This document shows positions 1-64,000 of a DNA stretch of 64,000 nt, in pieces. Origin of the DNA: a methanogenic archaeon ISO4-H5 (GTDB lineage Archaea; Thermoplasmatota; Thermoplasmata; Methanomassiliicoccales; Methanomethylophilaceae); NCBI GenBank assembly GCA_001560915.1, contig CP014214.1, positions 992,001 through 1,056,000 on the forward strand, read 5' to 3'. The stretch's first letter is position 1, and every line of letters begins with the position of its first letter. The notes beneath the pieces were generated by a model that searched no databases, was not told the origin of the DNA, and saw only the letters and a program-made list of their open reading frames with translations. A program made the translations under genes and the position numbers.

Positions 1-1383
1 CATCATAATGACATCCCTCAGGGGCGTGACCAGCAGGTTGGCGAGTCCGGTATCTGAAGGAAGACTCACCGGCAGGACCGAATTCCAGTAATCGATGGTG
101 GCTCCGATTTTGTCCTTCATGTAAACGTTGGTGATCAGCGTGTAGAAGTTGTAACCGAGCCACAGGGCGACCGTACGGTACATGATGGCGAACGAGATGT
201 AGGCCCCGTTGTTGTCATGGTTGGTACGGTTCTGAATGGTTGCATTGAGCATGGAAACCAGACATCCGATGGCAAGACCCAGAAGGAACAGATGCAGTGC
301 AAACATGAACGACGGGTCCTCGGGTTTCACCAGGAGCATGGAGACCAATGCGATAGGTGAAAGTACTGCACTCAACAGGAGCCACGGGAGGTGTCCGGTC
401 TCGTCGATCTTCTCGGATATCGCGATAGCCGTGGTGGCAGCACCCAGGACCATGATGATGAAGAACGGTGCCGCCTCGAGGACGGACATCTGGTATGTGA
501 AGAGGGCGATCTTCACCATGCATCCCACGGCACCCATATCGATGGCACCGAGCAGGATGATGAAAATCATCGAGCCCACCATCAATCTTCCGCCGTGCAG
601 TTTGCGGTGGAAGACGGAGTGGGGATTCTTCACCTCGATGAAGAGGAACAGAAGGAACAGGACCAGGATCAGCATGTATCCTCCCATTGCTTCAATAGAA
701 TAGGGGGACCATTCGGCACTGATCTTCTGCAGGAAGTACACAAAGAATCCTGCCCAAACGGACAGCACGATGGCGCCGGGAATGTCGGCCTTCATGGTGC
801 TTGTCTCACCATGTGCCAGGATGTCCATGGCAGGGCGGGTGATGAGCGCCTGCAGGAAGGCAAGGGCCCAGAAGACGGGCTGCCATCCGATGGTATCCAC
901 CGCTGCCCTTCCGGCGAAGATACCGGCGAGCATTCCAAGACCGAAACCGAGGGACATGATTCCGTTGGCGGTGTACCTGAACTTCTTGTTGGGCACGTCG
1001 AAGTAGATCTGCGCGATGCATGTGATGATGACGAATCCGGCACCGAATCCCTGGAAGGCCCTCAGGGCAACGAAGACATCCATCCTGGTGCACAGAGCGC
1101 ATAACATCGTGAAAACGACGAAGATGACCGAACCCAGCAGATAGGGCTGCTTCCTGCCCCACCTGTCGATGAGACAGGCACATAGAGCCATAGAAGCGCA
1201 TTCACCGGCTACGAATGCGGGGAATGTCCATGCGTAAAGCGTGGAAGGAAAGGCATTGAGCTCGAACATCAGATCGAATGAGATCACCTGAGTGAAAGCA
1301 GCGGGAACACAGACGAAGAACGTGCTGAACGACAGAAGGAACAGCGAAGGGAACTTCGCTTTCAACTCGGGATCCAAAGACAT
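1..1383 (-). CDS. MFS transporter, 3' end beyond window
   Basis: The frame is open for 461 codons from the ATG at 1383 to the left edge, so the C-terminus is missing. It is hydrophobic throughout, with many predicted membrane helices. The loop DRWGRKQP after the second helix matches the major facilitator motif A, followed by the R-A-F-Q-G-F-G-A-G stretch typical of drug:H+ antiporters. Established knowledge: such proteins export drugs or small organics with proton or sodium exchange. The substrate cannot be told from sequence. A 14-helix DHA2 type is possible but not provable on a fragment. No neighbouring gene suggests a specific role, and the gene faces away from gpmA with about 250 nt between them. 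Confidence 0.85.
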   Translation of the reverse strand, partial: MSLDPELKAKFPSLFLLSFSTFFVCVPAAFTQVISFDLMFELNAFPSTLYAWTFPAFVAGECASMALCACLIDRWGRKQPYLLGSVIFVVFTMLCALCTRMDVFVALRAFQGFGAGFVIITCIAQIYFDVPNKKFRYTANGIMSLGFGLGMLAGIFAGRAAVDTIGWQPVFWALAFLQALITRPAMDILAHGETSTMKADIPGAIVLSVWAGFFVYFLQKISAEWSPYSIEAMGGYMLILVLFLLFLFIEVKNPHSVFHRKLHGGRLMVGSMIFIILLGAIDMGAVGCMVKIALFTYQMSVLEAAPFFIIMVLGAATTAIAISEKIDETGHLPWLLLSAVLSPIALVSMLLVKPEDPSFMFALHLFLLGLAIGCLVSMLNATIQNRTNHDNNGAYISFAIMYRTVALWLGYNFYTLITNVYMKDKIGATIDYWNSVLPVSLPSDTGLANLLVTPLRDVIMM

Positions 1384-1632
1384 TGACTGCCTGATTTTGC
1401 GCGTGTATATGAGCGTTTCCAGATTTCACATCAAATACCGCCAATCTGGAAAAGAAACTGTTCCGGGCCTAGAGATTATTTTCACATGCTGGCTCTTTTA
1501 CTGACTCCGTGCCCTCCGTATCGGAACGAACCGGAATCACGATTCCAAATCAAAAGCCCTTTTCGACCCCCGCCCCTTTTATATCGCTGACCGTATCTGG
1601 CAACCATTGGGCCCTTGGCCGAGGCGATTGAA

Positions 1633-2382
1633 ATGAAGCAGCTGGTACTGATCAGACACGGAGAGAGCGAATGGAACAAACTCAACCTTTTCACCGGATG
1701 GACCGATGTCGAGCTCTCCGAGAAGGGCTGGGAAGAGGCCAGGGCCGCCGGAAAACTCATGAAAGAGGAAGGATTCGATTTCGACCTCTGCCTCACATCC
1801 TATCTGAAGAGGGCCATCCACACCGCCCAGACCGCACTCTGCGAGATGGAGCTCGACTGGATCCCCATGGAGAAGCACTGGGAACTCAACGAGAGGCATT
1901 ACGGTGCACTCCAGGGTCTCAACAAGGCCGAGACCGCCGAGAAGTACGGAGAGGAACAGGTAACCCTCTGGAGGAGGTCCTACGACGTCTGTCCTCCCGC
2001 CCTCAAGGAATCCGACCCCAGGAACCCTGCCAAGGAGCGGAGGTACGAAGGCACCCCCGCCGCCGGCCATCCCCTCACCGAGAGCCTGGAGATCACCGTT
2101 CAGCGTGTCATCCCGTTCTATGAGATGGAGATCGTCCCCCAGGTCAAGGCAGGCAAGAGAATCCTCGTTGCCGCCCACGGAAACTCCCTGCGCGCCCTCG
2201 TGAAATACCTCGACGGACTGACAGCCGACGAGATCGTCAAGGTCAACATCCCCACCGGTGTCCCCCTTGTCTACGAGTTCGACGACAACATGAAAGTCAT
2301 CGGCAAGAGGTACCTCGGAGACCGGGAAGCCATCGCCGCCAAAGCGAAAGCGGTCAGCGAGCAGGCCAAGAAGAAGGCATGA
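1633..2382 (+). CDS. gpmA: 2,3-bisphosphoglycerate-dependent phosphoglycerate mutase
   Basis: Interconverts 3- and 2-phosphoglycerate in glycolysis/gluconeogenesis in the cytoplasm. The N-terminus [15 protein letters not shown] carries the phosphohistidine motif [19 protein letters not shown] and the late [14 protein letters not shown], with the second catalytic His, also fit the dPGM family. The length of 249 residues matches the usual value of about 250. I prefer the ATG at 1633 over an upstream in-frame TTG at 1615, because homologues begin right at this beta strand. Many methanogens use the cofactor-independent enzyme instead, so the dPGM type may have been acquired from bacteria; that is inference. 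The stop codon overlaps the next start (ATGA), so the two genes are probably co-transcribed. Confidence 0.93.
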
Positions 2383-2663
2383 CGATGTATTTCCTGCATA
2401 ACAGGTGCAAATGCCGCTTCTCGGCATTGATCGACGCCAAAGAGGTCGGATATCTGACCTACACCATAGACAACGGTGTCCTGGACATCACCCATACCTT
2501 CGTCGACCCTTCCCTGCGCGGTCAGGGAGTCGCCAAGGAGCTGGTGAACAGGTGTGATGCTTTCTGCAAGAAAGAGGGTCTGATTGTCGTGGCGAGCTGC
2601 TCTTATGCGGCCAAGGCCCTTGGCATCGAACAGGAGAATCCTTCCTGCCGCATCGATCAGTGA
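2379..2663 (+). CDS. Small GNAT-like N-acetyltransferase (YjdJ/COG2388 type)
   Basis: 94 residues. The core reads [20 protein letters not shown], which contains the acetyl-CoA-binding R/Q-x-x-G-x-G/A signature (RGQGVA) in the arrangement of the short YjdJ-like GNAT family. It is followed by a strand ending in [10 protein letters not shown], also typical of that family. The acceptor substrate is unknown. It overlaps the gpmA stop by 4 nt, implying translational coupling. The C-terminal end overlaps by 7 nt the end of the convergent gene on the other strand. Confidence 0.8.
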
Positions 2664-3001
2664 ACCCTGATCACAGCAGAGACCTGATGGCAGAGCTCCT
2701 GTGCGCATATAACTATAATATCATCTGAAAGCGAGGAGACCCATTCGTCGAATCCTTCGACACCGCGGTGTCCCTGCACAAAGATGATGCTTCCGGGTGC
2801 GGGATTGTCAGGAATACTTTCAGTATACTGTACTTCCGATTCCGGACAGTTCTCGACCACGGCATCGTAGAATGCACGAAGTGCCTTCTCCGGGCCGACC
2901 CTGCGTTCGCTGAGAAGATTCTTGCCTATCCCGTCCTCGGCCAAGAGTTCCTAGACGCTCGAGGCGGGTATCCCGCGGAGTACGACGCATTTCAGAGGCA
3001 C
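2657..3001 (-). CDS. Small unknown protein, possible internal UAG codon
   Basis: The minimal reading is 95 residues from a TTG at 2944. Its composition is protein-like, with an amphipathic stretch GPEKALRAFYDAVVENC and acidic segments. The same frame stays open upstream to a GTG at 3001 if a single TAG codon (2953-2951) is read through. The added N-terminus, PLKCVVLRGIPASSV, looks like a genuine hydrophobic beta strand, and no ATG or ribosome-binding site supports the TTG start. I do not recognise the family. Options are a pyrrolysine-type readthrough gene, a decayed gene, or a short gene starting at the TTG. A plus-strand frame over the same bases is less protein-like. Confidence 0.4.
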
Positions 3002-3171
3002 ATGACAAAAGATGTCACGCTATGTTTAATGGTTATCTGTCCCGATGGGATGTGATTTGTGTCGATAACATTATACATATCTCATTTTTATGACTGTTAA
3101 ATAGACATTTGTCTAATGATTTATATATTGTTTATATATAGAATCATTCTCCGTCTATATTCGTGGACATG

Positions 3172-3181
3172 CTTAAATACT
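3172..3181 (+). promoter_or_regulatory. TATA-like box before structured RNA block
   Basis: GCTTAAATACT sits about 25-30 nt upstream of the point where the AT-rich sequence gives way to GC-rich hairpin sequence (about 3201). This is the spacing expected between an archaeal TATA box and a transcription start. Two more A/T boxes (TTTATATAT near 3119 and 3130) lie further upstream. The position is inferred from sequence only. Confidence 0.35.
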
Positions 3182-3200
3182 GTTCCCGTGAATGTTAATT

Positions 3201-3920
3201 TACCTAGCGGATCCGGGGGTGACCCGGTGAAAACGATCCTCTGAAGAATCGGCCTCGGCCGGGAACCCATGGGGTCGGCGGGTACTGCGTCCCTGAAGGT
3301 GACGCAGGCAAAAGAACACTGACACGTCTTATCGTAACCGACCAGGTATTCGGTTCGAAAACGTAGGTAAGCGGCGACCGCACGGTAAGGTACCGAATTC
3401 CCTTTCCGGAATCCTGACCGGGGCGGGAAGCGGAAGCCGGACACGGTTTTACCTATTGCCTACGAAGCATACGAAAGGTGCGGACGGGGAGAAGCGCCCC
3501 GTGCGTCTGGAGCCAGCGGTAAGTCCTTCCGATCAACCCAAGAAGGCCGAGCCGCACATACCGTCAGGAATAACACCGGGGATGACCCGGGGAACGGCCT
3601 GCCGGGTGTATGCAAGACCGTCGGGCGGGGATGCCAACATAGCGCCACCGCCGTGTGCCCCAAGAAGACCCGTATTGCGGGGGATAAGGGCCGCACGGTA
3701 CCGACGGAAGTCCTGCGATCGAAGCGGGACAAGAGGTGAATACGGATTATTCCAACATCTGCAGAGGCTGGACGCGGACGGCGATGAGCCGACGGGGTTA
3801 ACGGACCCGATGGTTGCGCAACGCCGCATAAACCGTGTCAGTGATTTAACCCCCGGAACGGAACGATGGGAGCTTCTAAATACGCCGTCGGACCGTGCCG
3901 GGGGCGTCAGTCGCAAATTT
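3201..3920 (+). ncRNA. Candidate large structured non-coding RNA
   Basis: About 700 nt of GC-rich sequence with no convincing reading frame, bounded on both sides by very AT-rich DNA. It is packed with perfect small hairpins: CCGGG/CCCGG at 3213-3227 and again at 3576-3590, TGCGTC/GACGCA at 3286-3306, ACCGA/TCGGT at 3337-3354, ACGGGG/CCCCGT at 3484-3502, and GTCCTGC/GCGGGAC at 3710-3730. In hyperstructured AT-flanked form this is how functional RNAs stand out. I looked for and did not find the hallmarks of rRNA, SRP RNA, RNase P RNA, or group I/II intron cores. The plus strand is favoured by a TATA-like box at 3172 and a T-rich end near 3915. It could also be two related RNAs in tandem. Confidence 0.5.
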
Positions 3921-3959
3921 TATTAATAAATTGTCTTGGCATTAATTCGCCCCTTTCGA

Positions 3960-4032
3960 ACGAATTTCGTAGTTTACTGTATCCATTAGTCAGTTTTTTT
4001 ACGATTTTCGTAGAAAATTACGGATTTCGTAA
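3960..4032 (+). promoter_or_regulatory. Three inverted repeats upstream of symporter promoter
   Basis: ACGAA-T-TTCGT (3960-3970), TACGA-TTT-TCGTA (4000-4012) and TTACG-GATTT-CGTAA (4018-4032) share the half-site TACGA/TCGTA. They lie just upstream of a TATA-like ATATTATAAG (about 4047-4056) that serves the symporter gene. This is the layout of an operator or activator cluster; the binding protein is unknown. Confidence 0.45.
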
Positions 4033-4141
4033 TGATGATGGCAACAATATTATAAGCAATGTCTAGATTCTGTCTACATCAGGTTCTGCCACGTGATGTG
4101 GGCGCTGGAACTTGACTGCTGAACAAGCAGGTGTGAAAAAA

Positions 4142-5581
4142 ATGTCAATCGCAGATACACTGAACGGACCGATCTCCGATGCATTCTACCTCGTAGATGA
4201 TTATTTCTGGGGCATCGCGTTCGCCTTCCTCATCGGTCTCGGCATAGTCTTCACCATTAAGCTGAAGGGTATGCAGATCCTGAGGATCAAACACACCTCA
4301 TCGCTCGCACTCTCCGGTATCCAGGAAGGAGCTCACACCAAGAAGATCTCCTCCTTCGAAGCATTCTGTATCGGAATGGGTGCACGTATCGGTGTAGGTA
4401 ACATCGCTGGAGTTGCAACCGCCATCGTAACCGGAGGACCCGGAGCGGTCTTCTGGATGTGGATTTTCGCTATTATCGGATCCGCAAGCGCCTTCATGGA
4501 GTCTACCCTTGCACAGATTTACAAGGAGAAGAAGTCCGACGGACAGTTCTACGGAGGACCCGCTTACTACGCCCAGAAGGGTCTCGGAAGCAGGAAGCTC
4601 GGAGTTTTCGCAGCTATCCTCCTCGTCCTGACCTTCGGTATCGGATTCGTCGGCGTTCAGTCCTGTAACGCATCTTCCGCTCTCTGCGGTGCATTCGCCT
4701 TCGACAACAACCACCTGGTGTTCGCCGCAATCATCGCAATCGTTGCCGCCATCCTCATCTTCAAGGGACTCAAGATGGTCGCTAAGTTCTCCTCCAAGGT
4801 CGTCCCCATCATGGCCGTCGCTTGGATCGTATTCGCACTTATCGCCATCCTCCTCAACATCGGCGGTGTCATCAACGCCTTCGTCATGATCTTCCAGTAC
4901 GCATTCAACTGGCAGTCCATGTTCGGCGGAGGAATCGGAGTCATCATCGTCACCGGTCTGAAGAGAGGAGTGTTCTCCAACGAGGCCGGTCTCGGTTCCG
5001 TTGCCAACCTCGCCGCAACCGCGGACGTCCCCCACCCTGTCAAGCAGGGAAAGATCCAGTCCTTCGGTGTTCTCGTCGACACCCTGATTGTCTGTACCAT
5101 CACCGCTCTCGTCGTTCTCTCCTACGGAAGCTACAACGAGATCCTCGCCATCGGCGAGAAGGGAGCACCCCTGGTCCAGAACGTCATCGCCAGCACCATG
5201 ATCGGCGATGCTGCCAAGTACATCATCGCGGGCTTCATGTTCATCTTCGCCTTCACCTCCCTCATCGGATACTACTCCATGTCCGAGGCCAATGCAAGGT
5301 TCGTCAAGGATGACAAGAAGATCATCCTCGCAGTGCAGATCATCGTCATCGTCGATGCATTCTGCGCAGCATGCGTTACCGACGTCACCATCATGGACGC
5401 ATTCTCCGATACTTTCATGGCACTCATGGCATCCGTCAACATGATTCTCTGTGCCCTCCTCTCCAGGAAGGCCTTCGAGGCATATTCGGATTACAGGAAC
5501 CAGAAGAAGAACGGAATCGAGGAACCTGTGTTCCACCGCGATACCCTGTCCGATTCTACCGGCGTTACCGAATGGGAGTGA
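4142..5581 (+). CDS. Alanine/glycine:cation symporter (AGCS family)
   Basis: Imports alanine or glycine with Na+ or H+ across the cytoplasmic membrane. 479 residues with about ten hydrophobic helices. The family signatures GMGARIGVGNIAGVATAIVTGGPGAVFWMW (residues about 80-110) and SNEAGLGSVANLAATA (about 280-295) are clear. The ATG at 4142 follows AGGTGTG by 7 nt, so I prefer it to the TTG at 4112. The next gene starts 5 nt after the stop, so the pair form an operon. Three inverted repeats upstream suggest specific regulation. Family assignment is firm; the exact substrate is inferred. Confidence 0.93.
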   Translation: MSIADTLNGPISDAFYLVDDYFWGIAFAFLIGLGIVFTIKLKGMQILRIKHTSSLALSGIQEGAHTKKISSFEAFCIGMGARIGVGNIAGVATAIVTGGPGAVFWMWIFAIIGSASAFMESTLAQIYKEKKSDGQFYGGPAYYAQKGLGSRKLGVFAAILLVLTFGIGFVGVQSCNASSALCGAFAFDNNHLVFAAIIAIVAAILIFKGLKMVAKFSSKVVPIMAVAWIVFALIAILLNIGGVINAFVMIFQYAFNWQSMFGGGIGVIIVTGLKRGVFSNEAGLGSVANLAATADVPHPVKQGKIQSFGVLVDTLIVCTITALVVLSYGSYNEILAIGEKGAPLVQNVIASTMIGDAAKYIIAGFMFIFAFTSLIGYYSMSEANARFVKDDKKIILAVQIIVIVDAFCAACVTDVTIMDAFSDTFMALMASVNMILCALLSRKAFEAYSDYRNQKKNGIEEPVFHRDTLSDSTGVTEWE

Positions 5582-5586
5582 CACCA

Positions 5587-6042
5587 ATGTTCGGAATCAA
5601 CCATGAGGATTACAGCAACCAGCCCATCACGGACACGATCGTCAGGAACTGCCACATCGTGATTTGGGGCCTTATCATCCTCACGGTCGCCATCGGCGTA
5701 TTCACCGGATACTACTTCCACAAGGGAGATGCGGAGGCAATGTTCGTCCCGCTGTTCGTCGCCTTCATCACGGTCTTCGTGGCCTACATGTTCCTCGACC
5801 TCAGGTCGGAGCTCGTGGCAGGCAACAAGCCCAAGGCACTGCAGCTGTGCGACACCTACTTCCTCATCCTGTTGGCAGCCGCCGTCGTCATCGGAGTGGC
5901 AACTGGTTACTTCTTCCACAAGGGAGAGGCCATGACCATGTTCCTCCCTCTCCTCGTCGCGTTCATCTGCGTGATGAACGGCTATCTCTTCATCGAGATC
6001 AAGGGAGAGCTCGTGGCGGACAAGGCCGTCGATAAGTACTAA
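5587..6042 (+). CDS. Membrane protein with two tandem helix-pair repeats
   Basis: 151 residues. It consists of two copies of a unit of about 70 residues. Each has a helix, the signature TGY[YF]FHKG, a second helix with MF-x-PL-x-VAFI, then a cytosolic tail ending ELVA. This gives four membrane helices. The start is the ATG at 5587, preceded by GGAGTG at 6 nt. It directly follows the AGCS symporter, so it may be an accessory or modulating subunit, but I do not recognise the family and that role is inference. The internal duplication is seen directly in the sequence. Confidence 0.8.
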   Translation: MFGINHEDYSNQPITDTIVRNCHIVIWGLIILTVAIGVFTGYYFHKGDAEAMFVPLFVAFITVFVAYMFLDLRSELVAGNKPKALQLCDTYFLILLAAAVVIGVATGYFFHKGEAMTMFLPLLVAFICVMNGYLFIEIKGELVADKAVDKY

Positions 6043-6050
6043 AACTCATT

Positions 6051-6078
6051 AGGGGGAATCCTCCCCCTTCCATTTTTT
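6051..6078 (+). terminator. Hairpin with T-run terminator
   Basis: AGGGGGA/TCCCCCT stem (6051-6068) followed by CCATTTTTTG, directly after the repeat membrane protein gene and before a convergent gene. Confidence 0.7.
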
Positions 6079-6098
6079 GAAAACAAGAAATGCAAGGC

Positions 6099-6512
6099 TC
6101 AGATCTTGATGCTGGCCCAGCAAAGCTCCCTGATCTCGGAGTGGAGTCCGGACTCGGAACGCTCGGTGGTGATGTAGCGGAAAACGATGTCATCCTTACC
6201 GAGGTACATCCTCACGGACTTTCCGTCCACCACACCCTCGTAGATATTGGCATAAAAATGTCCGAAGGCGGTGTTGATGTTGTCGGATCCCTTCTTTGTC
6301 AGTTTCGAGAAATCGAATAGCGCGGATCCGTAAGTGACAAGGGTCTCCATGGTACCGAGTGGCTGTCCGTTCCTTTCTACGGTTACTTTGCATTTTCCGT
6401 CCTCGACAGAATCAAAAGAGTACTTCTCAACCATAGGTTCGGATTTGAGTTTGCCGGAATCGGTTACGGTGAGCTGGTATGCCAACCATGCCCCTGCCGT
6501 TACATCTACCAT
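6099..6512 (-). CDS. Unknown 137-residue protein
   Basis: No family recognised. The protein is predominantly beta-strand in character (alternating hydrophobic segments such as WLAYQLTVTDSGKL and KCKVTVERNGQPLGTMETLV), soluble, and without a signal peptide. The ATG at 6512 lies a short way downstream of an AT-rich TATA-like segment on the minus strand (around 6535-6545), so translation may be leaderless. It is convergent with the symporter operon. Codon use resembles its neighbours, and no overlapping frame is better. Confidence 0.7.
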   Translation of the reverse strand: MVDVTAGAWLAYQLTVTDSGKLKSEPMVEKYSFDSVEDGKCKVTVERNGQPLGTMETLVTYGSALFDFSKLTKKGSDNINTAFGHFYANIYEGVVDGKSVRMYLGKDDIVFRYITTERSESGLHSEIRELCWASIKI

Positions 6513-6585
6513 GTTAACTTAATTCGGGATTAACGTATATATTTTTATCGAAGTTTCCTCAAGAACTTATAAAGAGAAAAGGGGG

Positions 6586-6613
6586 CCCCGCAACGTTTGC
6601 AGCCGTTGCGGGG
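6586..6613. other. Perfect 10-bp hairpin in AT-rich spacer
   Basis: CCCCGCAACG and CGTTGCGGGG are separated by 8 nt inside an otherwise AT-rich 345-nt gap (6513-6857) between divergent genes. TATAAAG lies about 15 nt upstream on the plus strand. It terminates no annotated gene, so it may be the body or terminator of a short RNA. Nothing else is visible in the gap apart from A/T-rich promoter sequence. Confidence 0.4.
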
Positions 6614-6857
6614 TAATTGTCTTATCGAAGGAAACACGACTTTTGACAAATCGGTTCTATTTACTCGATGTACGAATTGATATTTAAATTATATTGTAGC
6701 TGTCAATACTTTTATTGACGCGGTTAACAACTTTGTTGTATTCGTCCCCAAAAATTATAGAATCTTATCACACTTGGACGGTAAAAAGGTTTATTAAGAA
6801 GACCATTCAGACCGAAACTGAAAAGCTTTATTTATTCTAATAAAATAAGGGGGAGAT

Positions 6858-7445
6858 ATGCAAGTCTATATTCTCGGAGGCTTCCTCGGAAGCGGAAAAA
6901 CCAGCCTCCTTATGAAACTCGCGACTATGTTCAGCGAGAGGAAGGCCAAGGTTGCAATCCTCGTCAATGAATCCGGCGAGATCGGTGTCGACGGAGCCAC
7001 CCTCAAGGCCCAGGGATACGATGCCATGGAGCTCCCCTCCGGCTGTATCTGCTGTTCCCTTTCCGGAACTCTCCAGACCGCACTCAAGAACATCAAGAAC
7101 GACATCGACCCCGATGTAATCATCATCGAGCCCACCGGTCTCGCTCTCCCCCACAAGGTCAAGGAACTCGTCAGGATCTCCATGATTGAGGAGGACAGCG
7201 ATGTCATCATCGGAATCTGCGACATCCAGAGGTTCAGGGACCTCATCAAGAAGAAGGAGGAGTTCTTCACCAGGCAGATGCAGGGCTCTGAGTTCATCCT
7301 CATCAACAAGGCGGATGTCGCCCAGCCCGGAGAGATCGAGGCCGCCACCGAGTGGCTCTCCGAGCGTTTCCCCGACAAGCCTATCATCCCCGTCTCTGTC
7401 AAAGACGGAACCAACCTTGAGAAAGTATACGAGTTGATCAAATGA
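6858..7445 (+). CDS. G3E-family GTPase (CobW/YjiA-like metallochaperone)
   Basis: 195 residues. Walker A GGFLGSGKTS (residues 7-16), the metal-binding motif GCICCS (CxCC) near residue 62, the Walker B-like IIIEPTGLA, and the base-recognition motif INKAD around residue 153. G3E GTPases insert or deliver metals (Ni, Co, Zn) to enzymes or corrinoids. Only the GTPase domain is present; the usual C-terminal CobW_C domain is missing. Instead a histidine-rich protein is encoded next, overlapping by 4 nt (ATGA), and probably supplies the metal-holding part. GGGGGAG precedes the ATG. The nearby methanol genes need Zn (MtaB) and a cobalt corrinoid (MtaC), so a role there is plausible but inferred. Confidence 0.9.
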   Translation: MQVYILGGFLGSGKTSLLMKLATMFSERKAKVAILVNESGEIGVDGATLKAQGYDAMELPSGCICCSLSGTLQTALKNIKNDIDPDVIIIEPTGLALPHKVKELVRISMIEEDSDVIIGICDIQRFRDLIKKKEEFFTRQMQGSEFILINKADVAQPGEIEAATEWLSERFPDKPIIPVSVKDGTNLEKVYELIK

Positions 7446-8239
7446 GCGGAAACGAAGAGAATTCCATGAAAGAGGCGGGAGGCTGCGCAGCAGGTTTCCG
7501 CGGCAAGTTCTTCAACTTCAACGCCGACGCCGAAGCAAGGCTCGCCGATGCGCTCCTTGCCATCGGTAAGTATGTGCAGGGCGAATCGGGATGCCTACTC
7601 GGCCATATCAAAGCCGCGGTCGTCAACGAGAAAGGCGAGGGAATCACCCTCAATCTCATCGACATGGACAACGGTGTCGAGCACCACGGAACCCTTCCCC
7701 GCAGCGATGTCGTGACCTTCGACTTCATGTGCGCAGTCCTCGATGTCGACGAGCACGAGCTCACCCACAAGATGCTCCACGCTATCGACGACTCCGGAAT
7801 CGACTATTTCATCGACAAGGAGAGCCTCGAACACCACCATCACCACGATCACGGCGAGTGCGACGACCCTGACTGCGACTGCCACAAGCACAAGCACGAG
7901 GACGGAGAGGAATGCGATGATCCCGACTGTGAGTGCCACAAGCACCACCATCACCACCACGACGGTGAGGAATGCGATGACCCTGACTGCGACTGCCACA
8001 AACACAGCTTCGCAGACATGATCGACGAGAACGGCCACTTCAGCCACGAACACCACCATCACGACCATGAGCACGAGCATCACCACGACGGCGAATGCCA
8101 CTGCCATGATCACGATCATGACCACGATGAGGAATGCCATGACCATGAGCACGAACACCATGAGGAAGAGTGCCATTGTCACGACGAGGAAGAGAAACCC
8201 AAGAAGAAGGGCCTCTTCGGTTTCCTCAAGAAACACTGA
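7442..8239 (+). CDS. Histidine/cysteine/aspartate-rich metal-binding protein
   Basis: 265 residues. The first 130 or so form an ordinary soluble domain. From about residue 135 the protein is dominated by His clusters. Within them the unit ECDDPDC[DE]CHKH occurs three times and CH[CD]HDHDHD-type runs follow, before a lysine-rich C-terminus. Such tails store or hand over Zn, Ni or Co. It overlaps the G3E GTPase by 4 nt, which argues for a stoichiometric GTPase plus metal-reservoir pair. In other G3E systems the His-rich region is often part of the GTPase itself. The metal and client are unknown. Confidence 0.85.
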   Translation: MSGNEENSMKEAGGCAAGFRGKFFNFNADAEARLADALLAIGKYVQGESGCLLGHIKAAVVNEKGEGITLNLIDMDNGVEHHGTLPRSDVVTFDFMCAVLDVDEHELTHKMLHAIDDSGIDYFIDKESLEHHHHHDHGECDDPDCDCHKHKHEDGEECDDPDCECHKHHHHHHDGEECDDPDCDCHKHSFADMIDENGHFSHEHHHHDHEHEHHHDGECHCHDHDHDHDEECHDHEHEHHEEECHCHDEEEKPKKKGLFGFLKKH

Positions 8240-8249
8240 AATTCCTTTC

Positions 8250-8277
8250 GGAGGGGTTTTCCCCTCCACTTTTTTTG
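8250..8277 (+). terminator. Terminator after His-rich gene
   Basis: GGAGGGG-TTTT-CCCCTCC stem followed by seven T residues, 10 nt after the stop codon. Confidence 0.8.
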
Positions 8278-8319
8278 ACAGATTTACCGGAACTTACCGG
8301 GATTGCAGAACAATGGAGA

Positions 8320-8346
8320 AGCGGAGGATGGCGCCCTCCGCTTTTT
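8320..8346 (+). terminator. Second hairpin with T-run
   Basis: AGCGGAGG/CCTCCGCT stem followed by TTTTT, 45 nt beyond the first terminator. Either a backup terminator or the end of a very short RNA starting near 8280. Confidence 0.55.
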
Positions 8347-8387
8347 CGGTACTTGACCGAATGAAGGAAAAAGCAAACAAGGTGGGA

Positions 8388-8405
8388 CCCCCGCTTTCGC
8401 GGGGG
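8388..8405 (-). terminator. Terminator of mtaB copy 1
   Basis: CCCCCGC-TTTC-GCGGGGG stem located 21 nt past the mtaB stop in the direction of transcription. It matches the hairpin behind the second mtaB copy. Confidence 0.7.
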
Positions 8406-8426
8406 CCTTTCCTAAAGGTTTACGGA

Positions 8427-9827
8427 TCAGAGTCCGTAGTTCTTCAGGTTGTAGTTGGGGACATTTCCGTCGAATTCCTTGTGGCAGTATTCGACGAATT
8501 TGTCGGTCTCGGTAGGCAGTGCCTCGATCTTCTTCTGGCAGTCGTCAAGAGTCTCTTTCTGCTTAACGGTAAGCTCGAGCTCCTTCTTGTCGAAACCGCG
8601 GTTGATGATCTCGATTGCTTTGAGTGCTGCTGCCCTGGACCTCTGGTAGTAGTCGTTACCCTCGGCAACGATTGCCTGTCCGATCTCGTAGGCGTTGTTG
8701 TATGCGAGGATGTATGCCTCAGGGGACCTTGCCATGTCGGTGATGCAGTACAGGTCACGGAGGGTCTTTGCCTGTCCGGTCTGGATGGCGGTGTTCATGA
8801 GGGCTGCCTCATATCCGAGGGATCCGAGCCAGCACTGGACGGAGGTTCCTCCGAACTCAGGGTGGTACTCGACGGACTCGTTGGACCAGCAGTCGCAGAT
8901 CTGAGCTGCGAGGTTACCCATCAGGTCGCAGTGTGCGCACTGGCAGTTCTTTCCCTCCTGGGTGGTGGGCTTTCCTGCGATGGCTTTGCAGATGATTCCC
9001 TCGTAACCGCAGTCCTTGTCAGGTCCCTGTGCGCCGCACTCCCATGCGACGACGGTCCTGGCGGCGGAGATTGCCCTGGTGATGGCGGCGAAGGTCTTCT
9101 GGACATCGAGATCCATGAGTCCTCCGGCCATGAACATGGCGACGTTAGCTCCGGAACAGTCGGTGTCTCCTCCGGGAACGGTCCTGTTCCTCTTGGCGAC
9201 GTCGACCATCTCATTCCAGATGTACTCCATGTCGATGGAACCGAGGTAACCTACTCCGTAAAGGAAGGCGACGATGTCTCCCTGGGTGACGGCGTAGTCG
9301 GCGAACTCTTTTCCTCCGACGGACTCGACGGAGAGGTTGTCTGCTCCGTTCTCACAGGCGATATCGCAGCACTGGAAGAACTTCTCGGGATAACTGTGGA
9401 CAGAGTCCATTCCGGGGCGGAGACCCATATCGTGCTCACGCTGGTCGGGAATGGTCTGCCTTACACCGCAGGCGATTCCGTATTCCTCGTGGAATTTCTC
9501 GCAAACAGCTTTCTGACCGGCTACGACAGGTGCGGAGAGCCTCTCCTGGTTCATCTGGGAGACCCACTCGGTCTCGAGGTGGACTGCGGGGAAACCTGCA
9601 GCGATACACCTGTTCATGATGTCGGTGGAGATGTAGTCGACGTACTCCTTTCTGAGCCTCTCGGGATCCTTCTCGGTTCCGGGCCTGGGAGCGTAGTTGA
9701 TCTCAGGGATGACCTGTCCTGCTCCGATCTTGAGGTCAAAACCCTCGGAAACGGGGTGGATAGCGGTTCCCATGACCATGTCATCCGCAGATTTGTATGC
9801 CATTCCGGTGTATTTGATAGAAGTCAT
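8427..9827 (-). CDS. mtaB: Methanol:corrinoid methyltransferase MtaB, copy 1
   Basis: MtaB transfers the methyl group of methanol to the cobalt of MtaC, the first step of methanogenesis from methanol. 466 residues, close to the family length of about 460. By comparison with the Methanosarcina enzyme, the Zn ligands correspond to Glu168 (NLSVESVGG), Cys224 (GGDTDCSGAN) and Cys273 (GPDKDCGYEG). The ATG at 9827 is preceded by GGAGGC and lies 2 nt after the mtaC stop, so translation is coupled. I reject the upstream in-frame extension, which would lie inside mtaC. A second, nearly identical mtaCB lies just upstream on the same strand. The partner MtaA is not in the window. Confidence 0.97.
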   Translation of the reverse strand: MTSIKYTGMAYKSADDMVMGTAIHPVSEGFDLKIGAGQVIPEINYAPRPGTEKDPERLRKEYVDYISTDIMNRCIAAGFPAVHLETEWVSQMNQERLSAPVVAGQKAVCEKFHEEYGIACGVRQTIPDQREHDMGLRPGMDSVHSYPEKFFQCCDIACENGADNLSVESVGGKEFADYAVTQGDIVAFLYGVGYLGSIDMEYIWNEMVDVAKRNRTVPGGDTDCSGANVAMFMAGGLMDLDVQKTFAAITRAISAARTVVAWECGAQGPDKDCGYEGIICKAIAGKPTTQEGKNCQCAHCDLMGNLAAQICDCWSNESVEYHPEFGGTSVQCWLGSLGYEAALMNTAIQTGQAKTLRDLYCITDMARSPEAYILAYNNAYEIGQAIVAEGNDYYQRSRAAALKAIEIINRGFDKKELELTVKQKETLDDCQKKIEALPTETDKFVEYCHKEFDGNVPNYNLKNYGL

Positions 9828-9829
9828 GT

Positions 9830-10612
9830 TCAAGCGCCTCCTACGATGTTGTCCCATTCTTCGTTAATCTTCTTCCAGTCGTATCCGTCAAGGAGCTTCT
9901 GTGCGATGAGTGCGGTCTGGTTGGCCTTGGCGGAATAGATTCCGAGGTCGTAGGAAGTTGCGTACTCCCTGTTGACTGCTCCTCCGCATCCCATGAGGGG
10001 GATGTCGATGTGCTTCTCTTTGAGAAGAGCGGCCTCTGCGGGAAAAGCGGACATGGTGGTGGTCATAAGTGCGGTTCCGGAGAAGAAGAGGGGTTTGACC
10101 TCTTCGACCTTGGCGATGACAGAGGTGACGGGGACGTCACGGCCCATGTCGATGACATTGTAGCCTGCTGCCTTCATCATAGCGGCTGCGATGTTCTTTC
10201 CGATGTCGTGGGGGTCTCCCTCGGCTGCGTGCATGACGACAGTGGCTTTGGTCTCGCGGGATCCGCCCATCTTGGCCTCTGCCATCTTGATTCCCATTTC
10301 CATGACCTTTGCGGCGACCATCATGTCGGGGAGGTAGTAGACGTGGTCATTGTAAAGGACACCGACAGCGTCGATTCCGGGAACGAGACCTTCGTTGATG
10401 ACCTCATCAGGCTTGTATTTGGCCATTGCCGCCTGCATGGCGGGCATGATTTCTTTGAGTTTCTTGAAAAGAACTGCCTCGGCGACTGCCTTCATGAGGG
10501 GGTCTTTGGGCATCATCTTCTCTGCTGCCTGCTCAGGAGTCTCTACGACCTGTTTCTTCACATCGTAACGTGTGAGGATCTTCGAGAAATCCGCTTTGCT
10601 GTAGTCAATCAT
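9830..10612 (-). CDS. mtaC: Methanol corrinoid protein MtaC, copy 1
   Basis: Carries the corrinoid methylated by MtaB and demethylated by MtaA. 260 residues. An N-terminal helical bundle (residues about 1-90) is followed by a Rossmann-like B12 domain with the lower-ligand motif GDPHDIGKN; His135 matches the cobalt-ligating His of the family. The start ATG at 10612 follows AGGAG and replaces a longer frame that would run through the promoter. At residue 70 this copy has Glu (GAG), exactly where copy 2 has TAG. A leader hairpin (10625-10636) and a 16-nt box shared with nrdJ lie upstream. Confidence 0.97.
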   Translation of the reverse strand: MIDYSKADFSKILTRYDVKKQVVETPEQAAEKMMPKDPLMKAVAEAVLFKKLKEIMPAMQAAMAKYKPDEVINEGLVPGIDAVGVLYNDHVYYLPDMMVAAKVMEMGIKMAEAKMGGSRETKATVVMHAAEGDPHDIGKNIAAAMMKAAGYNVIDMGRDVPVTSVIAKVEEVKPLFFSGTALMTTTMSAFPAEAALLKEKHIDIPLMGCGGAVNREYATSYDLGIYSAKANQTALIAQKLLDGYDWKKINEEWDNIVGGA

Positions 10613-10624
10613 GTGTTGTCTCCT

Positions 10625-10636
10625 CGGGAAAACCCG
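10625..10636 (-). promoter_or_regulatory. Leader hairpin before mtaC copy 1
   Basis: CGGG-TTTT-CCCG immediately upstream of the AGGAG ribosome-binding site of mtaC1. The same element, with a different loop, sits at the same place before mtaC copy 2, so it is likely part of the mRNA leader. Confidence 0.5.
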
Positions 10637-10702
10637 TTGAACGGCACACAAAAGTGTTTTATTTAATCTTAACGCATGTTTAATCAGGATTGGATTATTA
10701 AG

Positions 10703-10718
10703 TCCAACTGTCGATATC
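10703..10718 (-). promoter_or_regulatory. 16-nt box shared with nrdJ promoter
   Basis: On the minus strand this reads GATATCGACAGTTGGA, followed at once by CTTAATAA (TATA-like), 90 nt upstream of the mtaC1 start. The identical 16-mer, in the same orientation and followed by TGTATACG, lies 100 nt upstream of nrdJ. Function unknown. Confidence 0.5.
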
Positions 10719-10786
10719 ATTAAGCTTCACAGAAATCGGGCAAAAGCTGCGTTCGCCACAATATTAATAAATAAGAGTTTGGGAAA

Positions 10787-10804
10787 CCCCCGCCAGAGCG
10801 GGGG
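10787..10804 (-). terminator. Terminator of mtaB copy 2
   Basis: CCCCCGC/GCGGGGG stem with a 4-nt loop, 29 nt after the mtaB2 stop and followed on the minus strand by a T-rich stretch. It separates the two mtaCB operons. Confidence 0.7.
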
Positions 10805-10832
10805 CTGAACCCGTTTTTTAAGGTTTTAACAC

Positions 10833-12233
10833 TCAGAGTCCGTAGTTCTTGAGGTTGTAGTTGGGGACTACTCCTGCGAACTCCTTGTCGCAGTACTCAA
10901 GGAACTTGTCGGTCTCGGTAGGCAGTGCCTCGATCTTCTTCTGGCAGTCGTCGAGGGTCTCCTTCTGCTTAACGGTCAGCTGGAGTTCCTTCTTGTCGAA
11001 ACCGCGGTTGACGATCTCAATTGCCTTCAGAGCTGCGGCGCGTGCCCTCTGGTAGTAGTCGTTACCCTCGGCAACGATCGCCTGTCCGATCTCGTAGGCG
11101 TTGTTGTATGCGAGGATGTAGGACTCGGGGGACCTGGTCATGTCGGTGATACAGTACAGGTCACGGAGGGTCTTCGCATTGCCGGTCTGGATAGCGGTGT
11201 TCATGAGAGCGGTCTCGTATCCCAGCGGGCCGAGCCAGCACTGGACGGAGGTTCCTCCGAACTCAGGGTGGTACTCGACGGACTCGTTGGACCAGCAGTC
11301 GCAGATCTGTGCGGTCAGGTTACCCATCAGGTCGCAGTGTGCGCACTGGCAGTTCTTTCCCTCCTGGGTGGTGGGCTTTCCTGCGATGGATTTGCAGATG
11401 ATTCCCTCGTAACCGCAGTCCTTGTCGGGACCCTGCGCACCGCACTCCCATGCGACGACAGTCCTTGCTGCAGAAATGGCACGGGTAACCGCGGAGAAGG
11501 TCTTCTGGACATCGAGATCCATGAGACCTCCGGCCATGAACATGGCGACGTTTGCTCCGGAACAGTTGGTGTCTCCTCCGGGAACGGTCCTGTTCCTCTT
11601 GGCGACGTCGACCATCTCACTCCAGATGTATTCCATATCCACCGATCCGAGATATCCGACACCATACAGGAATGCGACGATGTCTCCCTGGGTGACAGCG
11701 TAGTCGGCGAACTCTTTTCCGCCGACGGACTCGACGGAAAGGTTGTCTGCTCCGTTCTCACAGGCGATATCGCAGCACTGGAAGAACTTCTCGGGGTAGC
11801 TGTGGACAGTGTCCATTCCGGGCCTGAGACCCATATCGTGCTCACGCTGGTCGGGGATGGTCTGCCTGACACCGCAGGCGATTCCATACTCATCGTGGAA
11901 TTTCTCACATACCGCTTTCTGTCCTGCGACAACGGGAGCGGACAGTTTCTCCTGGTTCATCTGGGAGACCCACTCGGTCTCGAGGTGGACGGCTGGGAAT
12001 CCTGCGGTAACACACCTGTTCATGATGTCGGTGGAGATGTAGTCCACGTATTCTCTCCTGAGTTTCTCAGGGTCTTTCTCGGTTCCGGGCCTGGGAGCAT
12101 AGTTGATCTCAGGGATAACCTGTCCTGCTCCGATCTTCAATCCGAATCCCTCGGATACGGGGTGGATGGCGGTTCCCATGACCATGTCATCCGCAGATTT
12201 GTATGCCATTCCGGTGTATTTTACAGAAGTCAT
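10833..12233 (-). CDS. mtaB: Methanol:corrinoid methyltransferase MtaB, copy 2
   Basis: 466 residues and nearly identical to copy 1, with scattered conservative changes (for example CHKEFDGNVPN in copy 1 against CDKEFAGVVPN here, near the C-terminus). The Zn ligand motifs VESVGG, GGDTNCSGAN and GPDKDCGYEG are all kept, so the enzyme should be active. The ATG at 12233 is preceded by GGAGG within the end of mtaC2. Separate leader and terminator elements show that each mtaCB pair is its own transcription unit. Duplicate mta operons are common in methanogens and are often differentially expressed; whether that holds here is unknown. Confidence 0.97.
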   Translation of the reverse strand: MTSVKYTGMAYKSADDMVMGTAIHPVSEGFGLKIGAGQVIPEINYAPRPGTEKDPEKLRREYVDYISTDIMNRCVTAGFPAVHLETEWVSQMNQEKLSAPVVAGQKAVCEKFHDEYGIACGVRQTIPDQREHDMGLRPGMDTVHSYPEKFFQCCDIACENGADNLSVESVGGKEFADYAVTQGDIVAFLYGVGYLGSVDMEYIWSEMVDVAKRNRTVPGGDTNCSGANVAMFMAGGLMDLDVQKTFSAVTRAISAARTVVAWECGAQGPDKDCGYEGIICKSIAGKPTTQEGKNCQCAHCDLMGNLTAQICDCWSNESVEYHPEFGGTSVQCWLGPLGYETALMNTAIQTGNAKTLRDLYCITDMTRSPESYILAYNNAYEIGQAIVAEGNDYYQRARAAALKAIEIVNRGFDKKELQLTVKQKETLDDCQKKIEALPTETDKFLEYCDKEFAGVVPNYNLKNYGL

Positions 12234-12235
12234 GT

Positions 12236-13018
12236 TCAAGCACCTCCTACGATGTTGTCCCATTCCTCATTGATCTTCTTCCAGTCGTAACCGTCGATGA
12301 TCTTCTGAGCGATGAGGGCGGTCTGATTGGCTTTTGCCGAATAGATTCCGAGGTCGTAGGAAGTTGCATACTCCCTGTTGACGGCTCCTCCGCATCCCAT
12401 GAGGGGGATGTTGAGTTTCTTCTCTTTGAGAAGGGCTGCTTCCGCGGGGAAGGCTGACATGGTGGTAGTCATGAGAGCGGTTCCGGAGAAGAAGAGGGGT
12501 TTCACCTTCTCGACTTCAGCAATCACGGTGGTAACGGGTACATCACGGCCCAAGTCGATGACATTGTAGCCTGCTGCCTTCATCATAGCGGCTGCGATGT
12601 TCTTTCCGATGTCGTGGGGATCTCCCTCGGCGGCATGCATGATGACGGTGGCTTTGGTCTCACGTGATCCTCCCATCTGCTTCTCGGCCATCTTGATTCC
12701 GATCTCCATGACCTTGGCTGCAACCATCATGTCAGGAAGATAGTAGATGTGGTCGTTGTAAAGGACACCGACTGCGTCGATACCGGGAACGAGTCCGCCG
12801 TTGATTACCTAGTCGGGCTTGTACTTGGCCATCGCAGCCTGCATTGCGGGCATGATGTCCTTCAGCTTCTTGTAGAGGACACACTCGGCGACTGCCTTCA
12901 TGAGGGGGTCGCTGGGCATCATCTTAGCTGCTACCTGTTCGGGTGTCTCGACGACCTGTTTTTTCACGTCGTAACGTGTGAGGATCTTCGAGAAATCCAC
13001 TTTGCTGTAGTCAATCAT
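12236..13018 (-). CDS. mtaC: Methanol corrinoid protein MtaC, copy 2, with in-frame UAG
   Basis: Same 783-nt length as copy 1 and collinear with it, but codon 70 is TAG (12811-12809): KYKPD-TAG-VINGGLVPG here against KYKPD-E-VINEGLVPG in copy 1. A single G to T change turns GAG into TAG. Everything after it is intact, including the corrinoid His motif GDPHDIGKN, and no further stop or frameshift is present. GGAGGAA precedes the ATG at 13018. Two readings are possible: the UAG is decoded (as pyrrolysine in a Pyl-using archaeon) and a full-length protein is made, or the gene is a very recent pseudogene. The intact downstream frame and functional mtaB2 favour the first. Known Pyl proteins of methanogens are the methylamine methyltransferases, not MtaC. 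Confidence 0.85.
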
Positions 13019-13030
13019 TGTATTTCCTCC

Positions 13031-13044
13031 ACGGGTTTCCCCGT
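13031..13044 (-). promoter_or_regulatory. Leader hairpin before mtaC copy 2
   Basis: On the minus strand ACGGG-GAAA-CCCGT, a GNRA-loop hairpin directly 5' of the GGAGG ribosome-binding site. It is the counterpart of the hairpin before mtaC copy 1. The rest of the 360-nt gap to ramA (13045-13378) is AT-rich promoter sequence; on the minus strand a TATA-like CATTTAAATAC lies near 13070. Confidence 0.5.
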
Positions 13045-13378
13045 TGCGGAAAAATGAAAATGTGTGTATTTAAATGATTATACAAACAAACGGTTTTATT
13101 GATTTAATCATTAAACAACGTTTAATTTTTGATACAATTGTCTAATGGAATATCATAATTCTGTACAATTAATAAATTGACGTATACTTCCAACAAAGAT
13201 TTCCCAAAACCATACTTTAACTACTTTTGTACGAAAATATGAAGTCCAGACGTCAAAATGTATGGAAAATACAAAGTCTCCGGAGGGACATACTTAACGG
13301 ATATTGACAATCAATGAATCCATTCGTGGGAAGGTTTTATTTGATTGCATTCTTACAATTGAGTATAAGAGGATGCCC

Positions 13379-14995
13379 ATGACTGCATACGGAATCGCAC
13401 TCGATATTGGAACCAGCGGAACACGTGCACATGCTGTGGATCTCAGCAGCGGAAAGATCCTTTCGACGGCAGTTACCGACTGCCACCCCCTTCCCGGGGC
13501 CAATGTGATGGATCATCTCACATTCTGTATCAATGTGGGGAACGACATAGCCCACCGCATTCTGATGGACACAGTAAACAAAGTAATCAGGAATCTGGGG
13601 ATCGATCTGAAACAGGTCGAGAGGGTAAGCATCTGCGGAAACCCCATTCAGCTTTCTCTCTTCCAGGGCATTCCCGTGGACGACCTAGCTTTCGCCGGAG
13701 ACAACGCCAAGAGGGAGAAAGGAATCGTCGACCACGCCAGGAACGCAGGGGTCTTCTCCGCCGTCGATGTCGGCATGGACCTGCCTGACGGGACTGAGCT
13801 TCTGGTGCCTCCTGCCATCAGACACGAGATCGGTGCCGATGCTCTTGCGATGATGTACAAATCGGGATTCCTCGAGGACAAGAGGAACTGCATGGTCACC
13901 GATTACGGTACCAATGCCGAGATGGCACTCAAGGTGGGTGATGAGATCTACACCGGTTCTGCCGCCGCAGGTCCCGCCATGGAGGGTCAGTCCATCAGAT
14001 GCGGAATGCTCGCCTCGCCCGGCGCCATTTCCGATTTAGAGTATGATTTCGGTTGGATCTGCAAGGTCCTCGACGATGACATCTCCCCTCAGAACGGAGA
14101 CAAGATCGACTTCAAACTCAACATGACAACCGACACCGGACCCATGCACGGAAAGGCCATGGGAATCACCGGAACCGGAGTCGTAGCAGCCGTAGCCGTG
14201 GCTCAATACGACCACCTCTGGCACAAGGGAAAACTCACCACCGCCGACGGCCTCATGAAACTCCAGGACGGCATCAGTATCGACAGCCACGACATCTCCG
14301 AGGCAGCCAAAGCGATCGGGGCCATGAGGGCAGGTCACTTCTGCCTGCTGGAACATGCGGGAATCAAGTTCAGCGAGATGAACGTTATGTACATGTGCGG
14401 TGCCTCCGGAACCTATGTGGATGCCATGAAGGCCCGCGACGTGGGACTCATCCCGCCCTCCTCCACGGAGATATATCAGTACGGAAACACCTCGCTCGCC
14501 ATGGCCACCGACATCCTGAAGAATCCCGAGCTCCTCGATACCCTGCAGGACATCGCCAACAGCATCCGTGCCAATCACATCATGTTCGCCAAGGACCCGG
14601 TCTTCTCGCAGATCTATCTGCAGGAGCTAGGATTCTGGGACGAGGGCATGTCGCTTGAGGAGTACAACGCCAACAATGCCGCCGAAGGAATCCAGGAGCT
14701 CCCCAAGCCCCGCGGCCGTGCCAATGTGCACCGTGTGGTCACCAGGGATATCCAGGACCTCGGAGAGAGGGGTCTGACCATCGTCCACGACATCGGTACC
14801 GAACTCGTCGGTAAGATGGAAGGCTGCACCGGCTGCGGAAAATGCGTGAAGGAATGCCCTGAGCACACCCTTTCGATCTCTGACGACAAGACGATCACCG
14901 TCAAGACCAAGAACTGCCTCGGCACCGCCTGCTACAGATGCCAGATGAGCTGCCCCAGCAAAGTGTACAAGTACGCAGACCTGAAACTCGTCTGA
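13379..14995 (+). CDS. ramA: Corrinoid protein reductive activase (RamA/RACo-like)
   Basis: Reduces inactive Co(II) corrinoid proteins to Co(I) with ATP, keeping MtaC active. 538 residues. The N-terminal ASKHA-type fold starts IALDIGTSGTRAHAVDL and has the later phosphate motif VTDYGTNAEMAL. The C-terminus holds two [4Fe-4S] sites, CTGCGKCVKECPEH and CLGTACYRCQMSCPS. This matches methanogen RamA; bacterial RACo has an N-terminal 2Fe-2S domain instead. I chose the ATG at 13379 because AAGAGG lies 6 nt upstream of it and directly abuts the ATG at 13373. It is divergent from mtaC2, so it serves the mta operons. Confidence 0.92.
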   Translation: MTAYGIALDIGTSGTRAHAVDLSSGKILSTAVTDCHPLPGANVMDHLTFCINVGNDIAHRILMDTVNKVIRNLGIDLKQVERVSICGNPIQLSLFQGIPVDDLAFAGDNAKREKGIVDHARNAGVFSAVDVGMDLPDGTELLVPPAIRHEIGADALAMMYKSGFLEDKRNCMVTDYGTNAEMALKVGDEIYTGSAAAGPAMEGQSIRCGMLASPGAISDLEYDFGWICKVLDDDISPQNGDKIDFKLNMTTDTGPMHGKAMGITGTGVVAAVAVAQYDHLWHKGKLTTADGLMKLQDGISIDSHDISEAAKAIGAMRAGHFCLLEHAGIKFSEMNVMYMCGASGTYVDAMKARDVGLIPPSSTEIYQYGNTSLAMATDILKNPELLDTLQDIANSIRANHIMFAKDPVFSQIYLQELGFWDEGMSLEEYNANNAAEGIQELPKPRGRANVHRVVTRDIQDLGERGLTIVHDIGTELVGKMEGCTGCGKCVKECPEHTLSISDDKTITVKTKNCLGTACYRCQMSCPSKVYKYADLKLV

Positions 14996-15035
14996 GCCCG
15001 TCAAGGATATCTATAATTGAGAACATACCGTAACG

Positions 15036-16901
15036 ATGGAACGTTTCGGTATCGACCAGCACCGCACCATGTACCTCCGGGATGCTGAGCAGCAGTTCGG
15101 CAGATCCTACCTCGAGGTATTCCCTTTCACAGAGGGCAGAGGTGCTGTCAGGGACCGCCTCGGAGCATACCATATCGATTCCGAAGGCAGACCGGTTTAC
15201 CGTGAACGGTATCGCCGCGCCTTCCCGTATCATGATGGAAAAGCAGCCGTCGAAGGCGACATCGGGATGTTCCACATCGATCTTCTGGGTAATCCGTTAT
15301 ACACCCGTACTTACGGCTGGGTTTCCGATTTCCATGAGGGTCTCTGTGCCGCCAGATTCCGCAACGGGATCTACACCTACATTAACGAAAAAGGCGAACC
15401 TTCGGATGAGGCCTTCAGGTACTGTTCCGATTTCTCGAACGGTATTGCTGTGGCCCTCGACGATGCGGGTTTCCACCACATAGGCAAAGACCTCAAGCCC
15501 CTCTACGAAGAACGCTTCCGGCTCTGTCTCGATTTCGACGGCGGGCGCTCTCCGGTGATGGATGATGCGGGATGGCATCTCATCGACACCCAAGACAAGA
15601 GACTCACGGAGGATTTCGACCGCATCGACGGCGGACGCAACGGTCTCATCATGGGACTCAAAGGGAACTCCTACGGATATTTCGATGAAGAATGCGTATG
15701 GCATCGGCTCTTCGATTTCCCCGAAACTACCAGCCATGACGAGATACCGCAATGGACAAAAGATATCCACAGCTTCCAATGGGATTCCTGCGTGGTGTTC
15801 ATGAGGCACTCCGAACGCAGGTCCCACTTCCTCTCCAACAACAAAGGTATCGGAGGAACCGGCCTCACCGCCCACGGGGATGAACTTGCAAGGAGGATCG
15901 GTGCAGATATTTCTGATCTCAAGTGGAAGACGGTTCACGCCCGCACCAGCTCGTCCCGCAGATGCGTGACGACTGCCAACTGCATGTTGGGGGCCATGGG
16001 CGTTCCCTCCGACATCGAGATAAGGGACGAGATCGGACCGATAGGTACCGCATTCACCTATTCTATGGATTATACCGAAGAGGAATTGAAATGTCCCAGC
16101 ACCATCTGGTGCATTAATCAGTTACGCAGCGGGCAAAACCACTGCTGGCACTCCAACGACGAGATCAAGAGACGTGTTTTCGATATGGTCCGCGGATGGC
16201 TCGACGAGGATGATTCGCTTACCCTCTGCGTGAACCACGATCTCTACACCATCCCGGTCATCGGCATCTTCACCGGAAGATTCGCCGAGGATGATTGGAT
16301 CGAATACTGCGACGGACTCCTTTTCATCAAGCGCGACAATAAGTATTACGTTGTATGGAGAGGGAAGGAATATCCCATCGATCCCGACGCAAAGGTATCC
16401 ATCGATACTTCTCCCATGCCCTCGGACGTCACTGTGGATCTAGGCCCTGCGGAGGCTCCTATGCAATGGTACTTGGTCGATCCGCATGATATAGCATGGG
16501 TCGGCAAACCCTCCGGTTCCATGTACGCCCTGTGTGACAAAAGAGGCAGATTCTTCCACTGCAGGGATGACGGATTCCCCGTCTACAGTTACTCATTCGA
16601 CTATGTCTGGGACTTCTCAGATCAGTCCGCCCCAGTATACAAGAAGGGAATCGGCACCACCTTCGTCACGGATTTCGGCGACTACCTGCACAACAGGTGG
16701 TTCATCGAGGCGAGGGAGTATTCCGAGGGTCAGGCTCCCGTGCGCGACAGCAAAGGATGGCACTATGCGGACTGTGACGGGAACGTGATTCAGGAGGGCC
16801 CGTTCGATCTGTGCACCGTGATCCACCACGGCGAATCGCTGGTGCTGAAGGACGGGTCGCCGTTCATCAGGACTACTGACAGTAATCTCAGAGCCCTCTG
16901 A
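15036..16901 (+). CDS. WG-repeat protein with internal histidine-phosphatase-like domain
   Basis: 621 residues. Residues 1-240 are WG-type repeats (units such as YRERYRRAFPYHDGKAAVEGDIGMFHID). Residues about 255-440 resemble the histidine phosphatase superfamily: VVFMRHSERRSHF replaces the canonical RHG motif, then GLTAHGDELARRIG and a distal LCVNHDLYTIPVIG. Further WG-like units fill the C-terminus, ending near HYADCDGNVIQEG. There is no signal peptide, so it is probably cytoplasmic. WG repeats are found in proteins of unknown, often binding, function. The fusion is unusual. The gene starts 40 nt after ramA but without obvious coupling. Confidence 0.8.
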   Translation: MERFGIDQHRTMYLRDAEQQFGRSYLEVFPFTEGRGAVRDRLGAYHIDSEGRPVYRERYRRAFPYHDGKAAVEGDIGMFHIDLLGNPLYTRTYGWVSDFHEGLCAARFRNGIYTYINEKGEPSDEAFRYCSDFSNGIAVALDDAGFHHIGKDLKPLYEERFRLCLDFDGGRSPVMDDAGWHLIDTQDKRLTEDFDRIDGGRNGLIMGLKGNSYGYFDEECVWHRLFDFPETTSHDEIPQWTKDIHSFQWDSCVVFMRHSERRSHFLSNNKGIGGTGLTAHGDELARRIGADISDLKWKTVHARTSSSRRCVTTANCMLGAMGVPSDIEIRDEIGPIGTAFTYSMDYTEEELKCPSTIWCINQLRSGQNHCWHSNDEIKRRVFDMVRGWLDEDDSLTLCVNHDLYTIPVIGIFTGRFAEDDWIEYCDGLLFIKRDNKYYVVWRGKEYPIDPDAKVSIDTSPMPSDVTVDLGPAEAPMQWYLVDPHDIAWVGKPSGSMYALCDKRGRFFHCRDDGFPVYSYSFDYVWDFSDQSAPVYKKGIGTTFVTDFGDYLHNRWFIEAREYSEGQAPVRDSKGWHYADCDGNVIQEGPFDLCTVIHHGESLVLKDGSPFIRTTDSNLRAL

Positions 16902-16926
16902 TGCGATCTTTTTGTTCCTATAGCCA

Positions 16927-17283
16927 TCAGAGCGTGCAGAAGTGGCAGTTCATCCTACCGCACGCGGGGTTGTCGATCTTCCACTTGAGCGCCCACATCT
17001 TGAGGTCGTGCACGACGGTCATGAGTTCCCTGCTCATCTCGGTGAGGCGGTACTCACTCTTTACCGGAATGCAAGTGGTGTCCACCCTCTTCTCGATGAG
17101 TCCTTCCTCCTCCAGCTCCCTGAGGCGCTCGGCGAGGACCTTGGGGGTAATCTCCTTCATCGAACTCTTGATCGCCGAGAACCTCTGCCATTCCTCCCCC
17201 TTGGAGAGCTGATGGAGGATGAGAATCGCCCACTTCTTCGAGAGATACTCCATCGTCCTGTATACTGTGCACGTGTGATCCAT
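16927..17283 (-). CDS. HxlR-family winged-helix transcriptional regulator
   Basis: 118 residues. It has the typical HxlR layout: CTVYRTMEYLSKKWAILILHQLSKGE at the N-terminus, ITPKVLAERLRELEEEGLIEKRV recognition helix and wing, and YRLTEMSRELMTVVHDLKMWA. Cysteines lie at the N-terminus (CTVY) and in the tail (CGRMNCHFC), so thiol or metal sensing is possible. Divergent from hcp with an inverted repeat between them, which points to control of hcp. Confidence 0.9.
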   Translation of the reverse strand: MDHTCTVYRTMEYLSKKWAILILHQLSKGEEWQRFSAIKSSMKEITPKVLAERLRELEEEGLIEKRVDTTCIPVKSEYRLTEMSRELMTVVHDLKMWALKWKIDNPACGRMNCHFCTL

Positions 17284-17325
17284 GGTTTCCTCCTAGAAAC
17301 TGTCGGTATATATAATTTAGTATCT

Positions 17326-17346
17326 ATTTGATAGTCAATATCAAAT
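17326..17346 (+). promoter_or_regulatory. Inverted repeat between hxlR and hcp
   Basis: ATTTGATA-GTCAA-TATCAAAT, a perfect 8-bp inverted repeat. It overlaps the promoter region of hcp and lies close to the TATA-like box (TATATATAATTTAG, 17308-17320) of the divergent regulator. Likely operator of the HxlR protein. Confidence 0.6.
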
Positions 17347-17368
17347 TGATATCAGGAGTTAGACAAAG

Positions 17369-18898
17369 ATGCTTTGCAGACAGTGTGAAGAGGCCTGCGC
17401 CCCCGCAGGATGCACCAAGATCGGAATTTGCGGAAAGACCGAGGAGCTTTCGACCGCAATGGATACCCTCATAGGAACCCTGATAGAACTTGCCGCTTCG
17501 GGAAGGACCGGTTCGGAGGCTGACGAGATCATCGTGGATGGTCTCTTCATGACCCTCAGCAACACGAACTTCGACGAATCCAGGATTGTTTCCCTGACCG
17601 AGGCGGCCCGCCACCTCATCGGGGCACCGGTCGATATCCGTGTCCCCGACATCCTCTCCCTCGATGCCGACGAGGACCTCAGATCCCTCAAGGAGCTCCT
17701 TCTCTTGGGACTCAAGGGGATGGCTGCATACTACCATCACGCCAGGGTCCTCGGATACGGTGATGAGACCGTCACCGCATTCATCAGGAAGGCCCTGACC
17801 TCTTTGGCGAAGTCCCTTTCGGCCGACGAACTCGTAGCCCTCAACATGGAGTGCGGGACCGTCGGAGCGACCGTCCTGGCACTTCTGGATAAGGCTAACA
17901 CCGAGACCTATGGCACGCCCGAGATTACCAAGGTCCGCACCGGCGTAGGAAGGAATCCCGGAATCCTCATCACCGGCCACGACCTCAAGGATCTTGAACA
18001 GCTTCTCGAACAGACCCAGGGCACCGGTGTGGACGTCTACACCCACGGCGAGATGCTCGCCGCATCCTCCTATCCGGCCTTCAAGAAGTACAAGAACCTC
18101 GTCGGCAACTACGGCGGAGCATGGTATGCGCAGAAGGAGGAATTCGCAAGATTCAACGGACCTATCGTGGCCACCACCAACTGCGTCCTGATCCCCAAGG
18201 AAACCTATGCGGACAGACTCTACACCACCGGTACCGCCGGCATCCCCGGGACATTCAACATACCCTGTGTGGACGGGAAGAAGGATTTCAGCAGGGTCAT
18301 CGAACAGGCCAAGAAGTGTGCACCCCCCGAACAGATCGATGACAGGGAGCTCACCATAGGATTCGGACATTCGCAGGTGCTGTCTCTCGCTGACGCCATC
18401 GTGGGTGCGGTAAAGTCGGGAGCCATAAGCAGGTTCGTGGTCATGGCGGGATGCGACGGACACTTCGGGAAGAGGACATACTACACCGAGTTCGCCGAGT
18501 CGCTGCCCAAGGATACCGTGATCCTTACCGCCGGCTGCGCCAAGTACAGGCTTAACAGGCTCGACCTTGGAGATATCGGCGGTATCCCCCGTCTGATCGA
18601 CGCCGGACAGTGCAATGACTGTTACTCCCTGGTCGTCATCGCGCTCAAGCTGGCCGAGGTCTTCGGGACCGATGTGAACGGTCTGCCCCTGTCCTTCAAC
18701 ATCTCTTGGTACGAGCAGAAGGCCGTCCTCGTCCTGCTTACCCTGCTCAGCCTCGGTGTGAAGGACATCATGCTCGGCCCCAGGCTGCCCAAGTTCATCA
18801 GCCCGGGAATCCTGGATGTCCTCGTGAAGAACTTCGGCATCAAGGGCAACTCGACCGTCAGGGAGGACATGGTCATCCTGAATATCGCGGAACAGTGA
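17369..18898 (+). CDS. hcp: Hybrid-cluster protein (hydroxylamine/NO reductase)
   Basis: Handles reactive nitrogen species; Hcp proteins reduce NO or hydroxylamine and act under nitrosative stress. 509 residues. The N-terminal cysteines C3-x2-C6-x8-C15-x5-C21 match the proximal Fe-S cluster. Later motifs consistent with the hybrid cluster include [32 protein letters not shown]-like [10 protein letters not shown], and [14 protein letters not shown] precedes the ATG at 17369. Divergent from an HxlR regulator and followed by an HPP protein. Confidence 0.95.
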
Positions 18899-18907
18899 AC
18901 ATAACAG

Positions 18908-18930
18908 CGGGGGATCGCCTCTATCCCCCG
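18908..18930 (+). terminator. Hairpin after hcp
   Basis: CGGGGGAT/ATCCCCCG stem 9 nt after the hcp stop, followed by moderately T-rich sequence. Confidence 0.6.
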
Positions 18931-18975
18931 TTAACACCTTTATACAGCTTGAAAATACCCACAGAAGACGATAAC

Positions 18976-19497
18976 ATGGAGAACCCTTTCAGACCCTCGG
19001 AGAAGTACACGATGCCGGTAATCCTCATCACCGCCGTATTCTCCTTCATCGGAATTGCAGTGCTCGGGCTCATCGACCAGAGCGTGAACATCGACGGCTG
19101 CCGCAGCCAATTCATCGTGGCTTCCTTCGGATCCACTGCGGTACTGATTTATGCAGCGCCCAAAGCGCCTTTCTCCAAACCCAAGAATGTCTTCTTCAGC
19201 CATATCTTCGCGGCGATATTCTCCGTGACCGTTGCTGTGATCTTCGATATGGCAGGACAGCTGCAGGAACTCAATTGGATCTGCTGCGGAATATGCGTCA
19301 CCGGTTCCATCCTCATCATGATGGCCACCGGCACCATCCATCCCCCCGCGGGAGCCACCGCACTGACCTGTGCCATCAGCATGATCACTGACTATCAGTT
19401 CATAGTCTTCCCGCTGGTGCTGGGTCTTCTTGCCATGATGGCCGTTGCGTACGGCGCCAACTGGTGCAGGGACAGGTACGTCCCCGCCAAGGAATGA
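18976..19497 (+). CDS. HPP-family integral membrane protein
   Basis: 173 residues, four hydrophobic helices. It contains the naming signature GTIHPPAGATAL (about residues 119-130) and the upstream FGSTAVLIYAAPKAPFSKPKN segment typical of HPP domains. Plant and cyanobacterial HPP proteins move nitrite. Placement after hcp, a nitrogen-oxide enzyme, makes a nitrogen-oxyanion role plausible here, but this is inference. The start is the ATG at 18976, shortly after a TATA-like CCTTTATAC. Confidence 0.88.
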   Translation: MENPFRPSEKYTMPVILITAVFSFIGIAVLGLIDQSVNIDGCRSQFIVASFGSTAVLIYAAPKAPFSKPKNVFFSHIFAAIFSVTVAVIFDMAGQLQELNWICCGICVTGSILIMMATGTIHPPAGATALTCAISMITDYQFIVFPLVLGLLAMMAVAYGANWCRDRYVPAKE

Positions 19498-19528
19498 GGA
19501 CGGGGGATTTCCCCCGCCCCCGGGAAAA

Positions 19529-20314
19529 TCATTTCCTTTTCTTGTTGTCGGGTTTGTAGGATTTGAGCCACTTCACGAGTTCGGCGTCGGCGTCCGTCCA
19601 AGCGGGTGTCTCTCCGGCCTCGATGTAGTCATGGTACCACTGCTCGGCGTCGGCCATGGGTTTGGTCATGTCGGGTTTATCCATCTTTATGAGGACGGTG
19701 TTCTCCGGAGTGGGCACCCAGAATGCGGGGCGGTCGTAATCGTCGTCCTGCAGGAATCCCACGGCGAAAACAATGGTATCGAGGTTGGATAATTCAGCGT
19801 AGAGTCCGGCCTGCATGATATAGGAAGGGGGCACAATGGTCACGTTGCCCTCGGAATCCAGCCACTTCTCGCGATCGTGGGAGGTCTTGATCTCGAGGAT
19901 CGCCTGCCTCTTCCCGCCGTATGCGATGTATCCGTCGACCAGTCCGCCGAACATCTTGTTGTCGTGGAAATGGTCGTAACCGCACTTCTCCTTCTCGACA
20001 GGCTCCTCGATGATGACTTGGGAACCCTTCTCCAGACCGAGCATAGGTGCAAGCATTTCGGATGCGTTCTTACGGACGTACGACCTGATCTTGGGCTCGA
20101 GGACGTTGCCTGCTTCCATGTACTTGTTGGTCTTGTCCCCCGGATACAGTCCTGCGATCTCGCATGCAATCTTGAAAGGGGTGATGAGGTCGCTCATGCC
20201 GAGGATGGGGCCGAGCTTGGTGCCGGATATCTTCTTCTTCCGGTAGAGATCGAAGACAACGGTGCGGGTCTCGTCGTCGATCTCGATGATGTTTATCCTG
20301 CCGTCGAATGCCAT
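19529..20314 (-). CDS. YqaJ-like PD-(D/E)XK nuclease-fold protein
   Basis: 261 residues. It shows the order expected for lambda-exonuclease/YqaJ-type nucleases: an early MEAGNVLEPKIRSYV (Glu of the fold), then GGLVDGYIAYGGKRQAILEIKTS with the D-x(n)-E-x-K catalytic core, and PPSYIMQAGLYAEL (Gln motif). Usually these are recombination exonucleases of phages or RecB-like enzymes. Here it stands alone with no phage genes, so its partner is unknown. The start MAFDGRIN (20314) leaves room for the divergent promoter; the longer frame upstream overlaps the next gene. Confidence 0.75.
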   Translation of the reverse strand: MAFDGRINIIEIDDETRTVVFDLYRKKKISGTKLGPILGMSDLITPFKIACEIAGLYPGDKTNKYMEAGNVLEPKIRSYVRKNASEMLAPMLGLEKGSQVIIEEPVEKEKCGYDHFHDNKMFGGLVDGYIAYGGKRQAILEIKTSHDREKWLDSEGNVTIVPPSYIMQAGLYAELSNLDTIVFAVGFLQDDDYDRPAFWVPTPENTVLIKMDKPDMTKPMADAEQWYHDYIEAGETPAWTDADAELVKWLKSYKPDNKKRK

Positions 20315-20388
20315 GCGGGAGTGATTGGCGAAGTTGGTTAAATCCCTGCGCTCGAAGACTACAAAAACCGCCCGCACCATGCGTATGC

Positions 20389-20712
20389 ATGGAGAACAGT
20401 GAGTTCGCACAGAACGCCGCCCCCGCGGGATTCTACCTTCCCGTACTCGCGGTCATCATGTTCTCCCTTTTCGAAGTGAAGTTCGGTTACGCCATGGCGG
20501 TCTGGGCGGTCATAGCGGTCGTGGAAGTCCTCGTGTGCTGGAAGGCCCCGCACATGGCCGTGTTCTTCGGCCCGGTGTACTGCATCTGCCTCGCCGTGGA
20601 CCTGTGGTACCCCTACGGATTCACCGTTTTGGTATTGCCACTGGCACTTCTGATATCACTGCTTTTCGCGTACCTCGCGGTGAAGCTCCTCCGCAGGAAG
20701 AAGAGGCACTGA
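20389..20712 (+). CDS. Small integral membrane protein
   Basis: 107 residues with about three to four hydrophobic helices (residues about 15-35, 38-55, 57-75, 78-100) and a basic tail LRRKKRH. No family recognised. It is divergent from the YqaJ-like gene, with 74 nt between starts, and ends exactly where the convergent next gene ends, with no spacer. Confidence 0.7.
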   Translation: MENSEFAQNAAPAGFYLPVLAVIMFSLFEVKFGYAMAVWAVIAVVEVLVCWKAPHMAVFFGPVYCICLAVDLWYPYGFTVLVLPLALLISLLFAYLAVKLLRRKKRH

Positions 20713-21930
20713 TCACGGATAGTAGACGCACCGGTAGGTGAAGTTCTGCGGCAACGCGAGATGCATCGACATGAGCTCCTTGCCGGTCGAGAAGTCATAC
20801 ACGCTCATGCATACGTTGTCGTTCTGCGCATCGCCCCATCCGATGGCATAGACCTCGTCGTAGAGGTGCTGGACGGAACCGCAGGCGGCCGAGAACTTGC
20901 CAGGCACCGAATACTCCTTGAAGTCCAGGAGGGTGCGGTTGGCCATGTCCACCTCGTAGATGCAGATGCGGGTATGGCCGATGATGTTGTGGTTATCGAA
21001 CACCATGACAGTGTCGCCGTCAACGGTAACATAGTGCTGGCCGGAGGTCTTCTGCTCGTCGGAGAGGCCGAACATGTCCTCGGGGCCGGAGAGCTTCCAC
21101 TTGATCTGGTCGGTCTGCTTGGTGCGGTCGAGGCACATGACGGTGTCGAGGTGGCGGAACGAGCACACCAGGTCGCCGTCCTCGTTCAGGCGCATGGCGT
21201 TGAAGTGCACGTAGTCGGGAGCGTCCACGGTCTCGTTGGCGAAGTCGTTGGCGGAGGGTGTCGCATCGGTCTGGGTCATACCGTAGATCTCGGGATAGTC
21301 GATGCTCTTCCAGTCCCATACGACCTTGCCGTGGTCGACCTCCTGAAGGTAGGAGTAGATGACCTTCTTGCCCTCGTAGCCGGGGTTGTTGTAGACGGCG
21401 TCCTTGATGTAACCGGACAGGATGTAATGGTCGAGGTCGATCATCAGGAAATCGTGTCCGTCGACCGGGTGTCCCTTGTCCACCGTAGCGGACTGCTCGA
21501 AGGAGATCTTCTTCACCGTGTTGAAGTTGGAATCCATGACGATACGGTAGCCGGGCGCGTATCCTGGCAGACCGTACTTGTCGAAACGGCTGTCCTGCGA
21601 ATGGTAGCTGTAGTAGGTCTCGCCGTTGATGACGTGCTTCTTGAAGTCCCAATAACCGGTCTTCACACCGTCGTCCTTGTGGTCGGTGTGCTTGGCCCAT
21701 ACGATGTCCCCCTTCCCGTCGAGCATCATGATGTTCTGCGTGTAGACGAAGGAAATGTAGTAGTTGCCGGGAAGGTCGGTGGACCCCTCGATGTGGTGGA
21801 TGGGGAGTCCGTCGGGCACCTGGAAACTGTCGTCGCGGGTGACGTTGACGAAACCTACGACGGAGATGCTGGCAGCTACCATTAAGCAGGCGACGAGGGC
21901 TACCCCGAGGGTCATGGATTGGTTCGACAA
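20713..21930 (-). CDS. Secreted arylsulfotransferase-like (ASST) protein
   Basis: 405 residues. An N-terminal hydrophobic segment (residues about 7-28) acts as signal or anchor. The rest is a beta-propeller-like sequence with repeated units resembling the ASST family: GHPVDGHDFLMIDLDHYILSGY, YVHFNAMRLNEDGDLVCSFRHLDTVMCLDR and GQHYVTVDGDTVMVFDNHN. Bacterial AssT transfers sulfate from phenolic esters at a catalytic His in the periplasm. Equivalent His residues seem present, but I cannot confirm the active site. In an archaeon the substrate is unknown, and the protein may simply be a surface propeller. Confidence 0.75.
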   Translation of the reverse strand: MSNQSMTLGVALVACLMVAASISVVGFVNVTRDDSFQVPDGLPIHHIEGSTDLPGNYYISFVYTQNIMMLDGKGDIVWAKHTDHKDDGVKTGYWDFKKHVINGETYYSYHSQDSRFDKYGLPGYAPGYRIVMDSNFNTVKKISFEQSATVDKGHPVDGHDFLMIDLDHYILSGYIKDAVYNNPGYEGKKVIYSYLQEVDHGKVVWDWKSIDYPEIYGMTQTDATPSANDFANETVDAPDYVHFNAMRLNEDGDLVCSFRHLDTVMCLDRTKQTDQIKWKLSGPEDMFGLSDEQKTSGQHYVTVDGDTVMVFDNHNIIGHTRICIYEVDMANRTLLDFKEYSVPGKFSAACGSVQHLYDEVYAIGWGDAQNDNVCMSVYDFSTGKELMSMHLALPQNFTYRCVYYP

Positions 21931-22008
21931 GGTTTGGGCCTCCTTGCGTTAATAATCCGCGTCATGGTCTTTAATAGATATCGTGAACGGAGTACCGGCG
22001 CGATAAGC

Positions 22009-22034
22009 GCTAACTGCAGTATCCCCGTTTTATA
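22009..22034 (+). promoter_or_regulatory. Promoter with 12-nt box 7 nt before TATA
   Basis: GCTAACTGCAGT (22009-22020), 7 nt, then TTTTATA (22028-22034), 25 nt before the ATG at 22059, suggesting a leaderless transcript. The same box with one change and the same 7-nt spacing precedes the T2SF-like gene at 27667. Confidence 0.55.
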
Positions 22035-22058
22035 CTCCCCGACCATGGTATTCCAACC

Positions 22059-22577
22059 ATGAATCCATTCAGGAAGAACAAAAAGAATACCGTTCCCGGA
22101 ACCGCCCAAATAAACAGGGAATCAGGTTCTCTGATCATATCATGCAGTGGCTGCGGACAGCTGCCCGATCCCTCGACTCCCGCATGTGCCAGATGTATCT
22201 GCGAAGCTATCGCATCTGAGGGTCCTGCCGAGAGGATAAGGCTTTCTGGAACACGCGATACGGAGATCTCCGGCAATGCCGCACAGATCCTCTGCGGACT
22301 GGCGACCCTCAGCATCCCGGTCGTAAACGATATGCAGGGAAGACGCTGCTCCAACTGCAGCCGTTCCCCCTCAAATATCCTAGAGACCGCATGGGCGGAT
22401 TTCCCGGAACCGTCCATCGCACCCGCCATGTCAAGACTCTACTCGGATGCGGGTGACGGTCCCGAATGCACTGTCTGCATGCAGAAGACCTATGCCGCCC
22501 TGAAGAAGGCGGAGGAGGACCTTGCTGACATCCGCAGCAGGGCTTCCGCGATGGCCAGGAACGGAGGCGGTTACTGA
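22059..22577 (+). CDS. Cysteine-rich protein upstream of secretion ATPase
   Basis: 172 residues. It holds three CxxC pairs, SCSGCGQ, ACARCICEA and RRCSNCSRS, plus a fourth, PECTVCMQK, suggesting one or two zinc-ribbon folds. The C-terminus is a predicted helix (KKAEEDLADIRSRASAMA). No family recognised. Its stop overlaps the ATPase start by one base, so it is translated with it and likely works with it, perhaps as a regulator or assembly factor. That is inference. Confidence 0.7.
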   Translation: MNPFRKNKKNTVPGTAQINRESGSLIISCSGCGQLPDPSTPACARCICEAIASEGPAERIRLSGTRDTEISGNAAQILCGLATLSIPVVNDMQGRRCSNCSRSPSNILETAWADFPEPSIAPAMSRLYSDAGDGPECTVCMQKTYAALKKAEEDLADIRSRASAMARNGGGY

Positions 22578-24322
22578 TGTTCTCTGCCAGGAAGAAGCGT
22601 CAGAACTTCTTTCAGCAGAACGGTCCGGTGTTCGTCGGGACGGATAACATACCTCCGTCCTCCCCTCCCGTGCCCCAGAGCTCGTTCAGAGAGGATCTGA
22701 AAACGGTGATCGGTACGGGCCTCCGCACCAAACCGCGCTATGCCGAATGCTGGCTGGTCGGGAACGTCGGACAGCTGGATATCATAGAGGAATATGACAC
22801 CCCGAACGGACATGTGGTGATCGGGACCGCCCCCGATGGGGAGACCGAATACAATCTACTACCTACGGAGTACACCTGCTCCGATACCGTGAACTCGGTC
22901 ATAGAGAATGCTATCGAAGAAATCCGCCGCGGTTTCCGTAAATCCGGAGCATATACGGACAGATTCCGTATGAATCTGGCCGTGAGGGACGTCCTTTCGG
23001 CTGATTCCGACACCCTCCTGATGGCCTGCGGCGGGAATGCTCAGGCAGCGGAAGGGCTTGCCTCGAACATCTGCGACATCGTCTACCGCTACACCGTAGG
23101 ACTCGGGGTATTCGACGTCCTTCTCGACGATCCCCGTCTTGAGGATATCTACGTGGACGCACCCTGTGACAAGAACCGCATCCATGTGACACTTTCTGGC
23201 ATCAAGGGCGGCAACTCCCACCTGCGCTGCAGGACCAACCTCGTCGTCGAGAGGAGGGAGATAATGAATCTTATCTGCGCACTCAAGAGGATGAGCGGTC
23301 TCCCCTACTGCGAATCCAATCCTGTGCTTGAAACGGATATGCGCGACGGGAACGCCCGTGCAACCGTCATCGGTTATCCTCTCAGCCCCAATGGGGACGC
23401 GGTTTCCATCCGCAAGCATTCATCCGACCCCTGGACCATCACCAGACTCATAGCAAACGGAACCATCGACGCTTACACAGCAGGATTGCTATCCTTCCTC
23501 GTTCAGAACAGGGCCACCCTGCTCATCTGCGGTGCGAGGGGAGCAGGAAAGAGCTCCCTCCTCTCGGCGATGATGCTGGAATTCGACAAATCTACCAGGA
23601 TTCTTACCATAGAGGACACCAGGGAGCTGCCTACGCAGCAGATGCGTTCACTAGGTTACAAGGTGCAATCCATGGTGGTCGACGACCATATGGACGGAGA
23701 CAGTCTCTCCAGGGCCAACGAAGCACTCAGGGTATCCCTCCGTATGGGAGAATCGGCGATCATCCTCGGGGAAGTCAGGGGAGAGGAAGCCAAGACCCTT
23801 TACGAGAGCATGAGGACAGGCAGGGCGGGAAGTTCCATCATGGGTACCATCCACGGGGATTCGGCCAAGAGCGTATTCGACAGGGTCGTTCATGATCTCG
23901 GTATACAGCCGGAGGCGTTCATGGCAACCGAGGTCCTTGTCACCGTGGGAACATTCGCCGACAGGGCGACAGGCGCTCAGAGCAGGAGGATATCCGAGAT
24001 AGCGGCGACCTCCGACCGTGTTGGAAAGTTCACAGAGATGTCGGGAACGAAAGCCATGTTCCAGACACCCGTGATGAGACGTATCTCCTCCAACACGGGC
24101 ATGTCCCAGAAGGAGATCGAGAATGACATCGAAGCCCGCGCTCAGCTCCGCCGCATCCTTGCCGAATCGGGGAAGAATGATCCTCAGTATCTGGAGCCTG
24201 AATGGATCGGTATCGCCAATGCCTACCTCGACAGGAATGCGGGAAAGGACGCGGATGTGATAGCTGCAGGATTCAGAGACAAGTACGGCCTCAGACAGGA
24301 TACGGAACCTGCAGATTCCTGA
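22577..24322 (+). CDS. Type II/IV secretion system ATPase (TadA/GspE/FlaI-like)
   Basis: Hexameric motor that would power assembly or retraction of a pilus-like or archaellum-like filament from the cytoplasmic face. 581 residues. The N-terminal domain extends to about residue 200. Walker A ICGARGAGKSSL lies around residues 314-325, TIEDTRELP (Asp box) around 342, Walker B AIILGEVRGEEA around 393, and MGTIHGDSAKSV (His box) around 430. The partner membrane protein is not next to it but 3.3 kb downstream, behind two unrelated genes. No pilin-like gene is seen nearby. Confidence 0.9.
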   Translation: MFSARKKRQNFFQQNGPVFVGTDNIPPSSPPVPQSSFREDLKTVIGTGLRTKPRYAECWLVGNVGQLDIIEEYDTPNGHVVIGTAPDGETEYNLLPTEYTCSDTVNSVIENAIEEIRRGFRKSGAYTDRFRMNLAVRDVLSADSDTLLMACGGNAQAAEGLASNICDIVYRYTVGLGVFDVLLDDPRLEDIYVDAPCDKNRIHVTLSGIKGGNSHLRCRTNLVVERREIMNLICALKRMSGLPYCESNPVLETDMRDGNARATVIGYPLSPNGDAVSIRKHSSDPWTITRLIANGTIDAYTAGLLSFLVQNRATLLICGARGAGKSSLLSAMMLEFDKSTRILTIEDTRELPTQQMRSLGYKVQSMVVDDHMDGDSLSRANEALRVSLRMGESAIILGEVRGEEAKTLYESMRTGRAGSSIMGTIHGDSAKSVFDRVVHDLGIQPEAFMATEVLVTVGTFADRATGAQSRRISEIAATSDRVGKFTEMSGTKAMFQTPVMRRISSNTGMSQKEIENDIEARAQLRRILAESGKNDPQYLEPEWIGIANAYLDRNAGKDADVIAAGFRDKYGLRQDTEPADS

Positions 24323-24385
24323 TGGTTTGGACATTCGGTCATACAGAGTAGAATACGCTTTATTACAGTTGGGCGTTGACCAATC

Positions 24386-25027
24386 ATGGTTGATGAGGAG
24401 ATCTTCGTGAAAGCTCATGATTTCATCCGTTCTCTCTTCGATGGAGACGGGAGCGGACACGATTACTATCACTCCGTCCGCGTACACGATCTCGCCGTCA
24501 CGATCCAGCGTTCGGAAGGCGGGGATCTTCTCCTGATCAGGCTCGCCGCATTGCTCCATGATGCCGATGACCGCAAGCTGTTCGGCTCGGAGGGCAGTCG
24601 GAATGCCAAAGGATTCATGGAACGGAACGGAATCCCCGAGGATGTTCAGAACAAGGTCCTCGCGATCATCTCTCAGATTTCCTTCAAAGGTTCGGAGACC
24701 GTTGTCCCCGATACTCTCGAGGGTAAAATCGTGCAGGATGCCGACCGTCTCGACGCCATCGGTGCCATCGGAATCGCAAGAGCCTTCGCATACGGAGGCA
24801 GCAGGTCCCGTCCGATGCATCTGCCCGACTCGAAGCCCATCATGGGCATGGATGCGGAAACCTATTACAAAAACGAGGGTTCGACGGTCAACCACTTCTA
24901 CGAAAAGCTGCTCCTTCTCAAGGATCTCATGAACACCGACACCGCCAAGGAGATCGCTTCCCAAAGACACGAGTTCATGGAATCTTTCCTGAAAGAGTTC
25001 TATGCCGAATGGGACGGGCTTCGCTGA
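24386..25027 (+). CDS. HD-domain phosphohydrolase
   Basis: 213 residues. The metal-binding motif runs H-D-Y-Y-H (GSGHDYYHSVRVHDLA), then LLHDADD with the HD pair and later IVQDADRLDAIGAIGIARAFAYGG, which is the YedJ-type HD hydrolase pattern. It probably hydrolyses a phosphate ester of a nucleotide or similar. It lies between the secretion ATPase and the ribonucleotide reductase with its own AT-rich promoter. A specific substrate cannot be inferred. Confidence 0.88.
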   Translation: MVDEEIFVKAHDFIRSLFDGDGSGHDYYHSVRVHDLAVTIQRSEGGDLLLIRLAALLHDADDRKLFGSEGSRNAKGFMERNGIPEDVQNKVLAIISQISFKGSETVVPDTLEGKIVQDADRLDAIGAIGIARAFAYGGSRSRPMHLPDSKPIMGMDAETYYKNEGSTVNHFYEKLLLLKDLMNTDTAKEIASQRHEFMESFLKEFYAEWDGLR

Positions 25028-25202
25028 AGCATCGCTCCGGATTCCGCCGCGCCGGATGAGCCGAAATTCGGCTCCGAAAACCCCCTATGACCATCAAATA
25101 AATCCTACAACAATCGTGGTTAGATACCCCTGTTGAGGTACCTGATATGCCAGATATCTAGAAGCCGTCCGAAGCCTCCGGAAAGCCCTTTAAAAACGGC
25201 TC

Positions 25203-25218
25203 GATATCGACAGTTGGA
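25203..25218 (+). promoter_or_regulatory. 16-nt box shared with mtaC copy 1 promoter
   Basis: GATATCGACAGTTGGA, followed by TGTATACG, in the 291-nt gap before nrdJ. The identical word in the same orientation lies before mtaC1. Elsewhere in this gap there is a palindrome, GAGCCGAAATTCGGCTC (25059-25075), probably the terminator of the HD gene. Confidence 0.5.
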
Positions 25219-25318
25219 TGTATACGTTCTGTTGTTGGATATGATTTTTGTCCTTATCAAATTTCATTAGTACAAACCTTAAAAACGATGGGCGTGATTG
25301 CATTTCGGAAGGTCAATT

Positions 25319-27574
25319 ATGGACGTAGAAGAGTGGTTAGGCGCTGAAAATCAGCTCGGAATCGATATTTGGAACAAAAAGTACTGTTATAACGGAGAGA
25401 CGTTCGATCATTGGCTCGACCGTGTTTCCGCCGGAGACAACGATATTAAGAGAATGATTCTGGAAAAAAAGTTCCTTTTCGGGGGACGTATCCTCGCCAA
25501 CCGCGGACTTCAGAACACCGGTCTCAAAGTGACACTCTCCAACTGCTACGTCATTCAGCCTCCCGAGGACTCCATCGAGAGTATCTTCGAATGCGCGAGC
25601 AAGGCCGCCCGTACCTTCAGCTACGGCGGAGGAGTGGGTATCGACCTCTCCAAACTCGCACCCCGCGGAGCCAAGATCAACAACACCGCATCGGAGACCT
25701 CTGGAGCCGTATCATTTACTGATCTTTACTCCATGGTCACCGGTCTCATCGGACAGCACGGAAGGAGGGGAGCGCTCATGCTCACCCTGTCCTGCGAACA
25801 TCCCGACCTCGAGGAATTCATGGCGGTAAAGACCGACCTCGAGAGGGTCACCAAGGCCAACATGTCCGTCCGTATGACCGACAAGTTCATGGAGTGCGTC
25901 GAGAAGAGAGAGACCTTCGTTCAGACCTTCGTACGTCCCGAGACCAAGGATACCGTCGTCAAGAACCTCGACGCATACAAATTCTTCAAGAAACTCTGTT
26001 ACGCCAACTGGGACTTCGGAGAACCCGGCTGCCTGTTCTGGGACCGCATCAGCTCCTGGAACCTCCTTTCCGAGTTCCCTGACTATGAGTATGCCGGAAC
26101 CAACCCCTGCGCAGAGGAGCCCCTCCCTGCCGGGGGAAGCTGCCTGCTCGGAAGCATGAACCTCTCCGAATTCGTCAAGGACGGAAAGTTCCAGGAGGAG
26201 GAATTCCGCGAGGCGGTCCGCATCTGCGTACGCGCCCTCAACGGAGTCCTCGAAGAGGGTCTGCCCCTCCACCCCCTCGCAGAGCAGAGGGAATCCGTCA
26301 ACAACTGGAAGCAGATCGGTCTCGGTATCATGGGACTCGCAGACATGCTCATCAAGATGGAGATCACCTACGGAACCCGCGAAGCGATGGATATCTGCCA
26401 CCGCCTCGGATTCATCATGGCCGACACCGCCATCAGGGAATCCGCACTCCTCGCCAAGGAGAAGGGCAAGTTCCCCAAGTGCAACATCGAGCAACTCATG
26501 GCCTCCCCCTACTTCATCGAGAACACCTCGGAGGAGACCCGCGACCTCGTCGGGGAGTACGGACTCCGCAACTCCCAGCTGCTCACCATCGCCCCCACCG
26601 GAACACTTTCCACCATGCTTGGTATATCCGGCGGTATCGAGCCCATCTTCGCCACCCACTTCGAGAGGAGGACCACCTCCCTGGCCGACCACGACCAGTT
26701 CTACAAGGTCTATCCCCCCGTCGTCAAGGAGTACATGGACAAGCACGGCCTGAAGGACGATACCGAACTCCCCGAGTTCTTCGTCACCGCCCAGAACCTC
26801 GACTACAAACAGAGACTCATCCAGCAGGGAACCTGGCAGATGCACATCGATGCCTCCATCAGCTCCACCGTCAACCTCCCCGAGGACTTCCCCGAGGAGA
26901 ACGTCTATGACATCTACATGTACGCCTGGAAGATCGGATGCAAGGGAGTTACCGTATTCCGCGACGGATGCAAGAGGCTCGGAATCCTGACCACCAAGGA
27001 GAAGAAGGCCGAGGAGACCAAGATGAAGGAGGAGGCCATCGCCTCCGCCACAGCCACCCAGCGCGGAATCGTCAAGACTGTAGCCGACAACGTCATCGGA
27101 AAGAAGAGGAAGCTCATGACCGGCTGCGGAAGCCTGCACTGCACGGCATTCTTCGATCCTGTCACCGGCGATCTCATGGAGGTTTACCTCAACAAGGGAT
27201 CCACCGGAGGATGCAACAACTTCATGATCGGACTCTCCAGGATGATCTCGCTCGCCGCCCGTTCAGGCTGCGATATCAACTCTGTCGTCGACCAGCTCAA
27301 ATCCTGCGGTTCCTGCCCCTCCTACACGGTCAGGACCTTCACCAAGAAGGATACCAGCAAGGGATCCTGCTGTCCTATGGCGGTCGGCTGGGCCCTCATC
27401 GACATGCACGACGAAATGATGAGGCAGGTCAAGTCCTCCAACCTCATCGCACCTCCCAAGGAGGAGGCCCCCAAGAAGGAGGTCGTCAACCCCTGCCCCA
27501 AGTGCGGGGACGAGCTTACCTTCCAGGGCGGCTGCAACGTCTGCAGGTCCTGCGGCTGGACCAAGTGCGAATGA
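25319..27574 (+). CDS. nrdJ: Adenosylcobalamin-dependent (class II) ribonucleotide reductase
   Basis: Makes deoxyribonucleotides using a B12 radical. 751 residues. Motifs include LSNCYVIQPPEDS, SYGGGVGIDLSKLAP, TNPCAEEPLP (active-site NPCxE region) and NSQLLTIAPTGTLS. After a B12-binding-type region, the C-terminus carries cysteine pairs NPCPKCGDELTFQGGCNVCRSCGWTKC, probably a zinc ribbon with the re-reducing thiols. The ATG at 25319 follows GGAAGGT. Because both this enzyme and MtaC depend on corrinoids, the shared upstream box is noteworthy. Confidence 0.95.
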   Translation: MDVEEWLGAENQLGIDIWNKKYCYNGETFDHWLDRVSAGDNDIKRMILEKKFLFGGRILANRGLQNTGLKVTLSNCYVIQPPEDSIESIFECASKAARTFSYGGGVGIDLSKLAPRGAKINNTASETSGAVSFTDLYSMVTGLIGQHGRRGALMLTLSCEHPDLEEFMAVKTDLERVTKANMSVRMTDKFMECVEKRETFVQTFVRPETKDTVVKNLDAYKFFKKLCYANWDFGEPGCLFWDRISSWNLLSEFPDYEYAGTNPCAEEPLPAGGSCLLGSMNLSEFVKDGKFQEEEFREAVRICVRALNGVLEEGLPLHPLAEQRESVNNWKQIGLGIMGLADMLIKMEITYGTREAMDICHRLGFIMADTAIRESALLAKEKGKFPKCNIEQLMASPYFIENTSEETRDLVGEYGLRNSQLLTIAPTGTLSTMLGISGGIEPIFATHFERRTTSLADHDQFYKVYPPVVKEYMDKHGLKDDTELPEFFVTAQNLDYKQRLIQQGTWQMHIDASISSTVNLPEDFPEENVYDIYMYAWKIGCKGVTVFRDGCKRLGILTTKEKKAEETKMKEEAIASATATQRGIVKTVADNVIGKKRKLMTGCGSLHCTAFFDPVTGDLMEVYLNKGSTGGCNNFMIGLSRMISLAARSGCDINSVVDQLKSCGSCPSYTVRTFTKKDTSKGSCCPMAVGWALIDMHDEMMRQVKSSNLIAPPKEEAPKKEVVNPCPKCGDELTFQGGCNVCRSCGWTKCE

Positions 27575-27583
27575 AATTCCTTA

Positions 27584-27608
27584 CCGGGGCTCCGGCCCCG
27601 GACTTTTT
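27584..27608 (+). terminator. Terminator after nrdJ
   Basis: CCGGGGC-TCCG-GCCCCGG stem followed by ACTTTTT, 9 nt after the stop. Confidence 0.8.
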
Positions 27609-27618
27609 GTGCTAACTC

Positions 27619-27645
27619 GCTAATTGCAGTTGGGTGCTTTTAATA
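27619..27645 (+). promoter_or_regulatory. Promoter of T2SF-like gene, same box as 22009
   Basis: GCTAATTGCAGT (27619-27630), 7 nt, TTTTAATA (27638-27645), then the ATG at 27667. Box sequence and spacing to the TATA element match the promoter of the Cys-rich/ATPase operon. Confidence 0.55.
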
Positions 27646-27666
27646 TCCTGATACCGAGACATCTTC

Positions 27667-29070
27667 ATGGAAAAGGATTCCGTGAAGAAAGCCTGTCAGT
27701 CACCCCGTCTGCTGAACGAGGGTCCCGACGTGATAGGCAGGATGACCTCGGTGCTCGGAAGGGGCGGTTCGCTTGATACCGCAGTGAGGGATGTTGCCCT
27801 CAACGGACCGGAGCTATCGAAAACGATATTCGGCAGGATCGTGGAGGATGCGGACACGAGAGTGGCCCCGGACATGGCCTCGGCACTGTATGCGATCATC
27901 TCGTCCCTGCCCGAATGCAACACCGCCTACGGGACCGCCCTGAGGCTGTCGATGTCGGCCGAAAGAAGCAAGACCCAGAAGGAAAGATCCGAGATACTCA
28001 AAGAGGCTTCCGAGATAGCCCTTAACGGTCTCCGCGAATCGGGAAGGACTTTCTGTTCTTCCCTGAACACACCCTGTATGGTGATCTTCGGCCTCGGCAT
28101 CATGGTGCCAATGGTTCTGATGTCCGTACTTCCCATGATGGGCATGAGCGGACTCTTCCAATCGGCGATGGATACCAGGATGGTCTCGGTCGTCACACTT
28201 ATCTTGATCCCCGCTGCGGTGATCAGCATAATCGTTACCGTCAGCGGCAAGAACCCCGTGAAACCCCAGGGAAAGGGATTCGGGTATTCGGGATTGGTAT
28301 TGCTTTCGGCCATCCCCGCCGCCATCGCGATATATTACCAAACGGGCGATGCACCGTTATCGATATGCCTCGGAGCCGGAGCTGGAGGTATCTTCACAAT
28401 CCTTGCGGATTACCGCGGCAGAAAAGGCCGCGGCCGCACGTATACAGCTGAAAGAAGACTTCAGGACTGCATTTTCGAGATCGGGTACAGGCTGATGGCA
28501 GGCACAGGTTTCGAGGAAGCGCTTTACGGAAGCACTTATGATGCGAAGGAATGCCGTCCCTATGCGGTTCTGTTCAGGAACGAGATGGATATCTGCAGGG
28601 GAGATGTGGAACAGGCCATAAAGTCCGCATTCGGTACGTTCTCCTCCGAGACCGTACGTATCCTCACAGACATCTACCGCATTTCCCTGAGAGATCTGAC
28701 CGATGCCGGTAAGATGGCGGAATCACTGGGAAGACAGCTGAAGGATAGGGAATCAGTGCGCAGGAGCATAAGGAACGAGCTCAAGAGCATGACAGACACC
28801 ATGTACGGGACCGCCACCGTGTTCGCACCCCTTGTATTGGGGCTGTCAGTCACAATCCTGGGCCCCATGAGGGCGATGGCAGGTATGGCGGACGACGGAA
28901 GCACCACCCTCATCCTGTCGGTTTACCTGGTAGAACTGTGTGCTATCATCGCGGTGCTCGTAAGCGGACTCGATACGAGGAACAACGGATCTACCGCCGC
29001 AGGCAGGTTCGCCTGCATGATGCCTGTGGCGGCCATGGTCTTCATGGCCATGCTGCATATTTCCCTGTGA
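27667..29070 (+). CDS. Type II secretion/archaellum-type membrane assembly protein (T2SF/TadC-like)
   Basis: 467 residues. An N-terminal cytosolic region (1-125), a helix pair (about 135-190), two further helices near 205-245, a large cytosolic loop with T2SF-like features (RLQDCIFEIGYRLMAGTGFEEALYG; LTDIYRISLRDLTDAGKMAESLGRQL), and C-terminal helices. This is the FlaJ/TadC-type platform that works with a GspE/FlaI ATPase, presumably the one at 22577. It is separated from that gene by an HD hydrolase and nrdJ, which is unusual. A shared promoter box supports joint expression. Confidence 0.8.
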   Translation: MEKDSVKKACQSPRLLNEGPDVIGRMTSVLGRGGSLDTAVRDVALNGPELSKTIFGRIVEDADTRVAPDMASALYAIISSLPECNTAYGTALRLSMSAERSKTQKERSEILKEASEIALNGLRESGRTFCSSLNTPCMVIFGLGIMVPMVLMSVLPMMGMSGLFQSAMDTRMVSVVTLILIPAAVISIIVTVSGKNPVKPQGKGFGYSGLVLLSAIPAAIAIYYQTGDAPLSICLGAGAGGIFTILADYRGRKGRGRTYTAERRLQDCIFEIGYRLMAGTGFEEALYGSTYDAKECRPYAVLFRNEMDICRGDVEQAIKSAFGTFSSETVRILTDIYRISLRDLTDAGKMAESLGRQLKDRESVRRSIRNELKSMTDTMYGTATVFAPLVLGLSVTILGPMRAMAGMADDGSTTLILSVYLVELCAIIAVLVSGLDTRNNGSTAAGRFACMMPVAAMVFMAMLHISL

Positions 29071-29072
29071 GA

Positions 29073-29468
29073 TCACTCAGTTTGAGGGAAGGAAGCCTTC
29101 ATGGTCTCTGCGTCATCCACTACTTTGGTAAGGAAATCGGCAAGGGTCCTGAAGCGTCCTGCATTTAGGTAATAATGGTGGTGGACACCGTCCTCGTACT
29201 CGACACGGCGGGAACAGATGAGTCCTCCAGACTTCATCTTCCTGACGGCCGCGTTGACGGCTGCCTCGTCGAGTCCGAAGGCTCCTCCGGTGAACGGGGC
29301 GACAAGCTCCCTCTCGGCCATCCCGCGGATGAGAGTCATCACATCTGGGTCATTCATCGCTGCGATGATATCGGATTCCGGATCGGAACTTATTCCGAGG
29401 GGCATCCTGTTGGTTAGGCAGACGTGCTTGACAGTCTTCTTGGGAGGGTTTTGGTTACTGCTTTCCAT
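29073..29468 (-). CDS. Winged-helix DNA-binding protein
   Basis: 131 residues. The segment VMTLIRGMAERELVAPFTGGAFGLDEAAVNAAVRKMKSGGLICSRRVEYEDGVHHHYYLN has the helix-turn-helix plus wing of an ArsR/MarR-like fold, preceded by about 45 residues and followed by a helical tail. Ligand and targets are unknown. Convergent with the T2SF-like gene (2 nt apart) and divergent from psmB, so psmB control is a possibility. Confidence 0.75.
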   Translation of the reverse strand: MESSNQNPPKKTVKHVCLTNRMPLGISSDPESDIIAAMNDPDVMTLIRGMAERELVAPFTGGAFGLDEAAVNAAVRKMKSGGLICSRRVEYEDGVHHHYYLNAGRFRTLADFLTKVVDDAETMKASFPQTE

Positions 29469-29627
29469 CGGGAGCTGAATACCCTCAGGGGGTAAAAATC
29501 TTTAGCCTAGCGCGCGTGCGTATTAACACAAAAAATACTTTTTTATAGTTCCGCAAACTATACCAAATCATACAATCGGAGTTTTCCCGAGTGTTGTTTT
29601 CGGTCACAATTGAACGAAGGTAGAATC

Positions 29628-30278
29628 ATGAGCGCACACAATACTGAATCCGACAACGTACTCAAAACCGGTACCACCACCCTCGGAATGAGGATCAAAG
29701 ACGGTGTCATACTCGCTACTGACCAGAGGGCCACCATGGGCAACCTGATCGCCAACAGCAACGTACAGAAGGTTTACCCCATCGCGGACAACCTCGGTAT
29801 GACCATTTCCGGACTCGTCGGAGACGCACAGCTCATGGTCAGGTACATGACCAGCCAGATCGCCATCTACGAGATGCAGAAGGGAGCACCCATGTCCGTG
29901 CAGACCGCTGCCACCCTCATGGGATCTGTCATCCGTTCCGGATTCTACCTCGGCCCCCTCCTCGGAGGCTACGACAAGACCGGAGGACACGTCTTCAGCG
30001 TCGACGGCGCCGGAGGAGTCATTGAGGACAGGTACTGCGCATCCGGTTCCGGATCCATCACCGCCTACGGTGCACTCGAGACCCTCTACAAGGACAACAT
30101 GACCAAGGAGCAGGCCATCGACGTCGCCATTTCCGGACTCAACGCAGCACGCCGCAGGGACAACTACACCGGCGACGGAATGCTCATCCTATACATCGGG
30201 CCGAAAGGATACGAGTGGATCCCCAACGACCTCATCAGGAAGAGGTGCGAGGAACTCGGATTCAAGTACCCCAACTGA
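29628..30278 (+). CDS. psmB: Proteasome beta subunit
   Basis: Catalytic subunit of the archaeal 20S proteasome. 216 residues. A short propeptide ends before the catalytic threonine in KTG-TTTLGMRIKDGVILATDQRATMG, followed by the SGLVGDAQ and GAGGVIEDRYCASGSGS segments of the family. I chose the ATG at 29628, preceded by GAAGGT, over the TTG at 29610. A TATA-like CTTTTTTATAG lies about 100 nt upstream. Followed by fttA, a common archaeal pairing. Confidence 0.96.
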   Translation: MSAHNTESDNVLKTGTTTLGMRIKDGVILATDQRATMGNLIANSNVQKVYPIADNLGMTISGLVGDAQLMVRYMTSQIAIYEMQKGAPMSVQTAATLMGSVIRSGFYLGPLLGGYDKTGGHVFSVDGAGGVIEDRYCASGSGSITAYGALETLYKDNMTKEQAIDVAISGLNAARRRDNYTGDGMLILYIGPKGYEWIPNDLIRKRCEELGFKYPN

Positions 30279-30305
30279 ACACAGTCACCCAAACCCTTTC
30301 CCATA

Positions 30306-30329
30306 GGGGGCCCGGAGCCCCCATCTTTC
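30306..30329 (+). terminator. Hairpin between psmB and fttA
   Basis: GGGGGC-CCGGA-GCCCCC followed by ATCTTTCT. It may reduce read-through from psmB into fttA. Confidence 0.55.
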
Positions 30330-30355
30330 TAAAACAATTAACAGAAGCCGATAAA

Positions 30356-32260
30356 ATGAATCCCGACAGACTATTCGACAGCCTGAGGACCCAGGTAATG
30401 GGACTGGTTCCCAGCAACATGGAAATCGCCAAGATCGAGTTCGAGGCGTCCCTCGTCGTCATCTACGTGAAGAACTACGACGAGTTCTCCTCCGAGGTCA
30501 GCCTCCCCCGTACCCTAGCCCAGACCCTCCGCAGGAGGGTCGACATCAGACCCGACCCCAGCATGCTGGAGGATACCGACTCCGTGGAGAAGAAGATCCG
30601 TTCACTGATCCCCGAGTCCGCAGGCATGACCGACATCAACTTCGACGCCAACACCGGCGAGGCTATAGTGGAAGCAATCAACCCCAACGAGGTCGTCGGG
30701 GATGAGGGCTCCCTGCTCGCAGCACTCAAGAAGGAGAGCGGATGGAATGTGAAGGTCATCCGTTCCCCGCCTATCCCCTCCAAGACCATCTCGGATGTCA
30801 GGGGATACCTGAGGCACGAGGCGGACGACAGGAGCAAGATGCTCAAGCAGGTCGCCAGGAACCTCGTGCGCCCCATAGTCGAGGGAGAACAGTGGATCAG
30901 GGTCACCACCATGGGCGGTTTCAGGCAGGTAGGAAGGTCGGCTTCCCTCCTTACCACCAGGAACAGCAGGATTCTCATCGACTGCGGTCTGGACCCCGGA
31001 TCCGAGGCGACCCCCTATTTCGCCATCCCCGAGGTGCAGCCCCTGGATTCCATCGACGCTGTCGTCATCACCCACGCTCACCTTGACCACTGCGGAACCC
31101 TGCCCGCCCTGTTCAAATACGGATACAAAGGACCTGTCTACTGTACCGCACCCACCAGGGACCTGATGGCACTTCTGCAGCTCGACAACATCAAGCTTGC
31201 CTTCGGTGAGGCCAAGAAGAACCTGTACACCGAGAAGGACGTGAAGAACGAGATCCTCCACACCATCCCCCTCAAGTACAACGAGACCACCGACATCACT
31301 CCCGATGTAAGGCTCACCTTCCACAACGCCGGACATATCCTCGGATCCGCTATCGCTCACTTCCATATCGGTGACGGACTCCACAACATCGCATTCACCG
31401 GAGATACCAAGTTCGAGAAGACCTGGCTCTTCAACCCCGCGGTCAACAAATTCCCCAGGTGCGAGACCCTCGTCATCGAATCCACCTACGGAGGGCATAA
31501 CGACATGCAACCCTCCAGGAAGGACGCCTCCGAACTGCTGGGAGACCTCATCAAGGAGGCCACCTCACACGGAGGAAAGGTGCTCATCCCCGTCTTCGCT
31601 GTCGGTCGTTCCCAGGAGGTCATGCTCGTTATCGAGGAACTCGTCAGGACCGAGGCCATCCCCGAGATGCCCGTCTACCTCGACGGTATGATCTGGGAGG
31701 CTACCGCCATCCACACCGCCTATCCCGAATACCTCAACAGCTCCCTGAGGACCGAGATATTCCAGAAAGGCAACAACCCCTTCCTCAACCCCATGTTCCA
31801 CCGTGTCGAGAACGGCGAGATGAGGGAGAGGATCTGCCACAGCCCCGAACCCTGCATCGTGCTCGCCACTGGCGGTATGATGTCCGGAGGACCTGTCCTC
31901 GAATACTTCAGGGAATGGGCCGATGATGCCAAGAACTGGCTGCTCTTCGTCGGATATCAGTCCGAGAACTCCCTGGGAAGGACCATCCAGAGGGGAAGGA
32001 GCGACATCACCCTGCCTTACAAGGGCAAACCCATCAACATACAGATCAAGATGAACCGTGAGACCGTCGACGGATTCTCCGGTCACTCCGACAGGAAGCA
32101 GATGATGAAATTCGTCGGCACCATGGAACCCAAGCCCGACAAGATCATCATCGGACACGGTGAGGACAGGAAATGTTCCGACCTCGCCTCTTCGATCTAC
32201 AAGAAATTCAACATCCAAACCGTGGCGCCCCAGAACCTGGAGACTGTCAGGCTGAAGTGA
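30356..32260 (+). CDS. fttA: Archaeal transcription termination ribonuclease FttA (aCPSF1)
   Basis: Cleaves nascent RNA to terminate transcription in archaea. 634 residues, the family length. Two N-terminal KH-type domains (residues about 1-150), the metallo-beta-lactamase core with HAHLDH in AVVITHAHLDHCGTLPAL, the motif-2 to motif-4 residues NAGHILGSA and FTGDTKFE, and the beta-CASP domain with GGMMSGGP and FSGHSDRKQM. The ATG at 30356 gives the exact start of homologues; the upstream frame overlaps psmB. Probably co-transcribed with ubiX, which starts 4 nt after the stop. Confidence 0.96.
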   Translation: MNPDRLFDSLRTQVMGLVPSNMEIAKIEFEASLVVIYVKNYDEFSSEVSLPRTLAQTLRRRVDIRPDPSMLEDTDSVEKKIRSLIPESAGMTDINFDANTGEAIVEAINPNEVVGDEGSLLAALKKESGWNVKVIRSPPIPSKTISDVRGYLRHEADDRSKMLKQVARNLVRPIVEGEQWIRVTTMGGFRQVGRSASLLTTRNSRILIDCGLDPGSEATPYFAIPEVQPLDSIDAVVITHAHLDHCGTLPALFKYGYKGPVYCTAPTRDLMALLQLDNIKLAFGEAKKNLYTEKDVKNEILHTIPLKYNETTDITPDVRLTFHNAGHILGSAIAHFHIGDGLHNIAFTGDTKFEKTWLFNPAVNKFPRCETLVIESTYGGHNDMQPSRKDASELLGDLIKEATSHGGKVLIPVFAVGRSQEVMLVIEELVRTEAIPEMPVYLDGMIWEATAIHTAYPEYLNSSLRTEIFQKGNNPFLNPMFHRVENGEMRERICHSPEPCIVLATGGMMSGGPVLEYFREWADDAKNWLLFVGYQSENSLGRTIQRGRSDITLPYKGKPINIQIKMNRETVDGFSGHSDRKQMMKFVGTMEPKPDKIIIGHGEDRKCSDLASSIYKKFNIQTVAPQNLETVRLK

Positions 32261-32264
32261 TAGC

Positions 32265-32810
32265 ATGAGATCGGTTGTCGCCATGACCGGGGCCTCGGGG
32301 GCCATCTACGGCATCAGGCTCCTGCAGGAGCTCCCCGGAGAGAAGATCCTAGTCATGTCCGATACCGCCAAGGCCATCATCCCGGAAGAAACACAGTATA
32401 CGGTGGAACAGGTGGAAGCTCTGGCAGACAGGGTCTACCAGGATTCGGATTTCTTTGCTCCGATTGCTTCCGGTTCCTTCGATTACGACGTATTGTTCGT
32501 CATCCCCTGCACCGAATCATCCGTGGCCAAGTTCGCCTGCGGACTCGGCGATAACCTGATCTCCCGCACATTCATGTGCGCGCTGAAGGAGGGCAGGAAG
32601 ATCGTGCTGGTCACCAGGGAGACGCCGAAGAGCGCCATAATGCTCGAGAACGAACTTAAGCTCGCGAGACTTGGAGTGGTCATCATGGATGCCAACCCCG
32701 GATTCTATCCGAAACCCCAGTCGGTGGAAGAGATGGTGGATTTCATCGTCGGACGCTGCCTGTCCCAGGCAGGCATAAAACAGCATCTGTTCAAACCCTG
32801 GGGAGAATGA
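32265..32810 (+). CDS. ubiX: Flavin prenyltransferase UbiX
   Basis: Attaches a dimethylallyl group to FMN, producing the cofactor of UbiD-type decarboxylases. 181 residues. The glycine-rich start VVAMTGASGAIYGIRLLQEL and the ending HLFKPWGE-like tail match the family, as do the IASGSFDYD and PCTESSVAKFACGLGDNLISRTF segments (flavin site). It follows fttA by 4 nt. No ubiD is in this window, so its client decarboxylase is elsewhere. Confidence 0.93.
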   Translation: MRSVVAMTGASGAIYGIRLLQELPGEKILVMSDTAKAIIPEETQYTVEQVEALADRVYQDSDFFAPIASGSFDYDVLFVIPCTESSVAKFACGLGDNLISRTFMCALKEGRKIVLVTRETPKSAIMLENELKLARLGVVIMDANPGFYPKPQSVEEMVDFIVGRCLSQAGIKQHLFKPWGE

Positions 32811-32823
32811 CGGAGAGACAGAC

Positions 32824-33987
32824 ATGATCTACAGAGATTATCAGGGAGAGAAGGTTTCGATGATGGCATTCGGTGCCATGCGCCTGCCTGTCATCGACGG
32901 AGATGATGGAAAGGTAGACGTCCCCGCGGCAGAGGCCTTGGTCGATGCGGCTTACAAAGCGGGTATCAATTACTTCGACACCGCCTGGGGCTACCACATG
33001 GGTACCTCCGAGACCGTGATGGGTAAGGCACTGTCCAAATACCCCCGCGACAGCTTCAAACTGTCCACCAAGTTCCCCGGTTACGACCTCAGCAACTTCG
33101 GCAAGCACGAGGAGATCTTCGCCAAACAGCTCGAGAAGTGCCAGGTCGATTATTTCGACTTCTATTTCCTTCACAACGTGTGCGAACTCAACATCGACCG
33201 CTACATGGACGAGGAGAAATACCACACCGTCGCGTTCTTCAGGAAGATGAAGGAACAGGGGAAGATCAGACACCTCGGTTTCTCTTGCCACGGCTCCCTC
33301 GAGGTCATGAAGAGGTTCCTGGAGAAATACGGCGAATTCATGGAATTCGGTATGATTCAGATGAACTACCTGGATTACAACTTCCAGGGCGCAAGGGCCA
33401 AACTCGAGCTCCTCAACTCGTACAAGATCCCTGTCTGGGTCATGGAACCCCTCCGCGGCGGCATGCTCGCCAAGATGTCCCCCGAGAACCTGGAGAGGAT
33501 GAGGAAGTTCCGCCCCGGAGTTGAACCCGTGGAACTCGCTTTCAGATTCCTGCAGTCCCTCCCCGGCGTCACCGCCATCCTCTCGGGAATGACCGAGATG
33601 GGTCAGATGGAGGAGAAACTGCGTATCTTCGAGAAGGATGCACCCCTCAGCGAAGAGGAGAAGGCAGCCATGCTCGATATCGCTCAGGGACTCGTCAACG
33701 GAAAGGTAGCACCCTGCACCTCCTGCAAGTACTGCCTCTCCCACTGCCCGAAGAAGCTCAACATCCCCTTCCTTTTGGAGAAGTACAACGAGGATGCTCT
33801 CACCGGAGGAGGATTCCTTGCCCCCTTCGCCATCAAATCCCTGCCTGCCGACAAGAGGCCCTCCGCCTGCGTCGGATGTAAGTCCTGCGAGAAGGTCTGC
33901 CCCCAGCAGATCAAGATCTCAGAGATCCTCAAACCCTTCGGTCAGAAGATGGACGCGGCTCTCGAAGCATTCTTCGGCAAGGAGTAA
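32824..33987 (+). CDS. Aldo/keto reductase with C-terminal ferredoxin domain
   Basis: 387 residues. The (beta/alpha)8 aldo/keto reductase core shows INYFDTAWGYHMGTSETVMGKALSK and KISTKFPGYD-type motifs, with the catalytic Tyr in WGYHMG. The C-terminus adds Fe-S cysteines CTSCKYCLSHCPKK and CVGCKSCEKVCPQQ, typical of a group of anaerobe enzymes annotated as 4Fe-4S AKRs. Likely an NAD(P)H- or ferredoxin-linked oxidoreductase of unknown substrate. It starts 13 nt after ubiX and so may share its transcript. Confidence 0.9.
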   Translation: MIYRDYQGEKVSMMAFGAMRLPVIDGDDGKVDVPAAEALVDAAYKAGINYFDTAWGYHMGTSETVMGKALSKYPRDSFKLSTKFPGYDLSNFGKHEEIFAKQLEKCQVDYFDFYFLHNVCELNIDRYMDEEKYHTVAFFRKMKEQGKIRHLGFSCHGSLEVMKRFLEKYGEFMEFGMIQMNYLDYNFQGARAKLELLNSYKIPVWVMEPLRGGMLAKMSPENLERMRKFRPGVEPVELAFRFLQSLPGVTAILSGMTEMGQMEEKLRIFEKDAPLSEEEKAAMLDIAQGLVNGKVAPCTSCKYCLSHCPKKLNIPFLLEKYNEDALTGGGFLAPFAIKSLPADKRPSACVGCKSCEKVCPQQIKISEILKPFGQKMDAALEAFFGKE

Positions 33988-34030
33988 ACCATTCAATCGG
34001 GCCGGCCGTTTATAGGTCGGTCCGAACCCT

Positions 34031-34158
34031 TCATTCTTCCTGCACATTCTTGAGAATCGGATCATCGGGGTCTATCTTGACATACATCCTCTTCATTAGC
34101 GGTGTGGCTCGACCTGAGTGATCACGGCCAGAATCATCAGGTAGCCGATAGCTTCCAT
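34031..34158 (-). pseudogene. Short membrane-type ORF broken into two pieces
   Basis: From the ATG at 34158, preceded by GGGGATT, the frame encodes MEAIGYLMILAVITQVEPHR and then stops at TAA. Just downstream, in a different frame, lies MKRMYVKIDPDDPILKNVQEE up to 34031. The first part looks like one membrane helix and the second like a conserved cytosolic tail. This suggests a small single-pass protein with a frameshift, or two unrelated short ORFs. Confidence 0.3.
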
Positions 34159-34193
34159 AGTAATCCCCGATTACAATTGGAATAGGATTTAAG

Positions 34194-35117
34194 TCACTCG
34201 GAATCTGGCTTTTCCTCACCGCCGTCGAAGGAATCCATCATATGTGCCAGATCGCTGTCCGCATAGGCTTCCACCAGGAAACCGCGGCTGTCGGCCCAAC
34301 GGTCAGTGACCTCGTCGAGGAAATTCTCTGCATATTCCTCCCAGCCCTGACGGTACTCGTCCTCGAGCAGGGTTCCGAGGAGGTCGTCCGACTTGATTCC
34401 GTTGAGATCCGCATAGATGCCGGCGAGGGTATGGACGAATTCCTCCTTGGACGGTTCGATGGCAAGATATCTCTCGGAACCGTCGGATTCCTCGGTGATG
34501 CGTTTCTTCTCGCGGTCGTAATAGAAACCTTCGCTGCCGGTGATGAGCAGGGCGCCGATGGTGGCACCCACATTGAAAGGTATGCGGCCCTCGATCTTAC
34601 CGATGCGTTCCCAGGTCTCGGAGAGCTCCTTGTTCAGAGCCTCGGTGTCCTGACTGTCCTCCACCTCCTGCAGCCACGAGGTAATGTTAGCGCAGGAAGG
34701 ATCCGAGGGATCGTCGCGGACAGACAGGGCCTCCGCATACTCTTCGAGGTCCTTGCATTCCTCCGGAGGGAAGTAGCCTGACGCTTCGAGAATGACAGGC
34801 TTTTCGGTATCCTGGGTCTTTCCCTTCAGGAACATGAGGTCGACGAAGAAGGGTCCGTATTCGTAGGTGATCCTGCTGCCCTCGTAGACCTCTATGGATT
34901 CGTCCGCCTCCTCGAACACACCGAAATCGGCAGGGCCGATTTTCTTGTCACCCACTCTGAAGCAATGTGAGTTCCTCGCACCCCATCCGGCCATAGCTTG
35001 GATTAAAAGATGGAGATCAAGGAAGCTGATGTCCGACGGTACGGAGAACACGCGGAAGGCGGGAGGGGTGATGCCCCTCACCGATGCCCGCAGCCTGTAT
35101 GCCTTCAGGATATTCAC
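34194..35117 (-). CDS. Plasmid pRiA4b ORF-3-like domain protein
   Basis: 307 residues. The N-terminal 110 residues match the pRiA4b ORF-3 domain (AYRLRASVRGITPPAFRVFSVPSDISFLDLHLLIQAMAGW, then CFRVGDKKIG), normally found as a passenger of mobile elements. The rest is an acidic, helical region without recognised family. It is coupled to leuS: its ATG overlaps the leuS stop (ATGA, 4 nt), so it is translated from the same message. Function unknown. Confidence 0.78.
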   Translation of the reverse strand: MNILKAYRLRASVRGITPPAFRVFSVPSDISFLDLHLLIQAMAGWGARNSHCFRVGDKKIGPADFGVFEEADESIEVYEGSRITYEYGPFFVDLMFLKGKTQDTEKPVILEASGYFPPEECKDLEEYAEALSVRDDPSDPSCANITSWLQEVEDSQDTEALNKELSETWERIGKIEGRIPFNVGATIGALLITGSEGFYYDREKKRITEESDGSERYLAIEPSKEEFVHTLAGIYADLNGIKSDDLLGTLLEDEYRQGWEEYAENFLDEVTDRWADSRGFLVEAYADSDLAHMMDSFDGGEEKPDSE

Positions 35118-38014
35118 TCCAGGTAGATGGCGGTCCTTCCGGGGGCCGCGACCTTGGATTTTCCGGCCGGATCGTATTTATCCTCGTCGTCGGCACCGTA
35201 GATTTCAACGGTAAGTCCGACTTCCGCGGAGATGAAATCCTTGGCGGAAAGCAGGAAGGTCTTCTCGTCGAACTCTGCCTGAGCCTTCTTCGCCTCGAGG
35301 TTGCCCCTCTGGAAGTCAATGGCGGTCTTCTTGGCGAAGTCAGACACGGCTTTTCCGTTCTTCTTGAGTTCCTCATCGGCCATGCACTTCTTGGTGAGGT
35401 TGGGTACGGAGAGCTCTCCGGCCTCCGCCATGGCGAGGGCGTCCTTCATAATGTTGACCTTCCAGGCGGGGGAGGTGTAGATGACTGCTTTTGTGATATC
35501 TCCCTTGGCCAGTTTCCTGATCTCGTTGACATCGGAGATGACGTCCTGCACGAACTCCTCTCCGTATTCCGCTGCGGCGGAGACTCCCTCTGCCTCGGGG
35601 AGCTGAGCCTCGGAGACCAGACCCTCGAAGCCTGCCTCCTGCCAGAGTTCCTCGGCTATGTGGGGGGTGACGGGCATCATGGCGTTGATCCAGATGCGGA
35701 GGGCCTTCATCAGGGTGGCCCTGTTCTTTCCGCCGCGCCTCTCGTACCAGCGAAGGTCGTTGGCCATGTCGAAGTAGACGACGGTACACATCTGCCTCAG
35801 GTCATACTTGTCCATGGCGGCCCTGATCTCGTTGAGATGGGTGTTGAACCTGGAGAGGAGCCACTGGTCGATGGGACCTGCTGGCACATCCTCTTCCGAT
35901 GCGATAAGGTCCTCGACGGTGGACATGATCTTCTCGAGTTTCTGCTTGTAGGTGAAGACTACATCCTCGTCCCATTCGACATCCACGAACATGGATGCGA
36001 TGTGTGCGTAGTAGAGCCTCATCGCATCGGCACCGTACTTGGCGACGGCACCGGGGATGGGCTGTGCTCCTCCCTTGGATTTGGAGATCTTGTCCTTGTT
36101 CTTACCGGTGACATACCAGTTGACGACGATTCCCTGGGGGTTCATCTCCTCGGGGAGGATGGCCGCGTGGTTCAGCAGGAACACGGGGAAGTGGACGGTC
36201 ATGTGCTCTTTACCGCCGAGGTTGATGTCTAGGGGGTACCAGTAGAGAACATCCTTCCTGATGTCCTCCACCAGGTCGGCGGGGATGCCGGTGGCGTCGG
36301 ACACTGCTTTGGCGCTTCCCTCTCCCAGAATGACGTAGTCGAAGAAGGCGGGGGTCATCTGCTCGGTCTTGATCCTTCCGCTGTTGCTGTAAAGCGAGAT
36401 GAGGTAGAAGATTGGATAGAGTGTGGAATCGGAAATGGCCTCGATGGTCCACTTGGAGTCGAAGGGGAACTTGGTTCCGAGCCAGTTTCCGAGCCTGACG
36501 CAGGCCCTCTCCCTGTACCAGTCGAGGACACCCTGCACATTCTCGTAGTAATCGGCAGGATAGATGTTCATCTTCCTGGCGTGCTCTTTGGCAATGGAGG
36601 TGAGCTTCTCATCAGCGTAGTTGATGAACCACTGGTCGTCGATCCTCCTGATGTGGACCTGGCGTCCGCACCTGCAGATAACCTCCAGGGTGAGGTCCCT
36701 GAAGAGTTCGGCCTCGCCGGCGTCGATCATGGCCTGCTTCATCTTGTCCTTGGCCTCTTCGACGCGGAGTCCGGCGAACTCGCCGCAGACATCCTTCATG
36801 CGGCCCATGTGGTAGCCATCCTTGTAGATGGTCTTCTTGGCTTCCTCCATGGCCTCCTTGAATTTCTCGGGGTCTTTGATGTCGGGGATCTTCATCTTGG
36901 CGATGATGTCCTTGGCAGGGAAGTCGCCGTAACCCTTGATGGTGATGATGGAAACGGGTTCCACAGCGTCGATGACCTCCTTGGGGATTCCGTAGACGGA
37001 GGTCAGGTCGGGGTTGGCCTTTGCTCTCTCCAGGGCATCCCAGTCGGCGGGTGCGTCTGACGGTACGGAAGTTACGAGTCCGGTACCGATGGCGGGGTCT
37101 ACGAAGTCTGCGGGGAAGACGGGAATCTCCTTGTGGAGCATGGGTGCCCTGCACATGAGTCCGATGAGCTCCTTACCGGCGATGGTTCCGACGGTCTCGA
37201 CACCGTCGAACTGAAGCTGAAGCTTCTCGGCGCACTGAGGACTGACCACCCACTTCTCTCCGTCCTTCTGGACGATGCTGTATTCGATGTCGGGGCGGGC
37301 CCAGAAGCAGACCTGTCCGTAGACAGTCTCGGGCCTGAGAGTGGCCGCCACGAGGAAGAACTTCTTCTCCTCGCACCAGAACTTCAGGAGGGTGTATTCC
37401 TGGGTCTCGGCGAGACCTCCCTTGGAGATATCGGTCTCCGAGGGATCGACGGCGACGGGACCGTGCTCGGGGCAGAAGGGAGCGTAATAAGGCTTCTGGA
37501 TGAGGAGTCCCTTCTCCTTGAGCTTGGTGAACTGCCACTCGATGAACTTCCCGTAGTCGGGATAGAGAGTACAGGTGAACCTCCTCCAGTCGGCGAGGAA
37601 TCCGAACCTCTTCCAGTAGTCGTTCTGGTATACGCCGTTGAAGAAGTTCACGACGTCCATGGGCTCGGTGAGCTTGTCGACGAGGGCGGGGTCGCAGCCG
37701 TTCCTGACCAGGTAGTCCACGGTCTTCTCGTCGTGCTTCTTGATCTTGTTGGCGAGACTGATGCATCCGTTTCCGGTTCCGTGGGTTCCCACAGGGAAGA
37801 GGACGTTGTAGCCGGTGGTCCTCTTGTACCTTCCCAGGGCGTCGGCATAGGTATATCCCCTGAGGTGTCCGACATGAAGGTACCCGGTGATTCCGGGATA
37901 GGCGAAAATGATCATGAATTTGGGTTTGCCGTCCTTCCTCTCGGACTCGTTCAGTTTAGCGTCGGTCCAGGCTTTCTGCCATTTTGCTTCCATCTCTGCG
38001 TAGTCGCGTGCCAT
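35114..38014 (-). CDS. leuS: Leucyl-tRNA synthetase, archaeal type
   Basis: Charges tRNA-Leu. 966 residues, the length of the archaeal/eukaryal enzyme. The HIGH motif is HVGH in GITGYLHVGHLRGYTYAD, and the KMSKS loop is KISKSKGG near residue 655. A CP1 editing domain lies between, and the C-terminal anticodon and accessory domains are present to the end. Start at 38014 after a TATA-like AT-rich stretch; the gene overlaps the following pRiA4b-like gene by 4 nt. Confidence 0.97.
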   Translation of the reverse strand: MARDYAEMEAKWQKAWTDAKLNESERKDGKPKFMIIFAYPGITGYLHVGHLRGYTYADALGRYKRTTGYNVLFPVGTHGTGNGCISLANKIKKHDEKTVDYLVRNGCDPALVDKLTEPMDVVNFFNGVYQNDYWKRFGFLADWRRFTCTLYPDYGKFIEWQFTKLKEKGLLIQKPYYAPFCPEHGPVAVDPSETDISKGGLAETQEYTLLKFWCEEKKFFLVAATLRPETVYGQVCFWARPDIEYSIVQKDGEKWVVSPQCAEKLQLQFDGVETVGTIAGKELIGLMCRAPMLHKEIPVFPADFVDPAIGTGLVTSVPSDAPADWDALERAKANPDLTSVYGIPKEVIDAVEPVSIITIKGYGDFPAKDIIAKMKIPDIKDPEKFKEAMEEAKKTIYKDGYHMGRMKDVCGEFAGLRVEEAKDKMKQAMIDAGEAELFRDLTLEVICRCGRQVHIRRIDDQWFINYADEKLTSIAKEHARKMNIYPADYYENVQGVLDWYRERACVRLGNWLGTKFPFDSKWTIEAISDSTLYPIFYLISLYSNSGRIKTEQMTPAFFDYVILGEGSAKAVSDATGIPADLVEDIRKDVLYWYPLDINLGGKEHMTVHFPVFLLNHAAILPEEMNPQGIVVNWYVTGKNKDKISKSKGGAQPIPGAVAKYGADAMRLYYAHIASMFVDVEWDEDVVFTYKQKLEKIMSTVEDLIASEEDVPAGPIDQWLLSRFNTHLNEIRAAMDKYDLRQMCTVVYFDMANDLRWYERRGGKNRATLMKALRIWINAMMPVTPHIAEELWQEAGFEGLVSEAQLPEAEGVSAAAEYGEEFVQDVISDVNEIRKLAKGDITKAVIYTSPAWKVNIMKDALAMAEAGELSVPNLTKKCMADEELKKNGKAVSDFAKKTAIDFQRGNLEAKKAQAEFDEKTFLLSAKDFISAEVGLTVEIYGADDEDKYDPAGKSKVAAPGRTAIYLE

Positions 38015-38084
38015 CAGGTCACCTTATTACTATACGCGCGTGTAAGAGGAACATATAAAAGTGCTTTATCCTCATCTCTGGGGC

Positions 38085-38663
38085 ATGGACACGGACACCC
38101 TGGAGTTCTACGAGACGAATGCGGAGGCCTATGCGGCGGAGAGCCTCACCCACGACGTCTTGGATATCCGGGGCAGGTTCATTGCCAGGCTTCCCAAGGG
38201 AGCCCGTATCCTCGATCTCGGATGCGGGTCCGGAAGGGATTCGTTCGCATTCTCCAGGCTCGGGTTCGAGACCGTTCCCGTTGATGGTTCGGAAAATATG
38301 TGCAGAGGGGCGGAGAGATACACGGGTCTGCCTGTCAGACACATGAGATTCTCGGAACTCGACTACCGGGCGGAGTTCGACGGCGTATGGGCCTGTGCAT
38401 CGCTGCTGCATGTGCCTTCGGCGGAGCTTCCGATTGTTTTAAATATGGTCAGACAGGCCCTGCGCACCGTCGGGATCTTCTTCTGCTGTTTCAAGGAAGG
38501 GACCTTCGAAGGAGAACGCGACGGACGCTACTACACGGATATGACCTCTGTCAGACTGAAGGAAATGCTCGAGAACTGCGGTTTCTCCGTCATCGATCAG
38601 TGGGAGAACACCGCTTTCGAGACGGGAACCCGCTGGGTGAACGCGGTTTCCCGCAGATTGTAA
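38085..38663 (+). CDS. SAM-dependent methyltransferase
   Basis: 192 residues. Class I methyltransferase: LDLGCGSGRDSFAFSRLG (SAM-binding motif I), then VPVDGSENMC (motif post-I) and MRFSELDYRAEFDGVWACASLLHVP (motif II). The start MDTDTLEFYE (38085) fits typical N-termini better than an upstream GTG. The substrate is unknown. Divergent from leuS. Confidence 0.88.
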   Translation: MDTDTLEFYETNAEAYAAESLTHDVLDIRGRFIARLPKGARILDLGCGSGRDSFAFSRLGFETVPVDGSENMCRGAERYTGLPVRHMRFSELDYRAEFDGVWACASLLHVPSAELPIVLNMVRQALRTVGIFFCCFKEGTFEGERDGRYYTDMTSVRLKEMLENCGFSVIDQWENTAFETGTRWVNAVSRRL

Positions 38664-38682
38664 CGTCAGTAAGACAGGAGTA

Positions 38683-39026
38683 TGTCAGATTGACCCTTGT
38701 CCGACAGAATCGGAACTCCGGAAACGAATCGTTTCCGAGCAAAACACATTGGTTATGGATGAAAATGGATGGAATTACGACTGAATTTATCCCTTTTATT
38801 TATTGATTATATAAATCGAAACTGAAAAGAGTCTCTGTCAGACACGATTAACCTACAAGTGTTTTAATAATACAATATGGATATCATCATTACCGTCTGA
38901 AATCCCGGCTCAGGACCGTGAAAGTTCAGAATCAGGAGTGAAAGATGGAGAATCCCCTCGGTTTGAGGGAGAGGATGTCAGACAAAGTATGGCATCCGTC
39001 AGACATTTTATATACTACGACTGACA
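38683..39026. promoter_or_regulatory. Cluster of TGTCAGA-type sites before RHH gene
   Basis: TGTCAGA or GTCAGAC words occur at 38683-38689, 38836-38843, 38976-38983 and 38998-39004, and reversed at 39021-39026. The last three flank the TATA-like TTTTATATAC (39006-39015). Further copies lie at 39257 inside the gene and at 39450 before the FtsZ-like gene. Likely binding sites of the ribbon-helix-helix protein encoded here. The 416-nt gap 38664-39079 holds no other visible feature. Confidence 0.55.
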
Positions 39027-39079
39027 TGTTACTATTGCAACAGAAGGGGTGGGATCCAACTATTGCAGAAGTGACGGAT

Positions 39080-39436
39080 ATGGTCGATGAAGGAACGAAA
39101 ATCACGATAAGGATGTCCAACGCGGACATTCAGCTCATGGAGGACTTCATGAGTGATCATGATCTCGAGAACCGCAGCGTCTTCATCCGTGACGCAATAC
39201 GCGAGTATATCGCGAACAACAAGACTGAGGCTCAGTCCGATGATAACTCTGTTACCGTCAGACTGAACCCGGTCGTGCTGCAGACACTCGAGAACATGAG
39301 GGCTGACGGAACGATCTACGACTCTGAGAGCTTCATCAGGGAGCTCATCAACACCGCAGTCATTCCCAAGGAGGCAATCGACGACTCGAGGGCACGTGCG
39401 TTCAAGGCTGCACAGCAGTCTTCGCGCATAATGTGA
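39080..39436 (+). CDS. Protein with two ribbon-helix-helix motifs
   Basis: 118 residues. Two CopG/MetJ-like RHH units are visible: TKITIRMSNADIQLMEDFMSDHDLENRSVFIRDAIREYI and SVTVRLNPVVLQTLENMRADGTIYDSESFIRELINTAV, so one chain could form an intramolecular RHH dimer. I chose the ATG at 39080 since the TATA box at 39006 places the transcript start near 39035, excluding the longer frame from 38945. It lies 78 nt upstream of the FtsZ-like gene and shares its repeat motifs, so it likely controls both. Function beyond DNA binding unknown. Confidence 0.8.
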   Translation: MVDEGTKITIRMSNADIQLMEDFMSDHDLENRSVFIRDAIREYIANNKTEAQSDDNSVTVRLNPVVLQTLENMRADGTIYDSESFIRELINTAVIPKEAIDDSRARAFKAAQQSSRIM

Positions 39437-39514
39437 GAGCAGACCAGTATGTCAGAAGGGATGGACCGAAACAAGGAACTGAACTGTTGACAAAGAAAAA
39501 AGGAGAGAATACAG

Positions 39515-40222
39515 ATGAACGCAGTCGAGAAGGACATAGCAGTTTCCGGAGATGCCCGCATAGCCGTTATCGGAATCGGCGGAGCAGGTGTCAGGATCGC
39601 TTCCATGCTCTACGGTAAGATGAGCCGCGTCGGAGTCATTGCCATCAACACCGACAAAAAGGCACTCGAGACCGCGGCTGCGGACACTAGGCTGTATATC
39701 TGCAAGGAAGTCACCAAGGGCCTCGGCACCAACGGCGACCCTGCTCTGGGAAAGAAGTGCGCCCAAATCCACGAAGCGGAGATCACCGCAGCAGTCAGCA
39801 AGTACGATTGCGCCTACATCATCGCAGGTATGGGAGGAGGAACCGGTTCCGGTGCCGCCTCCGTCGTCGCAGAGCTCTGCGACCGTGCCGGTGTCAAGGT
39901 AGGTGCCATCACCATCATGCCCTTCGGTTTCGAGACCGGCAGGAGCATCAAGGCCGCAGAGGGCTACAGGGCACTCCACGCGGTCTGCCAGGACATCGTA
40001 AGATGCGAGAACGACAAAGTTCTCAGCGTCGAGGGAATCAAGACCCTCGACGAGGCCATGAACACCATGAACGAAATGATCGTCAGGAAGGTCGAGCACG
40101 CCATCGAGGATGCTCACGAACTCATCCGCCAGGACATCGCAAAGCGCATGTGCCAGCAGGATGTCTCTCCTGTCACCGAGACCTTCGCGTCCGCGGCGTT
40201 CCAGGCACAGAAATCACTCTAA
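39515..40222 (+). CDS. Short FtsZ/tubulin-like GTPase
   Basis: 235 residues. Tubulin/FtsZ features: IAVIGIGGAGVRIASML at the start, NTDKKALETA, the signature GMGGGTGSGAASVVAEL, then ITIMPFGFETGR. Standard FtsZ is about 350-400 residues. This protein stops soon after the GTPase domain and I cannot find the N-x-D-x-x-D T7 synergy loop needed for GTP hydrolysis between subunits. GGAGA precedes the ATG. It is paired with a RHH regulator. A non-canonical family member for membrane or division-related regulation, rather than the main division ring protein, is likely but inferred. Confidence 0.85.
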   Translation: MNAVEKDIAVSGDARIAVIGIGGAGVRIASMLYGKMSRVGVIAINTDKKALETAAADTRLYICKEVTKGLGTNGDPALGKKCAQIHEAEITAAVSKYDCAYIIAGMGGGTGSGAASVVAELCDRAGVKVGAITIMPFGFETGRSIKAAEGYRALHAVCQDIVRCENDKVLSVEGIKTLDEAMNTMNEMIVRKVEHAIEDAHELIRQDIAKRMCQQDVSPVTETFASAAFQAQKSL

Positions 40223-40260
40223 ACAGAGCCGGTTGCCATCCCGGCGTTTCTCCAATCTTC

Positions 40261-40290
40261 GCCCCGGCTTTCCGGGGCGCCTCCCTTTTC
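40261..40290 (+). terminator. Terminator after FtsZ-like gene
   Basis: GCCCCGG-CTTT-CCGGGGC stem followed by GCCTCCCTTTTC. Confidence 0.7.
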
Positions 40291-40334
40291 ACCGCCAGTT
40301 TTTTGTCCGAGTACCGTTTTCACTTGGTGATAAC

Positions 40335-40958
40335 ATGAAGGTACTCCTCGTAAACGGAAGCCCCCACAAGAACGGATGCACATATACCTCCCTCAGAGAG
40401 GTGGCGGATGCTTTGGAGAAGGAAGGCATCGAGACCGAGATCCATTGGATCGGCAAGGGAGAGATCCCTGGATGCAAAGCATGCGGATACTGCAAGAAGA
40501 AAGGAAAATGCGTCATCGATGACGATCCCAACGAGATCGGGAAGAGAATCGATGAATTCGACGGATTCGTCTTCGGTTCCCCCGTATACTACTCCGGTCC
40601 CGCAGGACAGATCTGCTCTTGGATGGACCGCTTCTTCTATGCCAATGCCGGTAAGATGTGCGGAAAGGTCGGAGCCTGCATAGTCAATGCGAGGAGAGGG
40701 GGCAATTCCGCATCCTTCGAAAGACTCAATCAGTACTTCATGATCTGCAACATGGTCGTTCCCGGTTCGCAGTACTGGAACATGACTCACGGCAACACCG
40801 TGGAGGAAGTCAAGCAGGACGCTGAAGGCCTGCAGACCATGAGGACACTGGGAAGGAATATCGCATGGGTGCTGAAGTGTATCGAGGCAGGCAGGAAAGC
40901 GGGAATAGAGCTCCCGGAGCCTGAACCAAGGGTTCGCACGAACTTCATCGGAAACTGA
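40335..40958 (+). CDS. Flavodoxin-fold iron-sulfur flavoprotein
   Basis: 207 residues. NADPH-dependent FMN reductase-like fold: KVLLVNGSPHKNGCTYTSL (FMN phosphate loop), the Cys motif CKACGYCKKKGKC, then FVFGSPVYYSGPAGQICSWMDR. The ISF-type Cys cluster likely binds 4Fe-4S, as in methanogen Isf proteins that pass electrons under oxidative stress. Starts at the ATG at 40335. Specific partner unknown. Confidence 0.9.
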   Translation: MKVLLVNGSPHKNGCTYTSLREVADALEKEGIETEIHWIGKGEIPGCKACGYCKKKGKCVIDDDPNEIGKRIDEFDGFVFGSPVYYSGPAGQICSWMDRFFYANAGKMCGKVGACIVNARRGGNSASFERLNQYFMICNMVVPGSQYWNMTHGNTVEEVKQDAEGLQTMRTLGRNIAWVLKCIEAGRKAGIELPEPEPRVRTNFIGN

Positions 40959-41009
40959 ATGGATTGTATCCATCCGCGAATACGCTTTAATACCTAAAGC
41001 GGAATTTCG

Positions 41010-41091
41010 ATAATAACCTGATTTGGAGGAAACCAGGCAGGCCTTCGGGCCTAGCGGCCGCTGGCAACGGCGGCCGTGACTTTTTCTATTA
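41010..41091 (+). ncRNA. Candidate short RNA with two hairpins
   Basis: CTTTAATAC (40985-40993) fits a TATA box. About 25 nt later begins a stretch containing AGGCC-TTCG-GGCCT (41039-41052, UUCG tetraloop) and CGGCCG/CGGCCG (41055-41076), ending in TGACTTTTTCTATT. It contains no reading frame. It could be a small RNA, or a long terminator for the flavoprotein gene. Confidence 0.45.
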
Positions 41092-41152
41092 AATTATCTC
41101 GGTGGGATGCAACGTCGGAACATCCTTTAATGAGAAAACTCATGGACACTCG

Positions 41153-41347
41153 ATGGCATATAACATAATGGCCGCCGCCGGAGCGATCATCTTCATTATG
41201 GGACTGTTTTTCCTGAACATCTCCAGACAAAACAGGAACATCAAGAACAGGACCAACAACATCACGCGTGTCGAGCTCTACGGTTCCATAGCGTGCATAA
41301 TAGGACTGATTGTCTGCGTTGCCCTGGCGATATGGTCGATGCTTTGA
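41153..41347 (+). CDS. Small two-helix membrane protein
   Basis: 64 residues, MAYNIMAAAGAIIFIMGLFF then a polar stretch NISRQNRNIKNRTNN and a second helix GSIACIIGLIVCVALAIW. I chose the ATG at 41153; the frame upstream is not protein-like. No family recognised. It lies downstream of the hairpin RNA candidate. Confidence 0.55.
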   Translation: MAYNIMAAAGAIIFIMGLFFLNISRQNRNIKNRTNNITRVELYGSIACIIGLIVCVALAIWSML

Positions 41348-41428
41348 GCATATCGAGCTTCTGGCACATCTCTAAAAACTGACGGTAAGCAGAATACTCC
41401 GTCAAGTATGCTTTTAAAAATAGGGTGT

Positions 41429-41453
41429 GATCCCGCCGGAAACCGGCGGGATC
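41429..41453 (-). terminator. Terminator after flavodoxin gene
   Basis: GATCCCGCCGG/CCGGCGGGATC perfect stem with a 3-nt loop, followed on the minus strand by TATTTTTAAAAG. Confidence 0.75.
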
Positions 41454-41469
41454 GATGTGTTTGTAGTCT

Positions 41470-41859
41470 TCAGAATGAAGAGATGAAGGAATCGACAGGG
41501 TTGCCGGCTTCCTTGACGATCTTCTTTCCTTTGGTGAAGAATACGGCCTTTTGGAAACCCAGCTGGGATGCGATCTTGTCAAGCTGCTTCTGTCCCTTGT
41601 CGTCCTTGTACATGCAGCAAAGGAAGAATGAAGGATCCTTGGCGTCGATGGCCGCTTTGTTCTTGGCAACGAAATCGGAAAGATCGGAAGGGACCTTTCC
41701 TGCCCTGACCCTGGTTCCGATGACAATCTTGTCGAAAGAACCGAGATCGAGTCCAGCAGCTTCCTGAACGGTGACGGCCTTTCCGCCGGTTTTCTCTGCG
41801 ATATACTGGGAAACAGCAGTGGTGTTGCTTCCTCCGGAGTAGATGATTACTGTGGTCAT
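41470..41859 (-). CDS. Flavodoxin-domain protein
   Basis: 129 residues. Begins TTVIIYSGGSNTTAVSQYIAEKTGG, a variant of the flavodoxin phosphate-binding loop, followed by FDKIVIGTRVRAGKVPSDLSDFV as in HemG/flavodoxin_5 proteins. It is shorter than free flavodoxins (about 150) and is probably a single-domain electron carrier. Independent unit with its own terminator. Confidence 0.85.
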   Translation of the reverse strand: MTTVIIYSGGSNTTAVSQYIAEKTGGKAVTVQEAAGLDLGSFDKIVIGTRVRAGKVPSDLSDFVAKNKAAIDAKDPSFFLCCMYKDDKGQKQLDKIASQLGFQKAVFFTKGKKIVKEAGNPVDSFISSF

Positions 41860-42000
41860 GTTAGGTGAATAGAGCTTTAGATTCTTATCATCTTCGTCAT
41901 GGAAAAGATACTGCTGGGTATTCCCGTCTCCGACTCAGCAAATCAGATCATGTCTTCAGCTCGCAGGATGTTCCCGCTCCAAGGATCTATCTGTTCTTTA

Positions 42001-42058
42001 ATAGATAATATTTTATCTATTTTATCAAAAATAGCTATAAATAGATAAAATGTTATCT
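42001..42058 (+). promoter_or_regulatory. hipBA promoter flanked by two palindromes
   Basis: ATAGATAA-TATT-TTATCTAT (42001-42020) and AGATAA-AATG-TTATCT (42043-42058) share the core AGATAA-N4-TTATCT. The TATA box CTATAAATA (42035-42043) sits between them. Such paired operators around the promoter are expected for autoregulation by HipB. The TATA position puts the start of transcription near the hipB ATG, so the transcript is leaderless or nearly so. Confidence 0.65.
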
Positions 42059-42064
42059 TTCATC

Positions 42065-42352
42065 ATGAAAAATTATCTTGAACTCAGCGACATCTTCCAT
42101 GAGAAATCGATGGAAGAAAGAATGGTCGACCTGGCATCGAGATTCAAGGTATACCGCAAAAAGGCTAAACTTACACAGCTCGAACTGGCAGACCGCAGCG
42201 GAGTATCTTATGGATCTATCAAACGCTTCGAGCGGACCGGCAGAATCTCTCTTGAAAGCCTGTGGCAGTTGGCATCCGCTGTCGGATGCGATGATCAGCT
42301 GGATCGTATATTCAGCGCCCCGCCGCTCACAGCCGACGATCTGAGGGGATGA
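42065..42352 (+). CDS. hipB: HipB-like antitoxin/regulator
   Basis: 95 residues. A helix-turn-helix of the XRE type, FKVYRKKAKLTQLELADRSGVSYGSIKRFERTGRISLESLWQLASAVG. It represses its own operon and neutralises HipA in related systems. The start is taken as the ATG at 42065 given the TATA box at 42035; an earlier ATG at 42050 lies inside the operator palindrome. One base separates it from hipA. Confidence 0.88.
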   Translation: MKNYLELSDIFHEKSMEERMVDLASRFKVYRKKAKLTQLELADRSGVSYGSIKRFERTGRISLESLWQLASAVGCDDQLDRIFSAPPLTADDLRG

Positions 42353-42353
42353 C

Positions 42354-43475
42354 ATGGAATTACGCGTAATGTTTGACGGAAGGGAAGTGGGCCGTATGAG
42401 GTACGAATCCAAGACCGCCCATTTTGCCTACAGCAGGGATTGGCTGAACCACGGTTTCGCTATCTCCCCTAAATCGCTTCCGCTGGAAGACCGGCTGTTC
42501 TCGGGCGGACCCGATATATTCAACGGCCTTCAGGGAGTATTCGCGGATTCCCTTCCGGGGGGATGGGGGATGCTTACTGCGATAAGAGCACTCAGGGAGA
42601 AAGGCATAGACTATCTCAGTCTGGATCCCCTGGAGAAGCTGTCGTACATCGGAAAGGATGGCATCGGTGCACTGTACTACGAACCCACGAACTGTGATTG
42701 GAACATTCCGTCTGATATCAATCCGGATCAACTCTGCATGGAATGCATGGCCCTGACAGAGGGCGAGAATACAGACCTGGATGATCTTTTCATGAGGGCA
42801 GGGTCCACTGGCGGTGCCAAGCCCAAGATGAATCTGGAAATAGACGGGGAGAGTTGGATAGTCAAGTTCCGCGAGCGCTACGATCCCGAGTCAGCAGGGA
42901 GGATGGAGTTCGAATACAATCAAGCAGCTAAGAAATGCGGTATCGACATACCTGAATGCCGCCTTATCGATTCGGAACTCTGCGACGGTTTCTTTGCATC
43001 GAAGAGGTTCGACAGAGTTGACGGAAGGAGGATCCACATGATTTCTTTGGGAGGACTGCTGGAAATTCCGAGAGATATGCCGATACTCGATTATCTTACA
43101 TTCCTTCAGGCTACAAGGTTCGTAACCGAATCACAGACCGAAGTCGTCAAAGCATTCCGTCTCGCATGCTTCAACGTTTTCGCGAAGAACTATGACGATC
43201 ATGCGGGGAACTTCTCATTCCTGTACCTTGAAGACGAGGAAAGATATGTGCTATCCCCAGCATACGATCTGACCCGCACACCCAATATGAGGGAACATCG
43301 GATGACCTGCATGGGAAATCCGCTGCCGGGGGAGAAGGAATTGTTCCAGTTGGCATCACGGGTGGATATTCCTCTATCACGTGCAAAAGAGATTGTGTCC
43401 CAGATTGGGGAAACAGTCAGAGGAGAACTCTCCGAATGGCTTTCGGCCCGGAAAGCCTCAGAAAAATTTTACTGA
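42354..43475 (+). CDS. hipA: HipA-like Ser/Thr kinase toxin
   Basis: 373 residues. The N-terminal domain (MELRVMFDGREVGRM) and the HipA motifs GSTGGAKPKMNL (about residues 146-157), the hinge SWIVKF, and the catalytic NVFAKNYDDHAGNFSFL (about 270-290) followed by SPAYDLT match kinase-type HipA. In Escherichia coli HipA phosphorylates GltX and induces dormancy. Catalytic Asp residues look intact, so the toxin should be active. Operon with hipB. Confidence 0.9.
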   Translation: MELRVMFDGREVGRMRYESKTAHFAYSRDWLNHGFAISPKSLPLEDRLFSGGPDIFNGLQGVFADSLPGGWGMLTAIRALREKGIDYLSLDPLEKLSYIGKDGIGALYYEPTNCDWNIPSDINPDQLCMECMALTEGENTDLDDLFMRAGSTGGAKPKMNLEIDGESWIVKFRERYDPESAGRMEFEYNQAAKKCGIDIPECRLIDSELCDGFFASKRFDRVDGRRIHMISLGGLLEIPRDMPILDYLTFLQATRFVTESQTEVVKAFRLACFNVFAKNYDDHAGNFSFLYLEDEERYVLSPAYDLTRTPNMREHRMTCMGNPLPGEKELFQLASRVDIPLSRAKEIVSQIGETVRGELSEWLSARKASEKFY

Positions 43476-43615
43476 TAATTTATTGGATATGTCCAATAAA
43501 TTTTCAGTATTATCGCCAACACTGAGTCTCTCGACCCTACCGGTTTACTTCTTTGCGATATGCCTGTTCAGAGATTAATCTAAGGGAGTTTCCGTCTGCC
43601 ATAATCAAAGCTTGA

Positions 43616-44671
43616 TCACCTGCAGCAGCACCCTCCGACCGGCTCGTCGTCCCCGCAGTCGAATTTACCATAGTGCCGGGACCTGTCGCCCCTAGCATGC
43701 AGATGCCTCCCGTAGCGGGTCCCGGAACACATCGATGCCGTGTTCCCGCACACGGACTTTGGATGGTTCGTATAGAAACGATGCCCGTTATCGAGGTCGA
43801 ACCATTCCGGATGTCCCTCGATCCCGCCGTCGTAGATCACGGTCTGCCCGTAATCCTCGCATTCGTCCTCCAAATCGGGCAGCTTGAACGCCCTCACGGT
43901 ACGCGATGTGAACCTCATATCACCAAGCAGCTTCCTCATCTCAGGATTGTCCACCTTCACATCGCTCACCGATGTGTACCTGACTATCTGGAATCCAGCC
44001 TTCTCCATAGCACGGCGGAAATCCTCGGTGTACATAGCACCGCCGAGGCATTCCCCTCTGAGGATGGGGTCCGCATAAACCTCGTCGGGTACCCTCCTGT
44101 CAGCGAAGACATCGGAGAAGTACAGTTCCCCGCCCTCCTTCAGCACCCTGTGTATCTCCCTGAAGACCAGGTCCTTCCTGGGGGAGAGGTTGATCACGCA
44201 GTTAGAGATCACCACATCGACGGAGGAATCCTCTATCCCAACCGATTTGAGATCCTCGATGTATCCCTGCCTGAAATCCACGTTGGGCTTGGCGTATCCG
44301 AACCTCTCCGTCTGACTCTGTAAATGGGATTCGGCGACATCTAGCTGTTCCCTGGTCATGTCCACCCCTATCACATGCCCGCTCTCACCCACGAGCTTGG
44401 ATACGATGTACACGTCCCTCCCGGTACCGCATCCCAGGTCCAGGACCGTAAGTCCCTCCAGGAGCGGTGGGATGGGCGAACCGCAGCCGTAGAACCTGTC
44501 AAGGATCTCATCGTCGATGAGGGGCAAAATGGGTGCTAGCCTCTTGTCCGGAGAGCAGGAGCACGTACATGCGTTCGTCTTCAGGTCGGAACTGCCCTTG
44601 AGGCTCTTCCCGTAGTATTCGCGTACGCCTTCCCTGATTCTTTCCTCGTCGGCGGGGTTCGTTTGCTTCAT
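43616..44671 (-). CDS. arsM: Arsenite methyltransferase ArsM
   Basis: Methylates As(III) with SAM, a detoxification step. 351 residues. Class I SAM motif LDLGCGTGRDVYIVSKLVG and the following VDMTREQLDVAESH, with ISNCVINLSPRKDLV. The As-binding cysteines lie in CTCSCSPDKR (N-terminal), in NCVINL and in GECLGGAMY. The extreme C-terminus GGCCCR adds three more cysteines. Repeats in the 52-nt spacer from arsR suggest ArsR-controlled transcription. Confidence 0.93.
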   Translation of the reverse strand: MKQTNPADEERIREGVREYYGKSLKGSSDLKTNACTCSCSPDKRLAPILPLIDDEILDRFYGCGSPIPPLLEGLTVLDLGCGTGRDVYIVSKLVGESGHVIGVDMTREQLDVAESHLQSQTERFGYAKPNVDFRQGYIEDLKSVGIEDSSVDVVISNCVINLSPRKDLVFREIHRVLKEGGELYFSDVFADRRVPDEVYADPILRGECLGGAMYTEDFRRAMEKAGFQIVRYTSVSDVKVDNPEMRKLLGDMRFTSRTVRAFKLPDLEDECEDYGQTVIYDGGIEGHPEWFDLDNGHRFYTNHPKSVCGNTASMCSGTRYGRHLHARGDRSRHYGKFDCGDDEPVGGCCCR

Positions 44672-44679
44672 GATATTAC

Positions 44680-44711
44680 ATAGATAATCGTCTATATAGA
44701 TATTCGTCTAT
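44680..44711 (-). promoter_or_regulatory. Two tandem 16-bp repeats before arsM
   Basis: ATAGATAATCGTCTAT and ATAGATATTCGTCTAT stand end to end; each is itself an imperfect palindrome (TAGA-N6-TCTA). They lie between arsR and arsM and likely form the ArsR operator. Confidence 0.6.
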
Positions 44712-44723
44712 GTGTTAGAGGGA

Positions 44724-44990
44724 TCAGAGCGAACCCAGGAACTCCTTGAGCTGATCCAACCTGGCACGGTCCAGAGAATAATATGACCACTGGCCTTCCT
44801 TCCTGACGTTTACTAGACCGCATCCGGAGAGGATCTTCATGTGGTGGGAAAGGGTGGGCTGCGTGATGTCCAGGGCCTCAAGGATCCTGCAGGCGCAGAT
44901 CTCGCCCGAAGAGAGCATGGAGAGGATCTTCAGCCTGTTGGCGTCGGATAATGCTTTGAAGACCTCGGCATCCACTTCCTGCATGTCCAT
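44724..44990 (-). CDS. arsR: ArsR-family metalloregulator
   Basis: 88 residues. Winged helix: VFKALSDANRLKILSMLSSGEICACRILEALDITQPTLSHHMKILSGCGLVNVRKEGQWSYYSL. The segment EICACRI carries the Cys pair that binds As(III) in ArsR (compare ELCVC in E. coli). The start is the ATG at 44990; a longer frame to 45173 is unlikely. Probably regulates itself and arsM. Confidence 0.9.
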   Translation of the reverse strand: MDMQEVDAEVFKALSDANRLKILSMLSSGEICACRILEALDITQPTLSHHMKILSGCGLVNVRKEGQWSYYSLDRARLDQLKEFLGSL

Positions 44991-45057
44991 AGGGAGGGGG
45001 ATTGAATATAGATAGGTGTCGATGAACGTTGAGGAAGGAGCATTCCCCTTATGAGGC

Positions 45058-45222
45058 ATGAGATGTCCGCCGAACGGAAGCAGTATGCCATCGTATCCCG
45101 TCAGGGTCTCCGAGGTCAGCAGGACCGCCGCGCCAATCAGGAAGATAGGGGTCACAGGAGACGATATCTTCACCTACGTCGATGAAAAAGGGGTACTGAA
45201 CATCGGCATCCGTCAATTCTAA
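45058..45222 (+). CDS. Possible small ORF, 54 residues
   Basis: The ATG at 45058 opens a 54-codon frame. Its second half, EVSRTAAPIRKIGVTGDDIFTYVDEKGVLNIGIRQF, reads like a real protein end. The first third is less convincing, and a better N-terminus may lie in another frame with GGAAGGAG upstream (ATG at 45051), which would imply a frameshift. Family unknown. The rest of the 384-nt gap between arsR and the AAA ATPase shows nothing clear. Confidence 0.3.
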   Translation: MRCPPNGSSMPSYPVRVSEVSRTAAPIRKIGVTGDDIFTYVDEKGVLNIGIRQF

Positions 45223-45374
45223 CTGGGTGAGAACAGCCTCGATACCAAATCGAAATTTCACGTACATCCTGAGTTCGACAGATACAGACACCCGCCGAAG
45301 CATATGATTGACCGGTCGTTTCCCTATCGGATTGATTAGCCGGATTACATCTGTGTCCCATGCTCCCCCAGCTC

Positions 45375-46742
45375 TCAATTTCTGTTGAAGAGATCATCGG
45401 GGATACGGTCATCGGCGATCTGTTCGGCCAGCAGGAACAGCTCGTAGAACGGGATCGTCAGTATCCCTGTCTCCATGTCGTAACCGTAGTTGTTTCTAGA
45501 TACCTTCACCGCATAGCTGAAACTGTTGTTATCACGGAATTTCTTAAGTGAAGTAAGGGATCCTTTCGTCCTTTTGGCATCCAAAGGTATGGCGAATCCG
45601 TCATCTTCCAGGATGAATTCGAATTCGGAACCGCCTTTGCCGCACCAATAGAACAGGGGGATCCCCCTGGACCCGAGTTCCTCTGCAGCGAAGTTCTCAT
45701 AGAACACCCCCGAAAGCGATTCTCTCCCGTCACCGGTGATGAAGGTGACAGGATTTATCCCGCTCTGATACGAGAACATGCCCATGTCCGCCAGATATAT
45801 CCTGAATGTTCCGTTCGATTCGGTCATCGGGAATGTGATGCGACCCTCCACCTTGTTGGATATGTATACCGCATGAGCTTCCTTGAGCCAATCGATGGGT
45901 GACCGCATATCCCTGTTCTTGGTGCCTTTCTCGATGAGCGAGGGGCTGAAGTTCCTGGACTCCCTGTTTAGGAAATTGCATATATTGGAGAAAATCGCCC
46001 TTGTCCTCAATATGGACTCCGGGCTTGCCTGATAGAGGTCCATATCCGCCAGGTAGTTCCCGTATAGAGTTTTGAGTATGTTCCTGGATGCGTTGAAGCT
46101 TCCGGTTTCCAGATAGGAGGATACCGATTCGGGCATTCCTCCGACCAGCAGATACTCGTAGAACAGATTGAGTGCCATCTCATGGAACGATTGCTCCATC
46201 GGCCTTTTACGCTGATATGCGTCCACGATCTTGTCATACATCTGCCTGTTGCGGTTGTATAGATATTCGTCGAATGACATGGGATATACGGTCATCTCGT
46301 CAATCTTCCCTACAGGGAACAGGAAACCCTTCTGTTTCGGCCCCCGTTTCTTGCGTTTGATCCTTATCCTGACCATGGAACCAGTCACTATTACCGGAAT
46401 GTCACGGTACTCCTGACACAGATATTTCATGAGGGTCACCACTGACAGACATTCCTGTACCTCATCGAATATCAGAAGGGTGGACCGATCTACCGTTATT
46501 CCCCTGTCCAGCGAGATGTATTCCAGTACATCCTTGGCTTTAGGATGCGTCTCGCAGAACCTGCAGAAAGCTGGTTCCTCATTGCAATCGATGTAAACAT
46601 ACTTCCCGGCATAGTACCTTTCAGCGAAGATCTCCTTTATCAGGTAGGTTTTCCCGACCTGTCTTGCCCCCCAAACGATCAGGGGCTTACGGTTCTTGGA
46701 TTCGTTCCATCTGATGAGATCCTTCAGGCATCTTCTGTCCAT
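45375..46742 (-). CDS. AAA ATPase with DUF4143-type C-terminus
   Basis: 455 residues. Walker A WGARQVGKTYLIKEIF, Walker B STLLIFDEVQECL, then TGSMVRIRIK (sensor), and the DUF4143 region (YLLVGGMPESVSSYLETGSF; FENFAAEEL as FYENFAAEELGSRG; SEFEFILEDDG). This family is common in archaea and gut bacteria. Function is undefined; it is often suggested to be mobile or defence related. AGGAGGT precedes the ATG. Confidence 0.88.
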   Translation of the reverse strand: MDRRCLKDLIRWNESKNRKPLIVWGARQVGKTYLIKEIFAERYYAGKYVYIDCNEEPAFCRFCETHPKAKDVLEYISLDRGITVDRSTLLIFDEVQECLSVVTLMKYLCQEYRDIPVIVTGSMVRIRIKRKKRGPKQKGFLFPVGKIDEMTVYPMSFDEYLYNRNRQMYDKIVDAYQRKRPMEQSFHEMALNLFYEYLLVGGMPESVSSYLETGSFNASRNILKTLYGNYLADMDLYQASPESILRTRAIFSNICNFLNRESRNFSPSLIEKGTKNRDMRSPIDWLKEAHAVYISNKVEGRITFPMTESNGTFRIYLADMGMFSYQSGINPVTFITGDGRESLSGVFYENFAAEELGSRGIPLFYWCGKGGSEFEFILEDDGFAIPLDAKRTKGSLTSLKKFRDNNSFSYAVKVSRNNYGYDMETGILTIPFYELFLLAEQIADDRIPDDLFNRN

Positions 46743-46859
46743 GGTACCTCCTACAATAATTTATTGCACTTTTTGTATATAATTATAAGGAATTAATTAC
46801 ACCTTTTTGGTATATTTATCGGTAAATATTTGCACCATTTATGCATTATCGGAGTACAG

Positions 46860-47549
46860 ATGAGGTATCGCAAAGTCATACCAGGAGTCTTCTTACAGAG
46901 ACCGAACAGATTCATCGCATACTGCGAGATCGACGGTAACGTTGAGAAATGTCATGTGAAGAACACCGGCAGATGCCGCGAGATCCTCCTCAAGGGGACC
47001 GAGGTCTACCTCCAGAAAGGCACCTCCCCCGGACGTTCCACGCCCTACGACCTCATCGCCGCCAGGAAGAGGGACTTCATCATCAACATCGACTCGCAGG
47101 CACCCAACAAGGTGGCCCTGGAATCCATCGAGAGGATTCTCGGACCCTGCGATACGGTGAAGCCCGAGTTCACCCTCGGGGAATCACGTTTCGATTTCTA
47201 TGCGGAACAGGGCGGGAGGAAGGTCCTCATGGAGGTCAAGGGGGTGACGAAGGAATCCGATTACAAGGTGTGCTTCCCCGATGCTCCCACCGAGCGGGGG
47301 CTGAAGCACGTGCGCGAGCTCACCCGCCTGGTCGGGGAAGGCTACCGCTGCGTGGTCTGCTTCATCGTGCAGATGGAGCGCGCCGACAGTTTCTCGCCCG
47401 ACTATCCCATCCACGAGGAGTTCGGAAAGGCATTGGAGGAGGCCGCGGAGGCGGGCGTGGAGGTACTGGCGTTCACCTGCCGCACGACCCCTGACACACT
47501 GGAACTGGCGGATCCGGTCCCGATCGTTTTCAGGCAAATCCTGAGCTGA
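46860..47549 (+). CDS. sfsA: SfsA-family nuclease-fold protein
   Basis: 229 residues. DNA/RNA-binding OB-like N-terminus (MRYRKVIPGVFLQRPNRFIAYCEIDGN, VKNTGRCREILLKGTEVYLQ) followed by the PD-(D/E)XK-like ESRFDFYAEQGGRKVLMEVKGVT and CFPDAPTERGLKHVREL. SfsA proteins bind DNA and were linked to sugar fermentation in E. coli. The start is the ATG at 46860. Confidence 0.93.
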   Translation: MRYRKVIPGVFLQRPNRFIAYCEIDGNVEKCHVKNTGRCREILLKGTEVYLQKGTSPGRSTPYDLIAARKRDFIINIDSQAPNKVALESIERILGPCDTVKPEFTLGESRFDFYAEQGGRKVLMEVKGVTKESDYKVCFPDAPTERGLKHVRELTRLVGEGYRCVVCFIVQMERADSFSPDYPIHEEFGKALEEAAEAGVEVLAFTCRTTPDTLELADPVPIVFRQILS

Positions 47550-47642
47550 ATGATGTTAACGAATGATTTCCGCGGCCGCCGAATTGGCTTAATTATTTGT
47601 ACGGACGGTGCGGATTATTACATACAGGCTTGGAGTGGTAAG

Positions 47643-48332
47643 ATGAAAGCGACCACGATACTAGCAGCATGCGTCGCAGCGGCCCTTGTTGTCGCCGTCG
47701 CATCGGTATACATCAACATCATGAAGAACGACGAGGTAACCACCGAGGTCCTCATGGACGACGGGATGACCTGCACAATCAACGGAAAGGAGGTCGCCAA
47801 CGGCGACACCGTGACCGTTACCATCAGCTCCGGCAACATGACGATCCATGTTGACTCCCAGGCCTCCGGTAAGCTGGCCGTCTGCGGCCTCTGGTCCTCC
47901 GATGACGGCGGCGCATCCATCCTGAAGAACACCGGAAAGGCCGTCACCAGCGCCGACTTCGCCGTGAAGTTCGTCAAGCACGGGACCTTCAAGGGCGCCA
48001 TGTACATCAGCAACGATGCGGCCGATGGAGATCTAGCACCCATCATCCTCAAGTTCACCGTCGACGAGTCGATGGTCACCGTCAAGAACGGCGGCACCGT
48101 GATCCACAACAACGACGTGGTCACCTTCACGAACGACTCCGAGCTGCAGGTAACCACCGTCGACGGGAAGTCGCACGAGATCACATACAAGGGGACTTGG
48201 TCCAACTCCTCCGGTATGAGCAGCGGAGCCTCCGGCAGCGAGCTCGGTACCTCCACCACTATCTACATCGTCGACACCATGTACTTCGATGCCGGCAACG
48301 GGACGATGGAAGTCGGTGTAAAGAACGAATGA
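47643..48332 (+). CDS. Secreted or membrane-anchored protein of unknown function
   Basis: 229 residues. N-terminal hydrophobic segment (residues about 4-25) then an entirely beta-rich extracellular region with many Thr, Ser and Asp (for example TCTINGKEVANGDTVTVTISSG). No family recognised. Starts at the ATG at 47643. A terminator follows, then the IS110-type element. Confidence 0.75.
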   Translation: MKATTILAACVAAALVVAVASVYINIMKNDEVTTEVLMDDGMTCTINGKEVANGDTVTVTISSGNMTIHVDSQASGKLAVCGLWSSDDGGASILKNTGKAVTSADFAVKFVKHGTFKGAMYISNDAADGDLAPIILKFTVDESMVTVKNGGTVIHNNDVVTFTNDSELQVTTVDGKSHEITYKGTWSNSSGMSSGASGSELGTSTTIYIVDTMYFDAGNGTMEVGVKNE

Positions 48333-48336
48333 AACC

Positions 48337-48353
48337 GGGGGGGTCATCCCCCT
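48337..48353 (+). terminator. Hairpin after secreted protein gene
   Basis: GGGGG/CCCCC stem with short loop directly after the stop codon; the T-rich part is weak. Confidence 0.5.
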
Positions 48354-48373
48354 CAAACGATTTCGTTAAAAGT

Positions 48374-48415
48374 GGCCTCTTGCTTCTTTATTTGAAGCAA
48401 AGGAGACAAGAGGCC
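48374..48415 (+). promoter_or_regulatory. Stem-loop sequestering transposase start
   Basis: GGCCTCTTG (48374-48382) pairs with CAAGAGGCC (48407-48415), which abuts the transposase ATG. Nested inside is TTGCTTC/GAAGCAA. RNA entering from outside would fold and hide the AGGAG ribosome-binding region, a known way to protect insertion sequences from read-through expression. Confidence 0.6.
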
Positions 48416-49457
48416 ATGAACTACATTGGTATCGATGTACATAAGTCAATTTGTACAGCAGTTGTAATGAATGATGATGAGAAGGTCATCGACCAGATCA
48501 TCGATTTTGGAACCAACGATGAAGGATGCTCCGCCATCGTCGACCGTTATTCTCCGGAGGATTCGTACATCCTCTTCGAGAACCTGACCACCGCTCACAG
48601 GGTGTATCATTTCTTCAAGGACAGAGGGTACCGTGTGGAGGGTCTCCACACGGGACACGGATGTGTGACGGAGATCTCCAAGACGGATTTCAAGACGGAT
48701 CTCGAGGATGCCACCAAGCTGGCCAGGATGTGCAAGGATCATTTCACGGGTCGCAGGAAATATGCTCTGGTACATTTCGCCGATATCGATTCGATGAAGG
48801 CGAAGGAACTGTGCAGAGTCATGAACGACTGCAGCGAGCAGAGGGATAAGCTGAATCTCAGAATCCAGGCATACATGGATTTGTTCGACATCCATCTGCC
48901 GAAAGGCCTAAAGAATGTCTACTCGAACAAGGCGATGACTTATCTGAAGTCCTTGGATCATCCTGCTCTGACCATAATGGTCGAGGACATGGCTTCAGTG
49001 ATGGCACACATCGAGACCTCCAGGGAAGGTCTGGAATCGTTGTTCAAGGACAATGAGGATGTGAAGAACCTAATGTCGATCAAGGGAATAGCCATCCCAA
49101 ACCGCAGCGACAATCTATACCGCAATCGACGGGATAGAGAGATTCGAGACCCCTGAGAGTCTCGTGTCGTATTTCGGGCTGAAGATAACCAGGCACGAAT
49201 CCGGAGGGGACCGCGATCTTCACGGTCACATCAACAAGCGGGGCGATCCGCTTGTCCGCAAGTATCTTGCGAATGTGGTCGTGAATCATTCGAAGTACTA
49301 CCCGGACAGCGATTTGGCAAGATTCTACAAGCGGAAAAAAGAGGTAATGCCGCATTGGAAAGCTACCACTGCAGCGATGAGGAAACTTGTATGCATAATC
49401 TGGGCGATGCTGACCAGACACCAGGTGTACAGATTCTCATCGCCGGTGAAGGCATGA
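48416..49457 (+). pseudogene. IS110-family transposase with one frameshift
   Basis: The N-terminal DEDD RuvC-like part is intact: MNYIGIDVHKSICTAVV (first Asp), then ILFENLTTAHRVYHFF and TDLEDATKLARMC. The frame breaks close to 49095-49105, after LMSIKGIAIP. The other frame continues with TAATIYTAIDGIERFE, then ESLVSYFGLKITRHESGGD and HGHINKRGDPLVRKYLANVV, the C-terminal serine-type domain of the family, ending at TGA 49457. The 1-base indel can be seen directly by joining the two frames. A programmed frameshift is less likely, since IS110 transposases are normally single frame. Confidence 0.85.
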
Positions 49458-49478
49458 AAACATCACACTCGAAGGTCG

Positions 49479-49600
49479 GATGCGCCTTCCCAATCTCCGG
49501 TGGAGATTGAGAAGCAGCATCCTATTCACCATCGGGACAGGTATGAACCTGTTAGACGTCACGGACGTGTCGTAAGGTCGTGAGGGATCGGATCGCGCAG
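49479..49600 (+). ncRNA. Candidate IS110 bridge RNA region
   Basis: The non-coding stretch after the transposase contains GATGC/GCATC (49479-49521) enclosing CAATCTCC/GGAGATTG (49491-49509), then ACAGGT-ATGA-ACCTGT (49537-49552) and further repeats of GACGT. IS110-type elements use a bridge RNA from a non-coding end to recognise donor and target; in the IS1111 subgroup it is on the 3' side. The sequence is consistent with this but not proven. Confidence 0.4.
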
Positions 49601-49630
49601 ATGTTTTGTAGGCCCCTCCTCAAAGGGTGA

Positions 49631-49768
49631 CCACGTCATTCAAACTTGGACCATGCCCGAGCGACCAAGACCGACATCGTTATGCTGGCACAGACCGCGG
49701 GAATGACAAAATGGGATGTCGAACACATCCGCACACGTCTGCAGAGAATTCCTGACGATGGCAGCTGA
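49631..49768 (+). pseudogene. Possible remnant reading frame
   Basis: A 45-codon open stretch ends ATKTDIVMLAQTAGMTKWDVEHIRTRLQRIPDDGS-stop, which reads like a genuine helical C-terminus but has no proper start. It may be the tail of a gene cut off by the IS110 insertion or by decay. The following bases to about 49950 show no gene. Confidence 0.3.
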
Positions 49769-49962
49769 TTTATTCGTATTATCCCAGCGATAGCTATAAC
49801 TCGCAGTCGTGCGATATCAGAAGCAGAGGCCACTTTCAACGAGACAAACACCTTTCGGCTATTGATTAGACTACCAACAGAATAGCTAAAAGATGCATTT
49901 TTTGGTATTTGTGCTGTAATTTCGTACTATTGTTTCACGATGGTTTATTCGTTCGGGAATGA

Positions 49963-50027
49963 TTTTATATCATGTTAATCGGGTATCCAACTCTATTAGG
50001 GGAGAAATTGCGCGCGCATACTGCGCG
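49963..50027 (+). promoter_or_regulatory. Promoter and leader hairpin of surface operon
   Basis: TTTTATAT (49963-49970) fits a TATA box. CGCGC/GCGCG (50011-50027) forms a leader hairpin followed by TTCTTTT, then AGGGAGAA precedes the signal-peptidase ATG at 50058. Confidence 0.45.
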
Positions 50028-50057
50028 TTCTTTTCGAACTTAATAGGGAGAACTTGA

Positions 50058-50588
50058 ATGGAGGCCCGCAGCAAACTGATTGCGGTCGTGGTCGTTATCG
50101 TCGCGGTAGCGGCGTCGGCGACGGCAGTGCTCATGGTGTTCAACAAGTCCGCGGATTTGATGAACTCGGAGTTCCGCGTCATTGTCACGGGATCCATGGA
50201 CGGAGAGTCCAGGACCGAGTATGAGATCGAGACGATCCCCATCAACAGCCTCGTGGCCGTTCACAAGCTGAAGGGCAACGGTGCCGAGGACGTGAAGGTC
50301 GGCGATGTGATTGGTTTCTATTCACCAAGCCTGAACGGGAACATCTATCACCGCGTCATCTCGATCGACCCCGGGAGCAGGACTTTCACCACCAAAGGCG
50401 ACGCCAACACGACCATGGAGTACGTGGGATTCGACGAGGCCAACGGCATCGTCGTCAACGTGAACCATCCGGCCGGGGAAGTGGTCGCCTTCGTGAAGGC
50501 GAACATCCTGTACCTGGTAATCATAGTCGTCCTGTTCTTCGTCATGATTTCGGCCGTGTCCTCCCTAATAAGACTCTGGAAGGAGTGA
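50058..50588 (+). CDS. Archaeal signal peptidase I (SipW-like)
   Basis: 176 residues. The N-terminal helix IAVVVVIVAVAASATAVLMVF is followed by VIVTGSMDGE with the nucleophile Ser46, NIYHRVISID with His98 (archaeal and ER-type enzymes use His where bacteria use Lys), and FTTKGDANTT with Asp115, then a second C-terminal membrane helix (about 147-170). This is the S26B layout seen in SipW, which processes TasA-type biofilm proteins. The next gene starts 5 nt after the stop, so a dedicated peptidase for the downstream secreted subunits is likely. Confidence 0.93.
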   Translation: MEARSKLIAVVVVIVAVAASATAVLMVFNKSADLMNSEFRVIVTGSMDGESRTEYEIETIPINSLVAVHKLKGNGAEDVKVGDVIGFYSPSLNGNIYHRVISIDPGSRTFTTKGDANTTMEYVGFDEANGIVVNVNHPAGEVVAFVKANILYLVIIVVLFFVMISAVSSLIRLWKE

Positions 50589-50593
50589 TTGAA

Positions 50594-51298
50594 ATGGAAT
50601 ACAAAATGAAGAAGTCCATGGCGCTAGGAGTGGTCATCATGCTCTGTGCCGTGGCTATGGTTGGCGCGGGTTACGCTGCATTCAACGGCAACGCCCGCAC
50701 CTATAACATGGACAACTCGGCAACTGCCGGGTATGCGACATTCGCTTCCGCAGACTGGAACGCAATAACCAGCGGAAATGGCACAGCAGATCTTGACACA
50801 TATGTCTACGAGGCCTCGTCCTCATCAAAGACTGCATACTACTTCACCGGAACAACTACTACAGCAACGATTAACTCAAACAGCTACACTCTGTCTTTGA
50901 TTGGGACCAAGGACTTTACCCTCACCAACGAGACCGGTGCTGCAATCAGTGCTTATAAGGTCGGTGTAACTGCAAGTTCTGCAGTCGGATCTTCCTCATT
51001 CCAGTACTTCGTGAAGATTGGTAATGAGTACAAGGCGATTGCTACCAGCGGAACACCTGCTGAACTGGTTTTCGACATTACTCCCGCTTCTGCAATTGCT
51101 GACGCAGGAACCGATACGGTCACGATTGGACTCTACATTGGTTACATAGCCAACGTTTACCTGCCTGACACCTTCATCGGTCCAGCTGAGTCCCAAAGTA
51201 AAACTGGCTACACGCAGGCTGCTATCGAGACCACAACCGCACCTGCTGATTTCAATGGACTGTCTTTCGCACTCGCTGCAAAGATCCCCGGAGCCTGA
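50594..51298 (+). CDS. TasA/camelysin-like secreted subunit
   Basis: 234 residues. Start MEYKMKKSMALGVVIMLCAVAMVGAGYAAF: basic n-region, hydrophobic core, then small residues at a likely signal-peptidase site. Downstream lies the mature start TYNMDNSATAGYATF. The rest is all-beta, rich in Thr, Ser and Ala, with no Cys, as in TasA or camelysin fibres. I prefer the ATG at 50594, preceded by AGGAG, over a GTG at 50585. Codon use is richer in A/T at third positions than in the neighbours. The gene at 53322 shares the signal-to-mature motif. No sequence-wide match is claimed; the family is inferred from context and pattern. Confidence 0.75.
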   Translation: MEYKMKKSMALGVVIMLCAVAMVGAGYAAFNGNARTYNMDNSATAGYATFASADWNAITSGNGTADLDTYVYEASSSSKTAYYFTGTTTTATINSNSYTLSLIGTKDFTLTNETGAAISAYKVGVTASSAVGSSSFQYFVKIGNEYKAIATSGTPAELVFDITPASAIADAGTDTVTIGLYIGYIANVYLPDTFIGPAESQSKTGYTQAAIETTTAPADFNGLSFALAAKIPGA

Positions 51299-51302
51299 TT
51301 AA

Positions 51303-51378
51303 AACCATCCTTCCAGGGTGAAGGCGGTCCCGCCCCTCCGGGGACGGGGCCGTCCGACCCTACTTAACGAAGGATGGT
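51303..51378 (+). promoter_or_regulatory. Attenuator-like stem between subunit and next gene
   Basis: ACCATCCTTC (51303-51312) pairs with GAAGGATGGT (51369-51378), enclosing a GC-rich hairpin stretch. The right arm contains the ATG at 51374 of the next gene. It may lower downstream expression relative to the major subunit. Confidence 0.55.
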
Positions 51379-53329
51379 CCGAACAAACCCCAACAAACCA
51401 CACATCGAGAAAGAAAGCGGTCGAATGTACGGGATAAGGAGCGATATAAGGGTTCCCAGGAACCCCTGCAGGCTCGGCCTGCCCTTGATATGCATCATAT
51501 CAGCGGCAGCCTTGTCGGTAATCCTCTTCTCTGTAATTCTTTCCGACTGCTCTTCTGCTGACGGGGACGAGAGGTTCCGCGTCGATCTGGAGAATGCCGA
51601 GGGCGGCCCCCTCACGGAGCCGATTATCGATGACACCTACTTCTCATTCGACACCATGTCCCGTCCCGACGGCGTCTACTACGAGCTGGACTCCGGCGTC
51701 CCCATCGACAGCACACCCGCATACTTCACGGTCCGGGCCGAACCCGGTCCGGACCGTATTCTCTACCGGATCACCGTCGGTATGGAGAACGTCTCAGGCA
51801 CGTGGATGGACCACTACGGAATACGCGTGCTCACCGACGGAGGATGCTATGCGGATCTGACCAAAGAGAACGGCTACCAGTCCCTCTTCTACAGGGAGGG
51901 GGAGGTGGCCGGTTTCGAATGCGGTACGGGGTACGGCATCTCCCTGGCGACCATTGGTGGGTCCCAGAAGGAAGTCGTCCCCGGCCACATCGGAAATATA
52001 AGGATATTCGTCGAGGCCACACCGACCCCCGGCTACCACGAGATCGAATTCGTCTCCCTCGGGGCGGTCATCGAGACGAGGATCCTCTTCGAGACGGAGG
52101 AACTGGGAGCGCTCCCGGTTCCCGAAAGGAGCGGGTTCTTCTTCGAGGGTTGGTACGATTCCGACGGCAACCGCGTCAACGCGAAGACGGTCGTATCCGA
52201 ACTGTCCTCCGACGTACTGGAGGCCAAGTGGTCCGAGAACCCCGACGAATGGCCGAAGATTACACACACCGTGGTGACGGTCGAGAACCCCGACGGTTCC
52301 GAGACCGTCATCGACACCACCACCATCGAGCAGAGCGACGGCTCCTACGAGAGGCACGTCATAGAGACCACCACCTACCCCGACGGAAGGTCCGAGAAGA
52401 AGGAGACCGACGAGGACGTCGACCCGGACGGAGAGATGGACAGGACCACGTCCACCACGTCCATCACCGACCACGACGACGGCACCGAGACCTGGAACAC
52501 GGAAACCGTCACGGAGAGGAAGGACGGTTCGTCCGAGACCTCCAGGATAATCACCGAGTACGACAAGGAAAAGAACAAGGTCTACGAGTGGTCCGACACC
52601 CTCAAGACCGACACCGGCGGGGAGACCCGCGAGTACATCGTCACCGCCGAGGTCGTAGACCTCAAGGAGATGAAGTACAGAGTGGAGGCTATCCTGCCCG
52701 ACACCACCATACTCGACGTGGACAACGCCAAGACCATCATAGACAGATACGACTACACCGTGGCCGTAGTCGGCACCCATTCCGATTCGGGATTGCTGAT
52801 AGTGCCGGAGGACACGATGCAGATTGTCGCCGACTACGGATACTACCTGTCGGTCAGCAACGACGAGCAGTACGTAGCGCTCGACGATACCATATCCAGA
52901 TACCTCGCCGACACCGGGGGCGAGGTGAGACTGAAGATCGAGAAGGCGACAGAGGACATGCTCACGCCCGAGCAGTCGGAGGTCATCGGAGATGCCTATG
53001 CCGTGAGCATCGTGCTGACCGTGAACGGGGTACCCGTAACGCAGCCCATCGGAACGATAGAGGTCGTCATCCAGCCCGGATACGCATCCGTGGCCGTGTA
53101 CAGGGTGAATGAGGACGGATCCACCGTCAGATACCCCTGCACCTACGACTCCGCTACCGGCAAGGTGAGATTCTCCCTCGACCACCTCTCGATCTACATG
53201 ATCGAACCCAGGAACGACGACTCCAGCAACGCGGAGATCTACGGCTGGATAATCTGGATGATGCTGATCGTCCTGACCCTGCAGTCCCTCGTGCTGGTGA
53301 ACATGGGAAGGAGGCATGCGTATGGATAA
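51374..53329 (+). CDS. Large surface protein with C-terminal anchor
   Basis: 651 residues. An N-terminal hydrophobic segment (about 35-60) then an extracellular region. It contains an InlB-type repeat (EELGALPVPERSGFFFEGWYDSDGNRVNAKT, ending VLEAKW), a long acidic Thr/Glu-rich stalk with repeats such as TTTYPDGRSEKKETDE and TSTTSITDHDDGTETWNTETV, a beta-rich domain, and a C-terminal helix WIIWMMLIVLTLQSLVLV followed by RRHAYG. It would span the envelope and be anchored in the membrane. An alternative start is the ATG at 51425. The gene overlaps the next by 8 nt. Confidence 0.85.
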   Translation: MVRTNPNKPHIEKESGRMYGIRSDIRVPRNPCRLGLPLICIISAAALSVILFSVILSDCSSADGDERFRVDLENAEGGPLTEPIIDDTYFSFDTMSRPDGVYYELDSGVPIDSTPAYFTVRAEPGPDRILYRITVGMENVSGTWMDHYGIRVLTDGGCYADLTKENGYQSLFYREGEVAGFECGTGYGISLATIGGSQKEVVPGHIGNIRIFVEATPTPGYHEIEFVSLGAVIETRILFETEELGALPVPERSGFFFEGWYDSDGNRVNAKTVVSELSSDVLEAKWSENPDEWPKITHTVVTVENPDGSETVIDTTTIEQSDGSYERHVIETTTYPDGRSEKKETDEDVDPDGEMDRTTSTTSITDHDDGTETWNTETVTERKDGSSETSRIITEYDKEKNKVYEWSDTLKTDTGGETREYIVTAEVVDLKEMKYRVEAILPDTTILDVDNAKTIIDRYDYTVAVVGTHSDSGLLIVPEDTMQIVADYGYYLSVSNDEQYVALDDTISRYLADTGGEVRLKIEKATEDMLTPEQSEVIGDAYAVSIVLTVNGVPVTQPIGTIEVVIQPGYASVAVYRVNEDGSTVRYPCTYDSATGKVRFSLDHLSIYMIEPRNDDSSNAEIYGWIIWMMLIVLTLQSLVLVNMGRRHAYG

Positions 53330-54296
53330 GCGCATCGCAGCCACCCTGGCCGTAACCGTCGTCGCCATAATGGCGATGACCGGCATCGGATACTCGCTCT
53401 CGGCCATGACCTACAACACCGGCAACTCGGCCGTCAATGAATACGTGGTCCTGAACTTCGGAAGCTACAGCTTCGGCGACGGGGACCTGAGGTACAGCAC
53501 CGTCAGCACCCCGGCGGACTTCACCTTCGCGGTGACGTCCTCGGAGAACGACGTCAACACCGTCATCACCCTGACGATGCGCAGCTGCTCATCCCTCTAT
53601 GCGGGAGAGCACCTGGTGCTCTGGCTGAGGGTCTTCACGGACGGCGCCACGCACACCGTGAGGGCCGATCTCACCGTCACCGACCGCGCTGCGGACAAGT
53701 CGCTGACGGTGGTGCACGACACCGTCTCCAACACCGGGAACATAGGTGCCGCCTCCTCGGACAGCACCTTCGCATTCACCCTCACCGTCACGGGACTGAC
53801 CTCCCGTGCCTCCGTATCCGACTACCGCATCACCGTCATGAGAACGGTCTACGAGGTCGGAGGAGGCGATTCGGTGGGGACCTACGGCGGCTCCGCCCAC
53901 AAGGGTTATGCCGTCGGCACAGACACCATGACCGCCAGGCACGCGGGTTCGGACGACAGCATGATCGTCACGCTGAAGACCCCCGTCACCGGGCAGTTCC
54001 AAGATCTCAGGAACACCGGCTGGGTGTACGCCGTGTCCATGCAGCTGGCATCGGGACAGACGTCCTCCGAGACCTGGGACCAGACGCCGCAGTACGCATA
54101 CTACGACGGGGACCCGTCGGGTACCTGGACGTACGCGGCCAACGGCGGGCTCAAGCTCACCGACGAGAAGACCTACGATATAACGCTGTACATAGCAGCG
54201 AAGACCACTGACGGCGGATTCGGTTCGCCGTTCAGGCCGGCGGATGACATCATCGCCGGCGGAATAATACAATTCACATTCGACAGCAGTAACTGA
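53322..54296 (+). CDS. Second TasA-like secreted protein
   Basis: 324 residues. MDKRIAATLAVTVVAIMAMTGIGYSLSAMTYNTGNSAVNEYVVL: an n-region and hydrophobic core followed by the same G-x-G-Y...TYN-x2-NSA-x2-Y pattern as the gene at 50594, implying the same peptidase and a related fold. The mature part is all-beta and Thr/Ser-rich. The start ATG at 53322 follows GGAGG. It could be a minor subunit, tip or anchor of the fibre; that is inference. Confidence 0.8.
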   Translation: MDKRIAATLAVTVVAIMAMTGIGYSLSAMTYNTGNSAVNEYVVLNFGSYSFGDGDLRYSTVSTPADFTFAVTSSENDVNTVITLTMRSCSSLYAGEHLVLWLRVFTDGATHTVRADLTVTDRAADKSLTVVHDTVSNTGNIGAASSDSTFAFTLTVTGLTSRASVSDYRITVMRTVYEVGGGDSVGTYGGSAHKGYAVGTDTMTARHAGSDDSMIVTLKTPVTGQFQDLRNTGWVYAVSMQLASGQTSSETWDQTPQYAYYDGDPSGTWTYAANGGLKLTDEKTYDITLYIAAKTTDGGFGSPFRPADDIIAGGIIQFTFDSSN

Positions 54297-54313
54297 ACGG
54301 AGGAGATGAGAGA

Positions 54314-57300
54314 ATGGGCAGCACAGGAACGGCCGGAAAGGCGATAGGGAGATTGACACCGAAATGGATGGCGACGTTAGCGGTCGCTTCTGTAATGGTG
54401 ATCTCCGCTGTGCTGGTATCTGCTCTCTACGACCCTTCGAACCCCTCCTCCGTTCCCGACGGCGTAGACACCGGATTCACGCAGTACATCACTTACCACT
54501 ACGACGGATCCGACACCGTCGACCCCTACCAGGCGTTCTATTACGGCATTGCCTCCACGGAATACAATCCGGAGATGTGGAAGAGTACCGGCAGCGTGCG
54601 TTCGGACGCATCCAATTGGACGGGTCAGACTTTCACGACTGATGCGACCGTTGCGGCATTGGTCAGATTGCCGTTGACACTAAATCAGACATATCAGGTC
54701 TTAGCGCCTTCCGGTTACACCCCCGTGAGTTGGACCAGGGATTCAGGCAGCGGAGCGGCCACCATAACGGTGGACGCGGAGAACGGTAGATTCGACGTCA
54801 CCGACGTGACCTCCGAAGGTTCGCTCGACATATGGTTCTACCTCAAAAAATCAGTCACGTTCAACAAGGTGTTCGGCGGTTGGAACACCGCCGCCGACGG
54901 AAGCGGTACCCAATATCTCCCGGGAGATGTGGTCCCCGGAACCATCAATACCCTGTATGCGATATGGATCGAACCAGACGTGTTCGGTGCGAAGCTCAAA
55001 AACACTCAGCGCGCCGAATGGGATTCTGGCAGTTATACTATCAATCTGACCCCCACGACAGGTTCCGCCAATGATGAATTGATCTGGCCGTTCTATCCCC
55101 TCGGTGTAGACAAAGACAACAAGATAGATCTCAATTACACCGATTTCATCGTCACTCGCGGAGACGGCCGTACATCAGATTCCATGTACGGTACCATCTA
55201 CAAGTTCGATTGGAAGGCTTCGGATTGGTACGGTAAAAGCACAGCAACGGCCAGCTACGACGGCGGAACCGCCAAGGACCTGGTGTATACTGTAAATTCC
55301 AAGGGATTCCAGACCGGCACATACAGGTCGTTGGATACCAGTACAGCCCCCTCTCTTCCCAAGAGGGTCCAGCTTAACTTCGGATCCGCGAATTATTGCA
55401 CTGGGGATGCGATATTTGACAGCATAGGCATTTCCGGTTCCGGTAACGGAGGAAAACACGGTGACGGTTCTGGTGCTGCACTCTTCGCTGAGGGGCACGT
55501 CTTAATCATGGGCGTCGGCATCTCCAATTCCAGCCTCGGTACCGGAACAGATCCGGCCGGAGGAAACAAGGCGCCTCAAATATTCGGAGGTATGCGCAAT
55601 GGAGGTAACATATCCCCTTCCAGTTACGATGGCTATCTCGAGAAGCAGATGGTGTTCGAACAATATAGGGGTGGAGCAAACAACACCATGTCCGTCCACG
55701 TCGGTACCTGCCTCATCATCCACAGCGGCATCTACGTCAATGTAATCGCAGGCAGTATCTCTACGGGGAACAATGGGCACATAGGGAACTCGTCCTACCC
55801 CCTGTCCACATATCTCGTGATGAAGGGCGGAGAAGTCACCGATACACTGGTGGGCGGATGTTCCGGATCCAATGGACAAGGGGACATATACGGCCATCTG
55901 AGCACCGGCGACGGGAAGATGGACGGAGGAACGTTCGTCTATTTCCTCGATAATGCGTTCATGTCAGGTGACAAGTGGGAGGATGCCCAGGTCGGACTCA
56001 GTGATAAGTATTACACCGTCGAGGCCTCCGTCCTGGAGGCCGGAAGCTCCAGGGGAAATAATATCAATCAACAGTCCGTCATCACCGGTTCCACCCATGT
56101 GTTCCTGAGCGGCAAAGCTTCCGTATGGGACGTCCAGGCGGGAGGTAGGAGTGCCTTCACCCATACCGATTATGCCTATCTCGAGGCCAGCGGGAAGTCG
56201 GTCGTCAGGCACGTCGCCTGCGGTACCATCACCGACGGTACCAGGGACAAGAACAACTGCGTTGACGTTACCGATGTCTACGTATTCGAGAATGCAACCG
56301 TCGCCAACGTCTTCGGTGCCGGATTCGACACCTGGGAGCAGCCGTCTGGCCGTTCTATGCTCGGAGGTACCGTCAACGTCACCATCGCCGGCGGAAAGGT
56401 CGGCAACGTGTACGGAGGAGGTTACAGAGGCAGCATCGGAGATACAGGTGCTAATCAGAAGGTCACCGTCAATGTATCCATTCTTGGAGGAGAGATCTTC
56501 CAGAACGTTTACGGAGGCGGAAGCGGAGGACTCGACAAGGTAAAGCACAAGTCTGACGGCACCATGAGTGAACAAACAAGCAGCTACTACACCCAGTCAA
56601 TGGGGCAGTCCTACGTCTACGGCGACATCAACCTGACTATCGGCGGAAATGCCGTCATCCACGGTAATGTGTACGGCGGAGGCATGTCCGTTCCGAAGCT
56701 GTCCAGTTACGATGGTATCCTCATTACCGGCAAGAACCCTGGCTTCGCATCGGAAAACAACAATGTCGTAGCCACTGTGTACGGAAACACATCCGTCACT
56801 ATACAGGGCCATGCCAAGATCGACGGTTCGGTCTTCGGAGCGGGAAGAGGCGTAGAGGTAACTTACAACATGAATACTGGGACATACGAGTACCCCGATC
56901 AGACAAGACTGTATGTAGTCGATATGACTAACCTCTCGTCCGCCAACCCGTTCAAGACCATCCCCTGGCTACTCAACTCGTCCGGGCAGGTTGTGTACGA
57001 ATATGATTCCGCCCTGTGTCACGTAGAGAACAACGACGCATACATCGCGGAAGGCTGCCGTTACGTGACCTTCGCCAGGATCACGGGGAACTCCTCGATA
57101 AACATCGACCTGGAGTCAGACGGCTACATCGCCCAAGAGGTCTACGGAGGCTCCGCTTACGGAAAGGTCACCGGAAACACCTCGGTCAAGGTCGTCAAGG
57201 GTGACCTGAAGAAGGATGTGTTCGGAGGAGGTCTCGGAAGGGAGGGCATCGTCTCCGTGTCCGGAGGCAGGACTGTATACATAGCCGGAGACGAGAACGT

Positions 57301-60300
57301 CTCCGATACCGTGAACAGCATTTCCGGCGTATCCATCAAGGGATCCGTCTACGGCGGATCCTCGAAGGGAGACGACGGTGGCAGTACATTATCTCAATAC
57401 ACCAACACGGTCGTAATCGTCAGGAACGGATACATCGCCAAGGATATCTTCGGAGGCGGCCTCATGGGCAACACCTACGGAAACGCCAGCGTGTACGTCG
57501 GATACGACAACGGTCCCAGCGGACCCACACCGTACAGCTACACAGAGGCCCATTCCCACGGCATATCAGTAGACAACATCTATGCCGGAGGCAACGTAAG
57601 TACCGAATACGACTCGGAAGGAAGGCCGATAGGCATCGTTCCCTTCGAGAAATATCTTGTCAAGGGGAGCGGAACCGTCATCGTGTTCGGTGACGACGGA
57701 AAGCGCCCCATTTCCATCACTGGAAGCGTCATGGGCAGCGGTAACTCCTGCCTCACGGCGGACAAGAGCATATCTTCAAGTTTCACCACCTATCTGGCCA
57801 TCAACGGTGTGGAGAACCGCGCTGAATCCATGTCGGCCATCCACCGTGCCGACGAGCTCATCATCACCCACTCGGTCCTAAAGATCACCGGAAGGAGCCC
57901 ACTGGTGAAGGTCGGCAGCTCCGAGAAGACTCTCAGTATCTATGGCATCGGCACCATGACCCTAAGACGCGACTCCATCGTATCCATTGAAGACCCTATC
58001 GACGCAGTCGCCCAGTACCGCAGTCTCAGCAAGGACAACCTCCCGTCCACCGTAGCGGCACCATCCAACGAGATTAGGTTCCTGACCGGTTCCACCTTCT
58101 ACGTCAGGGACGTAAACATGGTATACGGAAAGGTCGAAGGATACACCATCCTGTCCGTCGAGACCCAAGGCAGGTATGGAGCGTACGTACTGGGAGACGC
58201 CTTGCTGTCGTCCAACAACGGTTTCGTCGTGTACAGGGACGGTTCCTACGAAAGGGCCGACTACTCCGACTCCTCAGGCATCAGATGCTGGTTCATATCG
58301 GGAGTCACGAGGAAGGTCCTCACCATGAACCTGAATGCGGAGACTGACCAGCAGGGCCACCCCATACTCACGAACACCATGGCCACCGTGGACATCCAGA
58401 AGTTCCAGGATGCCACCCAGCTGAGGTTTACCGGAGGAAGTTTCACGTCCATGTCCTCGGACGGGACCAAGATGTACTACTTCGACAGACCCGGCACCGT
58501 CAGCGACACCTACACCAACCTTGGAATGATAGTCGGTTACGCCCCGGAGGACCCCAGTTACAACCCTGGCCGCGCTCTTCTCTACGACCGCGACACCCGC
58601 TACCTCGACATCGGAGAAGGGAGCACATGGATGTACGGATCCTATTACGCCGAGAACGGAGACACCTACAGCGAGGAGCCTCTGAGAGGATACGAGGATA
58701 GGCCTGACAGAGTCAGTAGGACGCTGACCCCGGTCACCCTGCAGGCGTTCCGTGCCTCGGAGACACCCGCAGGCATCTACGGAATCAACTTCGTCTTCAC
58801 CGCCACCCACAGCGACCGGACCTCTTACCTCGGCTACCTGGTCATCAACCTCCAGGAATCAATCGTGGTCACCTACGAGTCCATGGAGGGCGGGCAGTCC
58901 GTCACCAAGGAGAACGTCATGACCACCAACAGGACCGAGGTGCGTATCGATCTGTACGTCATCGGATCCAGCGGCAGCGCGACCTCCGCCAACGACTACG
59001 AGGTCATCATGAAGACCGAACTGCCCAACAACAAGTCCGAGGGCCAGTGCGACATCATGATCCCCACCGGATTCACCAACGGAGAGCTCCACATCACCGG
59101 TGTCAGCTACACAGTGTATTCCGAACAGGGAGATACTGATTCGGTGTTCAAGCGTTCGTACAACCGGGACGCGAAGATCTACGTGGCGGCAGTATCCAAC
59201 CAGGACAAGACCACCGGCTGGTCCACGTCCGCCGGAGTCGTGGAGTCTAACGACACCATGTCGGACACCGTCGTCGGTACCCTCATGGGTAACATCTCGG
59301 CGACCGTCAGATACTACGTCAGAGACTTCACGTACGAGGAGGACTACCCCGATTACCTCAGTCCCCAGATCCACAGCGAGACCAAGCGTCCCCAGTTCAC
59401 CCTGCACTTCTACGTCCTCATGAACGGAGAGCGTGTCAATTCCAACGTTACTGTGACCTTGATTGAAAAGCAGAAGTTCCAGGTGACCTTCTACGATTCA
59501 TACAAGGACCCTGACTACCTCAGCCCCGAAGTCAGAGGCTACTACGAGGGCACCGAACTGACGGAGTCCAACATGCCCTCCACCGGTCCGAACTTCATCG
59601 GATGGTATTACGCAGGTACCAACTTCTCCAACGTCTACGACTACGGACAGCCCGTCACCAAGGACATGAGTCTGGAGGCCAGGTACACCTACGTACTGAC
59701 CTTCGACAACATGGACGGCACCTCCTACACCATGTATGTCCCCGCTGAGGAAGGAGGTACCATGCTGAACAAGAACGCCGTCCCCAGGCCAACCGCCACC
59801 GGCTACGAGTTCGTGGAATGGTTCACCGATCAGGACTGCTCCCGCCAGTGGGACTACACCATGGACCGTATCACCGGAGATACCACGCTGTACGCGAAGT
59901 GGGTCGGGAAGCAGATTACTGTCCACTTCTGGTATACCGACAGTTCCGGCAACCTGGTGAGCTTTGCCGGCGACACCACCCATGTTACACCCGAGGTCAT
60001 AGACGGGAACAGATTCTACGTGATGATGAGGGTGGGTGACGAACTGATCAGGCCCTACGTGCGCTACGGTTCCACCTTCAACACCATCGATCCCTATCAA
60101 TCATCCAGCTCGATAATCAACATCCTCGACTTCGCCAAGCAGAGCATCGAGGCCACCATGGGTTCGAATGTTAAATTCATCTGCTGGCAGGCCTACAGGT
60201 ACAACGATCCCTCAGAGAAGACCGTGTACAGCATCTACTCCGACACCCTCATGAGCGGAGACATGGCCCTCGAGAGGCCTACGCCCGGCGGTTCACCCAC

Positions 60301-63300
60301 GGTCCTGGACGTCATCGACCTTTACGCCGTGACCGCCACGGTGGCCATCCAGCTGGAGATGTCCGACAGCAACAACGATGCATCCGTCCACATCGCGGCT
60401 CCCAGCACCTTCCTGGTCTATCCCGATGTACCAGACGATATCAACGACACCTACGACGTCTACGGATATGACAACACCATCTACCTCTTCTACAACGGCA
60501 ATGTCAACAAATGGATGGAAGGCGACCAAAAATGGCAAACTGCACAAACTGATGCTGCAACGATTAAGAACAACGGTACCTTCCTATTCAAGTGGAGCAA
60601 CGACTTCAACGGAATCGATTACGGAGGAAGTTTCAGATACTACCTTGATGCGGACAACAACTGGTATGCCGTCGAGGACTGGAACCATAAGTATATCGAC
60701 GATACGGAGTCCGACACCACGTATGCCCATGACAAATACGGCAACTTCTACACCAGGACTGGCAACGCCTGGACGAAGTCGTACTTTATCGTATACGCTA
60801 TGGACAACAGCATTGAGAAAGAATACAAGTACGAAATATCCGAGTCCAAGTGGTACATGCTCCAGGGAGCTCTCTGGGTGGAATGTAACGAACCCACTGG
60901 GTACTACTACAAGGACAGATTCGGAAACCACTACGAGATTGCCTGGAGTGGTTCATGGAACAACTCTAACAACCCGAGGATTTATACCGCTAACCACGAT
61001 GGAGGCCCCTACACCATCACAATCGCTAAGACTAGCAGTGGTAATCATACCGCACCTCCTGTTTACAAGAAGGACGGAAACGTCTACGATTGGTCTCAGG
61101 ACTCTTGGGCGGATGACCACTTCCTTGACCTGTTCTGCTCCAGATACATGTACAAGGGAGACATCTACAAGTGCACCTACGGAGCGGAGGCCTTCTACGA
61201 GTTCACCTTCCAGCTGAACCAGGCCACCCGTGCAGGATATAGACTGGTCGGATGGCACAACCAGCACGTCGACCCGATGGACGACTCCTATCCGAGTGCC
61301 GGCGTCAACAGGACCCTGTTCATCTTCGTAGATCTCACTGAAACCAATCAGCCTGTCTGGAGGGAGATCCTCAGGACCACCGAGGGCTCGCTGTACCAGA
61401 CCTGGGTGTACGACGGGGTATCCGCCCAGCCCGTCATCGGCGACCCGTCCCATCTGTACACCGTCGGATACACGGCGGTGTGGGAACAGCTGAATTACAC
61501 AGTGAATATCGGTAACCCCGCCCACGGTACCATCAACGCGTACCTCGTCAACGAGGACGGTTCCAGGACCAACATCGACGGTAACATAGACAACATCCAC
61601 TACGGAGACAGGATCGAGCTGTCATACGCCCCCACCGGCAACTATCAGTTCAGCAGATGGATGATCACCGGAGAATACATCATCAACCCCGTGGGCAGAC
61701 CCTCCACCACCATGATCGTCCAGGGAGACTGTACCATCTCTGTCAGCGATATCGGAGACAGGGTCGTCACCGCACAGGTGTACTACGACGGCCTCAGGGA
61801 ACAGGGGGGAGGAAAGCTCAACGGCAGCGACGCCGACAGGACCACCGCCTTTATGCTCAACAAGGCCACCGGTGAGTACTGTCAGATGGACTTCATCCCC
61901 AACGTCTCCGACGAATACGAGTTCTACCGCGGATACGTCCCGCTAGGCGAGTACGTATTCGTCCTCAGATACGACATGGGTGAATACGGACACAACGATT
62001 TCGAACTGATGGGAGACCTTACGGTCGATATCGAGGGACGTGTGGACTTCTCCTTCTACGTCCTTACGGCGAGGATCACCGATGCCACCACCGACGGAAG
62101 TACCGTCGTAGATCACTGTTCCATCCCGGAGGGATGGCAGATCATCAACCGCGTACTGCTGGTCGATGAGCACGGCAACGAGGTCCTCAGGGTGTCCAAG
62201 TACACAGGAGCCATCAAGGACTACATCGACAGGGAGATCGACCAGGGCGGCGCCATCATCAACAACCCGGAGGACATGATCCCGCCAGTGCGCTTCACCG
62301 TGGCACCGGGATACTTCTTCAACATCTACGAAGGATTCCCCGACGAGGTGTCTGGAGTGGACCAGTTCGTCGTCAACGACATCAACCGCTATCCCTACGG
62401 AACCACCCTCTACGGAGAGTCGTTCTCCGGAAGGTTCGACCTCAACTGGACCAGGTACTGGAAGCCAGCGGACGTCGTCGTCCACATAGCACCCATCGCA
62501 CCGGAGGTCAAGTACGCCGTGGACAGCCCCGGTTCCGGAGAGGATTGGACGGCGACAGCGAACATCCCCTACGGCTCCGCATTCGGCCTCGACACCAGAA
62601 CGACCGATCTGGAGAGCTACCTTACCCAGCATTCCATATCCAAGCACGTATCCTCCTGGAAGTACCCCGATGGCAGGATGGCGGTGTCCACCGACGTATT
62701 CGGTCCCGAGACCGCTGTCAGGCTGGGCCTGGGCGGTACCCCTGTCATAGACGGCACGACGCTGTTCGACCAGTACGGCAACAAGTATAACAGCGCATCC
62801 GAGTCGGACCTCGAATATTACATAGTATACAAGACAGTGAACAACGTGGAGTCGAAGTACAAGATCGACGGTTCTGATTACTATATCTGGGTCAATAACC
62901 AATGGGAGTCCTGTGACCCCGTGAACCTGTGCTACTTCAAGGACGGAGACAACAAGTACGTCCTCCAGGGAGGGGAGTACAGATGCTTCTACATCGCAGA
63001 CTCCTACTGCGAGATAGATGCTGTCATCACCGCGGCCGTGGAGAAGCCCATTGCCGTGAAGGTAATGACGGAGAACCTCTCCGGAGGATACGACGTGACC
63101 TCGTCCGTCAACTCCTTCATGCTAACGGAGGACTCTTCCACTTACACCGGAACGTTCCCGGTCGAGGACATCTCCGGATACTCCTTCGGTACCGTGGTCC
63201 TCGAGGCCGCCGGCGGCATCACCGTGACATCGTCCGCCGTAATCGTTGACGGTCACATCACCGGTGTGCTTATGACCCTCGACGGTTGGACCGACAGCAT

Positions 63301-64000
63301 CGCCGCCGACATAAGGTTCGACCTCAATACCGCCGACCTCGTGTGGGACAAGGTGTGGGAAAGCGATCCCACTGCCGGCGAGACCCCCAAGGTCACCGCC
63401 AACGGCTGGACCTACGATTCAGTCACGCACAAGATGACGAAGTCGGGAGTGAAGTACGGCCAGGAGGTCCTCATGCCCTACATGAACTATCCTGAGACGG
63501 ACATCGTCGGCTGGACCGTCGGCGGCAATGCCGTCGGCGAATACGAGGACGATATGTACAAGCTGACCTACACGGGATCCGTCCCCCACTTCAAGATGTG
63601 GAACGGGAGCGAATGGGTCGATTGCGATGATATCGAAGGCTATCACTTCCACATCTACATTGACGGCGCCTATCTCCACGACTCCCAGTTCGTCCTGTCC
63701 AACGGTGTCTTCGTCCGCGTAGGCGAGGGCCCCGTCCCGCCCGAGACGTACACCCTGGTGGAGTCCGGCGAGTATGAGGGCAAGTACGTCGATACCTTCG
63801 GGAACTACTGGAACGACTCCCAGGGCAACAGCCTGTATGAGTACCACGTGTTCCGCAAGAACCCCCTCAGGTTCACCTACGCCATCGAGCCCTCGGATTC
63901 CGGCACTGTGTCCCTCGATGCCGTCTATCATGTGGATAATGTGGACATCACCTTCACCACCTTCAAGAGCAAGTTCATCAGCACCGGATACCAGAGCATG
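54314..64000 (+). CDS. Giant adhesin-like surface protein, 3' end beyond window
   Basis: At least 3,229 codons, open from the ATG at 54314 to the window end. N-terminal basic region and a helix (about 19-39) for secretion. Residues about 180-220 and 1720-1870 hold InlB/Listeria-Bacteroides-type repeats (FVEWFTDQDCSRQWDY...TTLYAKWV). Residues about 420-1095 hold many copies of a unit with the core [NSD][VI][YF]GGG (for example GNVYGGGYRG, QNVYGGGSGG, DVFGGGLG), a probable beta-solenoid. The rest is Thr/Asn/Tyr-rich repetitive sequence. It starts 17 nt after the previous stop. Probably the functional adhesin of the operon; binding target unknown. Confidence 0.88.
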   Translation, partial: MGSTGTAGKAIGRLTPKWMATLAVASVMVISAVLVSALYDPSNPSSVPDGVDTGFTQYITYHYDGSDTVDPYQAFYYGIASTEYNPEMWKSTGSVRSDASNWTGQTFTTDATVAALVRLPLTLNQTYQVLAPSGYTPVSWTRDSGSGAATITVDAENGRFDVTDVTSEGSLDIWFYLKKSVTFNKVFGGWNTAADGSGTQYLPGDVVPGTINTLYAIWIEPDVFGAKLKNTQRAEWDSGSYTINLTPTTGSANDELIWPFYPLGVDKDNKIDLNYTDFIVTRGDGRTSDSMYGTIYKFDWKASDWYGKSTATASYDGGTAKDLVYTVNSKGFQTGTYRSLDTSTAPSLPKRVQLNFGSANYCTGDAIFDSIGISGSGNGGKHGDGSGAALFAEGHVLIMGVGISNSSLGTGTDPAGGNKAPQIFGGMRNGGNISPSSYDGYLEKQMVFEQYRGGANNTMSVHVGTCLIIHSGIYVNVIAGSISTGNNGHIGNSSYPLSTYLVMKGGEVTDTLVGGCSGSNGQGDIYGHLSTGDGKMDGGTFVYFLDNAFMSGDKWEDAQVGLSDKYYTVEASVLEAGSSRGNNINQQSVITGSTHVFLSGKASVWDVQAGGRSAFTHTDYAYLEASGKSVVRHVACGTITDGTRDKNNCVDVTDVYVFENATVANVFGAGFDTWEQPSGRSMLGGTVNVTIAGGKVGNVYGGGYRGSIGDTGANQKVTVNVSILGGEIFQNVYGGGSGGLDKVKHKSDGTMSEQTSSYYTQSMGQSYVYGDINLTIGGNAVIHGNVYGGGMSVPKLSSYDGILITGKNPGFASENNNVVATVYGNTSVTIQGHAKIDGSVFGAGRGVEVTYNMNTGTYEYPDQTRLYVVDMTNLSSANPFKTIPWLLNSSGQVVYEYDSALCHVENNDAYIAEGCRYVTFARITGNSSINIDLESDGYIAQEVYGGSAYGKVTGNTSVKVVKGDLKKDVFGGGLGREGIVSVSGGRTVYIAGDENVSDTVNSISGVSIKGSVYGGSSKGDDGGSTLSQYTNTVVIVRNGYIAKDIFGGGLMGNTYGNASVYVGYDNGPSGPTPYSYTEAHSHGISVDNIYAGGNVSTEYDSEGRPIGIVPFEKYLVKGSGTVIVFGDDGKRPISITGSVMGSGNSCLTADKSISSSFTTYLAINGVENRAESMSAIHRADELIITHSVLKITGRSPLVKVGSSEKTLSIYGIGTMTLRRDSIVSIEDPIDAVAQYRSLSKDNLPSTVAAPSNEIRFLTGSTFYVRDVNMVYGKVEGYTILSVETQGRYGAYVLGDALLSSNNGFVVYRDGSYERADYSDSSGIRCWFISGVTRKVLTMNLNAETDQQGHPILTNTMATVDIQKFQDATQLRFTGGSFTSMSSDGTKMYYFDRPGTVSDTYTNLGMIVGYAPEDPSYNPGRALLYDRDTRYLDIGEGSTWMYGSYYAENGDTYSEEPLRGYEDRPDRVSRTLTPVTLQAFRASETPAGIYGINFVFTATHSDRTSYLGYLVINLQESIVVTYESMEGGQSVTKENVMTTNRTEVRIDLYVIGSSGSATSANDYEVIMKTELPNNKSEGQCDIMIPTGFTNGELHITGVSYTVYSEQGDTDSVFKRSYNRDAKIYVAAVSNQDKTTGWSTSAGVVESNDTMSDTVVGTLMGNISATVRYYVRDFTYEEDYPDYLSPQIHSETKRPQFTLHFYVLMNGERVNSNVTVTLIEKQKFQVTFYDSYKDPDYLSPEVRGYYEGTELTESNMPSTGPNFIGWYYAGTNFSNVYDYGQPVTKDMSLEARYTYVLTFDNMDGTSYTMYVPAEEGGTMLNKNAVPRPTATGYEFVEWFTDQDCSRQWDYTMDRITGDTTLYAKWVGKQITVHFWYTDSSGNLVSFAGDTTHVTPEVIDGNRFYVMMRVGDELIRPYVRYGSTFNTIDPYQSSSSIINILDFAKQSIEATMGSNVKFICWQAYRYNDPSEKTVYSIYSDTLMSGDMALERPTPGGSPTVLDVIDLYAVTATVAIQLEMSDSNNDASVHIAAPSTFLVYPDVPDDINDTYDVYGYDNTIYLFYNGNVNKWMEGDQKWQTAQTDAATIKNNGTFLFKWSNDFNGIDYGGSFRYYLDADNNWYAVEDWNHKYIDDTESDTTYAHDKYGNFYTRTGNAWTKSYFIVYAMDNSIEKEYKYEISESKWYMLQGALWVECNEPTGYYYKDRFGNHYEIAWSGSWNNSNNPRIYTANHDGGPYTITIAKTSSGNHTAPPVYKKDGNVYDWSQDSWADDHFLDLFCSRYMYKGDIYKCTYGAEAFYEFTFQLNQATRAGYRLVGWHNQHVDPMDDSYPSAGVNRTLFIFVDLTETNQPVWREILRTTEGSLYQTWVYDGVSAQPVIGDPSHLYTVGYTAVWEQLNYTVNIGNPAHGTINAYLVNEDGSRTNIDGNIDNIHYGDRIELSYAPTGNYQFSRWMITGEYIINPVGRPSTTMIVQGDCTISVSDIGDRVVTAQVYYDGLREQGGGKLNGSDADRTTAFMLNKATGEYCQMDFIPNVSDEYEFYRGYVPLGEYVFVLRYDMGEYGHNDFELMGDLTVDIEGRVDFSFYVLTARITDATTDGSTVVDHCSIPEGWQIINRVLLVDEHGNEVLRVSKYTGAIKDYIDREIDQGGAIINNPEDMIPPVRFTVAPGYFFNIYEGFPDEVSGVDQFVVNDINRYPYGTTLYGESFSGRFDLNWTRYWKPADVVVHIAPIAPEVKYAVDSPGSGEDWTATANIPYGSAFGLDTRTTDLESYLTQHSISKHVSSWKYPDGRMAVSTDVFGPETAVRLGLGGTPVIDGTTLFDQYGNKYNSASESDLEYYIVYKTVNNVESKYKIDGSDYYIWVNNQWESCDPVNLCYFKDGDNKYVLQGGEYRCFYIADSYCEIDAVITAAVEKPIAVKVMTENLSGGYDVTSSVNSFMLTEDSSTYTGTFPVEDISGYSFGTVVLEAAGGITVTSSAVIVDGHITGVLMTLDGWTDSIAADIRFDLNTADLVWDKVWESDPTAGETPKVTANGWTYDSVTHKMTKSGVKYGQEVLMPYMNYPETDIVGWTVGGNAVGEYEDDMYKLTYTGSVPHFKMWNGSEWVDCDDIEGYHFHIYIDGAYLHDSQFVLSNGVFVRVGEGPVPPETYTLVESGEYEGKYVDTFGNYWNDSQGNSLYEYHVFRKNPLRFTYAIEPSDSGTVSLDAVYHVDNVDITFTTFKSKFISTGYQSM

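Follow-up and report, generated by a model that had tools for sequence, protein, structure and literature searches.

Does the in-frame TAG in one of the two methanol corrinoid protein genes of the methanogenic archaeon ISO4-H5 silence that gene, or is it read as pyrrolysine (Pyl)? The affected copy, mtaC2, lies in the window analysed here, a stretch of 64,000 nucleotides, and is the first gene of a tandem array with an intact mtaB behind each mtaC (Table 1). We consider it quite probable that mtaC2 is live, that UAG 70 is read as Pyl to give full-length MtaC2, and that the codon is a recent, nearly neutral substitution in a redundant copy. PylS and tRNA-Pyl would decode UAG 70 to yield a protein of 260 residues. 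Read-through itself, near-neutrality and origin by mutation are, each on its own, what the sequence makes most likely.

Table 1. Features of the mtaCB array and its surroundings, with positions counted from the first letter of the window
Feature	Position	Strand	Remark
RamA-type corrinoid protein reductive activase, divergent to mtaC2	13379..14995	plus	TIGR04270 E=5e-214
mtaC2 leader: TTTAAATA box and GGAGG ribosome-binding site	13019..13075	minus	common to nearest species
mtaC2, methanol corrinoid protein gene, in-frame TAG at codon 70	12239..13018	minus	stop TGA at 12236-12238
TAG codon 70 of mtaC2	12809-12811	minus	GAG in mtaC1; ACG in nearest species' orthologue
mtaB2, intact methanol methyltransferase, MtaB family	10833..12233	minus	begins 2 nt after mtaC2 stop
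mtaB2-mtaC1 intergenic stretch: GC-rich hairpin, TATA-like ATTAAATAAAA, Shine-Dalgarno	10613..10829	minus	
mtaC1, intact paralogue, GAG at codon 70	9833..10612	minus	
mtaB1, intact	8427..9827	minus	

With the TAG read as a residue, the mtaC2 frame stays open for 260 codons from 13018 and ends in TGA (ORF 13018 to 12236), and its product matches the NCBIfam family MtaC2_Meth with E=1.3e-78, a match that stays below the 450-bit equivalog cut-off, as does that of the intact mtaC1. Sequence and structure matches, the adjacent mtaB and a whole corrinoid motif (GDPHDIGK at residues 132-139, conforming to GDxHDIGK and invariant in 26 sequences) identify the gene as an mtaC. The TAG is accompanied by no second lesion of the kind expected in a pseudogene, and homologous coding sequence continues 3' of the UAG, as it does in genes for Pyl proteins. 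An earlier note on this DNA had located the TAG in mtaC2 and described an intact His motif, a strong ribosome-binding site and a complete mtaB partner; these observations are confirmed, the TAG being codon 70 of an otherwise intact frame, with GGAGG before the ATG and mtaB2 full. The note's statement that mtaC2 differs from mtaC1 by a change of GAG to TAG holds for codon 70, and the genes are collinear, but the copies are not near-identical: judging by 91% protein identity, ~13% differing nucleotides and a dS of about 0.66, they are old duplicates. Within the window there is no Rfam match and no tRNA, and a scan of viral contigs returned no relatives of MtaC2.

The host genome, a single contig of 1,937,883 bp, holds in one cluster (locus L013) the tRNA-Pyl gene pylT with a CUA anticodon and the genes pylS, pylB, pylC and pylD, the complete set for which the earlier note had advised a search. 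Each of the last four exceeds its family cut-off, pylS with 275 bits; the tRNA-Pyl was missed by ARAGORN and was located via its anticodon-loop sequence. PylSn is absent from the genome, which is normal for Methanomassiliicoccales, and because this absence is expected in the order, we do not take it as absence of the Pyl system. The PylRS/tRNA-Pyl pair of ISO4-H5 is among five tested in E. coli, and such pairs are called active in the heading of a review (PMC11467909).

The use of TAG was surveyed in a sample of 324 kb, or some 17% of the genome. Coding-like ORFs in this sample (n=231) end in TGA in 203 cases, in TAA in 24 and in TAG in 4; all four TAG-ended ORFs run on in frame into a coding-like extension, and no true TAG terminator is found among the sample's approximately 227 coding-like genes. 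All five coding-frame TAGs are internal and belong to mtaC2, three genes of L013 and one of L116. In this sample TAG acts as a sense codon. Two of the L013 genes are mtmB-like, with the context GRPG-[LM]-G-[VI]-Pyl-GPETPL at codons 202-203, and the third is mtbB-like, with TAG at codon 355, the names of the non-pyl genes in L013 and L116 coming from a reading of the sequence and not from a family search. The L116 gene (L116:13676-14779 (-)) is geranylgeranyl-reductase-like and carries its in-frame TAG at codon 296; the geranylgeranyl reductase class also appears among the amber genes of the ISO4-H5 genome paper (PMC5011839). A control scan for internal TAA and TGA is weak, since pylS-pylB of L013, which are two neighbouring genes in one frame, were the only apparent read-through case that was identified. 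A TGA within one corrinoid match (L006) turned out to be the end of an upstream gene. With a full pyl cassette in a genome where TAG is hardly used as a stop, the UAG of mtaC2 is likely read through as Pyl. Reading of every TAG codon as Pyl has reportedly been described in archaea of late.

Residue 70 varies across 49 distinct homologues, being D in 32, E in 6, Q in 4, V in 4, T in 1, A in 1 and a stop in 1. An AlphaFold model of the read-through MtaC2 (mean pLDDT 83) finds its best match in MtaC of M. barkeri (2i2x_B, 40% identity, TM 0.8) and shows residue 70 as the third residue of helix 68-88; Pyl would sit in the first turn of this helix, which belongs to the N-terminal helical domain. 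In sequence, the site and the corrinoid motif are far apart, and Pyl probably has no catalytic role there.

A search for mtaC in 147 genomes of the order gave matches in 97 genomes, and among the 148 matches listed three contain an internal stop, each at a different codon: TAG at 70 (mtaC2), TAA at 85 and TAG at 112. Single nonsense codons thus affect ~2% of mtaC matches and are not all TAG. The earlier note had proposed to look for homologues with TAG at the same site; no relative examined has one, and among the genomes examined the mtaC2 TAG is private to ISO4-H5. The mtaC2 orthologue of the nearest species (MAG RUG13270, G008) is 95% identical, is placed as orthologue with a tree support of 0.97, adjoins the same kind of activase gene as mtaC2 and has ACG (Thr) at codon 70, so that the TAG most simply arose after that split. 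Absence of the TAG in all related strains, which the note had named as grounds for giving up its idea, is therefore a fact at the species level; it argues against a conserved role, not against decoding. Conservation of the UAG, as found for functional Pyl in MtmB, MtbB and MttB, is lacking at codon 70 of mtaC2. Beyond its mtaB, the nearest species (L079:5202-6631 (-)) carries a His-rich metal-binding-like gene and a CobW/HypB-like GTPase gene, both convergent with mtaB.

The mtaC of G060 (L043:5382-6158 (-), C1:591381-592157), with TAG at codon 112 and an intact mtaB, is the only mtaC found in that genome, which looks complete. A pylS above the family cut-off is present in 12 of 13 genomes tested and none was found in G060, whose TAG may mark a broken gene or an error, or may be suppressed in some other way. 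Since this relative has a TAG in mtaC and lacks pylS, Pyl does not follow from the mere presence of a TAG in mtaC, and genes of this kind that contain TAG in frame give, on that ground alone, no evidence of functional Pyl. In G006 (MAG RUG10898, L044:4929-5708 (+)), the mtaC with TAA at codon 85 has an intact mtaB after it; as the genome is a MAG, the TAA may stem from an error in the consensus. G005 (L046:4756-8130 (-)) resembles ISO4-H5 in having mtaCB in a tandem array, but its two mtaC cluster together and its two MtaB score equally, which suggests that the genes were recently duplicated, or underwent gene conversion, inside that species.

Selection on mtaC2 appears unrelaxed. Compared with the nearest species, its dN/dS is 0.05 over the whole gene and 3' of the TAG alike, and compared with mtaC1 it is 0.065 in the region 3' of the TAG; mtaB2 is constrained likewise, with a dN/dS of 0.049. 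When mtaC1 serves as outgroup, synonymous and nonsynonymous changes number 22/8 in the mtaC2 lineage versus 31/6 in the orthologue lineage for the whole gene (p=0.37), and 18/5 versus 20/5 for the part 3' of the TAG (Fisher p=1), lineage counts that give no sign of relaxed selection relative to the functional orthologue. These figures indicate strong purifying selection over most of the mtaC2 branch, a record that read-through and a very recent stop would leave in the same form.

Such a very young nonsense mutation, by which UAG 70 would mostly terminate, mtaC2 would be in the course of being lost and methanol use would fall to mtaC1-mtaB1, fits with the private TAG, with the redundant intact copy and with the nearest species, in which a single mtaCB pair was found. 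The TAA 85 of G006 and the TAG 112 of G060, the latter in a genome without pylS, likewise represent mtaC nonsense codons that Pyl does not explain. We nevertheless regard this as unlikely, because UAG is decoded in the methylamine genes and the sampled genes include no TAG terminators, so that at least partial read-through is to be expected; moreover, mtaC2 has gathered no further damage and its intact partner mtaB2 is still under constraint.

It is more doubtful still that selection favoured Pyl 70, be it for some function or as a switch by which MtaC2B2 output follows the supply of Pyl and hence of methylamines. The position of mtaC2 at the head of the array, with the mtaB2 start only 2 nt past its stop, means that termination at the UAG could lower mtaB2 translation too, and in one highly improbable form this idea would make UAG 70 a translational valve, so that the production of MtaC2 and of the mtaB2 product would scale with Pyl-tRNA supply; if true, methylamine metabolism would be coupled to one of the two methanol systems. 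The TAG is conserved in no relative, the site varies freely, and an unswitched mtaC1 stands alongside. The RNA structure after the UAG shows nothing distinctive (z = +0.81), and Pyl insertion does not need a downstream RNA element, according to a review (PMC9499178). The elements between mtaB2 and mtaC1 suggest that mtaC1 is expressed separately, and with TATA-like and ribosome-binding elements of its own in the mtaC1 leader, there is no need for methanol use to hinge on Pyl. The earlier note's link between methanol use and Pyl supply is hence not upheld, given the adjoining mtaC1-mtaB1 pair, the variable site and the unconserved TAG; a functional or regulatory Pyl in MtaC2 is not supported.

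Errors of 454 sequencing are mostly homopolymer indels. A wrong base, or a minor variant that rose to fixation in the enrichment culture, has hardly any probability: the genome was obtained by 454 sequencing of a mixed enrichment culture, yet it was closed at 43.8x combined coverage with 163 additional sequencing reactions, according to its description (PMC5011839), and no homopolymer run lies at the TAG site.

We thus return to UAG 70 as a recent, nearly neutral codon that is read as Pyl. It would have arisen by nonsense mutation in the lineage of the ISO4-H5 strain or species, and its tolerance would rest on the effective use of TAG as sense, on a site 70 that accepts many residues and on the presence of an intact mtaC1.

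The core of this claim is not new. Li et al. 2016 list mtaC AR505_0952 among 46 in-frame-amber genes of ISO4-H5 and conclude that pyrrolysine is present in MtaC1, their methanol corrinoid protein (PMC5011839), so that the earlier note's notion of a Pyl-containing corrinoid protein not previously described was anticipated. AR505_0952, an in-frame amber mtaC of a pyl-positive Methanomassiliicoccales archaeon, is very probably the mtaC2 of this study, since only one of the two mtaC copies has a TAG; it differs in being named MtaC1 there, and the accessible part of that paper offers no comparison of the site with relatives (PMC5011839). Added here are the private distribution of the TAG, the variability of site 70 and the selection on mtaC2.

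Pyl in MtmB, MtbB and MttB is conserved and taken as catalytic. MtaC2 resembles these proteins in that its UAG would be decoded by the same machinery, and such genes are present in L013, but it differs from them in that conservation of its Pyl is lacking and no catalytic place for it is evident. A further likeness may lie in the tRNA-His guanylyltransferase of Methanosarcina, a different protein, for which Heinemann et al. 2009 reportedly tested at the bench a Pyl that had arisen by neutral evolution. As a clean case from nature, mtaC2 would show how pyrrolysine can gather at tolerant, non-catalytic sites of a genome with TAG as sense, with ready controls in the intact paralogue of the same cell and the sense-codon orthologue of the nearest species. 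For 'Ca. Methanomethylophilus alvus', Borrel et al. 2014 proposed neutral uptake of amber codons and argued, for amber genes in this order, that an in-frame amber codon becomes a stable mutation where TAG rarely terminates (PMC4153887). The scattered non-methyltransferase amber genes of that organism share with mtaC2 a TAG that is missing from homologues elsewhere, a background of rare TAG terminators and mutations tolerated under constant suppression, and differ from it in kind, being mtxX, cas1 and similar genes, whereas mtaC2 encodes a corrinoid protein (PMC4153887).
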